In this document: in pieces, positions 1 to 46,575 of the stretch
How positions within the stretch are numbered: position 1 is the first letter of the stretch
Layout: each line of letters opens with the position of its first letter
Origin: Ignavibacteriales bacterium
GTDB taxonomy: Bacteria > Bacteroidota > Ignavibacteria > T3Sed10-11
Direction of reading: 5' to 3'
Length of the DNA stretch: 46,575 nucleotides
NCBI GenBank assembly: GCA_003568415.1
Contig: PWXV01000188.1
Location: 1 to 46,575 of the forward strand
Made by a program: the position numbers and the translations under genes
Notes under the pieces: generated by a model
Databases searched by the model: none
Told to the model about the DNA's origin: nothing
What the model saw: the letters and a program-made list of their open reading frames with translations, nothing else

Positions 1-629
1 AATGTCAACAAGATAAACAAAATGCGTATAATGGTCGGATCGACGGTAAAATAATCACCTAAACCGCCGCAAACACCGAACAGCTTCCGGTCGTGCCGCG
101 ATTTATATAATCGTTTATACCCGACCCCCTCCTGCTGAGGATTCATACTACTATCTCCTTCGTTTTCTCCCTGCTCAGCGGATTGATGCTGCTCCTTTAC
201 CCGCATTTGCTGATGCATATAAATTATAGCCATACCGATAACAATCAATAGAATCGGCAGCACAATTCCCCAGGAAATATGCCAGATATGATGGAAAGCA
301 AATAGACCGAAATTGTGCAGGAGAAACAATACTCCGATAGCAATAAGTATTATACCGAAGGTCCTGGAAGCATTCCGGTTATCCGGTTGCATCTGTCCCG
401 ATTGGATCATAGCAAGATGATGCGGATTGACCGGCATAACGATCATACCGCCTATATATAAAAACAACCCCGTACCACCGAAAAAAACCAACAATATAAA
501 TATTCCCCGCATTATGGTCGGGTCTATGTTGAAATATTCAGCAAGTCCGCCGCATACCCCGTCGATCATCCTGTCACGGCGCGATTTATATAACCTTCTT
601 GGTTCATTTTTCATATCAGCAGCAGTCAT
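1..629 (-). CDS. Tandem PspC-domain membrane protein (partial)
   Basis: The reading frame starts with ATG at 629 behind an AAGGAG ribosome site and stays open to the window edge, so the C-terminus is missing; at least 209 residues are visible. The protein has two copies of the PspC motif. The first is at about residues 11-55 (RRLYKSRRDR, then GVCGGLAEYF and a hydrophobic segment). The second is at about 170-209 (KRLYKSRHDR, GVCGGLGDYF, then the edge). Between them are two hydrophobic stretches (about residues 90-140) and a polar linker rich in Gln and Glu. PspC proteins are inner-membrane proteins, originally the sensor/partner of the phage-shock response, but many stand-alone PspC proteins have unknown roles. 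No pspA or other psp gene is visible. It is transcribed on the same strand as frr, 253 bases further on. Confidence 0.85.
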   Translation of the reverse strand, partial: MTAADMKNEPRRLYKSRRDRMIDGVCGGLAEYFNIDPTIMRGIFILLVFFGGTGLFLYIGGMIVMPVNPHHLAMIQSGQMQPDNRNASRTFGIILIAIGVLFLLHNFGLFAFHHIWHISWGIVLPILLIVIGMAIIYMHQQMRVKEQHQSAEQGENEGDSSMNPQQEGVGYKRLYKSRHDRKLFGVCGGLGDYFTVDPTIIRILFILLT

Positions 630-701
630 TTTTTATACTCCTTATCGTTTTCCCCCGTACTCCTTCTGATATAGTGTACGGTTTTTCGGAACGTAAGTTA
701 C

Positions 702-750
702 AGGTATCAGGTAACAGGTGATAGGTGAGAGGTGAGAGGTGAGAGGTGAG
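702..750. repeat. Heptanucleotide tandem repeat, 7 units
   Basis: Seven in-phase 7-mers can be read: AGGTATC, AGGTAAC, AGGTGAT, then AGGTGAG four times. The AGGT core is invariant and only the last three bases vary. The array is intergenic. A related heptad pattern occurs at 9147-9218. Confidence 0.9.
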
Positions 751-802
751 AAAATATAATATACTCAGGGCCGGCATCCGGAAATCGGCAAATGAAAACT
801 GA

Positions 803-840
803 GCCCCTTCGCCCCGGCTAAGAATACCGGAACGAAGGGG
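803..840 (-). terminator. Probable terminator of the pyrH-frr transcript
   Basis: An 8-bp stem (CCCCTTCG 804-811 with CGAAGGGG 833-840) has an inner CCGG/CCGG pairing. On the minus strand it is followed by TCAGTTTTCATTT. It lies about 43 bases after the frr stop codon. The T-run is interrupted, so termination may be partial. Confidence 0.55.
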
Positions 841-882
841 ATAGACGCAAACCCGACAACGGAAAATGTCAACCGGATTTCA

Positions 883-1440
883 TCAAACTTCCATAATCTC
901 TTTTTCTTTCTGCTCGAGAAGTTTATCGATCTCTTTCGTGTATTTGTCGGTCAGCTTCTGAACTTCTTCCTCGCCGCGGATCTTTTCATCTTCGGATATC
1001 TCTTTATTTTTTTCCAGTTTTTTCAGTGAATCGTTTGCATCACGCCGGATGTTCCGGATCGAGACTCTTCCCTGCTCGCCATACTTCTTTGTCAGCTTAA
1101 CATACTCTTTCCTGCGTTCCTCGTTCAATGGAGGGATCGGAACACGGATAAGCGTACCGTCGTTTGCGGGATTGAGGCCGAGATTGGCATTTAATATTGC
1201 CTTTTCAATTGGCTGGATCATATTTTTTTCCCACGGTTGGACAGTCAACAGGGTCGGCTCGGGAGCACCGATATTGGCAACCTGCCGGAGCGGAGTCGGA
1301 TTGCCGTAGTAATCTACTTTTACACCTTCGATGAGTGAGGGTGTAGCGCGACCGGTTCTGATCGAACGCAATTCGGACGATACGACTTCAACTGCTTTTA
1401 CCATCTTCTCGTTTGCTTCTTTAATGATGTCTTTAACCAT
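883..1440 (-). CDS. frr: Ribosome recycling factor
   Basis: 185 residues, the normal length for RRF. This cytoplasmic protein acts with EF-G to split the post-termination 70S ribosome. The N-terminal helix and hinge carry family-typical segments: ELRSIRTGRATPSLIEGVKV near residue 23, YYGNPTPLRQVA near 44, and the RRKEYVKLTKKYGEQGRVSI region near 110. The long C-terminal helix is rich in Lys and Glu and ends in a charged tail. The ATG at 1440 follows an AGAGGTGA ribosome site. It is the last gene of the translation cluster, 37 bases after pyrH, and a hairpin follows it. Nothing unusual is visible. Confidence 0.97.
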   Translation of the reverse strand: MVKDIIKEANEKMVKAVEVVSSELRSIRTGRATPSLIEGVKVDYYGNPTPLRQVANIGAPEPTLLTVQPWEKNMIQPIEKAILNANLGLNPANDGTLIRVPIPPLNEERRKEYVKLTKKYGEQGRVSIRNIRRDANDSLKKLEKNKEISEDEKIRGEEEVQKLTDKYTKEIDKLLEQKEKEIMEV

Positions 1441-1477
1441 TGGTCACCTCTGTATTACACTTCGGAATAGTAGTGAG

Positions 1478-2200
1478 TTATGCACTATGTGCCACCCGGG
1501 TGCCAAGTGTTTCACCGAGCAGCAGTTTGGTAAGATTTCCGCGTTTATTCATATTCATTACCACAATCGGAAGATTATTTTCCTGACACAATGTAATTGC
1601 GGTAAGGTCCATCACCCGCAGATTACGTTTAAGTACATCAAGATATGTTAATTCGTTATACATCCGGGCACCGGGATTTTTTTCGGGATCGGTATCATAC
1701 ACACCATCAACACGGGTTCCCTTGATGATAACATCTGCTTCGATCTCAACGGCACGCAATGCTGCTGCCGTATCGGTTGTGAAGTAGGGATTACCGGTTC
1801 CGGCACCGAAAATAACAGCACGTCCTTTTTCGAGATGGCGTATAGCGCGTCTTCGAATGAACGGTTCGGCAACTTCTTCCATTTTAATGGCACTTAATAA
1901 TCGCGTATAGACCCCTCTGTTCTCAAGTGCATTCTGCAAGGCCAGTGCATTTATTACCGTTGCAAGCATCCCCATCTGATCGCCGGTTACCCGGTCAATA
2001 CCGTCGGGTGAATTTGAGACACCGCGATAGATATTACCGCCGCCGATAACTATACCGACCTGCACACCGAGATGGATTGCGTCTTCAATTTCCTGACCGT
2101 ACTGTTTGAGAACTTCCGCTGAAATACCGAAATCAAGATTACCCTGCAATGCTTCGCCGCTGAGCTTCAGCAGCACACGCTTATACTTTGGCTGATCCAT
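1478..2200 (-). CDS. pyrH: Uridylate kinase (UMP kinase)
   Basis: 240 residues, typical of bacterial hexameric UMP kinases of the amino-acid kinase fold. It phosphorylates UMP to UDP with ATP in the cytoplasm. The N-terminal phosphate-binding segment [12 protein letters not shown] is followed by [12 protein letters not shown] (near residue 50), [19 protein letters not shown] (near 75) and the acceptor-site [17 protein letters not shown] (near 135). The C-terminal [14 protein letters not shown] is also conserved. It starts at ATG 2200, only about 30 bases after a strong intrinsic terminator that separates it from tsf. Its expression may therefore depend on read-through or on a promoter inside tsf. 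frr follows 37 bases later. Confidence 0.97.
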
Positions 2201-2231
2201 TACCGTACCGGATTCTATGTGAAGGTAAAAA

Positions 2232-2258
2232 GAAAGGTCTCTTATCAGGAGACCTTTC
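2232..2258 (-). terminator. Intrinsic terminator between tsf and pyrH
   Basis: A perfect 10-bp stem (GAAAGGTCTC 2232-2241 with GAGACCTTTC 2249-2258) has a 7-base loop. On the minus strand it is immediately followed by TTTTTACC. This is a textbook factor-independent terminator, 8 bases after the tsf stop codon. Confidence 0.9.
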
Positions 2259-2266
2259 GAAATTAA

Positions 2267-2869
2267 TTATTTTGAATTTTCACCAAGGTGAAATACCTGA
2301 AACCGGCTCACCTTTATATTCTCACCAATCTTTGCCGTAGCTTCATTTAAAAGATCGCTGACGGTTTTGGTAGAATCTTTAATAAACGATTGTTCGAGCA
2401 GGCAAACCTCCTGATAAAATTTATCAAGACGTCCTTCTGCTATTTTTTCGGCAATGTTATCGGGCTTGCCCTCATTCTTTGCCTGTGTTTTATATATCTC
2501 AACTTCCCGATCTATCTCTGCTTTATCAACATCCTCGCGGCTCACATAGCGTGGATTCATTGCAGCAACCTGCATTGCAAGGTCTTTTGCCAGTCGTTTG
2601 AAATCATCGGTCTTTGCTACAAAGTCGGTTTCACAATTCAACTCAATTAAGGTACCGACCCGTCCGCCGGTGTGAATATACGATTCAATAACTCCTTGAT
2701 TTGCCGCTTTATCGGAGCGTTTTTGAGCTATCGATGCTCCTTTTTTGCGTAAATACTCTATTGCTTTATCAAAATCTCCGTTTGATTCCTGTAATGCATT
2801 TTTACAATCCATCATACCGGCACCGGTTTTCTCGCGCAGCGCCTTTACAGCTTCAGCAGTTATAGCCAT
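2267..2869 (-). CDS. tsf: Elongation factor Ts, short form
   Basis: 200 residues; the guanine-nucleotide exchange factor for EF-Tu. The N-terminal UBA-like domain (residues about 1-45) shows LREKTGAGMMDCKNAL and IEYLRKKG. The core carries the EF-Tu contact TDFVAKTDDF near residue 80. EF-Ts of E. coli and most Bacteroidetes is about 275-285 residues with a coiled-coil insertion. This protein is about 80 residues shorter, like the compact Thermus and cyanobacterial form. The reading frame is intact and ends normally (VFHLGENSK), so it is a natural short form and not a truncation. It lies 24 bases after rpsB and just before a terminator. Confidence 0.96.
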   Translation of the reverse strand: MAITAEAVKALREKTGAGMMDCKNALQESNGDFDKAIEYLRKKGASIAQKRSDKAANQGVIESYIHTGGRVGTLIELNCETDFVAKTDDFKRLAKDLAMQVAAMNPRYVSREDVDKAEIDREVEIYKTQAKNEGKPDNIAEKIAEGRLDKFYQEVCLLEQSFIKDSTKTVSDLLNEATAKIGENIKVSRFQVFHLGENSK

Positions 2870-2893
2870 AATGTTACCTACCTCTTACTATTA

Positions 2894-3679
2894 TTATTCT
2901 TCTTTTTCGTGTTCAGCTTCACCGCCGGATCCTTCTTCCTTTTCGGCGATGGCTTCATCGACCTCTTCGTCGGTCGGTTCCTGCTCCATATCTTTTTTCC
3001 TGATATTCCCTTCGACAACGGCATCGGCAATTTTAGATGTTATAAGTTTAATACTTTTAGATGCATCGTCGTTTGCAGGCATGATGTAATCAACGAGGTC
3101 GGGATCGCAGTTAGTATCAACGATTGCGAACACCGGAATATTTAATTTATTTGCCTCACTTACCGCGAGGTGATCCTTTTTAATATCGACGATAAACACA
3201 GCACCGGGCAGCCGTCCCATCTCAACAACACCGCCCAGAATACGTTGCAGTTTCTCCTTCTCCCGCATCAACATCAACCGCTCTTTCTTGGGCAGGTTAT
3301 CAAAGGTACCGTCGGTTTCCATCTTTTCGATGTTCGTGTATCGTCTTACGCTTTTTCGTATAGTGCTGAAATTGGTCAGCATCCCACCAAGCCATCGTTC
3401 GGTTACGTAATATGCGCCGCATCGCTTGGCTTCTTCTTCGATAATTTCTTTTGCCTGTTTTTTTGTACCGACGAATAGTATGCCTTTACCGTCTGTTGCG
3501 ATATTCGATATCGCATTACATGCATCGTCGATAAGAGTTTGTGATTTCTTTAAATCGATTATATGAATACCGTTCTTTTCCATAAAAATGAACGGCTTCA
3601 TTTTCGGATTCCACCGGCGTGTTATATGACCGAAATGCGAGCCGGCAGCAAGTAACTCGGTGAGTTCTACTCGTGACAT
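2894..3679 (-). CDS. rpsB: 30S ribosomal protein S2
   Basis: 261 residues. S2 binds late to the 30S head/body junction. Family segments run in order: [20 protein letters not shown] (residues about 9-28), [24 protein letters not shown] (near 64), [14 protein letters not shown] (near 91), and [20 protein letters not shown] (near 158) with [12 protein letters not shown] after it. The last 35 or so residues form an acidic tail of Glu and Asp, common in this lineage and probably disordered. ATG at 3679 follows a GAGGTA ribosome site. It is preceded by 146 non-coding bases holding a hairpin and followed by tsf after 24 bases. The rpsB-tsf pair is nearly universal. Confidence 0.98.
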
Positions 3680-3737
3680 TATTATACCTCAGTTTAGTTA
3701 GTTAATGTTCCTCTACTCTCGTCAGCCCAACAGGGAA

Positions 3738-3772
3738 TTCAGGAATAGCAGCATTGTACTTTGCTATCTGAA
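3738..3772 (-). promoter_or_regulatory. Candidate rpsB leader hairpin
   Basis: The 146-base gap between rpsI and rpsB holds an inverted repeat: TTCAG + ATAGCA (3738-3742, 3745-3750) pairs with TGCTAT + CTGAA (3762-3772), with a 2-base bulge. There is no T-run on either strand, so it is not a terminator. Ribosomal protein S2 is autoregulated through its leader in some bacteria. Assigning that role here is inference. Confidence 0.35.
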
Positions 3773-3825
3773 CACTACCCAATCGGTCGGAGAGTATGTG
3801 TTTTTGTAGAGCTGTAAAAGTTGAA

Positions 3826-4215
3826 TTACCGCTTGGAGAACTGGAAGCGCTTACGTGCTTTCGGTTGTCCGTACTTCTTGCGTTCCACCATTCGGGGATC
3901 GCGTGTAAACATTCTTGCTTTCTTCAGCGGATCGTGATTATCCCTATCAAGCCGCAATAACGCCCGTGCAATACCGAGACGAATAGCACCGGCTTGTCCG
4001 CTTCTGCCACCGCCACGAACATTGGCGATCACATCATATTTATCGAGTGCTTCAACAAGCTCAAGCGGTTTAGTGATTTCCCGGCGATGGTAATCGGTCG
4101 GAAAATACTTTTCAAATGATTGTTTATTTACCGTCACTGCTCCCGTTCCCGGGACTAATCGTACGCGTGCAACTGATGTTTTTCTACGTCCGACAAATAT
4201 CTGTGGTCTTTGCAT
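3826..4215 (-). CDS. rpsI: 30S ribosomal protein S9
   Basis: 129 residues. It belongs to the 30S head, and its C-terminal tail reaches the P-site tRNA. Family features visible are [20 protein letters not shown] (residues about 9-28), [20 protein letters not shown] (near 64), and the conserved basic end [17 protein letters not shown], in which the final Lys-Arg of the tail is present. It starts 14 bases after rplM, the standard L13-S9 pair, so the two are almost certainly co-transcribed and translationally coupled. Confidence 0.98.
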
Positions 4216-4229
4216 GCAAACTTCCTCTG

Positions 4230-4670
4230 TTATATCTCAAGATTAATGGGTTGTTGTGCTTTATGCGGATGTTCGGGACCGCTGTATACTTTCAGTTTTT
4301 TTCTGAGCCGGCGGCCGAGACGGTTATGCGGCAACATTCCACCAACCGCTTTGTGGATCACCATTTCGGGTTGTTTGTTCATCATTTCTTTAAATGATGT
4401 GACAATTTCACCACCCGGATAGCCCGAATGCCTGAAGTAAGACTTCTTATCCGGACGTTTTCCGGTAAGCTCGACCTTATCGGCATTAATAACGATTACA
4501 TAATCGCCGGTATCTGTGTTGGGTGTAAAAATGGGTTTGTGCTTACCACGCAGGATACGCGCGATCTCGGTCGCAACCCGTCCGAGCACTTTGCCCTCGG
4601 CATCAACAACATACCATTTCTTTTCTACTTCGTTTTCCTGTATAAATCTTGTTGTTTTTACGCTTTCCAC
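4230..4670 (-). CDS. rplM: 50S ribosomal protein L13
   Basis: 146 residues. It is an early-assembly protein of the 50S subunit. [20 protein letters not shown] (near residue 19), [20 protein letters not shown] and [19 protein letters not shown] are diagnostic. The start is GTG at 4670: the ribosome site GGAGG lies 10 bases upstream, there is no nearby ATG in frame, and the N-terminus then has normal L13 length. It is the first gene of the ribosomal cluster, with a good promoter 57-85 bases upstream. L13 can repress translation of its own operon in E. coli; no such site is evident here. Confidence 0.98.
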
Positions 4671-4726
4671 TGAGTTACTTCCTCCGGTGGGTATTGTTCC
4701 TAGTTTTACAAATTATTCAAGTTTAT

Positions 4727-4755
4727 AATTTATGGAAATTAATGGAAAATGTCAA
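4727..4755 (-). promoter_or_regulatory. Promoter of rplM-rpsI-rpsB-tsf
   Basis: On the minus strand TTGACA (4755-4750) and TAAATT (4732-4727) are separated by exactly 17 bases. The -35 box starts 2 bases after the stop codon of the upstream E2 gene. Transcription would start near 4720, about 50 bases before the rplM GTG. The -35 is perfect and the -10 matches 4 of 6. Confidence 0.6.
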
Positions 4756-4757
4756 CA

Positions 4758-6050
4758 TTACAACATCGTTACCAGAGGATCTTCAAGCATTCGCTTGAAA
4801 TCGCGCAGAAATTCCGCTCCCACGGCTCCGTCAACTACCCGGTGATCGCACGACATGGTGACACGCATTGTTCTGCCGACAGCAAGCTGTCCATCACGCA
4901 CAACGGGTTTTTCCACTATCGCACCGGTTGCAAGTATCGAACTCTCGGGAGGATTGATAATCGCCGAAAACTCTTCGATATCATACATTCCGAGGTTGCT
5001 TATGGTAATGCTTCCGCCTTCATATTCCTCGGGTTGCAGCTTGCGGTTTCGTGCTCGTTCGGCATAATCCTTTGTCTCTTTGGATATCTGGATTATGCCC
5101 TTTTTGTCACAATTTCTCACAACGGGGGTTATCAAGCCGTCATCAAGAGCGACGGCTATTCCAATGTTCACGTCTCCTCTGCGTTTAATGCTATCCTCTG
5201 CCCAGTATGAATTCACACGCGGGTGCTTTAACAGCGCTTGCGCAGCGATCTTGATCATAATATCGGTAAAGCTGACTTTGGATTCCTCCTGTATATCATT
5301 GATGCGCTTTCGTGCTTCCATGATACGTGTCATATCGATTTCTACCGTGAGATAGAAATGCGGAACACTCGTTTTGCTCTCGACCATACGTCGTGCAATC
5401 GCCTTGCGCATTCCGGTAAGCTCGATAGTTTCAGCAACCGGTTCACCGGCAGGTGCAGCCGGCTCCGCTTTCCCGGGTACGCCTTCTTCGATTGCCTTCT
5501 CAATATCACGCTTTACAATACGGCCTTCAGGACCTGAACCATCCAACGCCTTCAGATCGATACCGTGCTCATCGGCCATTTTACGGGCAAGCGGCGATGC
5601 TTTGATCGCACCGTCGTCTCGTGCTGCCGGTTTTCGTTCCGGCTCTTCACGCTTCGGCTGTTCTTTTTCAGGTTCTTTCTTTTCTTTCTCCGGCTCTTTT
5701 TTCTTTTCCTCTTTTCCCTCTTCTTTCTCCTCGTCTTTTTCTTCTTTCTTTGATTCCTCTACTTCTTTCTTTTCCTCCCCGTCTTCTTTTAAAAGGTCAT
5801 CTACTTTTTCTCCCTCTTCGCCGATGATTGCTATCACATTACCAACGGATGCTCCCTTTCCTTCGGGCACTACAATTTTTAACAACGTCCCGCTATCGAA
5901 CGCTTCAAGTTCCATATCTGCTTTATCGCTCTCAACTTCAGCGATCACCTCACCCTGCTCTACCTGGTCGCCTTCCTTTTTTAGCCATTTCAGGATCTTT
6001 CCCTCTTCCATCGTGTCGCTGAGTTTCGGCATTTGTACTTTAATTGCCAT
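4758..6050 (-). CDS. pdhC: Pyruvate dehydrogenase E2 (acetyltransferase)
   Basis: 430 residues; dihydrolipoamide acetyltransferase forming the core of the pyruvate dehydrogenase complex. One lipoyl domain lies at residues 1-78, with the mitochondrial-type PKLSDTMEEGKI and the lipoyl lysine K43 in ESDKADME. A peripheral-subunit-binding domain is at about 151-188 (ASPLARKMADEHGIDLKALD, then GPEGRIVKRDIEKAI). The catalytic domain ends with SCDHRVVDG, catalytic H403. The linker at about 82-142 is odd: a dense Lys/Glu polyampholyte instead of the usual flexible Ala/Pro hinge. It starts 8 bases after the E1 beta gene behind GAGGT, so coupling is likely. It is the last gene of the lipoyl block; no terminator follows before the ribosomal promoter. 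Confidence 0.95.
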   Translation of the reverse strand: MAIKVQMPKLSDTMEEGKILKWLKKEGDQVEQGEVIAEVESDKADMELEAFDSGTLLKIVVPEGKGASVGNVIAIIGEEGEKVDDLLKEDGEEKKEVEESKKEEKDEEKEEGKEEKKKEPEKEKKEPEKEQPKREEPERKPAARDDGAIKASPLARKMADEHGIDLKALDGSGPEGRIVKRDIEKAIEEGVPGKAEPAAPAGEPVAETIELTGMRKAIARRMVESKTSVPHFYLTVEIDMTRIMEARKRINDIQEESKVSFTDIMIKIAAQALLKHPRVNSYWAEDSIKRRGDVNIGIAVALDDGLITPVVRNCDKKGIIQISKETKDYAERARNRKLQPEEYEGGSITISNLGMYDIEEFSAIINPPESSILATGAIVEKPVVRDGQLAVGRTMRVTMSCDHRVVDGAVGAEFLRDFKRMLEDPLVTML

Positions 6051-6058
6051 TAGTTACC

Positions 6059-7042
6059 TCACTCTTCAATGTATAAGACTTTTTTAATTGCTTTTTTAAC
6101 GCGGGCAACGCTAGGCAGAGATGCTTTTTCGAGATTCGATGCGTAGGGCATCGGAACATCCGCCTGATTGACACGCTCAACCGGTGCATCGAGATAATCG
6201 AATGCCTTCTGCTGCACACGGGTTGCAATCTCCGAACTTACGCTCGCAAAAGGCCATCCCTCTTCAACGATGACTATACGGTTTGTCTTCTTGACCGAGT
6301 CTATAATCATTTCATCGTCAAGCGGACGGATCGTTCGCGGATCAATGATCTCAACATCAATATCCTCTTCTTGTAACTCGTCTGCTGCCTGCTTCACAAC
6401 ATAATACATCTTCGACCATGTTACAACCGTAACATCTTTCCCTTCGCGCTTTACATCTCCTTCTCCGATCGGTATTGTGTGCTCCTCTTCGGGTACCTCA
6501 CCCTTTTGGCCATACATCACTTCGCTTTCGAGAAAGATCACAGGATTATCATCGCGGATTGCAGATTTCAATAATCCTTTCGCATCGGCCGGTGTCGATG
6601 GTGCGATGACATACAAGCCGGGCACGTGTGCATAGAACGATTCAAATGACTGCGAGTGGGTTGCAGCCAGACCGTGAGCGGCACCATTCGGACCGCGAAT
6701 AACCATCGGCATTTTAAACTGTCCGCCCGACATATACCGCATCTTTGCGGCATTGTTGAATATCTGATCCATCGCAAGAATTGAAAAATTAAACGTCATC
6801 ATCTCGACGATCGGACGCAACCCGACCATTGCCGCGCCGATACCGATACCGGTAAAACTCGCTTCAACGATCGGCGTATCGATGACACGCTTCTCACCGA
6901 ATTTTTGCAATAGGCCTGCAGTTACTTTATACGCTCCCTGATACAACCCGATCTCTTCTCCCATAATAAATACATCTTCATCATGCTCCATCTCCTCAAC
7001 CATTGCTTGATTAAGGGCTTCACGCCACGTAATAATTGCCAT
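6059..7042 (-). CDS. pdhB: Pyruvate dehydrogenase E1 beta subunit
   Basis: 327 residues, normal for the separate beta subunit of the E1 heterotetramer (thiamine diphosphate-dependent decarboxylation of pyruvate). Family segments are REALNQAMVEEMEHDEDVFI (residues about 6-25), MGEEIGLYQGAYKVTAGLL, the VIDTPIVEASFTGIGIGAAM region (near 54), NGAAHGLAATHSQSFESFYA (near 119) and the GWPFASVSSEIATRVQQ segment in the C-terminal domain. The RGPNG-x-HG-x2-THSQ pattern is of pyruvate dehydrogenase type, unlike the branched-chain paralogue at 10543. It lies 35 bases after E1 alpha and 8 bases before E2. Confidence 0.93.
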   Translation of the reverse strand: MAIITWREALNQAMVEEMEHDEDVFIMGEEIGLYQGAYKVTAGLLQKFGEKRVIDTPIVEASFTGIGIGAAMVGLRPIVEMMTFNFSILAMDQIFNNAAKMRYMSGGQFKMPMVIRGPNGAAHGLAATHSQSFESFYAHVPGLYVIAPSTPADAKGLLKSAIRDDNPVIFLESEVMYGQKGEVPEEEHTIPIGEGDVKREGKDVTVVTWSKMYYVVKQAADELQEEDIDVEIIDPRTIRPLDDEMIIDSVKKTNRIVIVEEGWPFASVSSEIATRVQQKAFDYLDAPVERVNQADVPMPYASNLEKASLPSVARVKKAIKKVLYIEE

Positions 7043-7077
7043 GCTTTTCTGTTCTCCTTCATACTTACATTACAATA

Positions 7078-8148
7078 TTAATCTACATATACATCGGTAT
7101 ACAGGTCATCGAGCGGTGGTTCTTCGCTCTCTTCTGCGTACTCGATCGCTTCGTTAACGGTTTTCTTAATTTCTTCGTCCATACTCTTCAAATCTTCATC
7201 GGAAAGAATGTCCTCTTTCTTTAAAAGCTCCCCGAAATTAACTATCGGGTCTTTCGCCTTCATCTCTTCCACTTCTTCCTTTGTACGGTAATGACCGTGA
7301 ATCGGATCGGACATCGAATGACCGCGGAAACGATACGTACGTGCTTCAAGAAACGTGGGGGTGTGTTCGTTCCGTGCACGGTCAACAGCTTCTTTTGTTT
7401 TTTTATACACATCGATGATATCCATACCATCGACAACGTCGCGCGGCATATCGTATGCCGAAGCACGTTCGTAGATATCCCACACAGCAAATGCCCGCTC
7501 AAAAGCAGTACCCATACCGTAACGGTTATTTTCGCAAACATACACAACGGGCAGTTTCCATAATGCAGCCATATTTAAGGTTTCATGGAAAACGCCCTGA
7601 TTTGCAGCGGCATCACCGAAGTAACAAACCGTCACATCCTGCTCCGCTCTATATTTTGATGCGAAAGCAAAACCGGCAGCGAGCGGAATATGACCACCAA
7701 CGATGGCGTGTCCGCCCATCATACGTTTTTCTGCATCGAAAAGGTGCATCGATCCGCCTTTTCCCCGCGAGCAGCCGGTAACCTTACCGAACAACTCTGC
7801 CATTACCTCGTTTGCAGAAATTCCACGCACGAGCGCGTGGCCATGATCACGGTATGCCGTCAAAAAGTAATCCTTTTCACGGGTTGCAGCATTGCCACCG
7901 ACGGCGACGGCTTCCTGTCCGTTATACAGATGGCAAAAACCCATGATCTTTTCCAATCCATACATCTGTGCTGCCTTTTCTTCAAATCTTCTAATGAGCA
8001 GCATATCCTTATACATCTGTATTAATTTTTCCTCGGATAGGTCTACTCCCTTTAACGGATCTTTTTGTTTAGATAGTGTTTTTTTTATCGGTTTGTCAAA
8101 TGAAGATTCTTTCTTCTTGTTTTTTTTAGGTGCAGCAGATTTCGCCAT
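7078..8148 (-). CDS. pdhA: Pyruvate dehydrogenase E1 alpha subunit
   Basis: 356 residues. It binds thiamine diphosphate and starts pyruvate oxidation with the beta subunit. After a Lys-rich extension of about 35 residues come YKDMLLIRRFEEKAAQMYG, GFCHLYNGQEAVAVG and YRDHGHALVRG. The phosphorylation-loop region reads YRFRGHSMSDP. The ThDP/Mg motif reads GDAAANQGVFHE ... ENNRYGMGT: the usual GDG is GDA here, a small change at a conserved site, while the Asp ligand and the closing NN are kept. Context (E1 beta, E2 next, lipA upstream) supports pyruvate as substrate. It starts 67 bases after lipA. The decarboxylase subunit of acetoin dehydrogenase is the main alternative and less likely. Confidence 0.92.
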   Translation of the reverse strand: MAKSAAPKKNKKKESSFDKPIKKTLSKQKDPLKGVDLSEEKLIQMYKDMLLIRRFEEKAAQMYGLEKIMGFCHLYNGQEAVAVGGNAATREKDYFLTAYRDHGHALVRGISANEVMAELFGKVTGCSRGKGGSMHLFDAEKRMMGGHAIVGGHIPLAAGFAFASKYRAEQDVTVCYFGDAAANQGVFHETLNMAALWKLPVVYVCENNRYGMGTAFERAFAVWDIYERASAYDMPRDVVDGMDIIDVYKKTKEAVDRARNEHTPTFLEARTYRFRGHSMSDPIHGHYRTKEEVEEMKAKDPIVNFGELLKKEDILSDEDLKSMDEEIKKTVNEAIEYAEESEEPPLDDLYTDVYVD

Positions 8149-8215
8149 TCGTTTCTCCTGTTTAAGTAATAAGTTGGTTCAAGAAAAATAATATCAATTA
8201 CAGATCAGCATTTTA

Positions 8216-9112
8216 TCATACGTGTTTCTCGGCATGATACGAACTCCGGACAAGCGGTCCCGACTCGACGTGTTTAAACCCCATCCCGCGTCCTTTTTCA
8301 CGGTACATCGTAAATTCATCCGGATGAACGTAACGTTCGATCGGAAGATGATTTTTTGTCGGTTGGAGGTACTGACCGATGGTAAGGATATCGCACTCAA
8401 CATCACGGAGGTCCTGCATTAGTTCAAGAACTTCATTAGGATTTTCCCCGATGCCGACCATTATACCGCTTTTCGTGAGGAAGTTTCGCTTCTTTGCCCT
8501 ACGTAATAATTCAAGTGATTGCTTATACTTTGCCTGCGGTCTCACGATACGGTACAATCGAGGTACCGTCTCAACATTATGATTCAAGACGTCCGGTTGT
8601 GCATCGAGCACTATGGTTAGTGCTTCTTCAGATCCTTTAAAGTCGGGGATCAATACTTCGATCTTGCAGCCGGGTACTTCTTCACGGATAAGCCGGATGG
8701 TTTCGGCAAAGATCGGTGCACCGCCGTCTTTTCGTTCATCGCGGTTTACCGATGTGATTACTGTGTGACGTAACCCCATCTGCTTCACTGCATCGGCAAC
8801 CCGCCGCGGTTCATCCCAATCAAGGATTCCGGGTCGACCGGTTTTCACTGCACAGAACCCGCAACTACGCGTACACGTATCGCCGAGTATCATAAACGTT
8901 GCGGTTCCGGCACTCCAGCACTCACCCATATTCGGGCACCGCGCCTCTTCACACACGGTGTGAAGCCGCTGCTGACCGACCAGGTTTTTAATTTTTGAAT
9001 ATTGCTCACCGCCGGGTACGCGCGCTTTCAACCACTCTGGACGCCGCCGCTTGGGCTCCTCCGCTGTCGTGTTTGCTTGGTGTATCGGTGTTTCCTGTAT
9101 TATAAATGTCAT
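8216..9112 (-). CDS. lipA: Lipoyl synthase
   Basis: 298 residues; a radical-SAM enzyme that inserts two sulfurs into octanoyl groups on E2 and GcvH. Both iron-sulfur motifs are present. The auxiliary cluster ligands are in [12 protein letters not shown] (near residue 54), and the SAM cluster is in CTRSCGFC (near 80). The C-terminal RSSYHAEK with the auxiliary-cluster serine is intact. GIMVGIGE and [21 protein letters not shown] are also family-typical. It lies inside the block of its own target proteins, between the branched-chain E2 and pdhA. The 108 bases before it hold heptad repeats. With lipB at 14721 this gives the full LipB-LipA endogenous pathway; no lplA is visible here. Confidence 0.97.
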
Positions 9113-9146
9113 TTCTTTGTTTTGTGTTTTGTATAGTTATGTTACT

Positions 9147-9218
9147 AGTTATCGGTTATCGGTTAACAGTCGGTCATCGTAAGTTTACAAATAACTAATA
9201 ACTATTAACCATTAACTT
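9147..9218. repeat. Inverted heptad repeat blocks
   Basis: Between lipA and the E2 gene, AGTTATC, GGTTATC, GGTTAAC run in phase (9147-9167). After 23 bases an opposite-orientation block follows: ATAACTA, ATAACTA, TTAACCA, TTAACTT (9191-9218). The second block is roughly the reverse complement of the first, so the pair could fold into a long imperfect hairpin. The unit resembles the AGGTATC/AGGTAAC units at 702-715. Confidence 0.75.
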
Positions 9219-9220
9219 AA

Positions 9221-10495
9221 TCATATATTCTGCTTAACATCAAAATTCTCCAGGTTCTCAACCACGTTCTGCAGGAACATCCCGCCAAGCGCGCCGTCGA
9301 TCAAACGATGGTCGTACGACATACTGATATATACCATCGGTTTGATCGCGATCATATCGTCAACAACAACCGGTCGTTTCTTGATAGCACCCACACCGAG
9401 TATGGCAAGCTGCGGTTGATTGATGATCGGTGTTCCCCACAGGTTACCGAAGATACCGGGATTGGTTATGGTAAAAGTACCACCCTGTACATCTTCTGGA
9501 TTTAATTTTTTATTCCTGGCACGTACCGCGAGGTCGTTTACCGCACGTGCAATACCGGTAAGATTTTTCTCGTCGGCATTTTTAATAACGGGAACGATCA
9601 AACCATTCTCAAGCGCGACCGCAACCCCGATATTAATATATTTTTTCATCAATATTTTATCGCCCTCAATCGATGCGTTAATCATCGGGTATTTTTTCAA
9701 CGCTTTGATAACTGCATCGACCATAAACGGCGTGTAGGTCAGCTTAAATCCTTCTCGCTTCTCAAATGTCCCCTTGTGCTTTTCACGGAATGCATATATG
9801 CGTGACATATCCGCTTCGGTAACCGAGCTGACGTGCGGAGAGGTCTTCACACTTTGCACCATATGGTCGGCGATCTTCTTGCGCATGGTATCCATCGCCA
9901 CAACATCAACACCGTCGCGTGAGACTTCGACCTGTGGTGCGGCAGGTTCCGGTGCCGGCCGCTCTTCAACTTTACCCGCTTTTTTGTCCTCGATATACTT
10001 AAGTATATCTTTTTTAGTTACCCGGCCGCCGGCCCCCGAACCCGGAACGTTTTCAAGCTCTGCCATACTAACATTTTCTTTACGCGCTATGTTCAAAACA
10101 AGTGGTGAATAGAACCGGTCTTTCGGTTTATCTTCTTTCGGAGCCGGTGCAGCAGAGGGTTCTGATTTCGGTTCTGCCGCTTCTTCGACAGGCTCCGGTT
10201 CCTTTTCTTCTGCCGGTGCTTCCTGCTGTGCCTCCTGCTGAACCTCACCGTTCCCCTCGGTCTCAATGTGTGCAATCACTGTCTGCACCTCGACGGTTTC
10301 GTTTTCCTCAACGAGTATTTTCTTGAGCGTACCCGATGTCGGAGACGGAATTTCTGAATCCACCTTATCGGTACTTATTTCAAGCAGTGTTTCATCTTTC
10401 TGTACTTGATCGCCGATTTTTTTGTGCCACTTGACAACTGTTCCTTCGGCAATGCTCTCGCCCATCTGGGGCATAACAACTTCAACGGTAGCCAT
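9221..10495 (-). CDS. bkdB: Branched-chain 2-oxoacid dehydrogenase E2
   Basis: 424 residues; lipoyl-bearing acyltransferase. The lipoyl domain is at residues 1-78 with MPQMGESIAEGTVVKWHK and the lipoyl lysine K44 in EISTDKVDSEIPSP, the pattern of the branched-chain/2-oxoglutarate class. An Ala/Pro/Glu linker covers 82-127. The subunit-binding domain is at about 129-170 (YSPLVLNIARKENVSMAELE, GAGGRVTKKDI). The catalytic domain ends with SYDHRLIDGALGG, catalytic H396. It follows the matching E1 beta by 47 bases. A 2-oxoglutarate role cannot be excluded from sequence alone, but separate E1 alpha and beta genes next to it fit a branched-chain complex. Confidence 0.85.
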   Translation of the reverse strand: MATVEVVMPQMGESIAEGTVVKWHKKIGDQVQKDETLLEISTDKVDSEIPSPTSGTLKKILVEENETVEVQTVIAHIETEGNGEVQQEAQQEAPAEEKEPEPVEEAAEPKSEPSAAPAPKEDKPKDRFYSPLVLNIARKENVSMAELENVPGSGAGGRVTKKDILKYIEDKKAGKVEERPAPEPAAPQVEVSRDGVDVVAMDTMRKKIADHMVQSVKTSPHVSSVTEADMSRIYAFREKHKGTFEKREGFKLTYTPFMVDAVIKALKKYPMINASIEGDKILMKKYINIGVAVALENGLIVPVIKNADEKNLTGIARAVNDLAVRARNKKLNPEDVQGGTFTITNPGIFGNLWGTPIINQPQLAILGVGAIKKRPVVVDDMIAIKPMVYISMSYDHRLIDGALGGMFLQNVVENLENFDVKQNI

Positions 10496-10542
10496 AGGGA
10501 TCTGGGATTTTTATTGATTATTTAATATTGTTTGTTGATTAT

Positions 10543-11520
10543 TTAAAATTCTAAGAGTTCTTTTACAACCTGCACTACTTTTTTCTTGTTCGGTAAAAAT
10601 TCTTCTTCGAGCGTCGGCGCATAAGGTACGGGTGTATCAAGCGAGCCCATTCTTTTTATGGGGGCATCGAGATACTCGAACGCATGCTCCGTAATAAAAG
10701 CAGATATTTCGCCTCCGATACCACCTGTTACTGTGTCCTCATGAAGAATGAAAACCTTATTCGTTTTCTTTACACTTTCAAGTATTGTTTCTTTATCGAA
10801 CGGCATCAGTGACCGGAGATCGAGTACTTCGATAGTGTACCCGTCATTATTCGCTATTTCTTTTGCTGCGTCGAGTGCTATATGCACTGTCGGTCCGTAG
10901 GTGACTATCGTTGCGTCTTCACCTTCACGTTTTAGGTCCGCTTTGCCGATCGGTACTTCATAATCATCCGACGGGACATCACCTTTTATCCGGCGGTATA
11001 AATACTTATACTCAAAATAAAGAACCGGATCGGGATCGCGTATCGCTGCTTTCATTAAACCTTTTGCATCATATGGTGTTGACGGAGCTACAAGTTTCAA
11101 ACCGGGTTGATGAAAAAACCACGCTTCCGGATTTCTCGAATGAAACGGTCCGCCATGAATATTGCCGCCGGCAGGTAAACGCACCACCATCGGCACCGGC
11201 AATCCCCACCGGTAATGAGTCGTTGCGGTATTGTTCACAAGCTGATTGAATCCGCATGTTACAAAATCGGCAAACTGCATCTCTGCTACCGGTCGCATGC
11301 CAACCAATGCAGCACCCGTCGCTGCACCGATTATAGCAGATTCGGCAAGTACGGTATCAATGACACGGTCTTCGCCGAACTTATCAACAAACCCCTTCGT
11401 CACTTTAAATGCGCCGCCGTAATCGGCAATATCTTCACCAAGGAGAAATACCTCCTTGTCGCGCTCCATTTCTTCCCAGAGCGCAGAAGAAATTGCTTCT
11501 ATGTAGGTTTGTATCGGCAT
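10543..11520 (-). CDS. bkdAB: Branched-chain 2-oxoacid dehydrogenase E1 beta
   Basis: 325 residues. Together with the next gene upstream it forms the thiamine-dependent E1 that decarboxylates 2-oxo acids from Val, Leu and Ile. YIEAISSALWEEMERDKEVF, LLGEDIADYGGAFKVTKGF and the DTVLAESAIIGAATGAALVG segment mark the N-terminal domain. RLPAGGNIHGGPFHSRNPEA is the branched-chain-type counterpart of the pyruvate RGPNG segment. YFEYKYLYRRIKGDVP is characteristic of 2-oxoisovalerate dehydrogenase beta subunits. The C-terminal domain has HEDTVTGGIGGEI. It starts 2 bases after the alpha gene, so the two are translationally coupled. Confidence 0.87.
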   Translation of the reverse strand: MPIQTYIEAISSALWEEMERDKEVFLLGEDIADYGGAFKVTKGFVDKFGEDRVIDTVLAESAIIGAATGAALVGMRPVAEMQFADFVTCGFNQLVNNTATTHYRWGLPVPMVVRLPAGGNIHGGPFHSRNPEAWFFHQPGLKLVAPSTPYDAKGLMKAAIRDPDPVLYFEYKYLYRRIKGDVPSDDYEVPIGKADLKREGEDATIVTYGPTVHIALDAAKEIANNDGYTIEVLDLRSLMPFDKETILESVKKTNKVFILHEDTVTGGIGGEISAFITEHAFEYLDAPIKRMGSLDTPVPYAPTLEEEFLPNKKKVVQVVKELLEF

Positions 11521-11522
11521 AG

Positions 11523-12548
11523 TTACGGTTTTGCAAATACCCCATCGGTTACTTCGGAGCCGTGCGGATATGATTCCTTGACCGCTTCTTCTGCGGCTTC
11601 ACCGAGTTTCCGGTTTATGGTGTCGTAAATATTTTCTTTTTTACTGTCGCCAATAATATTCCACTCGAACAACTTCTTTTCAAATTGTTCCACGGGGTCG
11701 CGTTCCCGCCAGCGGTCAAACATTTCTTCCGGCACATACGATGCATCGTCATGCGCCGAATGACCATGCATTCGCATCGTTACCGACTCGATTATCGTGG
11801 GCCCTTCACCTGCCCGTGCACGATCGACTGCTTTACGGGTTTCGGTATAAACGTTAAGTACATTCGTACCGTCAATGGTTATTCCGTGTATACCGTACCC
11901 GATTGCCCGGTCGGATAGCTTTTCACAGGCATATTGTTTGTGCACCGGTGTTGAATACGCAAATTGATTGTTCTCGATAATAACTATTAACGGAAGCTTC
12001 ATCACCGATGCCATAGCCAGGGCTTCATGAAAATCACCCACGTTGCTTCCGCCATCACCTATATACGTAAGCACGACCGATTCTTCTTTTCTGTTTTTTG
12101 CCGCAAGTGCAACTCCGTTTGCAACCGGGATCATAGCTCCGAGATGACTGATGTTACCATAGATACGGAGTTCTGTGTCGGCATAATGACCGGTACCATC
12201 GCGTCCCCGGGTTAATCCACTCCCGCGGGCAAGGTGCTGTAGGTACAATTGCAGCGGTGTTTGACCTTTAACAAAGTGTGCCCCGATATCACGATGCATC
12301 GGGAACAGATAATCTTTTTGCCCCAGCGCATAACAACTACCGACGGAAGTTGCCTCATTGCCCCGTCCGGTATATGCACCGCCAACGATCTTACCCTGCC
12401 GGTAGAGTTTTAAGATGGAATTCTCAAACTCACGCGTGAGCACCATAAAATAATACAATCGTTCTGCATCATCCTCGGTGAGGTTGAGACGCTCAAGATC
12501 CGCGGGTAATGTTTCTATCGATTTTTCTTTTACACCGGTTACGGTCAT
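11523..12548 (-). CDS. bkdAA: Branched-chain 2-oxoacid dehydrogenase E1 alpha
   Basis: 341 residues. The ThDP/Mg motif is intact: YIGDGGSNVGDFHEAL ... IENNQFAYSTP. Other family segments are YFMVLTREFENSILKLYRQG (near residue 31), GRGNEATSVGSCYALG, MHRDIGAHFVKGQTPLQLYL, DGTGHYAD and RMHGHSAHDDASYVP. The last is the region phosphorylated in the mitochondrial homologue. It lies 53 bases downstream of the fused E1 gene and directly upstream of its beta partner, all in the same direction. It is shorter than pdhA and lacks the Lys-rich N-terminal extension. Confidence 0.85.
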   Translation of the reverse strand: MTVTGVKEKSIETLPADLERLNLTEDDAERLYYFMVLTREFENSILKLYRQGKIVGGAYTGRGNEATSVGSCYALGQKDYLFPMHRDIGAHFVKGQTPLQLYLQHLARGSGLTRGRDGTGHYADTELRIYGNISHLGAMIPVANGVALAAKNRKEESVVLTYIGDGGSNVGDFHEALAMASVMKLPLIVIIENNQFAYSTPVHKQYACEKLSDRAIGYGIHGITIDGTNVLNVYTETRKAVDRARAGEGPTIIESVTMRMHGHSAHDDASYVPEEMFDRWRERDPVEQFEKKLFEWNIIGDSKKENIYDTINRKLGEAAEEAVKESYPHGSEVTDGVFAKP

Positions 12549-12601
12549 ACTTCGTTATCAGATTAATCAAATTAAGATAAAACTAGTATACATTGGTTTT
12601 A

Positions 12602-14689
12602 CTAAAAATCAGCCAGATCCCGCAATGCTTTCGAAATATCAGCTTCACCCGGCAGCATATCCTGTTCGAGCGGCGGTGAGTACGGAACCGGTGAATCCTT
12701 TGCGGCAACACGCTTGATAGGACCGTCGAGATATTGGAAACAGGTGTCGGCAATACGTGCTGCAATTTCACCACCAAAGCCGCCGGTATATGTGTCTTCG
12801 TGTACTATGAGAACTTTACCGGTCTTTTTCACTGAATTATATATCGCCTCTTCATCAAGCGGGTTCAACGTTCGCAGGTCGATCACTTCAACACTTACAT
12901 CTTCAAGTTTTTTTGCTGCTGCCAGTGTACGGTGTACCATCATGCCGTACGTTATTACAGTAATGTCGTCACCCTCCTGATTCACATTTGCCACACCGAA
13001 AGGCATGAGATAATCTTTATCCGGTTCGGGTGCAGCGGCAAATCCCTGCCGGTACATACCCTTATGTTCGAGGAATAAGACCGGGTCGTTTTCACGGCAA
13101 GCAGTCTTTAAGAGTGCCTTTGCATCTGCACCGTTTGAAGGGAATACAACACGAATACCGGGTATGTGCGTGAAGAATGATTCAATCGATTGACTGTGAT
13201 ATAATCCGCCGCGAATATAGCCACCCACCGCAACACGGATAACCATCGGACACGCAAAGTTACCGTTTGCCCGGTAGCGCAACATAGCTACTTCATCCCG
13301 CAACTGCATGAACGCTGGCCAGATATAATCACCAAACTGTATCTCAACCACCGGTTTAAAACCCCGGACTGCGAGACCGAATGCCGTACCGATAATACTT
13401 GCCTCGGCAAGCGGTGAATTAAAAACGCGCTCCCAGCCGAATTTATCGGTGAGTCCTTTTGTCGCGGTGAACACGCCGCCCTTTTTCCCCGCAACATCTT
13501 CACCGTAGATCAACATCTTCGGGTTATGCTCCATCTCTTCGGCAAGTGCATGATTAACTGCATCCACAAGAACGACGGGTTTTCCACCTGTATCTTCAGG
13601 ATCATGGTAATTTTCTTTTTTTACTTGTAACTCGGGAGCGTAAACATGCAGTTGAGATGTTTCCGGTTCCGGCAGCGGTCGTGATTCAGCCCAATCTGCA
13701 GCTTTATCTACAAGTTCTTTTATTTCCGTTCGGATTTTTTCAATATCTTTTTCGGTGAGAATCCCTTCGCTGACCAGGAATTTTTCCATCTTTGGTATGG
13801 GGTCGCGTTTTTTATCTTCTTCAATTTCGGCCGGATCACGGTATTTTTTGTGATCATCCGACGATGAGTGCGGAAACAAACGAACGAGATCGGCATGGAT
13901 AAGACTCGGTCCCTTTCCACTTCGTGCATTGGCAACTGCTTCCTGAGCTACCCGGTATGATTCAAAAAAGTTTGTACCGTCGGTAAGGTACCGGTTTAAT
14001 CCTTTATACCCCTTTACCATCTCATATACCGATTCGCCTGTGGTTTGCTCCTTACGGGTTACGGAGATGGCATACTTATTATCCTGAATAAGAAAAATTA
14101 CCGGTAGCAGTTCACGGCTTGCCCAGTTGATCGCCTCGTGAAATTCTCCCTCGCTTGTAGTTCCCTCACCTGAGGAAACATATACAACTTCATCGGTTCC
14201 ATCTTTCACTGCACCAAGTGCTGTGCCAACTGCTTGCAAAAATTGCGTACCGGTAGGGCTTGACTGTGCAACGATACGCAAATCCTTATCACCATAGTGA
14301 GCAGGCATTTGACGTCCGCCCGAGCTTTTACCTTCAGCGCGGTGCATTGTCTCGAGAAAAATTTCTTCAGGAGTTGAACCGTATTGCAATGAAAATGCGA
14401 TATCACGATAATATGGGTATGCCCAGTCGTGACCGGGCTTCATCGCCCGTGCAGTAGCAATCTGTGCCGCTTCGTGCCCTGAACCGCCGATGTGGAAGAA
14501 TGCTTTCCCCTGCCGCAAAAGAATCATTGTCTTATCATCCATCATGCGGGATGTAAGCATCATTCTATATACATCGATTGTTTGCTTTTCATCAAGTCCT
14601 AATTCTTTTATCGCTTTAATCGATGCTTTACCGTCTTTTCCCTTTGCCACGGTTTCCTCAACCACATTTTTATTTGTCTGAGCAGACAT
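12602..14689 (-). CDS. Fused alpha-beta 2-oxoacid dehydrogenase E1
   Basis: 695 residues: an E1 alpha domain (about 1-350) joined to an E1 beta domain (about 365-695) in one frame. The alpha half has YRMMLTSRMMDDKTMILLRQ, GSGHEAAQIATARAM and SSGEGTTSEGEFHEAI ... IQDNKYAISVT. The ThDP/Mg motif is therefore GEG...DN instead of GDG...NN. The beta half has GEDVAGKKGGVFTATKGL, SPLAEASIIGTAFGLAVRG, VGGYIRGGLYHSQSIESFFT and HEDTYTGGFGGEIAAR. Such fusions are common in Bacteroidetes and are usually annotated as 2-oxoisovalerate dehydrogenase; the substrate is not proven. No dedicated E2 accompanies it: it lies between lipB and the branched-chain genes. ATG 14689 has a GGGAGG ribosome site. Confidence 0.9.
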   Translation of the reverse strand: MSAQTNKNVVEETVAKGKDGKASIKAIKELGLDEKQTIDVYRMMLTSRMMDDKTMILLRQGKAFFHIGGSGHEAAQIATARAMKPGHDWAYPYYRDIAFSLQYGSTPEEIFLETMHRAEGKSSGGRQMPAHYGDKDLRIVAQSSPTGTQFLQAVGTALGAVKDGTDEVVYVSSGEGTTSEGEFHEAINWASRELLPVIFLIQDNKYAISVTRKEQTTGESVYEMVKGYKGLNRYLTDGTNFFESYRVAQEAVANARSGKGPSLIHADLVRLFPHSSSDDHKKYRDPAEIEEDKKRDPIPKMEKFLVSEGILTEKDIEKIRTEIKELVDKAADWAESRPLPEPETSQLHVYAPELQVKKENYHDPEDTGGKPVVLVDAVNHALAEEMEHNPKMLIYGEDVAGKKGGVFTATKGLTDKFGWERVFNSPLAEASIIGTAFGLAVRGFKPVVEIQFGDYIWPAFMQLRDEVAMLRYRANGNFACPMVIRVAVGGYIRGGLYHSQSIESFFTHIPGIRVVFPSNGADAKALLKTACRENDPVLFLEHKGMYRQGFAAAPEPDKDYLMPFGVANVNQEGDDITVITYGMMVHRTLAAAKKLEDVSVEVIDLRTLNPLDEEAIYNSVKKTGKVLIVHEDTYTGGFGGEIAARIADTCFQYLDGPIKRVAAKDSPVPYSPPLEQDMLPGEADISKALRDLADF

Positions 14690-14720
14690 GCAAAACCTCC
14701 CGATTTATGATCTGCATTAA

Positions 14721-15437
14721 TTAAACTGCTTCTTGTTGTTTACCAATTGCAGGATGCGCTGCAATTTCAGATTTCTCTACCCGGGTCAATACAACATCAA
14801 ATACTTCCTCAAACTCCTTAACCAGAAACGGAAGCACCTGATGAATTTTTATCTCCTGATTGAGAACATCCGTCATCGATGTTACACCTTTATGAAAAAT
14901 ACCGCACGGTATTATTTTACCGAAATACGTCAGATCGGTATTTACATTGAATGCAAATCCATGCATTGTGACCCATCGGCTTACTTTTATTCCTATCGCT
15001 GCGATTTTTTCGCCGCCGACCCACACACCGGTTTCGCCGTTTGAGCGTATTCCGGCTATATCAAAATGTTTTAATGTTCGAATCAGCACTTCTTCCAGCT
15101 GGCGCAAATACCAGTGAATATCTTTCCTGTACCGTTCAAGGTTCAATATCGGATACCCAACAATCTGTCCGGGACCGTGATATGTTATATCACCACCTCT
15201 GTCGATTGCGTAATACTCGGCTCCGGCTTGCTTGAGATCATTATCATTCGCGAGCAAATGATCTGCGTTCCCTCCTTTACCGAGTGTAAAAACATGATTA
15301 TGTTCGTTTACCAAGAATATATCTTCACGACGTTCTTCAGCCACAGCCGAATGCAGTGATCTCTGTAAATCCCACACTTCACCAAAGTGTGTTCGACCAA
15401 GATCACAATAATGAACGATATGTCGATCTTGTTGCAC
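14721..15437 (-). CDS. lipB: Octanoyl-[ACP]:protein N-octanoyltransferase
   Basis: 238 residues. It transfers octanoate from acyl carrier protein to the lipoyl lysine of E2 and GcvH, the step before LipA. RGGDITYHGPGQIVGYPILN (near residue 80) is the family signature. The catalytic pair is visible as Lys in KIAAIGIKVSRWVTMHGFAF and Cys in GKIIPCGIFHKGVTSM. The start is GTG at 15437: AGGT lies 7 bases upstream and no in-frame ATG occurs before conserved sequence. It sits 26 bases after lpd and 31 bases before the fused E1, in the same transcription unit. Confidence 0.96.
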   Translation of the reverse strand: MQQDRHIVHYCDLGRTHFGEVWDLQRSLHSAVAEERREDIFLVNEHNHVFTLGKGGNADHLLANDNDLKQAGAEYYAIDRGGDITYHGPGQIVGYPILNLERYRKDIHWYLRQLEEVLIRTLKHFDIAGIRSNGETGVWVGGEKIAAIGIKVSRWVTMHGFAFNVNTDLTYFGKIIPCGIFHKGVTSMTDVLNQEIKIHQVLPFLVKEFEEVFDVVLTRVEKSEIAAHPAIGKQQEAV

Positions 15438-15463
15438 TCTGCTACCTGTCTCTTTTATATAGA

Positions 15464-16879
15464 TTACGTATGAATCGACTCACCATATGCATCGCCGGCT
15501 GCTTCCATTATTGCCTCTGCGAGCGTCGGGTGAGCATGAACTGTACGAACGATTTCTTCTTTTGTTGCTTCAAGTGTTTTCGCCATGCCGAGTTCAGCGA
15601 TCAACTCGGTGGCTTCACTGCCGACGATATGTGCACCGAGCAGTTCTCCGTATTTTGAATCAAAGATCAGTTTCACAAATCCGTCGGTCTCTCCTGCTGC
15701 TATCGCTTTTCCATGCACACGGAACGGATACCGCCCGACTTTAATAGCATATCCTTTTTCTTTTGCCTGGTCTTCGGTTAAACCGATCGACGCAACCTGC
15801 GGTTGACAATAGGTACAACCGGGAATATTATCATAATTTATCGGATGTGTTTCAGCATCTGCAATTTTCTCAACACAAACAATACCCTCATGCGAAGCAA
15901 CGTGCGCAAGCCACGGTGCTCCGATCACATCTCCTATAGCATATATTCCATCGACATTTGTACGATAGTATTCATCGACTTTAATGTGTCCTTTTTCAGT
16001 CTTTACTCCGACTTTGTCGAGTCCTATATCTACGATGTTACCCTGTACCCCGATAGCCATCAGTGCCACATCCGCTTTGAGGTCCTGCTTTTTCCCGTCT
16101 TTACCTGACACCGTAACTTTGACGCCTTTACCGGATGTATCGATTTTTTCAACCTTTGTTTCGGTATGAATATCCATACCTGATTTTTTAAATTTATCGG
16201 CAACGACTTTAGTCACTTCTTTATCTTCCACCGGAAGAATCGTTGGCATCATCTCAACCAGGGTAACTTTCGTTCCAAAAGCATTGTAAAAATAAGCAAA
16301 TTCAACACCTATAGCACCGGCACCGATAACGATCATAGATTTGGGCACCTCTTTCGGCACCATTGCCTCAAAATAAGACAGTATCTTTTTACCATCAATG
16401 TCTACATCGGGAATTGAACGCGGACGTGCGCCTGTTGAAATGATAATGTGTTTTGCAGTGAGTGTTTTTTCGGGCTTTTTGTCTTCTTTCTTTTTATATA
16501 TACCGACTTTACCCTTCTCATTAATTTTACCAAAACCGGAAATATGTTCGATTTTATTTTTCTTGAATAGAAATTCAACACCCTTGGAAATACGCTCGGA
16601 GATCTTCCGGCTCCGTTTGATCACCTTCTCGAAATCAAATGAAAGATCTTTTACAGTAATCCCGAATTCTTCGGCATTATTCATCAGATTGTAAAGTTCG
16701 GCATTTCTCAACAGCGCTTTAGTGGGAATACATCCCCAATTCAGACAAATACCCCCTAATTTATCGCGTTCTACCACAGCGACCTTCATACCTAACTGAC
16801 TTGCCCTAATCGCCGCTACATAACCACCGGGACCGCCTCCGACAATTACAACATCAAAATTCGTCTTGGATTCTGCCAT
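15464..16879 (-). CDS. lpdA: Dihydrolipoamide dehydrogenase (E3)
   Basis: 471 residues. This FAD flavoprotein reoxidises dihydrolipoyl groups with NAD+. The FAD fold VVIVGGGPGGYVAAIRASQL is at residues 10-29. The redox disulfide is C45/C50 in GGICLNWGCIPTK. The NAD fold is IVIGAGAIGVEFAYF, and the C-terminal HAHPTLAEAIMEAA carries the catalytic His-Glu pair. I chose ATG 16879 because it gives the normal N-terminus; an upstream in-frame ATG at 16930 would add 17 unconserved residues. It is the only E3 in the window and probably serves both E2 complexes and the glycine cleavage system. It is the first gene of the block, with a promoter and an internal terminator in its leader. Confidence 0.95.
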   Translation of the reverse strand: MAESKTNFDVVIVGGGPGGYVAAIRASQLGMKVAVVERDKLGGICLNWGCIPTKALLRNAELYNLMNNAEEFGITVKDLSFDFEKVIKRSRKISERISKGVEFLFKKNKIEHISGFGKINEKGKVGIYKKKEDKKPEKTLTAKHIIISTGARPRSIPDVDIDGKKILSYFEAMVPKEVPKSMIVIGAGAIGVEFAYFYNAFGTKVTLVEMMPTILPVEDKEVTKVVADKFKKSGMDIHTETKVEKIDTSGKGVKVTVSGKDGKKQDLKADVALMAIGVQGNIVDIGLDKVGVKTEKGHIKVDEYYRTNVDGIYAIGDVIGAPWLAHVASHEGIVCVEKIADAETHPINYDNIPGCTYCQPQVASIGLTEDQAKEKGYAIKVGRYPFRVHGKAIAAGETDGFVKLIFDSKYGELLGAHIVGSEATELIAELGMAKTLEATKEEIVRTVHAHPTLAEAIMEAAGDAYGESIHT

Positions 16880-16953
16880 ATCTGTATTTCCCCGTATTAT
16901 TTTCACTTCGCTCAAATGATTAAAAAACAATTAATTAATGTTAATTAGTAAAC

Positions 16954-16981
16954 AAAAAAAGGGAACATTGTATTCCCTTTT
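16954..16981 (-). terminator. Intrinsic terminator in the lpd leader
   Basis: A 9-bp stem (AAAAGGGAA 16957-16965 with TTCCCTTTT 16973-16981) has a 7-base loop. On the minus strand it is followed by an unbroken T-run that extends the stem's 3' side to seven T residues. It lies downstream of the lpd promoter and upstream of the lpd start, so it must either end a small RNA or act as an attenuator. Confidence 0.75.
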
Positions 16982-17106
16982 CCTTCAAATTAATTCGTTT
17001 CGCTCATTGATTAAGAAAGAATTAATTTTCAACGCCCGCAAGTAGTTTCTGATGACAAATTTTTGTATCTTTAAAATTGCGAAAAATGTAAAACAAATGA
17101 ACATAA

Positions 17107-17135
17107 AATATACTGAAAAAGCAGAACACTGTCAA
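17107..17135 (-). promoter_or_regulatory. Promoter of the lipoyl block (lpd)
   Basis: On the minus strand TTGACA (17135-17130) and TATATT (17112-17107) are separated by exactly 17 bases: a full -35 match and 5 of 6 at -10. Predicted start near 17100, giving a leader of about 220 bases before the lpd ATG. Confidence 0.75.
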
Positions 17136-17185
17136 TTTATTGTTTTTTATAACTGTTTTTTTTATTATTCACCCAAAATTTACCA

Positions 17186-17659
17186 ATGAGCGCAGGTAGC
17201 GAAAACGGAAAACAACGCGTCATTATAACCAACCGAAAAGCGCGGCATGAATACCACATCGATGAGGTGTATGAGGCAGGTATAGCGTTGAAGGGTACCG
17301 AGGTTAAATCACTCCGGCTCGGAAATGCGAACCTGCAGGACAGCTATGCATTTGTCCGGGCTGGTGAGGTTTTTCTTGAAGGAATGCACATCAGTCCGTA
17401 TGAATTTGGTAATCAGTTTAACCATGAACCCAAACGCGAACGGAAATTATTGCTGAATAAACGGGAAATTCGCAAACTCATCGGTAAAACGAAAGAAAAG
17501 GGATTTACGCTCGTCCCGCTCAGTGTGTATTTTAAAAATGGTAAAGCAAAAATCGAACTCGCCCTTGCACGTGGAAAAAAGAGCTACGATAAGCGAAAAA
17601 CAATAGCAGAACGCGATGCAAAGCGTGAACAGGAACGTGAACTCCGACAGAAATTTTAA
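17186..17659 (+). CDS. smpB: SsrA-binding protein SmpB
   Basis: 157 residues. It delivers tmRNA to stalled ribosomes for trans-translation. The OB-fold shows [20 protein letters not shown] (near residue 12), [20 protein letters not shown] (near 32), and [40 protein letters not shown] and [19 protein letters not shown] are at the C-terminal end, whose basic tail ([10 protein letters not shown]) enters the mRNA channel in known homologues. ssrA itself is not in the window. tyrS starts 14 bases after the stop, with its ribosome site overlapping that stop, so the pair is probably coupled. Confidence 0.97.
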
Positions 17660-17672
17660 GGAAAGGAATGCT

Positions 17673-18893
17673 GTGTATCCATCGGTAAACGAACAAATGG
17701 ATGAAATCCGGCGGGGTACGGAGGAAATTATCCCCGAGGACGACCTTGTCAAAAAAATTGAGAAATCAATCAAAGAAAAGAAACCGCTCAATGTGAAGCT
17801 CGGCTGCGATCCCAGCAGACCCGACCTGCATCTGGGACACTCGGTAGTGTTGCGTAAACTACGCCAGTTTCAGGATCTTGGCCACAAGGCTATTCTCATC
17901 ATCGGCGACTTCACCGGGATGATCGGCGACCCATCAGGCCGGAGTAAGACACGGCCATCTCTCACTATCGAGCAAACCAGGGAGTATGGCGAATCATACT
18001 ACGAGCAGGCAACACGCATCCTTTCGACCGATAACATACGGATGGTATATAACTCTGAATGGCTTAACAAGATGACTTTCGCCGATGTTATAAAACTCGC
18101 GGGGAAATATACGGTGGCACGAATGCTCGAGCGCGATGATTTTCTGAAGCGTTATAAAGAGGGCGCTGCAATAGGAATACACGAGTTCCTTTACCCCCTT
18201 GCACAGGCGATGGACTCTGTTGCCATTGAATCGGATATCGAGTTGGGCGGTACCGATCAAAAATTTAATCTGCTCGTTGGCCGGGATATTCAGCGAGAGT
18301 TTGGTATGGAGCCGCAGGTGATTCTCACTGTACCATTGCTCACCGGCACTGACGGGGTTGAGAAAATGAGTAAGTCATTAAATAACTATATCGGGATCAC
18401 CGAGTCTCCGAAGGAGATATACGGCAAGACGCTCTCAATTCACGACAATCTTATTTACACGTATTATCTGCTTACGACAGACATCTCGCTTGAGAGACTT
18501 GAAGAGATAAAAGCTATATTGGAAGACGGCACATCAAACCCACGCGATATAAAACGGGAGCTTGCACGAACGCTCGTCCGTATGTATCATGATGAAAATG
18601 CTGCAAAGCAAGCAGAAGAAGAATTCGACAGGGTCTTCATAAAGAAAGATATTCCCGATGATATTCAGGAAGTGACACTCGAAATGAAAAACGGCGGACT
18701 TGGCATCGTCGACCTGATGCTCAAGACTTCACTTGTTTCATCAAAGAGTGAAGCCCGGCGTTTGATTCAACAGGGAGGTGTCAAAGTCGATAACGAAAAG
18801 ATCAGTGACATTAACGATCGCATCGAAAAAGATGAATCATTTATTGTGCAGGTAGGTAAACGAAAATTTGTGAAAATAGTACCGAAGAAATAA
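17673..18893 (+). CDS. tyrS: Tyrosyl-tRNA synthetase
   Basis: 406 residues from the chosen start. Class I synthetase that charges tRNA-Tyr. The HIGH motif is HLGH at residues 53-56 (GCDPSRPDLHLGH); GDFTGMIGDPSGRSKTRP follows. The KMSKS motif is literal at 231-235 (EKMSKSLNNY), as in the TyrRZ/TyrZ type, not the KFGKT of E. coli TyrS. A C-terminal S4 RNA-binding domain is at about 345-400 (SSKSEARRLIQQGGVKVDNE). I chose GTG 17673 because AAAGGA lies 5 bases upstream. The frame is open further upstream into smpB, and ATG 17697 lacks a ribosome site. The arginine decarboxylase follows 21 bases later. Confidence 0.95.
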   Translation: MYPSVNEQMDEIRRGTEEIIPEDDLVKKIEKSIKEKKPLNVKLGCDPSRPDLHLGHSVVLRKLRQFQDLGHKAILIIGDFTGMIGDPSGRSKTRPSLTIEQTREYGESYYEQATRILSTDNIRMVYNSEWLNKMTFADVIKLAGKYTVARMLERDDFLKRYKEGAAIGIHEFLYPLAQAMDSVAIESDIELGGTDQKFNLLVGRDIQREFGMEPQVILTVPLLTGTDGVEKMSKSLNNYIGITESPKEIYGKTLSIHDNLIYTYYLLTTDISLERLEEIKAILEDGTSNPRDIKRELARTLVRMYHDENAAKQAEEEFDRVFIKKDIPDDIQEVTLEMKNGGLGIVDLMLKTSLVSSKSEARRLIQQGGVKVDNEKISDINDRIEKDESFIVQVGKRKFVKIVPKK

Positions 18894-18914
18894 TTAACCG
18901 AGGAGGCATTATCA

Positions 18915-19460
18915 TTGTACGTTCCAACAAGAATATTCTTTACTAAGGGAGTGGGCAGGCACAAAGATTATCTGCAATCGTTTGAGCTTGCGCTGCGCAA
19001 TGCAGGTATTGAAAAATGTAACTTAGTAACCGTATCAAGCATATACCCCGCCGGGTGCAAACGGATTTCGCGCGAAGAAGGGTTGAAACAACTGCAGCCG
19101 GGTGCAATCACCTTTTGCGTGATGGCACGCAATGCGACCAATGAACCGAACCGGCTTATTGCGTCATCGATCGGCGTTGCACAACCTGCCGATGAATCGC
19201 AATACGGATATTTATCGGAACACCACCCATACGGTGAAACTGCAGACCGCGCGGGCGACTACGCCGAAGATCTCGCCGCAACAATGCTCGCGACAACACT
19301 CGGTGTTGATTTCGACCCGGACACGGGCTGGGATGAACGTGAACAGATATTTAAAATGAGCGGTAAGATTGTAAAAACTTTTAACATTACACAATCTGCA
19401 GAAGGTGACCGGCAGGGTCTCTGGTCGACGGTGCTCGCGTGTGCAATCTTACTACCCTGA
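18915..19460 (+). CDS. Pyruvoyl-dependent arginine decarboxylase
   Basis: 181 residues. The proenzyme cleaves itself to make a pyruvoyl group, then decarboxylates arginine to agmatine, the first step of one polyamine route. The cleavage site is the Ser-Ser pair at residues 41-42 in [13 protein letters not shown]. It is followed by [20 protein letters not shown], family-typical, and by [20 protein letters not shown] and [19 protein letters not shown]. The start is TTG at 18915: a perfect AGGAGG ends 8 bases upstream, and the N-terminus [17 protein letters not shown] matches family starts. It is the third gene of smpB-tyrS. No agmatinase or agmatine deiminase is visible nearby, so the downstream polyamine steps lie elsewhere. 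Confidence 0.93.
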
Positions 19461-19702
19461 AGAAAAATAAACTGGTATATTCAAACTACAATATACGATA
19501 ACATATTTCAGCACAGACAAACACTTACCCGATAACATCATTAAAGTCTGAAGATTTCTTGATAGATTGCTTTTAAAATTATTTTATTTTACCTTTGGAA
19601 AAAATATAGGTAAGTCCATTACAATTTACCGAGCCGGCCTATAGCCGACCTGACTTAACGATTCATGCACTTTTAAAAATATAATACGGGATACAATAGA
19701 AA
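19461..19702. other. Gap before the inositol genes with possible structured leader
   Basis: No ORF of note. An AT-only hairpin (GTATATT 19475-19481 with AATATAC 19490-19496) follows the decarboxylase but has no T-run. Closer to the next gene, TAAGTC (19611-19616) and GACTTA (19652-19657) enclose a smaller CGGC/GCCG stem (19635-19647). This could be a small RNA structure in the leader of the inositol operon. I see no confident promoter. Confidence 0.4.
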
Positions 19703-20443
19703 ATGGCACTGATTCCATCGTGGGTGGAGAACGCATTCAATAAATTACTATTGCCTCTTACTTATTCCGTTAAAGCGCTGCACCTTTCACCGAATACAAT
19801 ATCCACAATAGGCGTCATACCGAGTTTTATTGCAGCTTTTTTTCTTGCCAACGGCTGGTTTGTCACCGGCGGTATTTTAATTCTTCTCGGTGGTATGCTT
19901 GATATGATCGACGGCAAACTCGCCCGTCTTATTAACCGCACATCAAAATTCGGTGCTCTTTATGATTCTACACTCGACCGGATTGCCGAGATAGCAGTGT
20001 ATACCGGTTTGGGATATTTTTACGTTTTTCAGGAAATGAATCTCGCTTCTCTCTTGGTAGTAATAGCCGCAGGCGGATCGATTATGGTGAGTTATGTCAG
20101 AGCACGCGCAGAGTCGCATGGTTTCTCCTGTAACGTCGGCTGGATGCGGCGGGGAGAACGGATTGTTCTAATCGGTGGCGGCGCTTTATTCAGTTTCTAT
20201 CCACAACCGTTCGACTCACTCATTCTCGGTTTGTTAAAAGTTATTCCGTTCGATATATATTATTTTTATCCACCCATGCCGCTGACACTGGCGATTGCAC
20301 TTGTTGCACTGTTCACCCCGATCACCGTTGTTCAGCGTGTATATGAGGTATGGAAACAGGCAGGGACTCAAGATAATCCTATCTCGAAAACAAATAAGAT
20401 ACAATCTGTTGCAACAAAATCAGTACGAAAGGAAAAAGTATGA
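19703..20443 (+). CDS. CDP-alcohol phosphatidyltransferase (likely inositol-type)
   Basis: 246 residues; an integral membrane enzyme that joins a CDP-linked lipid to an alcohol. The full active-site motif D67-x2-D70-G71-x2-A74-R75-x8-G84-x3-D88-x3-D92 is present, carrying the metal-binding aspartates. About six hydrophobic segments follow the family pattern (near 35-65, 95-130, 150-195). The next gene, myo-inositol-phosphate synthase, overlaps it by 4 bases (ATGA). The alcohol is therefore most likely inositol-1-phosphate, giving phosphatidylinositol phosphate, as in bacterial PI-phosphate synthases. A di-myo-inositol-phosphate-type product is possible, since those synthases share the fold. 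The substrate is inferred from context only. Confidence 0.88.
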   Translation: MALIPSWVENAFNKLLLPLTYSVKALHLSPNTISTIGVIPSFIAAFFLANGWFVTGGILILLGGMLDMIDGKLARLINRTSKFGALYDSTLDRIAEIAVYTGLGYFYVFQEMNLASLLVVIAAGGSIMVSYVRARAESHGFSCNVGWMRRGERIVLIGGGALFSFYPQPFDSLILGLLKVIPFDIYYFYPPMPLTLAIALVALFTPITVVQRVYEVWKQAGTQDNPISKTNKIQSVATKSVRKEKV

Positions 20444-21753
20444 AAGATAATATTCCTTCGCCGAAAGGAAAACTCGGCGTACTCGTTGTTGGTATGAACG
20501 GCGCCGTCGCGACCACATTTATTGCAGGACTTTTAGCAATTAAGAAAGGATATGGGAAACCATTCGGTTCACTCACCCAGATGGGAACAATACGGCTCGG
20601 TAAACGGTCGGAGATGAAATTTCCGAAAATAAAAGAATTTGTACCGTTGGCCGGTGTGGAAGATATTGTGATTGGCGGCTGGGATATATTCGATCAAAAC
20701 ATTTACGACGGTGCTCTGGAATCGAAAGTACTTGATCCGAAAGATCTTGATCCAATACAAGACGAACTTAAGGAATTGCATCCAATGCCCGCTGTGTTCG
20801 ATAACTATTATGTGAAACGACTGAACGGTACGTATGTGAAAGAAGGTGCAACAAAGATGGAGCTGGCCGAACAACTCCGGGCGGATATCAGAGAATTTAA
20901 AAGTAAATCCGGTGTCGATCGCCTTGTTATGATCTGGTGCGGTAGTACCGAAATATTTATGGGACATAGTGAAACACACGACTCGATCGATCAGTTTGAA
21001 CGAGGTCTCCATGAGAATGACATTAATATCACACCGAGCATGATTTACACATATGCTGCTCTTATGGAAGGACTCCCCTACGCAAACGGAGCTCCCAATT
21101 TAACGGTAGATATCCCCGCTCTTGTTGATCTCTCAAAAGCTAAAGTTCTCCCCATAGCCGGGAAAGATTTTAAAACCGGACAAACACTTATTAAGACCGT
21201 TCTCGCACCAATGCTAAAGGCGCGTATGCTTGGCTTGCAGGGATGGTTCTCCACCAATATACTCGGTAACCGGGACGGTGAAGTTCTTGATGATCCCTAT
21301 TCATTTAAGACGAAAGAAGAGAGTAAGCTTTCAGTTCTTGAACACATCCTGCAACCCGAACTCTACCCCGAACTTTACAAAGATTTTTATCACAAAGTCA
21401 GGATCAACTACTATCCCCCGCGTGGATACAGCAAAGAAGGATGGGATAATATCGATATATTCGGGTGGCTCGGTTATCAAATGCAGATCAAGATCGATTT
21501 CCTCTGTCGTGATTCGATCCTCGCAGCACCGATCGTCCTTGATCTGGTGTTATTCCTCGATCTGGCTAAAAGAGCTGGCATGAAAGGAATTCAGGAGTGG
21601 TTGTCATTTTATTTTAAAAGTCCGATGCACGCTCCTGAAGTCTATCCCGAACATGATCTCTTTATTCAGCTAACAAAGCTGAAAAACACGCTTCGCCATA
21701 TGATGGGTGAAAAACTAATAACACACCTAGGCATAGAATACTACGAAGAGTAA
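20440..21753 (+). CDS. ino1: Inositol-1-phosphate synthase
   Basis: 437 residues. It converts glucose-6-phosphate to myo-inositol-1-phosphate with NAD+. The N-terminal nucleotide-binding loop reads LVVGMNGAVATTFIAGLLA. Other marks of the bacterial branch are IVIGGWDIFDQNIYDGALES (near residue 80), VDRLVMIWCGSTEIF, and the catalytic region GKDFKTGQTLIKTVLAPMLK (near 246) with LGLQGWFSTNILGNRDGEVL and DDPYSFKTKEESK after it. The conserved lysines of that region are present. It overlaps the CDP-alcohol phosphatidyltransferase by 4 bases, so the two products are made together. A PAP2 phosphatase converges on it with a 40-base gap. Confidence 0.94.
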   Translation: MKDNIPSPKGKLGVLVVGMNGAVATTFIAGLLAIKKGYGKPFGSLTQMGTIRLGKRSEMKFPKIKEFVPLAGVEDIVIGGWDIFDQNIYDGALESKVLDPKDLDPIQDELKELHPMPAVFDNYYVKRLNGTYVKEGATKMELAEQLRADIREFKSKSGVDRLVMIWCGSTEIFMGHSETHDSIDQFERGLHENDINITPSMIYTYAALMEGLPYANGAPNLTVDIPALVDLSKAKVLPIAGKDFKTGQTLIKTVLAPMLKARMLGLQGWFSTNILGNRDGEVLDDPYSFKTKEESKLSVLEHILQPELYPELYKDFYHKVRINYYPPRGYSKEGWDNIDIFGWLGYQMQIKIDFLCRDSILAAPIVLDLVLFLDLAKRAGMKGIQEWLSFYFKSPMHAPEVYPEHDLFIQLTKLKNTLRHMMGEKLITHLGIEYYEE

Positions 21754-21793
21754 ATTATAAATACAATGCGGTTGGAATCTATAAGTTGTTGTT

Positions 21794-22537
21794 CTATAAT
21801 GAGTACTCGAATCTAAATTGAAAACCACCATCCGATTGTACCGCACCGATGCCAAGACCATACAAACTGAGCATTATGGGTATCTCGGTAGCAACAGGAA
21901 TACCATTGGATGGTTCAGGTAGAATCTCCTCACGCTGCTCTTCGAGATAGGATTCAAGTTGATTAATAAGCACCGCTATCGTCGTACCGACTAAGGCACC
22001 CACAAGCACGTCGCTTGGGTAATGCAATCCGAGGTAAACCCTGCTATAGCCGACAAATCCTGCCCAGAGATATAACGGTATTACTGTACCTGCATCGGAA
22101 TATCGGAGTGATAAACTGGTAGCAAGTGAAAATGCCATTGAAGTATGCCCTGATGGAAACGAATGCCGGTCTGCCGACCAGATGTTCGATGCCCGGACAC
22201 CGTATAAACGAAGGAACGGTCGTTCACGGCGTACACTATGTTTAATTACTTTGGTTACACCGTATGTTAATCCGGTTGAAGCCAGCGTTAATATCCCGGT
22301 ATCCATTCGATAATATCTATCCTGTGTGTAGCCGTTTATGGTCATCACTGCCGGAACAATGATACCGGCCGGCATAACAATATCATCGTGTCGGTTAACA
22401 ACACGATGTAAAGGTCCGAAATGATGTTTATTGATTGATCGGAATAGTGTAGTATCAATGGCATGAAGGGATGATTGCGCCTCTGACCCTGGAGTAAAAC
22501 AAAATGTTAATACTACAATAAATGCGAAAACCTTCAG
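21794..22537 (-). CDS. PAP2-family phosphatase, probable CTG start
   Basis: 247 residues from the chosen start. All three PAP2 motifs are present: K99-x6-R106-P107 (KHSVRRERP), PSGH at 128-131, and SR-x5-H-x3-D with R166, H172 and D176 (SRVYLGLHYPSD). These enzymes dephosphorylate lipid phosphates at the membrane. The first in-frame ATG (22375) would leave 193 residues and no signal. The frame is open upstream to a TGA at 22541-22543, and CTG at 22535-22537 gives a good signal peptide (KVFAFIVVLTFCF, then GSEAQ). A GGGGGTGAT ribosome site lies 5 bases before that CTG, and no ATG, GTG or TTG is available in frame. It follows the lytic transglycosylase by 28 bases and faces the inositol genes. 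Confidence 0.85.
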   Translation of the reverse strand: MKVFAFIVVLTFCFTPGSEAQSSLHAIDTTLFRSINKHHFGPLHRVVNRHDDIVMPAGIIVPAVMTINGYTQDRYYRMDTGILTLASTGLTYGVTKVIKHSVRRERPFLRLYGVRASNIWSADRHSFPSGHTSMAFSLATSLSLRYSDAGTVIPLYLWAGFVGYSRVYLGLHYPSDVLVGALVGTTIAVLINQLESYLEEQREEILPEPSNGIPVATEIPIMLSLYGLGIGAVQSDGGFQFRFEYSL

Positions 22538-22565
22538 AGCACATCACCCCCTGCACGTGGTGTTT

Positions 22566-23414
22566 TTAATCGAATAATACTTTATAATGCTGATAATATC
22601 CCATCACACTTTCAACATAATTAATAGTCTCGGGCCAACCGTAGAAATAACCACCTGAAGGTCTCCCGTTCTCCCACACATATTGATGAAGCGTATAGTA
22701 TCTGCGGGACATCATCGGAAGCAAATCCTTTATTACATCCCAGCGGTAGGGATCCAATCCCAGATAAACAGCCATTGCCTGCGCATCGTAGACTCGTGTT
22801 CGTCCGCCATTATATGCTGCAAGCGCAAGTTTAATAATATCTTCTTCTGTTGCGCTTGTATGAATAACCAATGAATCGGGTGGCGTAAACATTGACTTAA
22901 CACGCCACAAATAGTAAACTCCACCTGCAATATTATCTTCAGGTTGTTGGACACTTTCAATACCGAGGGCTGCCGATACATCCTGTCCCGTTCTGGGCAT
23001 AATTTGCATCAATCCATATGCACCCCGGTGGCTTACGGCCTGCACCCGGAACCGCGATTCCTGGTTCATCACAGCGAGAATCAACCGCCAATCGAACCCG
23101 TATCTGTTTGCGTACCTCTTTATTGTATTTTCATAGGAACTCAGAATCCGTTCGATTCTGGGATATCCAAGATCGTTTCTGACGTGGTAATCGAGCTGAG
23201 AAACATCTAGTATTTCAATAGCAGGTCCGATTATTTGCTCGGTAAAATGTCCCTCCGAAACAGGTTGAGATACGTTTTTAATTGAAAAATGCGAAGTATC
23301 AGAATCAGATACGAATTCATTATCTGTCTTGTGCGTGTTGGTGGCGCAACCGACGATTAGTATCGTGGCTGTAAAAATCCATAAAACTGCTGCATACCCC
23401 CACATTAACTTCAT
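22566..23414 (-). CDS. Lytic murein transglycosylase lipoprotein (SLT domain)
   Basis: 282 residues. The N-terminus is a lipoprotein signal with the lipobox LIVGC (Cys23), so it is probably anchored in the outer membrane. The SLT/MltF-type lysozyme-like domain covers about residues 100-240. It shows YGFDWRLILAVMNQESRF with catalytic E119, then GAYGLMQIMPRTGQDVSAAL, PEDNIAGGVYYL and LALAAYNGGRTRV. It cleaves the MurNAc-GlcNAc bond of peptidoglycan with formation of anhydro ends. The C-terminal YGWPETINYVESVMGYY is typical of the family. ATG 23414 follows AAGGGG. It is probably co-transcribed with the PAP2 gene. Confidence 0.93.
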   Translation of the reverse strand: MKLMWGYAAVLWIFTATILIVGCATNTHKTDNEFVSDSDTSHFSIKNVSQPVSEGHFTEQIIGPAIEILDVSQLDYHVRNDLGYPRIERILSSYENTIKRYANRYGFDWRLILAVMNQESRFRVQAVSHRGAYGLMQIMPRTGQDVSAALGIESVQQPEDNIAGGVYYLWRVKSMFTPPDSLVIHTSATEEDIIKLALAAYNGGRTRVYDAQAMAVYLGLDPYRWDVIKDLLPMMSRRYYTLHQYVWENGRPSGGYFYGWPETINYVESVMGYYQHYKVLFD

Positions 23415-23554
23415 TCAACCCCTTATTAATAGTTCTACAATATACTATATATTTGTGCATCTAAAATAACCCTTATGATCTTGTATAGCGTTGACAAAAA
23501 TCACATTATGTTTTAACCAAACATCAGGGAAAAAAGTTCACGGTACAACACACA

Positions 23555-23577
23555 AAAACCCCCGATTGGGGGCTTTT
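23555..23577 (-). terminator. Terminator of the efp-acc-gcv operon
   Basis: CCCCC (23559-23563) pairs with GGGGG (23568-23572) around a GATT tetraloop. On the minus strand the stem is followed by TTTTTGTG; on the plus strand by CTTTTG, so it may work weakly in both directions. It lies about 32 bases after the gcvPA stop codon. Confidence 0.85.
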
Positions 23578-23608
23578 GCTAATAGGTATACCGTATAGAA
23601 GGAAAATT

Positions 23609-24946
23609 CTATTTCAGAATCCCTTGTAATTCTTGTACGTAGGTATCAAGTTCTTGTTTCAACCGCCGCTCCGTTACAGCGATCATCAGATCGTTCGGTT
23701 CTCCTCCCCAAGTACTGAGGGGAATACCGGCAAGGATTTTCTTTTCTGTTAATTTACCGACAACCTCTTTTGCCGGTTTCGGGAGGGTAACAATAAATTC
23801 ATTAAAGAACGGGCGATCATATTTTAATGAACAGCCGTCAATTTCCGTAATTTTTTTCGCAAGATAATGGCTTTTTTGGAGACATAATCGTGCAACATCG
23901 CGAACTCCCTGCTTTCCAAGTAATGCCATATATACGGTTGCCGCAAGCATCATTAATCCCTGATTTGTGCAAATATTCGAAGTTGCCTTCTCACGTCTTA
24001 TTTGCTGCTCGCGGGTCTGCAAGGTAAGTACAAAGCCCCGCTCTCCTTCTTTATCAACAGTTATGCCAGCCAGACGACCGGGTATTTTCCGCATCAGGAA
24101 CTCCTTAACGGCAAATATACCCAGATACGGGCCACCGAAATTAAGTCCCACGCCTAAAGGCTGACCCTCACCAATGGTAATATCCGCGCCGTATTCTCCA
24201 GGGGGACTTAATATCCCGAGTGAAATTGGATTTACTACCGATATGTACAGCGCTTTTTTAGATTTTGCAATTTCGCCGATCTCGTTTACATCTTCAAGAC
24301 AACCATAAAAATTTGGATGTTGAACAATCACTGCCGCAGTATCTTCGGTAACTGCGTTTTTCAGTGCCGATAGATCCGTCACACCATCTTTAATGTTTAC
24401 TTCCTGTATATTAATATTCTGACTCTTACAGTAGGTATCAATAATTTGCCGGTAGTCGGGATTTAGTGCACCGGCTATTATTATACCGGTTCGCTTTGTA
24501 TGAGCTGCAGCAAGGAGTGTTGCTTCAGCAAGCGCACTTCCGCCGTCATACATCGATGCATTAGATAGATCCATACCGGTAAGCTGGCATATCATTGTTT
24601 GGAATTCATAAATGCTCTGCAATGTTCCCTGACTTACTTCTGCCTGGTATGGTGTATAAGCAGTATAATATTCCGAACGGCTGGTGATTGCGCTTATTGC
24701 AGCAGGCACATAGTGATCGTAACTACCGCCGCCAAGGTAATTGCTGATCCCCGCATGCAGGTTGGATTCTGCAATACGGTATAATTCTCGCATGGTTTCG
24801 CATTCCGATATTCTCGGCGGGAGGTTTAAATTACCTTTAAACCGGATATCATCGGGAATATTTTTAATAAGCTCGTCGAAAGATTCTACCCCGATCGCAT
24901 TGAGCATTTCTTTCTGTTCATCGTCAGTTGCCGGATAATACGTCAT
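23609..24946 (-). CDS. gcvPA: Glycine dehydrogenase (decarboxylating) subunit 1
   Basis: 445 residues, the size of the N-terminal half-subunit of the split P-protein. The P-protein decarboxylates glycine with pyridoxal phosphate and hands the aminomethyl group to GcvH. Family segments: FLGGGSYDHYVPAAISAITS-like at residues about 72-90 (LGGGSYDHYVPAA), SEYYTAYTPYQAEVSQGTLQ (near 90), ANASMYDGGSALAEA-like (NASMYDGGSALAEA) and GLNFGGPYLGIFAVKE. RKIPGRLAGITVDKEGERGF and LQTREQQIRREKATSNICTN lie near 290-330. The PLP lysine is carried by subunit 2 (gcvPB), which is not in the window, nor is gcvT. It follows gcvH by 39 bases behind a GAGGAG site and ends at a GC-rich terminator. Confidence 0.95.
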   Translation of the reverse strand: MTYYPATDDEQKEMLNAIGVESFDELIKNIPDDIRFKGNLNLPPRISECETMRELYRIAESNLHAGISNYLGGGSYDHYVPAAISAITSRSEYYTAYTPYQAEVSQGTLQSIYEFQTMICQLTGMDLSNASMYDGGSALAEATLLAAAHTKRTGIIIAGALNPDYRQIIDTYCKSQNINIQEVNIKDGVTDLSALKNAVTEDTAAVIVQHPNFYGCLEDVNEIGEIAKSKKALYISVVNPISLGILSPPGEYGADITIGEGQPLGVGLNFGGPYLGIFAVKEFLMRKIPGRLAGITVDKEGERGFVLTLQTREQQIRREKATSNICTNQGLMMLAATVYMALLGKQGVRDVARLCLQKSHYLAKKITEIDGCSLKYDRPFFNEFIVTLPKPAKEVVGKLTEKKILAGIPLSTWGGEPNDLMIAVTERRLKQELDTYVQELQGILK

Positions 24947-24985
24947 TATTCTACTCCTCGTTTTTGCCCAGTTTTGTAAAAAAAT

Positions 24986-25369
24986 TTATGCTTCAGCGAC
25001 GTGTTCTTTATACGCAGCGCTGTCCAGGAGTGCATCCACCTCTGAAGGATTACTCATCTTTATCTTCACCATCCATCCTTTCTCATACGGGTCCTGGTTC
25101 ACCGACTCGGGTGTGTCGGCAAGTTCATCATTCACTTCGATCACTTCTCCACTTACCGGTGCATACAGATCTGCAACGGTCTTCACCGCCTCGATTGTTC
25201 CCATCGAGTCGTTCTGCGAATATGAACTACCTTTTTCCGGAAACTCGATAAATACAATATCGCCAAGTTCCGATTGGGCATAATCGGTTATTCCGACAAC
25301 CGCTACATCATTTTCAATACGCAACCACTCATGTTCTTTCGTATATTTTAAATCATCCGGGAAATTCAT
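24986..25369 (-). CDS. gcvH: Glycine cleavage system H protein
   Basis: 127 residues, full length. It is the lipoyl carrier that shuttles the aminomethyl group between P, T and L proteins. KYTKEHEWLRIENDVAVVGI opens the fold. The lipoylated lysine is K63 in GTIEAVKTVADLYAPVSGEV, and YEKGWMVKIKMSNPSEVDAL closes it. LipB and LipA at 14721 and 8216 would modify it, and Lpd at 15464 would reoxidise it. It lies 29 bases after accC behind an AGGAG site. A biotin-carrier pair and a lipoyl carrier are thus in one operon. Confidence 0.97.
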   Translation of the reverse strand: MNFPDDLKYTKEHEWLRIENDVAVVGITDYAQSELGDIVFIEFPEKGSSYSQNDSMGTIEAVKTVADLYAPVSGEVIEVNDELADTPESVNQDPYEKGWMVKIKMSNPSEVDALLDSAAYKEHVAEA

Positions 25370-25398
25370 AATAGTCTCCTGTTTTCAGTGTGGGGGTT

Positions 25399-26739
25399 TT
25401 AATCAGTAAACAAAAATGTATCAATAAATGTGGTATCAAAATTACTGCTTCTGAATCGTTCATCTTTCATTACTTTTTTATGAAATGGTATCGTTGTTTG
25501 TATTCCTTCAATGATGAATTCATCGAGTGCAACAATCATCCGTTTAATTGCATCTTCTCTCGTCGGTGCATGGACAATCAATTTTGCCAGCAATGAATCA
25601 TAGTACGGCGGCATTACATAGCCGGCATACGCATGTGTATCAACCCGAACTCCAAGCCCGCCGGGTATGTGCAAACTGGTAATTTTCCCGGGTGAAGGGC
25701 GAAAGCCTTTATCGGGGTCCTCGGCATTGATACGGCATTCAATTGCATGGCCGTTAGGTTTTATTTTTTTTCGTGATAACCGCTTGCCGTTCATTATCTC
25801 AATTTGTTCGCGGATCAGATCATAGCCGGTCACTTCTTCAGTAACAGGATGTTCAACCTGAATCCGTGTATTCATCTCCATAAAATAAAAATTACGATCT
25901 TTATCGACGAGGAACTCGATTGTTCCAGCACCTCGGTAAGAAACACTTTTTGCTCCCCGGATTGCGGCATCCCCCATTTGTTCGCGGAGTTCGTCATCCA
26001 CAATCGGTGATGGTGACTCTTCGATGAGTTTCTGGTGACGCCGTTGAATTGAACAATCGCGTTCGCCAAGATGGATCACATTGCCGTGTATATCGCCGAG
26101 TACTTGGACTTCAACGTGGCGTGGTTGCTCAACAAATTTTTCGACATACACACCGGAATTGCCGAAAGCCGATTCGGCTTCTGCACGTGCGGTCTGGAAA
26201 AGCTTTTCAAAATCCTCAGATTTTCGCACAATACGCATTCCCCGGCCACCGCCGCCGGCAGATGCCTTAATGATTACCGGATAGCCGATCGAATCAGCAA
26301 GTTCACGTGCATTATTTTTATCTTCGATAACACCATCACTGCCCGGCACAACGGGTACTTCAGACTTCCGCATCGTCTCTTTCGCGAATGCTTTGTCACC
26401 CATTGCATTAATCATATCAGCCGTCGGCCCGATAAATGTTATTCCTGATGTTTCACAAATCTCTGCAAAGCTTGCATTTTCTGAGAGGAATCCGTACCCG
26501 GGATGGATAGCGTCGGCGTTGGTAATTTCGGCTGCGGCAATAATGCGGGGTATATTAAGATAGCTTTCTTTAGGTGATGGCGGTCCGATACAGACTGCCT
26601 CATCTGCAAAACGAACATGCAATGCTTCACGATCGGCTTCTGAAAAAACAGCAACCGTTTTTATACCCATTTCCTGACATGCACGTATAACACGCAGGGC
26701 AATCTCCCCGCGATTTGCAATTAAAATTTTGTTCAGCAA
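25399..26739 (-). CDS. accC: Acetyl-CoA carboxylase, biotin carboxylase subunit
   Basis: 446 residues; ATP-grasp enzyme that carboxylates the biotin of BCCP with bicarbonate. [20 protein letters not shown] is the N-terminal signature. [20 protein letters not shown] is near residue 80, the glycine-rich ATP loop [14 protein letters not shown] near 161, the metal and substrate region [20 protein letters not shown] near 272, and [13 protein letters not shown] follows. The start is TTG at 26739, 9 bases after the accB stop with TAGGTA upstream; the protein then begins [12 protein letters not shown], exactly as the family does. The carboxyltransferase genes (accA, accD) are not in the window. Confidence 0.96.
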
Positions 26740-26748
26740 TTAATCTAC

Positions 26749-27255
26749 CTACTTAGTCGGCTCTATTAGGAACAATGTCTGATTGTACTCCACCGGCTGA
26801 GCATTTTCAACCATGATTTTGACGATCTTACCTTTAACATCGCACTCGATTTCGTTCATCAATTTCATGGCTTCAACAATACAAAGCACCGTACCCGGTT
26901 CTACTTCCTGTCCCACTTCAACATACGAATCGGCATCGGGAGCGGGCGCCCGATAAAATGTGCCTACGATAGGAGATCTCACCTCGTGATAGGTGACACT
27001 CGGTTCGGCCTTCTTCTCCTCGGTTTTTTCGGCAGCAGGAGTCTCGGGTTGTTGTTGAGCAGCCGGAAGTTGTTGTTGCTGCGGCATCGGAGCCGGCATC
27101 TGGTAAAAAGGCATAACCTGACCGTGTAGCCCTTCGGCTTTACTATTCGTTTGTTTTGCCAGACGTAGTTTAATCCCCTCTTCCTCAATCTCCATTTCGG
27201 TCATGTTACTCTGATCGAGAATTTTGATCAGCTTTCGAAGGTATGTTAAATCCAT
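26749..27255 (-). CDS. accB: Acetyl-CoA carboxylase, biotin carboxyl carrier protein
   Basis: 168 residues. It carries the biotin that shuttles CO2 between AccC and the carboxyltransferase in fatty-acid synthesis. The N-terminal helix ([20 protein letters not shown]) is the usual AccB start. A Pro/Gln/Ala-rich linker covers about 48-80. The biotinyl domain has [20 protein letters not shown] and the biotin lysine K131 in [18 protein letters not shown]. It lies between efp (23 bases upstream) and accC (9 bases downstream), a gene order conserved in many bacteria. Confidence 0.97.
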
Positions 27256-27278
27256 TACCCGCCTATCGATTAGTTTAA

Positions 27279-27839
27279 CTATTTTGCTCTTTCGATGTAT
27301 GCACCGGTTCGTGTATCAACCTTAATTACATCGTTTTCATTAATAAATAAAGGAACGTGCACAACTGCACCAGTTTCCAATGTTGCGGGTTTCGTACCGC
27401 CTGTTGCAGTGTCGCCCTTCACTCCGGGTACAGTCTCTACGACTTTCAACTCTACACTCAAAGGTAACTGACACCCAACAATAGTATTCTGATATGTTTC
27501 TACTTCGACTGTATCTCCTTCTTTTAGAAACTTCTCCTTGTCAGCCATCATCGATTGATCGAGATGGAACTGATCGTGATTATCCTGATCCATAAAATAA
27601 TATGTATCGCTGTCTCGATATAAAAACTGTGCCGGGCGACGCTCTACGCGGGCAACCTCAATTTTGTCACTCGAGCTGAATTTATGCTCGGTTGATCTGC
27701 CGCTTTGTAAATTTCTCAGCTTTGTTTGTACAAAACCACGTTTATTCCCGGGTGTACGGTGTTTATAATCTTCTACCACATACAAATCTCCGTTAAAAAC
27801 AATAATCATCCCGACACGAAAATCAAGCGCTGTTGCCAT
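27279..27839 (-). CDS. efp: Elongation factor P
   Basis: 186 residues, full length. It stimulates peptide-bond formation at polyproline stalls. The three beta domains are recognisable: [40 protein letters not shown] and the C-terminal [10 protein letters not shown]. The domain-I tip, which in E. coli carries the modified K34 in PGKGQ, here reads T29-P30-G31-N32-K33-R34-G35-F36. An Asn aligns with the modified Lys and a Lys follows. This places it in a loop class whose modification I cannot predict; no epmA or ymfI is visible. It is the first gene of efp-accB-accC-gcvH-gcvPA. Confidence 0.96.
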
Positions 27840-27928
27840 AAATCCTCAAAGAATACTTGTAAATTACAATTCACGGTTATATATTAAATAATTATCACAA
27901 AATATTAATATACTGCCATATATTCTCA

Positions 27929-28291
27929 ATGTCAACCGTATCAATTCAATTGCAGATAGTATTAGCCGTTATTATTATAGTTTTCTTCATAATCGGCTGC
28001 AGTGAGCCATCGGATAAAAAAATCTCTCATCGGAAGATGGTCGACATGTATGCCGACGTGCTTATCGTGACCGGTTCATATGAAGCCGGTGAAGAACCGG
28101 TGGATTATTTCGAGCAGCTTGATTCGGTATTAGCTACGCATAATGTAAATCGTGAAGAATTTTTTACTACACTCGATTATTATCGTGAAGACCCATACCG
28201 GTGGAAGGATCTTCTTGATCGTGTAATTGCAGAACTCGAACGACGCAGGGATCAGGCGCTCGAATCGTCTACTACCCGGTCTTCATCCTGA
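27929..28291 (+). CDS. DUF4296-like lipoprotein
   Basis: 120 residues. The N-terminal hydrophobic segment ends in the lipobox FFIIGC (Cys24), so it is probably a lipoprotein. The mature part is helical: KISHRKMVDMYADVLIVTGS, then a predicted pair of helices with LDSVLATHNVNREEFFTTLD and YYREDPYRWKDLLDRVIAEL. This pattern (a KMVD-type first helix, then YY-x-x-x-P before a final helix) resembles DUF4296, a small lipoprotein family of Bacteroidota of unknown function. The match is from memory of the pattern. Its 3' end overlaps the convergent DUF1232 gene by 40 bases. It is divergent from efp, with an 89-base gap. Confidence 0.75.
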   Translation: MSTVSIQLQIVLAVIIIVFFIIGCSEPSDKKISHRKMVDMYADVLIVTGSYEAGEEPVDYFEQLDSVLATHNVNREEFFTTLDYYREDPYRWKDLLDRVIAELERRRDQALESSTTRSSS

Positions 28292-28668
28292 TTACCCATA
28301 GCCGGTGAAGTATAATAATATGGTTTGATTTCCTTACCCAGAAATGCAAGTGTAGCCGCGATGACACCGAAATCATCAAGATAACCGATCAATGGTAACA
28401 TATCAGGAATCGCATCGAATGGCATAATAAAATATACGAGTGCCGCTACAACTACTGATTTTTTATACCAGGGAATCGCTCCGTCCGTCATATACCGGAA
28501 CAATGCAAGCACATGTTTCGCCAGTCGTATACCGCCACGCAGCGATTGCATCTTCTCTTCAAAATTCTCGTGAACATACTTTTCCTGAGCATTGTACTCT
28601 TCCTCTGTTTCCGGAATATCGAGTTGATCAAGTTCCTCTGGACTGTCGCCATTTTGCGGTCGTGCCAT
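28252..28668 (-). CDS. DUF1232 (YkvA-like) membrane protein
   Basis: 138 residues. The DUF1232 core is at about residues 65-110: YFIMPFDAIPDMLPLIGYLD, then DFGVIAATLAFLGKEIKPYY. Two hydrophobic segments flank it, so it is probably membrane-associated; the family function is unknown. The N-terminal half is acidic and polar. I chose ATG 28668 because AAGGAG lies 8 bases upstream; the alternative GTG at 28677 would touch that site. It follows the histidine kinase by 28 bases in the same direction. Its last 40 bases overlap the convergent lipoprotein gene. Confidence 0.88.
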   Translation of the reverse strand: MARPQNGDSPEELDQLDIPETEEEYNAQEKYVHENFEEKMQSLRGGIRLAKHVLALFRYMTDGAIPWYKKSVVVAALVYFIMPFDAIPDMLPLIGYLDDFGVIAATLAFLGKEIKPYYYTSPAMGNQDEDRVVDDSSA

Positions 28669-28696
28669 AGAAGTCACTCCTTCTTATGGTTGAAAA

Positions 28697-30442
28697 TTAC
28701 ATTGCTTTCTTAAGGGTGAATCGGAATGTCGTCTGTTTCCCCGGTTCGCTCTCAAACCAAATCTCTCCGCCGTGCGCGGTAATGATCTCGTGCGATATCC
28801 AGAGACCAAGTCCCGATCCTTTTATATTTTTAGTTTGGTCACAGTTCACACGACCAAACTTTTTAAAGATTTTATCAGCATGCTCAGGGTGTATACCGAC
28901 TCCCTGATCGGTGACCGAAACGATGATACGATCGCCGTAGTGATCGTGTACATTTACTTTCACTATTCCCCCTTTCGGGGAGTACTTTACTGCATTTGAT
29001 ATCAGATTGTGAATGACCTGCCGTACTTTCGACTCATCAGCTTTGATGTACGATACGTTCTCATCAATCGTACATTGCAGCGAGTGTTTGTGCGAAAATT
29101 TAACCAGTGCGACCGCATCCTCAACCAGCCGATGTAAATTAACAACCTTAAAATTATAAGTCAACCGTCCGCCTTCCAGACGGGTAATAGACAGGATTTC
29201 CTCGGCGAGATAATTCAACCGCATCGCCTGATCTTCAATAATTTTCAAATATTCGGTTACTCGTTTATTATCCTTAACATCGTCGTTTTTTATAAGTGAT
29301 TTAGCCGCAAGGATAATACTCGACAGAGGAGATCTGAAATCATGCGAGACAATGCTCAGGAATTCTGTTTTCATCTTATCCAGGTCTACAAGTTTCTCGT
29401 TCGACCGGCGCACCTCATCATACAACCGGGCATTTCGAAGTGCACTACCGAGCTGATCGGCAAGTGTTTCGAGCACAATCATATCCATCTTATCAAATGC
29501 ATTTAACCGTGTATCTTCGACATTTATAACCCCGAGCACCTTATTACCAAAGCTGATTGGTACTGTTAATTCGGAATTTGTATTGTGATATGCATAGGTC
29601 AGATACCGGTCATCCATCGAGACATCGTTCAGTACTACCGACTGATTGTTTGCAGCAGTCCATCCGATTATACCTGATGAAATATGTTGCTGGTAGCCGT
29701 GAGGCAGAAAATCAATATAATTACCGGAATGAGCAACAAGTGTTAGATATTGGTTTGAATCGTCCAGCAGGAATATGGTAACATCAAAATAATTAAAGTT
29801 CTTTTGAATGATTTCGGCCGCTGATGATAACAGTTCGTTCACATCAAGGATCGATATCATTTTGTGTGAGATATTGTTAATCATCTCAAGCTGCGTCAGC
29901 CGTTTTTGCTGGTCGTCATAGAGCCTGACATTACGCAATGCAATCGCTACCTGGATAGCAAGAAATGTTGCATTGGATAGGTCCTCTTCCTGATAACAAT
30001 CAGGTGCTGTAGCTGCAAATATGAGTGCACCATTAAGCTCGTTCCCGGTTTGCAATGGCGCTATAAGTAAGGATCGCACCCCGATATTCTCGAGATACCC
30101 TTCGAGCCCCGGATCGGTATTCGGCGCCGATCGTAAATCTACAGAAATCGGTGTCCGGTGTTTCATTACCCATCCGGGCATACCGGAATTGATCGGAAAA
30201 TGTTTATAGTTGAATTCCAGCGGACTTTTAGCTGGCGTGACTACACTGAGGTTATAATGGCTACGTTTATGGTTGACCTGTGCCAATATTAAAAATTGAT
30301 AATTAATATAGCGGGAAGCAACATCAGGAAGGATACACAAGATCTCGTCCCTGGAATCTGCAGAATCTAATGCGAGAATTATATCCTGCAGATATGATGT
30401 ATTTGTTATCTCAGGTTTTGCAGTATCGTATTGATGGGACAT
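28697..30442 (-). CDS. Cytosolic histidine kinase with two GAF domains
   Basis: 581 residues, no transmembrane segment. Two GAF sensor domains cover about 25-175 and 190-340; both have the internal pattern around GMPGWVMKHRTPISVDL and GIIGWTAANNQSVVLND. A HisKA dimerisation domain follows with the phospho-acceptor His367 in FLSIVSHDFRSPLSSIILA. The HATPase domain has the N box HNLISNAVKYSPKGG, the G1 box VTDQGVGIHPEHADKIF and the G2 box GSGLGLWISHEI. All kinase motifs are intact. No response regulator is adjacent, so it is an orphan. I prefer ATG 30442 over TTG 30454; neither has a clear ribosome site. It lies 31 bases after purM. Its signal is unknown. Confidence 0.9.
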   Translation of the reverse strand: MSHQYDTAKPEITNTSYLQDIILALDSADSRDEILCILPDVASRYINYQFLILAQVNHKRSHYNLSVVTPAKSPLEFNYKHFPINSGMPGWVMKHRTPISVDLRSAPNTDPGLEGYLENIGVRSLLIAPLQTGNELNGALIFAATAPDCYQEEDLSNATFLAIQVAIALRNVRLYDDQQKRLTQLEMINNISHKMISILDVNELLSSAAEIIQKNFNYFDVTIFLLDDSNQYLTLVAHSGNYIDFLPHGYQQHISSGIIGWTAANNQSVVLNDVSMDDRYLTYAYHNTNSELTVPISFGNKVLGVINVEDTRLNAFDKMDMIVLETLADQLGSALRNARLYDEVRRSNEKLVDLDKMKTEFLSIVSHDFRSPLSSIILAAKSLIKNDDVKDNKRVTEYLKIIEDQAMRLNYLAEEILSITRLEGGRLTYNFKVVNLHRLVEDAVALVKFSHKHSLQCTIDENVSYIKADESKVRQVIHNLISNAVKYSPKGGIVKVNVHDHYGDRIIVSVTDQGVGIHPEHADKIFKKFGRVNCDQTKNIKGSGLGLWISHEIITAHGGEIWFESEPGKQTTFRFTLKKAM

Positions 30443-30473
30443 AAGTAAATCCAATTCAATAAATGTATTAATA

Positions 30474-31475
30474 CTAATTATGTACTACTTCTCCCATCAC
30501 CACTGCCTTCTCTTCCTTTTTGCTTAAAATTGTTATTATTTTTTCTGCATCTTCTTTATCTGCAACAACGACCAAACCGATACCCATATTAAAAACCCGC
30601 CGCATCTCATTTTCCTCGATACTACCGATTTTCTGAATAAACTTAAAAATTACCGGCACCTCCCACGAATTCCAGTCAATTTCTAATGCAGTCTCATCCG
30701 GTAAAATCCGTATAGTATTTCCTACTATACCTCCGCCGGTGATATGTGAAAATCCTTTGGGATTTGTTTCGTTTATCAACTGCTGGATATGATGTAAATA
30801 GGAACGGTGAATCCGTAACAATTCCTCGGCAAGAGTACAGCCAAACTCGTCAATATGGTCATCAACCGCATACTGCTCAAACAATATCGATCGTGCAAGC
30901 GAATAGCCATTAGTATGCAAACCATTAGAAGGGATACCGATAAGCACATCACCTGCTTGTATAGCAGAACCATTAATTATATTTTCTTTATCAACAATTC
31001 CGACAATAGTACCGGCAAGATCGAAATCCTTGTCTTTATACATACCCGGCATTTCGGCTGTCTCACCGCCAATCAGTGAACAGTTATTTTCTTTGCACGC
31101 TTGTACAAATCCCCGGATAACATCCTCAAAGACATTCGGTTCAAGTTTCCCCGCGGCAAAATAATCCATAAAAAACAACGGCACTGCACCGCTTACGGCA
31201 ATATCGTTGACACAATGATTGACAAGATCGCTACCGACTGTATCATATTTGTTGGCAAGAATCGCAACGTGTAATTTTGTACCAACCCCATCCACACTTG
31301 AGACTAATACCGGATCCTTATATTGTTTGAAATCCGGACGATAAAAACCCCCGAATAATCCGATATCGGTCAGTACATTTTCCGAGAAGGTCGAACGAAT
31401 CAGCGATTTTATAGTACGCACCGAAGCGTCTGCAGCATCTATATCGACTCCGGCTTGTTTATAAGTTTTACTCAA
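30474..31475 (-). CDS. purM: Phosphoribosylformylglycinamidine cyclo-ligase
   Basis: 333 residues; AIR synthetase of purine synthesis. Signatures: VSSVDGVGTKLHVAILANKY (near residue 58), GSDLVNHCVNDIAVSGAVPL, LIGGETAEMPGMY (near 136), GIPSNGLHTNGYSLARSILF and SHITGGGIVGNTIRILPDET. The start is TTG at 31475: GGAG lies 8 bases upstream, and the protein then starts MSKTYKQAGVDIDAAD, as the family does. No other pur gene is in the window. The histidine kinase follows in the same direction. It is divergent from the FAH-family gene. Confidence 0.96.
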   Translation of the reverse strand: MSKTYKQAGVDIDAADASVRTIKSLIRSTFSENVLTDIGLFGGFYRPDFKQYKDPVLVSSVDGVGTKLHVAILANKYDTVGSDLVNHCVNDIAVSGAVPLFFMDYFAAGKLEPNVFEDVIRGFVQACKENNCSLIGGETAEMPGMYKDKDFDLAGTIVGIVDKENIINGSAIQAGDVLIGIPSNGLHTNGYSLARSILFEQYAVDDHIDEFGCTLAEELLRIHRSYLHHIQQLINETNPKGFSHITGGGIVGNTIRILPDETALEIDWNSWEVPVIFKFIQKIGSIEENEMRRVFNMGIGLVVVADKEDAEKIITILSKKEEKAVVMGEVVHN

Positions 31476-31564
31476 AAATTATCTCCAATTCAAAAAGACA
31501 GGCGAATTCGATATTTTTCAAATTTAGGTTAAAATTACTGAGAATGTTTATGAAAATCAAGGGC

Positions 31565-31593
31565 TTGAATGTGTGAAAAAGCTTCTCTATATT
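31565..31593 (+). promoter_or_regulatory. Promoter of the FAH-M23-valS-deoC operon
   Basis: TTGAAT (31565-31570) and TATATT (31588-31593) are exactly 17 bases apart. Predicted start near 31600, leaving a leader of only about 28 bases before the chosen ATG of the next gene. Confidence 0.65.
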
Positions 31594-31627
31594 TAATCTT
31601 TTCGGGTATTTATAAAAATTGTTAGCT

Positions 31628-32290
31628 ATGGCTGTCATCACCGTTGAACCGGAAAACGAGCATATAACCGCCAGGACCGTATATTGTGTAGGGAGAAATT
31701 ATGCAGATCATGCACGCGAAATGGGTGCGGAGGTTCCATCTGAACCGGTGGTCTTCATAAAGCCGGCAACTGCTGTTATAAACGGGGAGGCGCCAATTGT
31801 GTTACCTACGTTCAGCAACGATATTCATTATGAAATTGAACTTGTGGCACTGGTGGATGAGGTTCCGAAAAATATATCGATTGAAGCAGCAGATCGGTAT
31901 ATTATCGCATATGGTGTAGGACTCGATTTAACAGCACGCGATATTCACTCGGTTGCAAAGAAAAAAGGACTGCCGTGGGCAACTGCCAAAGGATTCGATG
32001 GTGCAGCCCCGGTTTCACGGTTTAAAAAAAAAGAAAGCGGACTAATTAATACGACTACAACACTACGCTTAACTATAAACAACCAGGTTAGGCAGCAGGA
32101 TTGCATCGGTAATATGATATTTTCGATACCTGCTATTATTGCACATCTGACAAAATATTTTTCCCTTCGACGAGGTGATCTCATTTTCACGGGAACACCT
32201 GAGGGTGTTGGACAGCTTCAACCCGGAGATTCAGTTAAAGCAGAAATAGTCAATATTGTTTCATTTAGCACACGGGTACAGAAGTTATAA
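31628..32290 (+). CDS. Fumarylacetoacetate hydrolase-family protein
   Basis: 220 residues, the size of the short, stand-alone FAH-fold enzymes (YcgM/acylpyruvate hydrolase and oxaloacetate decarboxylase relatives). YCVGRNYADHAREMGAEVPS, FIKPATAVI, the metal-binding HYEIELVALVDE, GVGLDLTARDIHSVAKKKGL and FTGTPEGVGQLQPGD are present. These enzymes bind Mg through two Glu and an Asp, and hydrolyse or decarboxylate small 2,4-dioxo acids; the substrate here is unknown. I chose ATG 31628; TTG 31619 is possible, and neither has a ribosome site. It is the first gene of a plus-strand run with the M23 gene starting one base after its stop. Confidence 0.9.
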   Translation: MAVITVEPENEHITARTVYCVGRNYADHAREMGAEVPSEPVVFIKPATAVINGEAPIVLPTFSNDIHYEIELVALVDEVPKNISIEAADRYIIAYGVGLDLTARDIHSVAKKKGLPWATAKGFDGAAPVSRFKKKESGLINTTTTLRLTINNQVRQQDCIGNMIFSIPAIIAHLTKYFSLRRGDLIFTGTPEGVGQLQPGDSVKAEIVNIVSFSTRVQKL

Positions 32291-32291
32291 T

Positions 32292-34397
32292 ATGTCAAGG
32301 AAGAAAAAAGTCGTCGTCACATCATTTACCTTGATCGGGGCCGGTGTCTTGATCGGATTTATAATTTTTTTATCAAGCGGATTAACGTCAAAACCGGAAT
32401 CGATCGATGCTGAAATTACCTGGCAACCACGAAGTATTGCGGATATTTACAGTCCATTTGATTCACTTGAAATACAAATCGACGATTATATCTGGCCGAC
32501 CGATATAACAAGAACACTCACCTCCGCTTTTGGTGAATTCAGGTCGACTCATTTTCACGCCGGTATTGACATCAGTACCCGTGGACAGATCGGGGCACCA
32601 GTATTTGCAGCTCAGGATGGATACATAGAACAAGTAGGTGTATCGCCATTTGGCTACGGTAAATATATCCTCATGCGACATCCCGACGGGAATGCAACGC
32701 TTTATGCTCATCTCGATTCATTTGATGATCCAATAGATGAAAAAGTATATGAACATCAAAACGAAGCAGCTCAATACAGCGTTACTATACATTTTGAACC
32801 GGATGAATTCGTGTACAATCGAGGTGATATCATTGCACGGTCAGGCGCCACCGGCGCGGGGCCGCCACATATACACTTTGAGATTCGCGATCCGAATAAT
32901 AACCCGTTGAATCCTAAATTTTCAAACAATATCGAAATACATGACCGGATGCCGCCGATATTCAACCGAATTGCGGCAATCCCTACCAACGCCTCAGCTT
33001 TTGTTAATGATCGAATCACGCCGGTAACTATGCCAGCAGTTGCTATCCATCCGGGTGAGTATGTAATTCGTAATCCGATCAGAATATCAGGCGTGGTTGG
33101 TCTTGCAGCAGATGTACACGACCGGAACAACGATACGTGGTACAGGCACGGTATTTATTCTATGGAATTTTTCATCGAAGACAGTCTTTATTACTCCCTG
33201 CAATATGACCGGATTCCGATGGCTCACCGGCATCAGATACGCTTACATTACGATCATCATTTGCTGGACACCGGGCGAGGCCGATTCCAGAAGTTATTCA
33301 TCGAAGAAGGAAACGTCCTTCCCTTATACGGACACCAAAAACACGGGGGCGGATTAATTCGTGCACAAAATTTTGAGCCGGGTACATATGATTTCACCAT
33401 CAAAGCGTATGACTTTTCCGGTAACGTTTCAACGTTAACGGGATCACTTGCAATCAACAATTCACCTAAGAAAGAATTACCTGCTATCAGCCCAAGACTT
33501 GACAATAAACCACACAGACCAATCACTAAAAGCAAGCTGAAAATAGCAAACGAACTTTACCGTGATATGTTAATTATCAACATAACACATCCGGAATATC
33601 CTGACTCATCAATGCCCCTTGTAGTTAAACATGGCAATACACGACATACCGTTCCCTTTATACATAATCGGGGATACACACATCAGGGACGTTTACAATT
33701 AAATCCTTCAGCAGGATCGGATATACATCTTTACTATGTCTATAACGATACCGTATATACACATACCGAAACGATATATTCTATACGTCCTGATGATGAG
33801 GGAGAGCTTTATATCGATGGGGGCAATCTGAAGCTATCGTATGATCAAGGATCGGTCTATTACCCCGTTTATTTTACTGTCGAACGTAACGAGAATATGG
33901 ATGGTTATTATTATTCGTTTAATTCAACAAGCTCGGTGCTTGATAGAGGTATTCGCTATACCATACGTGTGCCTGACGAAATAGAACCGTTTGAGCGAAC
34001 CACTATATTTTCACGGTCACGATCACAATGGAATGGGATAAACAGTATTCGTGATCCTGAGGCTCGAACGTTATTCAGCAGTACCCGCAGAATGCTCAAC
34101 GATATTACGGTCGCTGTTGATACAACCGCACCTTCAATAAGCAATGTAATTGTTGACGGTAATCGTAATATGAGATTACGTTTCAGGGTACAGGACAATG
34201 AATCCGGTATTGATCATGCTTCACTTTCCATAACATTAAATGATGATTTACTTATCGGCCGGTATGATCCCGATCTTTCAATGGTCATATACCGAACACG
34301 TGAACCACTTGAACCGGGAGAATATGATCTTACGATTACCATCGCTGACAGGGCAGGAAACACGACAACCCATGAACGTATAGTGAATATACGCTAA
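32292..34397 (+). CDS. M23 (LytM) peptidase with C-terminal beta domains
   Basis: 701 residues. A positively charged N-terminus (MSRKKK) and one transmembrane helix (residues about 8-31) anchor it, with the rest outside. The LytM domain is at about 75-215. The zinc ligands are H89 and D93 in HFHAGIDIS and H195 in GPPHIHFEIRDPNNNPLNP, together with H193 of the HxH pair. The ligand set is complete, so an active endopeptidase is likely. The remaining 480 residues look like beta-sandwich modules, ending with an Ig-like segment (VDTTAPSISNVIVDGN ... YDLTITIADRAGNTT). I chose ATG 32292, one base after the FAH stop. It is probably a cell-wall hydrolase. valS follows after 25 bases. Confidence 0.9.
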   Translation: MSRKKKVVVTSFTLIGAGVLIGFIIFLSSGLTSKPESIDAEITWQPRSIADIYSPFDSLEIQIDDYIWPTDITRTLTSAFGEFRSTHFHAGIDISTRGQIGAPVFAAQDGYIEQVGVSPFGYGKYILMRHPDGNATLYAHLDSFDDPIDEKVYEHQNEAAQYSVTIHFEPDEFVYNRGDIIARSGATGAGPPHIHFEIRDPNNNPLNPKFSNNIEIHDRMPPIFNRIAAIPTNASAFVNDRITPVTMPAVAIHPGEYVIRNPIRISGVVGLAADVHDRNNDTWYRHGIYSMEFFIEDSLYYSLQYDRIPMAHRHQIRLHYDHHLLDTGRGRFQKLFIEEGNVLPLYGHQKHGGGLIRAQNFEPGTYDFTIKAYDFSGNVSTLTGSLAINNSPKKELPAISPRLDNKPHRPITKSKLKIANELYRDMLIINITHPEYPDSSMPLVVKHGNTRHTVPFIHNRGYTHQGRLQLNPSAGSDIHLYYVYNDTVYTHTETIYSIRPDDEGELYIDGGNLKLSYDQGSVYYPVYFTVERNENMDGYYYSFNSTSSVLDRGIRYTIRVPDEIEPFERTTIFSRSRSQWNGINSIRDPEARTLFSSTRRMLNDITVAVDTTAPSISNVIVDGNRNMRLRFRVQDNESGIDHASLSITLNDDLLIGRYDPDLSMVIYRTREPLEPGEYDLTITIADRAGNTTTHERIVNIR

Positions 34398-34422
34398 ACA
34401 GACAACCGGAGTAGTATTAATT

Positions 34423-37095
34423 ATGAGTAAAAAACAAAAGAAAAAACTTGATTTACCCAAAGCATATTCACCAACAGATGCCGAAACAAAATGGTATCCA
34501 TATTGGTTGCAGCATAAGTTTTTTCATGCAGAAGTAAAAAAAGATAAAAAACCATACACTATTGTGATTCCGCCCCCGAATATAACGGGTGTGTTACATA
34601 TGGGACACGTTCTGAACAATACAATCCAGGATGTATTCATACGATGGAAACGTATGGATGGTTACGAAGCGTGCTGGATACCCGGTACCGATCACGCCGG
34701 GATTGCAACACAGCATGTGGTCGAACGAAATTTACGTGATGAGGGTAAATCCAAACACGAGCTTGGGAGAGAGAAATTCCTGGAGCGGGTCTGGGCATGG
34801 AAGGAGCAATACGGCAGAACTATCATCAAGCAATTACAAAAACTTGGTGCCTCGTGCGACTGGGACCGCGAACGGTTTACTATGGATGACGGTCTCTCTA
34901 ATGCAGTCAAAGAAGTTTTTATCCGGTTATATGAAAAAGACTTAATTTACCGGGGAAAATATATCGTTAACTGGTGTCCGAACGATCATACTGCATTGAG
35001 TGACGACGAAGTTAATCACTCAGATACCAACGGCCATTTATGGCATATAAACTATCAAATCAAAGGATCGAAAAAAACCATTACCGTTGCAACGACAAGA
35101 CCGGAAACAATGCTTGGCGATACTGCTGTCGCAGTCAATCCCCAAGATAAACGATTCAATGATCTTGTCGGGAAAACGGCAATCATTCCGATAGCGAACC
35201 GGGAAATTCCGATCATCGCCGATGAGTATGTCGACCCTGAGTTTGGTTCGGGATTGGTGAAGGTAACACCGGCACATGATCCCAACGATTTTGAGATCGG
35301 CCAGCGGCACAACCTCGAACAAATAATTGTAATGGATACTTCCGGGAAGATGAATGAAAATGCACCGGAACAATACCGGGGAATGGATCGGAATGAATGC
35401 CGGAAAGCACTCGTGGAAGATTTGCAAAAGCAGGGATATCTAAACAATATTTCCGATCACGTTCACACAATCGGGCGATGTTATCGCTGCGATACAATTA
35501 TTGAACCGTATCTTTCAGATCAATGGTTCGTGAAAATGAAGCCGCTGGCGGAACCGGCACTCAAAGCTGTTCTTGACGGCAATATACAATTTCATCCTGA
35601 ACGTTGGGTAAAAACGTATGATCACTGGATGACAAATATCCGCGATTGGTGTATCAGCCGGCAACTGTGGTGGGGACATCGTATTCCGGTGTACTATTGT
35701 GACGATTGCGGTCATATTATGGTCCTTCGTGAAGACCCGGAAAAATGCCATCACTGTAGCAGCATAAATTTCAGACAGGACGAAGATGTACTGGACACCT
35801 GGTTTTCTTCCTGGCTCTGGCCATTCTCAACATTGGGTTGGCCTGAGGAAAATGAAGACCTCCGCTATTTCTACCCTACCGATACACTCGTAACCGGACC
35901 CGATATTATCTTTTTCTGGGTCGCGAGAATGATTATGGCAGGACTCGAGTTTCGTAGTGATGTTCCGTTCAAAGACGTTTACTATACGAGTATCATACGT
36001 GATATCGAGGGTCGAAAGATGAGTAAATCACTCGGTAATTCACCCGATCCGCTTGATGTAATTGATGAATACGGCGCCGATGCTTTACGGTTCACCGTGT
36101 TGTATCTCGCGCCACTCGGGCAGGATGTATTCTATGCCAATGAGAAATGTGAGATTGGGCGAAATTTTGCCAATAAGATATGGAATGCTGGAAGATTTCT
36201 CCTCATTAACAAAGAACAAGTTGATTTCACCTTTGAAGATGAGCAACTTTTTTCTGATTCGGTGGATCATTGGATTGAAAGCAGATTGCATACAACTCTA
36301 AAAAATCTTACACATGCACTCGACCGCTTTCACGTCAACGAAGCTACAAAGATACTTTACGATTTTATCTGGCATGACTTCTGTGACTGGTATCTTGAAA
36401 TGATAAAACATCGATTCTATGAATCGTCACAGCCGGAGGTTCAAAAAGCAACGATCGCACGGGCTTTACGCATTTATGAAACCGCATTACGGATGCTTCA
36501 TCCATTCATGCCGTTCATTACCGAGGAATTATGGTGGGGAATATTCGACCGCAAAGAAGGTGAAAGTATTATGATCGAACCCTGGCCATCAGCCGAAGAA
36601 AAGAAAATCAATGCCGATGCAGAGATAAATGTGCAGACAATCCAGGATATTATTTCGGCAGTTCGAAGTATACGGGGTGAAATGAACGTACCGCCGGGGA
36701 AAGAAACTGAAATACATTTAAAAATCGAAAACAAAACGAAACAGAAAATTGTTAACAAATATAGCGCTTATCTTGAACGGCTTGCAAAAGCATCGAAACT
36801 TATCGTCGGTGCAGCAATTGAGCGTCCTCCCTATTCAGCATCTGCGGTTGTGAACAGTACGGAAATATTTGTCCCGCTAAAAAATATTATCGATATTGAT
36901 ATCGAACGTAAACGAATAACAAAAGAAATCGACCGGCTGGAGAAAGCTTCAAACAATATTGAAAAAAAACTATTGAATGAACAATTTCTCGCAAGAGCCC
37001 CAAAAGAAGTTGTACAAAAAGAAAAAGATAAGCTCGAATCTTTCACTCAAACACTTGAGAAACACCGACGAACACTTGAAGTACTGAGCAATTAG
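34423..37095 (+). CDS. valS: Valyl-tRNA synthetase
   Basis: 890 residues, full length. Class I synthetase that charges tRNA-Val and edits mischarged threonine. PPPNITGVLHMGHVLNNTIQ carries the HIGH motif (HMGH, 59-62). The CP1 editing domain has VATTRPETMLGDTAVAVNP (near 222), and a zinc-binding pair of Cys motifs occurs at YYCDDCGHIM ... CHHCSS. The KMSKS motif is at 532-536 (GRKMSKSLGNSPDPLD). The anticodon-binding domain follows, and a C-terminal coiled-coil arm of about 65 residues ends the protein. ATG 34423 has GGAG 10 bases upstream. Nothing unusual is visible. Confidence 0.97.
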   Translation: MSKKQKKKLDLPKAYSPTDAETKWYPYWLQHKFFHAEVKKDKKPYTIVIPPPNITGVLHMGHVLNNTIQDVFIRWKRMDGYEACWIPGTDHAGIATQHVVERNLRDEGKSKHELGREKFLERVWAWKEQYGRTIIKQLQKLGASCDWDRERFTMDDGLSNAVKEVFIRLYEKDLIYRGKYIVNWCPNDHTALSDDEVNHSDTNGHLWHINYQIKGSKKTITVATTRPETMLGDTAVAVNPQDKRFNDLVGKTAIIPIANREIPIIADEYVDPEFGSGLVKVTPAHDPNDFEIGQRHNLEQIIVMDTSGKMNENAPEQYRGMDRNECRKALVEDLQKQGYLNNISDHVHTIGRCYRCDTIIEPYLSDQWFVKMKPLAEPALKAVLDGNIQFHPERWVKTYDHWMTNIRDWCISRQLWWGHRIPVYYCDDCGHIMVLREDPEKCHHCSSINFRQDEDVLDTWFSSWLWPFSTLGWPEENEDLRYFYPTDTLVTGPDIIFFWVARMIMAGLEFRSDVPFKDVYYTSIIRDIEGRKMSKSLGNSPDPLDVIDEYGADALRFTVLYLAPLGQDVFYANEKCEIGRNFANKIWNAGRFLLINKEQVDFTFEDEQLFSDSVDHWIESRLHTTLKNLTHALDRFHVNEATKILYDFIWHDFCDWYLEMIKHRFYESSQPEVQKATIARALRIYETALRMLHPFMPFITEELWWGIFDRKEGESIMIEPWPSAEEKKINADAEINVQTIQDIISAVRSIRGEMNVPPGKETEIHLKIENKTKQKIVNKYSAYLERLAKASKLIVGAAIERPPYSASAVVNSTEIFVPLKNIIDIDIERKRITKEIDRLEKASNNIEKKLLNEQFLARAPKEVVQKEKDKLESFTQTLEKHRRTLEVLSN

Positions 37096-37131
37096 GTGGA
37101 AAATTAATAAATTATACAATATATTATAACG

Positions 37132-38001
37132 ATGGACCCAAAAATAGATTCAATAATCCGTGAAACGATTGCCAGCTATCGCGATGAAACATCAAGATGC
37201 AAGGACGGTATTTGTACCGACGGCAATTGCGTAGTACATAACAGTGAGGGTGTACAATCTATTATCGCAAACGGTGCGTCGCGTATCTCAGCCGGTATTG
37301 GCGTTTCTGATAAAGGAATTTTTTCAAGTGATCTGTCACAATTTATTGATCATACACTACTTAAACCTGAAGCAACAATTGACGATATTCAAAAACTATG
37401 TGAAGAAGCAAAACGGTTTCATTTCACAAGCGTTTGTGTAAACCCTTCATATGTATCACTTTGTGCCCGCTCACTATCCGGTACGGATGTGAAAGTGTGT
37501 ACCGTTGCAGGATTTCCTCTCGGTGCAACAACAACCGAAGCAAAAGTAGCGGAAACGAATCAAGCGATCAAAGATGGCGCACAAGAAATTGATATGGTCA
37601 TAAATGTCGGAATGCTGAAATCGGGGGAATATGAATACGTGAAAAATGATGTATTCCAGGTCGTCCGCACAGCACATCAGGCCGGCGCAATCGTTAAAGT
37701 GATTATTGAAACCGCATTGCTTTCAGACGAGGAGAAAGTAAAAGCCTGCCTCCTCAGTAAATGGGCGGGGGCAGATTTTGTTAAAACTTCCACCGGATTC
37801 AGTAAAGGCGGTGCCACATCCGGCGACATTCGCCTTATGAGGAAAGTTGTAGGTTCTACCATGGGTGTTAAAGCATCCGGCGGGGTTCGTTCACGTGAAG
37901 ATGCAGAAGAAATGGTTGCAAGCGGTGCGACTCGAATCGGTGCAAGTGCAAGCGTTAAAATTGTAAGCGGAAACGGCCCGGGAGTACCGGGCGGCTATTA
38001 A
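37132..38001 (+). CDS. deoC: Deoxyribose-phosphate aldolase with Cys-rich N-terminal extension
   Basis: 289 residues, about 65 longer than the usual class I DeoC. It cleaves deoxyribose-5-phosphate to glyceraldehyde-3-phosphate and acetaldehyde. The aldolase barrel starts near residue 68 ([15 protein letters not shown]). It continues with [19 protein letters not shown] and [19 protein letters not shown], then the Schiff-base lysine K218 in [16 protein letters not shown] and [14 protein letters not shown]. The extension has three evenly spaced cysteines, C23, C28 and C33 ([11 protein letters not shown]). They could hold a metal or a disulfide, but I do not know a function. No other deo gene is present, so its role in this operon (after valS, before SPOR lipoproteins) is unclear. 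Confidence 0.93.
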
Positions 38002-38045
38002 TTACCTTTTAAAATCAATAACCATCGCAATACAGGATTCTACAC

Positions 38046-38519
38046 ATGAAATTTATACAAATCAAAATGTATATCACAATACTCACTGGGATAGTAATTG
38101 TCATATCGGGATGTAAAAGTCCTGAGGTGGTAAGTGATAAGGTAGATGATTCAGCTGTCGAGGAAAGTGTCTTTTCAGCACGACAGGATACAGTCAGAGT
38201 CCAATCATATACCGATGGAACACTCCCCGAATATGCTGATGTTGATGAATTGACAGAGTATTTCACCGTACAGATCGGTGCGTATGAAGACCCGATGAAT
38301 GCTGAGCAGGTATATCGTAAAGCCCAGCAGCGTTTTAATTTTGAGACAAACACCGAATTCGACGCTGAGAAAGGTTTGTACAAAATTACAGTTGGTAAAT
38401 TCATTAATTATGATCAGGCCCGGGCATTCTGTGACAGAATAATGCGGGAATATTCAATTGATTATTATGATGCCTGGGTCGTTGAAATAACACAACGTCA
38501 GCGAAGAAAGCTTCAATAA
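38046..38519 (+). CDS. SPOR-domain lipoprotein 1
   Basis: 157 residues. Signal peptide with lipobox VISGC (residues about 19-23), then a variable acidic linker and a C-terminal SPOR domain at about 77-152 (EYFTVQIGAYEDPMNAEQVY, LYKITVGKFINYDQARAFCD). SPOR domains bind denuded glycan strands of septal peptidoglycan in known homologues, so it may act in division or wall remodelling. It is followed 5 bases later by a second SPOR lipoprotein. Confidence 0.88.
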   Translation: MKFIQIKMYITILTGIVIVISGCKSPEVVSDKVDDSAVEESVFSARQDTVRVQSYTDGTLPEYADVDELTEYFTVQIGAYEDPMNAEQVYRKAQQRFNFETNTEFDAEKGLYKITVGKFINYDQARAFCDRIMREYSIDYYDAWVVEITQRQRRKLQ

Positions 38520-38524
38520 CAGTT

Positions 38525-39127
38525 ATGCGATTTAATAATTTTATTTTCGTAGTATCATTTCTTGCTCTGCTCATTGCGGGTTGCTCTCCACGGGAAGTAA
38601 TTCGTGAAGATGAGGATAATGCATTTGCGGACGATCTCCGGGATTATGAGCGTGAATTCGATCCATCAGACTACAATACGCCATTTATTATTCAGGTTGA
38701 GGAAGAAGATGATCCGGTCACAGAACCGGAACGAACCCCTGAAATAGAAGAACCTGACACTCCTGAGTATATTCAGGGATTTCGAATCCAGCTTTATTCC
38801 ACATCAGATATGGAAGCGGCACAGGAAATTCATGATTTCGCCGATACATTATTTACCGATCACTGGATATATGTGGTCTATGAAGTACCATTTTATAAGG
38901 TACGTCTCGGTGATTTCGAAACACGCCCTCAAGCAAACCGCGCGTTGGCAAATGTCGTCGATGAAGGTTTCCGGGATGCGTGGATTGTACCTGATAGGGT
39001 ACTCCAGGATCCACCGGAAAAAATTCTGGAAGAAGATGAGGATGAGGACGACGATATTGACGATGAAAATGAAGTAGAGAACTTTGATGAATTAAGACGT
39101 GATGACCCCGAGTTAGAACGAGATTAA
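38525..39127 (+). CDS. SPOR-domain lipoprotein 2, acidic tail
   Basis: 200 residues. Signal peptide with lipobox LIAGC (Cys20). A long acidic linker rich in Glu, Asp and Pro covers about 25-80. The SPOR domain is at about 81-157 (IQGFRIQLYSTSDMEAAQEI, FYKVRLGDFETRPQANRALA). The last 40 residues are almost all acidic. It is coupled to the first SPOR gene (5-base gap). The pair looks like a tandem duplication that has diverged, since the domain order is the same and the surrounding sequence is different. Confidence 0.88.
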   Translation: MRFNNFIFVVSFLALLIAGCSPREVIREDEDNAFADDLRDYEREFDPSDYNTPFIIQVEEEDDPVTEPERTPEIEEPDTPEYIQGFRIQLYSTSDMEAAQEIHDFADTLFTDHWIYVVYEVPFYKVRLGDFETRPQANRALANVVDEGFRDAWIVPDRVLQDPPEKILEEDEDEDDDIDDENEVENFDELRRDDPELERD

Positions 39128-39142
39128 TCTCTGATTCACCGG

Positions 39143-40894
39143 TTATTCGTCCGGAAGTCCTGCTGCTTCAATATCCAATTGTTCGACATCATCATACCGT
39201 CTCATATCCAGAATAATACCATCAACCGTCCAACGCGCCCTGACCCGCACCGTATCAGCATACGTCACAAACGGTGCGGAACCTTGATACGGAAAAACAG
39301 AACCGTAGTTATACTCCCCGCTTTCGTCAATATCCCTGAATGTCCAGAGTGTATATTCCCCCTCCGGAACATGGCGCACCGTAAAGCTACCTCCTCCAAT
39401 CCTTGTCACCTGATACCGGCCGCCGTTACCGGTTCGGCCAACCCGATTCACGTTGATTGTCAACGGATCATTTTGGTCTGAAAATACTTCTCCTTCGATA
39501 GTACCCAACAGATCTCTATCAAGAGACGTAAAGGTGCTGGTATATAAACTATCTTCGTACTGTAAACCGTACTTGGCAGGTAGTGAATCAAGTTCAACCA
39601 CAACGGTATACGGCATTTTACTTTCAAGTAACCGGCTGGGTTTGAACGTTACTATGGTTTCATTTTCCCAGAAAAAATCACCCGTAAGTGCAACTTCATT
39701 TGTATCGACAACCCAAATGGCACGCTCGCTTCGCTCGGTTCTTACCGGATATGAAAACTGCAAGGTAATATCCGCAGTCGGTTGAATATTCCTCTCACCA
39801 TCTGCCGGTTTACTATATTCGACGACCACAGGTTCTTCCGGGTCAGCAGGATTACCGTCAAACACCTCAGTTAGTTCATCCGATCGAATTGTATTACCAT
39901 ACAAATCTGTTAGGGTTGAATCAATTGTCAGGCTATACTCACCATCCTCCTGTTGTGCGGTGAACAAATATATTTCCGAGGGATTCGATTTGCGTATCGA
40001 ATAATTATTTACTGCCAGCGACTCTTCAGTTTCATTATGTATGATCTGAAAGGACGTTGCGTGTAATGATGCCGGATCAATTGCTTTACTAAACCTTAAA
40101 ACTATTTTGCTGTGATGGATAGCAGTAATACGTGACAGGAATGGTCGCGTAAAATCAGGTTTATGCATCCTGATATTGACTTCATCCTGGTTCGGCTCAT
40201 CTTCGGTGAGGGTTAAATCCCTGATATAAACACCGTATGGATCTGCATCACGGTCATATAATCGGTTTTGAAATTCATCATGAACAGCTATAATGCGATA
40301 CATTCCCATACGAAGATACGGCAAACGATATCTTCCTCCGTCACCTGTTTGAGTAATATAGTCAGGAGATTGTTCTGCGGGATTGAGAGTATCGGCCATC
40401 ACAGAATCTTTTAATTCATAAGCAAAAATCAATGCCCCAACCGGATCGTCATGGTATATGGTACCTGCAATCTGTCCCTGATCTATTTCATCACCCGTTG
40501 AAAAAGCAAGTGTAAACGCTTCGCTCATTCTCGTACCTTCACGGGTATCACGAAGATCGGTTCCGATTGTTATCGAGTAGGTTGTGTTTTCGCGCAGTGG
40601 TTCATTAAGCGTCAGTTCAACCCTTCTTCCACGCCAGTTTGTTTCAATATCGTCAATGATCGGAGAAATAAATAGTGCCTGGTCAAAACTTCCACGATCT
40701 ACGTGTTTACTGAACTCAAACCTGATAATATCGGTATCGACATTTGTGGAGTTTGGTTCAGGGTATACACCGATAATATTGGGTGGTGTTAGATCTTCCG
40801 GGCCGCCATCGGGTGATACCTGACCGGCACAATTCCACCATACTATTGATAATATTACACTTACAAATACTACTAATATTCCACCCTGCCTCAT
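39143..40894 (-). CDS. Ig-like (Big_5) repeat lipoprotein
   Basis: 583 residues. The N-terminus is a lipoprotein-type signal (hydrophobic segment ending WWNCAG). It is followed by the GGPEDLTPPNIIGVYPEPNS pattern, typical of Bacteroidota/Chlorobiota cell-surface Ig-like lipoproteins. At least three Ig-like Big_5 repeats can be seen, at about 37-131, 244-345 and 355-465 (for example FEFSKHVDRGSF ... TTYSITIGTDLRD, and LRFSKAIDPASLH). A final carboxypeptidase-regulatory-like fold with GRYQVTRIGGGSFTVRHVPE is at 480-560. A surface or stalk protein is the best description; the partner is unknown. It is convergent with the SPOR genes (15-base gap). Confidence 0.85.
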   Translation of the reverse strand: MRQGGILVVFVSVILSIVWWNCAGQVSPDGGPEDLTPPNIIGVYPEPNSTNVDTDIIRFEFSKHVDRGSFDQALFISPIIDDIETNWRGRRVELTLNEPLRENTTYSITIGTDLRDTREGTRMSEAFTLAFSTGDEIDQGQIAGTIYHDDPVGALIFAYELKDSVMADTLNPAEQSPDYITQTGDGGRYRLPYLRMGMYRIIAVHDEFQNRLYDRDADPYGVYIRDLTLTEDEPNQDEVNIRMHKPDFTRPFLSRITAIHHSKIVLRFSKAIDPASLHATSFQIIHNETEESLAVNNYSIRKSNPSEIYLFTAQQEDGEYSLTIDSTLTDLYGNTIRSDELTEVFDGNPADPEEPVVVEYSKPADGERNIQPTADITLQFSYPVRTERSERAIWVVDTNEVALTGDFFWENETIVTFKPSRLLESKMPYTVVVELDSLPAKYGLQYEDSLYTSTFTSLDRDLLGTIEGEVFSDQNDPLTINVNRVGRTGNGGRYQVTRIGGGSFTVRHVPEGEYTLWTFRDIDESGEYNYGSVFPYQGSAPFVTYADTVRVRARWTVDGIILDMRRYDDVEQLDIEAAGLPDE

Positions 40895-40920
40895 AATTCA
40901 GGAACTCTTCATCTTTTGTG

Positions 40921-40950
40921 TTGGTTATATCTATACAATTGTAATATAAT
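40921..40950 (+). promoter_or_regulatory. Possible promoter of the HMA gene
   Basis: TTGGTT (40921-40926) and a perfect TATAAT (40945-40950) are 18 bases apart. They lie about 35 bases upstream of the HMA protein start. The -35 box is a 3-of-6 match, so this is tentative. Confidence 0.4.
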
Positions 40951-40985
40951 CAAAAAATCGCTCATCTTAAATAGGGAGGTTGGCT

Positions 40986-41333
40986 ATGAAGCTAATGACC
41001 ATTCTTTTCGCAGTCCTTTTTGCCAGCAGTTCTGCATTCGCACTCGATCATCACGGTGATGAAAAGGAAAAAAAGAAAGACAGAGAGAAAGTTCTTAATG
41101 TTTCCGGTATGATGTGTGGTAATTGCGAGAATGCAGTTTCAACCAAGCTTAAAGAGCTAAAAGGATTAAAGGATATTAGGGCATCGCACGAAGAGAACAA
41201 AGTAAAATTCGTTCTCGCAGATGAACATGCTACCGATGATGAAATAGTGAAAGCTATTAAGGAAGCCGGCTTTGAAGTTATAAAAGACGAGGATAAAAAG
41301 GAACGAAAGAAGAAAAGGGATCGTGAATACTAG
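40986..41333 (+). CDS. Exported HMA-domain metal-binding protein
   Basis: 115 residues. A signal peptide (MKLMTILFAVLFASSSAFA) suggests export to the periplasm. The HMA domain (about 32-95) carries the metal site GMMCGNCENAV (MxCxxC) and the usual GFEVIKD end. The flanks are highly charged: HHGDEKEKKKDREK before, KKERKKKRDREY after. It resembles periplasmic copper or mercury carriers such as MerP, but no mer or cop genes are nearby, so the metal is unknown. I chose ATG 40986, 6 bases after GGGAGG. It is flanked by a possible TATAAT promoter and a strong terminator, so it is a single-gene unit. Confidence 0.85.
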   Translation: MKLMTILFAVLFASSSAFALDHHGDEKEKKKDREKVLNVSGMMCGNCENAVSTKLKELKGLKDIRASHEENKVKFVLADEHATDDEIVKAIKEAGFEVIKDEDKKERKKKRDREY

Positions 41334-41346
41334 AAAACTGGATTTT

Positions 41347-41380
41347 TTTCGGGGATGAGGGGGCATCCCCGAAATATTTT
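41347..41380 (+). terminator. Terminator of the HMA gene
   Basis: A perfect 11-bp stem (TTTCGGGGATG 41347-41357 with CATCCCCGAAA 41364-41374) has a 6-base G-rich loop. On the plus strand it is followed by TATTTTTTG. The opposite side is an A-run, so it works in the plus direction only. Confidence 0.9.
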
Positions 41381-41447
41381 TTGTAATAATTACCTTATTC
41401 GAGCCGCCGAATCAACCTCCGGCAACTTTATAGTGTCCATTTCCAAT

Positions 41448-42125
41448 TCATACTGAAGACCCGCTTATCTTTGTGTACAACATTTGAATTTTTTTCTGCC
41501 ACTTTTTAGTGAGGTTGGTATAGTTACCTGTCGTTGATGTATCACCGGTATCTTCAATATTGATAGTAAAAAATTCCGATTGAGTAATAAATGATTCTTT
41601 ATGTTTCCGGTAAGCTACAAATAGCAGCTCCTGGTTTTCACCTCCTTCTCTTTTAATGCGCTGCAAATTATCGATAATTTCATATTGACAAAGTTGTGCT
41701 AAAAGTGTCATGTTTTCTTCGGTATAATAATACCGTGCGTGACCGGGCCAGTGCCCGACCGGGGGTAATGAGTGAATCATTATCCCGTCTGATTTACACA
41801 TATCGTGCATATTTTTAAAAGCTTGATATTGATTATTTATATGTTCGATGGTACCATAATTCGTTATTACATCGAAACGGTTGTGAAGAGAGGAGGGCAC
41901 GGGATCATCAAGATCCAGCGGAAGAGCTTTATTCTTACCGTTGATATCGATAGATATGTGTTCTTTGACACCCAATTCATAATAAAATTTCTTTGAAGAT
42001 ATACGTGGTTTACGAAATTTTATTTTCTGGTTCCCCAGTTCACATAACGCAATGTCTGCCCACTTTAAACCCAAGCGATCAATGATCTGTTGCTCGAAAT
42101 TACGAACCTCTATGCCGATACCCAT
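41448..42125 (-). CDS. SAM-dependent methyltransferase-like protein
   Basis: 225 residues. The central part fits a class I methyltransferase: an early strand (ADIALCELGNQKIKF), the acidic strand end HISIDINGKNKALPLDLDDP (near residue 57), FDVITNYGTIEHINNQYQAF (near 80) with the IEHI of the Methyltransf_11 type, and the strand SDGIMIHSLPPVGHWPGHAR (near 110). The motif-I glycine loop is weak (CELGNQ), so the exact subfamily and substrate are unknown. It has no clear ribosome site. It lies 41 bases downstream of moaA, in the same direction, but is not a known Moco gene. Confidence 0.7.
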   Translation of the reverse strand: MGIGIEVRNFEQQIIDRLGLKWADIALCELGNQKIKFRKPRISSKKFYYELGVKEHISIDINGKNKALPLDLDDPVPSSLHNRFDVITNYGTIEHINNQYQAFKNMHDMCKSDGIMIHSLPPVGHWPGHARYYYTEENMTLLAQLCQYEIIDNLQRIKREGGENQELLFVAYRKHKESFITQSEFFTINIEDTGDTSTTGNYTNLTKKWQKKIQMLYTKISGSSV

Positions 42126-42166
42126 TTTATATCTTTACTTTTTTAAAAAATTGTATACTTATTTTA

Positions 42167-43153
42167 TTATCCGCCAATTTGCGACATCGTCCTGTCCGGC
42201 CGTTTGAATTCCGGCTGATTAATGAGATGACCTTCCTCTTTATTCCAGACCGCTTCCCCTATGACTGCTTTTATCGTATCGTCTTTTTCATTGTTTCTGA
42301 TAAGTTTTTTCAGATCGGTTTCTTTATGAGAGAACAAACACGTCCGGAGTTTTCCGTCGGAGGTAATGCGTACCCTGTTGCAATGCTCGCAGAACGGTTC
42401 GCTGACCGAGCTGATAAAACCGATCTCCCCTTTCCCGTCCTCAAAAACAAAACGATCCGATGGCTGCGTACCGTGGTATTCGACGGGCACTAATTTCATT
42501 TTTAGTTCATATTCAATTCGTTCACGAATCTCCTGTGAAGGTAGCACTTTCCCGGAGTTCCATCCGTCATCGCATCCGATGGGCATAAATTCTATGAAGC
42601 GGATGATATACGGTTTCTCCCGTGCAAGAATTGCAAACTCGGAAACTTCATTATCATTTACACCGCGGATAATGACAGCATTGATCTTTATGGGAGCGAT
42701 ACCCTGCAAAGCGATTGTTTCCAATCCCTCCAATACACGGTGGAGATAATCCCTTCGTGTAATCTCTTTGAACTTTACCGCATCGAGGGAATCCAGACTG
42801 ACGTTAATACGATTCAACCCTGCTTTGGCGAGAAGTTCGGCTTGATCGTTCAAGAAATACCCGTTGGTCGTCATTGCTAAATCTTTTATTGCGTCAAGAC
42901 CTGAAAGCATGCTAACAAGCGAATGGACATCTTTCCGCATCAGCGGCTCACCGCCGGTGATTCGTATTTTGGATACCCCGAGTTCGGAGAAAATCCGGAC
43001 GAGCCGGTGAAGTTCCTCATATGTGAGTAATTCATTTTTATCCATCCACACCATTCCTTCTTCCGGCATACAATAGGAACAACGGAAATTACACCGGTCG
43101 GTGATCGAGATACGAAGATTATTAGCTATTCTGTTGAATGAATCTTTTAACAT
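42167..43153 (-). CDS. moaA: GTP 3',8-cyclase (molybdenum cofactor)
   Basis: 328 residues; the radical-SAM enzyme that makes 3',8-cyclo-GTP, the first step of molybdopterin. The SAM cluster is in ITDRCNFRCSYCMPEEG (C21, C25, C28). The second cluster is in CEHCNRVRITSDGKLRTCLF. The C-terminal Gly-Gly (MSQIGG), essential in known MoaA, is present. SKIRITGGEPLMRKD and MTTNGYFL are also typical. It starts 2 bases after moaE, so the genes are coupled. moaC, the partner for this step, is not in the window. Confidence 0.97.
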   Translation of the reverse strand: MLKDSFNRIANNLRISITDRCNFRCSYCMPEEGMVWMDKNELLTYEELHRLVRIFSELGVSKIRITGGEPLMRKDVHSLVSMLSGLDAIKDLAMTTNGYFLNDQAELLAKAGLNRINVSLDSLDAVKFKEITRRDYLHRVLEGLETIALQGIAPIKINAVIIRGVNDNEVSEFAILAREKPYIIRFIEFMPIGCDDGWNSGKVLPSQEIRERIEYELKMKLVPVEYHGTQPSDRFVFEDGKGEIGFISSVSEPFCEHCNRVRITSDGKLRTCLFSHKETDLKKLIRNNEKDDTIKAVIGEAVWNKEEGHLINQPEFKRPDRTMSQIGG

Positions 43154-43155
43154 AA

Positions 43156-43587
43156 TTATTCCGGTTGTTTATCGGGATGTGTAATTTGGGACCATGCAAC
43201 TGTCCCGTCGGCAAAAAATTCCCGCTTCCATATGGGAACCCTTTCCTTTAACCGGTCTATAACATACCGGCACGCCGTAAATGCTTCTTCTCGATGAGCA
43301 GAGGATACGGCTATAACAACGCTCGCTTCACCGATCGCCACTACACCGGTTCTATGGACAACCGCAACTTTGTGTACATCCCATCGCTCGCGGACGTCCG
43401 AGGCAATCTCTTCCATCTTTTTCAGCGCCATCGATTCATACGCTTCATAGTCAAGTTTCAGTACTTCTTTGCCGTTCGAATGATTTCTCGTCGTACCGAT
43501 AAACACATCCACCGCGCCTGATTCGGGTGTTAGTACCGATTGCACAATTGTTTCTACCTCTATAGTGGATTTTACGATTTTAATCAT
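43156..43587 (-). CDS. moaE: Molybdopterin synthase catalytic subunit
   Basis: 143 residues. With MoaD it converts precursor Z (cPMP) to molybdopterin. GAVDVFIGTTRNHSNGKEVL (near residue 24), LDYEAYESMALKKMEEIASD, HRTGVVAIGEASVVIAVSSA and the lysine-bearing KERVPIWKREFFADGTVAW match the family. It lies 86 bases after moaD; that gap holds a short degenerate repeat. Confidence 0.96.
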   Translation of the reverse strand: MIKIVKSTIEVETIVQSVLTPESGAVDVFIGTTRNHSNGKEVLKLDYEAYESMALKKMEEIASDVRERWDVHKVAVVHRTGVVAIGEASVVIAVSSAHREEAFTACRYVIDRLKERVPIWKREFFADGTVAWSQITHPDKQPE

Positions 43588-43630
43588 GGTAATTAAGGCA
43601 ATACAATTAAGGGCAAAACTATTATGTTTT

Positions 43631-43663
43631 TATTTGTGTAACTTCGTGTCATTCGTGGTTCCA
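43631..43663. repeat. Short degenerate GTG-type repeat
   Basis: TTTGTGTAAC, TTCGTGTCA and TTCGTGGTT follow one another between moaD and moaE. Similar TTTTGTGTT/TTGTGGTTG runs are at about 44701-44720, also intergenic. They are too short and degenerate to call more than a repeat-like stretch. Confidence 0.4.
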
Positions 43664-43673
43664 GAAAATCACA

Positions 43674-43919
43674 TCACCCACCACTCACCGGCGGTATCAC
43701 GGCAACCTCGTCACCATCCTGCAATTTGTGATTGAGGCCGGTATATTCCTGATTCACCGCAAAACGGAAGACCTGCTTCCAATTCTCAAACTCCGGATTA
43801 TATGCAATGAGATAATCCATAACAGAATCTACGGTAGCGCCCTTTTCGAGAGTCACTGTCTTTTCCTCAAAATCTGTAAGATCCTTTGCTATCGAGAATA
43901 ATAAAACCTTAACATTCAT
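43674..43919 (-). CDS. moaD: Molybdopterin synthase sulfur carrier
   Basis: 81 residues with a beta-grasp (ubiquitin-like) pattern. MNVKVLLFSIAKDLTDFEEK opens the fold, and the C-terminus is PPVSGG with the required terminal Gly-Gly, which is adenylated and thiocarboxylated in known MoaD. It starts 16 bases after the TSUP transporter. Confidence 0.93.
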   Translation of the reverse strand: MNVKVLLFSIAKDLTDFEEKTVTLEKGATVDSVMDYLIAYNPEFENWKQVFRFAVNQEYTGLNHKLQDGDEVAVIPPVSGG

Positions 43920-43935
43920 AATTAACCAATATGCA

Positions 43936-44682
43936 TTATTGAAAAAACAATTTCAATGAAGCAATGACAAGCACGATGCCGAGCGCAATTTGTAATTGTC
44001 TTTGCGTTACCAGTTTTGCTCCCATATACGAGCCGAGCAATCCTCCGGCAACGACAAATCCACCGATCAGCAGAAGCGGCTCGAGCATCACATTTCCACG
44101 GATTACGTGTCCCGTTAATCCGCTGACCGAGTTTAATACTATAAACGCACTTGCGACGGCTGCGGTTCGTTTCACATCGGCCCAACCGAGCATCAAAATT
44201 ATCGGACTCAAAAACACCCCGCCACCGATACCGATCATACCGGCTATACCGCCCAGAACCAATCCGATGGGAATTCCCAGCATCCAGATTGTTTTATCGG
44301 TGACATCGGTTTTTTGGCCGATTTTCGGGAAAAACAGCATCCTGATTCCTGTCAGCAGCAGGATCAATCCTAGTAAAAGTGCAAACAGTTCATCGGTTAT
44401 CTGAATCCATCCCCCGATAAATGCTGCGGGTATCGAGGTAACAATAAAGGGCAGCAACAGGCGGGCTGAAAAATATCCTTCGCGCTTGTACATTGAAAAA
44501 CTTGTTGATGCAACGATAACATTAAGAGTAAGAGCAATCGGTGCAAGGTATGGCGACACAATACCGAATATTGCAAACAGCGCAAGGTAACCCGACGCAC
44601 CGCCGTGACCGACGCTTGAATACAATAAGGCGACGATGAAAAATAGCGGGAGTATGTAATAGGGGATGTGAAGGTCGGGCAT
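43936..44682 (-). CDS. TSUP (TauE/SafE) transporter
   Basis: 248 residues with about seven or eight hydrophobic segments. The family mark SVGHGGASGYLALFAIFG is near the N-terminus, and MIGIGGGVFLSPIILMLGWA is in the second half, matching the two repeats of the family. Known members export sulfite, sulfoacetate or similar sulfur anions. Here it lies between moaD and the toxin-antitoxin-like pair, so a link to sulfur or molybdate metabolism is possible but unproven. Confidence 0.88.
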   Translation of the reverse strand: MPDLHIPYYILPLFFIVALLYSSVGHGGASGYLALFAIFGIVSPYLAPIALTLNVIVASTSFSMYKREGYFSARLLLPFIVTSIPAAFIGGWIQITDELFALLLGLILLLTGIRMLFFPKIGQKTDVTDKTIWMLGIPIGLVLGGIAGMIGIGGGVFLSPIILMLGWADVKRTAAVASAFIVLNSVSGLTGHVIRGNVMLEPLLLIGGFVVAGGLLGSYMGAKLVTQRQLQIALGIVLVIASLKLFFQ

Positions 44683-44728
44683 ATGCTTTTTAAATTACGA
44701 GTTTTGTGTTATTGTGGTTGTTTTAAAG

Positions 44729-45079
44729 CTATAATGGTAGTATGTGTATCCTGTTAATCCATTCATCGTCTTCGCTTGCTAACCAAATTAATATGATATC
44801 ATCAACTACCTTTATAACCGATAATGATTGTGGAACAATTAATACTCCCGGGCTATTTTGATTTTTTATAAACTCAGCAAAATGATGTGGGATCGTTCTT
44901 CGATCGTGTGTTACAAGCAGTCTTTTTTCACGAGCAGCGACTGATAAAACGTCTTCATCTTTTAATCCGGTGAGTCCGGCAGCTTGAGGAGTTCTAAAAT
45001 CGATGGCAGGTTCACGACGTTGAATTGCTTTAATGATAATCTGATTTAAATCATTATCTGCCTGGAAACGGAGTTTCAT
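44729..45079 (-). CDS. DUF5615 PIN-like protein (putative toxin)
   Basis: 116 residues. It has the compact PIN-like fold expected of DUF5615: KLRFQADNDLNQIIIKAIQR with an early Asp, GLKDEDVLSVAAREKRLLVT and HDRRTIPHHFAEFIKNQNSP. PIN-domain acidic positions (D in QADND, D in DEDVL, D in THDRRT) are present. Its start overlaps the stop of the DUF433 gene by 4 bases. In annotated genomes DUF433 and DUF5615 pairs are regarded as toxin-antitoxin-like modules; activity has not been shown for this copy. Confidence 0.85.
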   Translation of the reverse strand: MKLRFQADNDLNQIIIKAIQRREPAIDFRTPQAAGLTGLKDEDVLSVAAREKRLLVTHDRRTIPHHFAEFIKNQNSPGVLIVPQSLSVIKVVDDIILIWLASEDDEWINRIHILPL

Positions 45080-45390
45080 GAGTCTGATTTATGAATACTT
45101 CGACGAACCTCCGCCATTTTTTTAGAAAATGCCGGTTCGTTGACGGTATAACGAAGCGATTCAAATTCAGAATCGGCTTTGTTGAGATAATTATCAATTT
45201 GCTGTTTATTTCTTAAATAATAAGTTATTGCTCCGTACACTTGTTCCAATGTAAGCGTGGGAAAACACTCGGCAGCGATGGTTTCAGGAGAGAGCCCATC
45301 CCGAAATGCGTGGATTACAGAATCAAGCGATACACGGGTACCCGCTATCCAATAAACATCATCCCTTTTTTCGATATATTGTTTTTCCAT
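45076..45390 (-). CDS. DUF433 protein (putative antitoxin)
   Basis: 104 residues. The DUF433 core is clear: DDVYWIAGTRVSLDSVIHAF, DGLSPETIAAECFPTLTLEQ and VYGAITYYLRNKQQIDNYL, a winged-helix-like fold proposed to bind DNA. The C-terminal tail is predicted helical and charged (ESLRYTVNEPAFSKKMAEVR), as expected of a toxin-binding part. It overlaps the DUF5615 gene by ATGA. No ribosome site is seen before its ATG. It lies 42 bases after moeA. Confidence 0.88.
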   Translation of the reverse strand: MEKQYIEKRDDVYWIAGTRVSLDSVIHAFRDGLSPETIAAECFPTLTLEQVYGAITYYLRNKQQIDNYLNKADSEFESLRYTVNEPAFSKKMAEVRRSIHKSDS

Positions 45391-45432
45391 AATATAAAAA
45401 TATATAAATGTTAGACTAATTTTTCAATTATT

Positions 45433-46575
45433 TTACCACTGAAGCATCTCCACCTCAACAATGGAGAATGCATTGAGGAGTCTACTTCCTTTTGGAAAAT
45501 AAATCAAACAGTTCGCCTTTGCCATTCCACCGATCATATGCGAATCCTGTCCTTTTGCAGGGTTGACATACAGTTCACCATCGTTGCCTCGTTCCATAAT
45601 ACCTCTCACAAATTCCATACGTTCCGGTTTCTTGGTTATTCTTTCCGTGAGCCGGGCTTGCAGAGTGAATGGAGATGGTTCGGGAACTCCCATCATTTTT
45701 AGAAGTGAGGGACGTATTAATGTATAATATGAAACCATTGCCGATACAGGATTACCGGGAAGTCCGAATACAAGCTTTTTATCCTTGACACCGAAGTAAT
45801 TCGGTTTACCTGGTTTCATTGCAACTTTCCAAAATATTTGCTTTACACCGATATCCGAAAGGACATCCTTCACAAGATCGTATTCTCCAACCGATACCCC
45901 GCCAACCGAGATGACCACATCGGATTGCCTTAATGATTTCGTGAATGCTTTTCTGGTATCGGGTTTAGTATCATTGCTGTGAACTACATTTATATTTTCT
46001 ATAGCAAGCGAACGAAGAGCGGAACTCAGTGCATATGAATTCGAATCCCTGATCTGTCCCTTTTTTAATCTTGCCGAGGGATGCTTGATTTCATTTCCGG
46101 TAATGATCAGCGATACACGGGGCTTTTTATATACCTTAAACCGTGTGCTGCCGAGCGATGCAAGCATTGCAACAACCGAAGGAGAAATATAAGTACCGGG
46201 CTTAAAAATAGTTCTCCCTTTTCCGAACTCCTCACCCTTTTTACGAATATTCTGGTCCTTTGTAGCTGCTTTTTTTATCAAGACCACACCATCCATTTCC
46301 TCGGTTACTTCTTTCATAACAACAGCGGATGCCGACTGCGGTACCGGTGCACCGGTAAAAATTTTGACAGCGGAATTCTTTTTTATTTTAATATTCCCCC
46401 GGTCACCTGCCCGCACCATCCCGCCAAGAGATAATCGAACGGGACTTTTTTCTGATGCACCTTCGATATCCTGATACCGAACCCCATATCCATCCACTGC
46501 CGATGAATCGAACAACGGTATCGGTTCTTTCGTAACAATTTTCTCTGCAAGCACATAACCATCGCATTCATCAAG
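45433..46575 (-). CDS. moeA: Molybdopterin molybdotransferase MoeA (5' partial)
   Basis: 381 residues are visible and the frame runs off the window edge, so the N-terminus is missing; no start codon should be taken inside the window. It inserts molybdate into adenylylated molybdopterin. The signature FDSSAVDGYGVRYQDIEG follows about residue 24. The central domain has GEEFGKGRTIFKPGTYISPS, SLIITGNEIKHPSARLKKGQ and RDSNSYALSSALRSL. VVISVGGVSVGEYDLVKDVL, WKVAMKPGKPNYFGVKDKKL and VFGLPGNPVSAMVSYYTLIR follow. The C-terminal domain (near 300-381) is intact and ends at a TAA. It is the upstream gene of the Moco group. Confidence 0.95.
   Translation of the reverse strand, partial: LDECDGYVLAEKIVTKEPIPLFDSSAVDGYGVRYQDIEGASEKSPVRLSLGGMVRAGDRGNIKIKKNSAVKIFTGAPVPQSASAVVMKEVTEEMDGVVLIKKAATKDQNIRKKGEEFGKGRTIFKPGTYISPSVVAMLASLGSTRFKVYKKPRVSLIITGNEIKHPSARLKKGQIRDSNSYALSSALRSLAIENINVVHSNDTKPDTRKAFTKSLRQSDVVISVGGVSVGEYDLVKDVLSDIGVKQIFWKVAMKPGKPNYFGVKDKKLVFGLPGNPVSAMVSYYTLIRPSLLKMMGVPEPSPFTLQARLTERITKKPERMEFVRGIMERGNDGELYVNPAKGQDSHMIGGMAKANCLIYFPKGSRLLNAFSIVEVEMLQW

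Follow-up and report, generated by a model that had tools for sequence, protein, structure and literature searches.

Does the short region between smpB and lpd, in which a promoter is followed by a terminator before the first gene, control the ten lipoate and 2-oxoacid dehydrogenase genes beyond it, and by which kind of mechanism? The window, i.e., the entire analysed stretch of 46,575 nucleotides (from the genome referred to as G000), carries lpd for dihydrolipoyl dehydrogenase on the minus strand at 15464-16879 (ATG at 16879; TIGR01350, 591 bits, over the cut-off). It is the first gene of a block whose nine further members (4758-15437, minus strand; NCBIfam matches) are lipB, a gene for an E1 alpha-beta fusion, E1 alpha, E1 beta, a sucB-like E2, lipA, pdhA, pdhB and a pdhC-like gene. 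No minus-strand terminator was found from 16954 to 2258, and the ten genes are presumably co-transcribed. The fused E1 alpha and beta form one protein of 695 aa (12602-14689) that is followed by the separate E1 alpha and E1 beta, with the full pdhABC set further on. On the other side lies smpB (17186-17659, plus strand; ORF named from sequence), which is divergent to lpd. Divergent tyrS-smpB is common to the family of the window (f1), several f12 genomes and a single f3 genome; some f18 genomes have only smpB divergent to lpd. Because smpB is divergent in G000 and several relatives, the terminator there serves no upstream gene on the same strand.

The near-consensus leftward promoter reported by the first-pass annotation is present at 17135-17107 on the minus strand, with TTGACA at 17135-17130, a 17-base spacer and TATATT at 17112-17107. 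It matches the consensus at 11 of 12 positions, and hexamers and spacing are invariant in four congeners. A scan of 2.5 kb returned eight matches of at least 9/12 (4.7 expected), with 11/12 reached by TTGACA-N17-TATATT alone. The -10 element AGTATATT (window positions 17107-17112) reads AATATACT on the opposite strand, and in congener G003 the smpB ATG is only a few bases from the -35 element, so smpB may use an overlapping divergent promoter. With the start placed 7 nt beyond the -10 element (~17100), the positions of promoter and terminator predict a leader RNA of ~147 nt (16954-17100, minus strand) in G000, as compared to 114-120 nt in three congeners.

The leader ends in a putative intrinsic terminator (16954-16984, minus strand), identified by RNA folding, conservation and its recurrence before lpd in families f12, f17 and f18. 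The 9-bp stem and T7 run described previously are both there: the arms AAAAGGGAA (16981-16973) and TTCCCTTTT (16965-16957) pair, and the T run occupies 16960-16954, so that four of its seven T fall within the 9-bp stem. In the extended form, a stable hairpin with a 14-bp stem is followed directly by the T7 run. It folds with -13.4 kcal/mol (z -3.9), and none of 200 shuffles was as good. The stem has three G-C pairs only and is thus weak; it is invariant in four congeners, while the loop varies. From these features, the hairpin would be expected to work as a terminator.

The genus comparison comprised G000 and three congeners (G002, G003, G005), all of which retain the smpB-lpd intergenic region; an lpd orthologue was not found in the incomplete assemblies of two further genus members, G001 and G004. 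Between pairs of the four species, the promoter is 83-97% identical, a 45-nt block between promoter and terminator (AAAGATACAAAAATTTGTCATCAGAAACTACTTGCGGGCGTTGAA, 17028-17072, minus strand) 87-96% and the terminator 83-98%, as opposed to 31-53% at fourfold sites of lpd and 41-79% in the first part of the leader. The excess over the fourfold sites indicates that promoter, block and terminator are under purifying selection. Loss of the promoter or the stem in relatives had been named beforehand as grounds for abandoning the element; both are kept in the three congeners.

The 45-nt block is G+C-richer and occurs in a single copy per genome. By pattern search of 391 class genomes it is confined to the genus and absent from the 385 others. 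A covariance model (R1) searched in 149 genomes recovered, outside the genus, only terminators (L129-L131) that are unrelated and were rejected as relatives of the leader. The block folds no better than shuffles and is mostly unstructured. RNAalifold gave no antiterminator beyond an interrupted hairpin of 6 bp with the four sequences, which are too few and too similar. A small hairpin (CAG-AAACTAC-YUG) is possible in the leader, and the helix flanking the terminator has one double change from A-U to U-A, in four sequences for which covariation is uninformative.

An upstream inverted repeat had been suggested to take part in an alternative fold. The repeat itself, AATTAATTC (17027-17019) and GAATTAATT (16996-16988), is present in the window. 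It belongs, however, to a 32-bp dispersed repeat copy (16996-17027, minus strand) that is missing from the three congeners, which have a single AATTAATT at this site. The 32-bp repeat, AATTGTTTTTTAATCAATGAGCGAAGCGAATT, has five strict copies in G000, 38 in G004 and two in G003, some of them in tandem with a 32-bp period; the many genomic copies and the empty site in relatives are those of a dispersed palindromic repeat. We therefore rejected the inverted repeat as an antiterminator and regard it as a lineage-specific insertion. A second, related copy with many matches in G000 lies between terminator and lpd (16896-16932) and is likewise absent in the congeners; the distance from T run to ATG is 74 nt in G000 vs 36-43 nt in congeners without this copy. 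Both insertions lengthen the leader and leave promoter, block and terminator untouched. Like REP-type short palindromic repeats, these elements are short, dispersed and partly tandem with a GCGAAGC-like hairpin core, which explains the inverted repeat seen initially; unlike in REP-type systems, no Y1 transposase (PF01797) was found in G000, although such transposases are present in four congeners. Repeats in the window and at L148, L154, L155 and L156 have a TTAATCA..GAGCGAAGCGAA core, and in some copies the core is swapped for other perfect hairpins, e.g., TGATTCACGACGAAGTCGTGAATCA.

The layout is not restricted to the genus. We read the sequence 5' of lpd orthologues in many families, and f1, f12, f17 and f18 carry it. 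In f12, f17 and f18, a promoter of the form TTGAC(T)..TATATTTT precedes a hairpin and T run, and the lpd ATG usually comes 14-53 nt later; the motif TTGAC(T/A)..TATATTTT thus also precedes lpd outside the family of the window. The stem sequence varies by family with the pairing kept (AAGGGAA/TTCCCTT, AGAGGG/CCCTCT, GGGT/ACCC), whereas leader sequence is not conserved outside the genus and no common motif was seen by eye across leaders of different families. Loops were misaligned in a MAFFT alignment of 28 hairpins, which was excluded from pair counts. Shortly before the GAAG (or AAGAA) of the terminator, three f12 leaders (L185, L187 and L264, three sequences only) have CTTC (or TTCTT), which could form an antiterminator in that sub-group.

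By one fixed criterion, 18 of 49 lpd leaders in the four families have the layout (16 of 43 after removal of a few genomes counted twice) and 1 of 57 in other families. The lpd leader of G000 itself is missed by this criterion, its promoter having been displaced beyond the 220-nt search region by the repeat insertions. As a control, 401 gene starts in ~1.07 Mb of G000, G061 and G026 were searched by the same criterion for promoter and terminator within 130 nt of the start codon; this gave three matches, one of which is lpd of G061, leaving 2 in 400 others. The enrichment (Fisher p 3e-17 for 18/49 vs 2/400, 3e-6 vs the 1/57 lpd leaders elsewhere, and 2e-11 vs 2/400 when counted roughly by genus) is indicative, as related sequences are not independent. 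On the lpd tree, the trait takes 10 changes as compared to 20.7 with shuffled labels; for the tree only, several f17 and f18 cases with interrupted T runs and imperfect stems were added by eye, and losses are over-counted as some rows lacking the trait have no upstream sequence. The layout is absent in several members of f12, f17 and f18 and almost throughout the lpd leaders of other families. In f16, the terminators that lie ahead of lpd were rejected as evidence, as they come after the stop codon of the preceding gene and before the promoter of lpd.

How lpd is transcribed in these relatives bears on the function of the element. Most leaders, mainly in f12 and f17, have only 14-53 nt between T run and lpd ATG, often including a Shine-Dalgarno-like sequence. 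In f12 and f17, the search for a promoter in this gap found none (best promoter-like pairs at most 7/12). In f1 the best promoter-like score in the gap is 8-9/12, with changing position and hexamers; over all relatives, scores after the terminator are 5-9/12. The terminator thus lies between the promoter of the operon and its first gene, with no promoter found after it in most relatives. Given such a short promoterless gap, the most economical interpretation is that transcription reaches lpd through the terminator; an attenuator is thereby favoured over a stand-alone small RNA.

At the level of sequence, the promoter, the terminator, their conservation, the lack of another promoter before lpd in relatives and the recurrence in four families are established. 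We consider it likely, on this basis, that the region serves an lpd-lipB-2-oxoacid dehydrogenase-lipA-pdh operon as a transcription attenuator in the 5' leader. RNA polymerase would start at ~17100, transcribe the leader, and either stop at the weak hairpin and T7 run (16984-16954) or continue into lpd and the remaining nine genes. In this genus, an RNA-binding protein or another factor acting on the 45-nt block would favour or prevent formation of the hairpin. The mostly unstructured block is likely the input here; a protein or other trans factor is favoured by the missing Rfam match, fold and conserved ORF and by the short leaders of f12. The operon would accordingly be expressed by read-through, the read-through fraction would be regulated, and the attenuator probably sets the expression level of the cluster. 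Of the three layouts offered by the first-pass annotation, the attenuator in front of the ten genes for lipoate and 2-oxoacid dehydrogenases is borne out by promoter, terminator and conservation in relatives; the riboswitch is not, given that there is no Rfam match, and the small RNA has become less likely since relatives have neither room nor a promoter between terminator and lpd.

The main rival is a constitutive, leaky terminator that cuts expression of the operon by a fixed fraction and senses nothing. The weak stem with its three G-C pairs could indeed be leaky and unregulated, and no conserved antiterminator or alternative fold was found, nor a conserved leader outside the genus. However, a leaky terminator would not need the 45-nt block, which is under strong selection in the genus, and a weaker promoter would serve equally. 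We regard this explanation as unlikely, though it is the strongest of the alternatives.

Still less probable is a small RNA gene of ~115-147 nt whose product acts in trans, with lpd having its own promoter. The promoter-terminator unit is complete, it is present in one copy in each genome, and the unstructured, conserved and G+C-richer block could be a pairing seed. Yet the promoterless gap of 14-53 nt in relatives speaks against it, the RNA would measure only ~50 nt in f12, and the element accompanies lpd from family to family.

A riboswitch, with the terminator governed by binding of a metabolite (lipoate or thiamine diphosphate, for instance) to the leader, would suit the layout, the enzyme content, the conserved block 5' of the terminator and the possible small hairpin. 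The leader shares its position and possible terminator control with the metabolite riboswitches among the cis-regulatory families of Rfam, but it matches none of 4227 Rfam families and has no structured aptamer. The window gave no gathering hit (the best match, at E 0.3, fell far short of the cut-offs), and relaxed thresholds gave nothing credible; the structure search proposed earlier for the leader thus yielded neither an Rfam match nor, for the conserved block, a fold that is stable or covaries. In addition, the block is restricted to one genus, and in some f12 leaders the stem is preceded by just ~26 nt, not enough for a known aptamer, which makes a classical riboswitch unlikely. Neither a lipoate riboswitch nor attenuation of pdh was reported in the literature searched, and we give this reading very little credence.

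The weakest proposal, a leader-peptide attenuator of the trp or ilv kind sensing branched-chain amino acids, could draw on the trp leader peptide of the G000 organism and on a few f17 leaders with short ORFs, rich in Ile/Leu/Val, that stop immediately ahead of the stem (e.g., L249), but it is scarcely tenable, as no conserved short ORF with regulatory codons was found in the genus or in f17, sister genomes L256 and L260 lack the start codon, the ATG of the G000 ORF is AAG, TTG or ACG in three congeners, and A+T-rich DNA yields such codons by chance. The short ORFs before the terminator in L249 (MESYAFCIFLVIVLYML), L255 and L258 are not conserved in sister genomes and are possibly a product of chance.

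Transcription attenuation as such is in use in this organism. A scan for leader terminators at 58 divergent gene starts (305 kb of G000) gave lpd and trpE as the cases within 100 nt of the start. The trpE leader (L291, contig C32; trpE start near 8851, minus strand; TrpE named from sequence) encodes MNTNYKAYRPAIKNRFNWAWWWYIYTHIGVLGEET, a WAWWW peptide, and has a strong terminator 94 nt before the predicted trpE start; judged by these features it is a textbook trp attenuator, and it serves as a positive control of the screen. Both leaders contain a terminator; L291 has the WAWWW peptide and a stem of -23.7 kcal/mol, whereas lpd has no conserved peptide and a stem of -13.4 kcal/mol. With the trp, pyr and bgl attenuators the lpd region shares promoter, leader, intrinsic terminator and a one-pathway operon, in a layout kept in relatives. 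It differs in its target operon, and neither a known effector site nor a conserved antiterminator or leader peptide was found. The putative attenuator would thus be a known kind of element, of which no lipoyl-operon example was found in Rfam or the literature searched; transcription attenuation of pyruvate or branched-chain 2-oxoacid dehydrogenases was likewise not found there.

It is tempting to extend the attenuator to a class-wide system in which a dedicated sensor couples read-through to lipoate, acyl-CoA or branched-chain 2-oxoacid status, a proposal that we put forward tentatively and hold to be doubtful. The sensor would then probably be an RNA-binding protein on the 45-nt block in this genus, with different leaders elsewhere. 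RNA-level control has been little studied in this bacterial group, and a terminator retained ahead of lpd in four families is a concrete point from which to seek a sensor of lipoate or of central carbon status.
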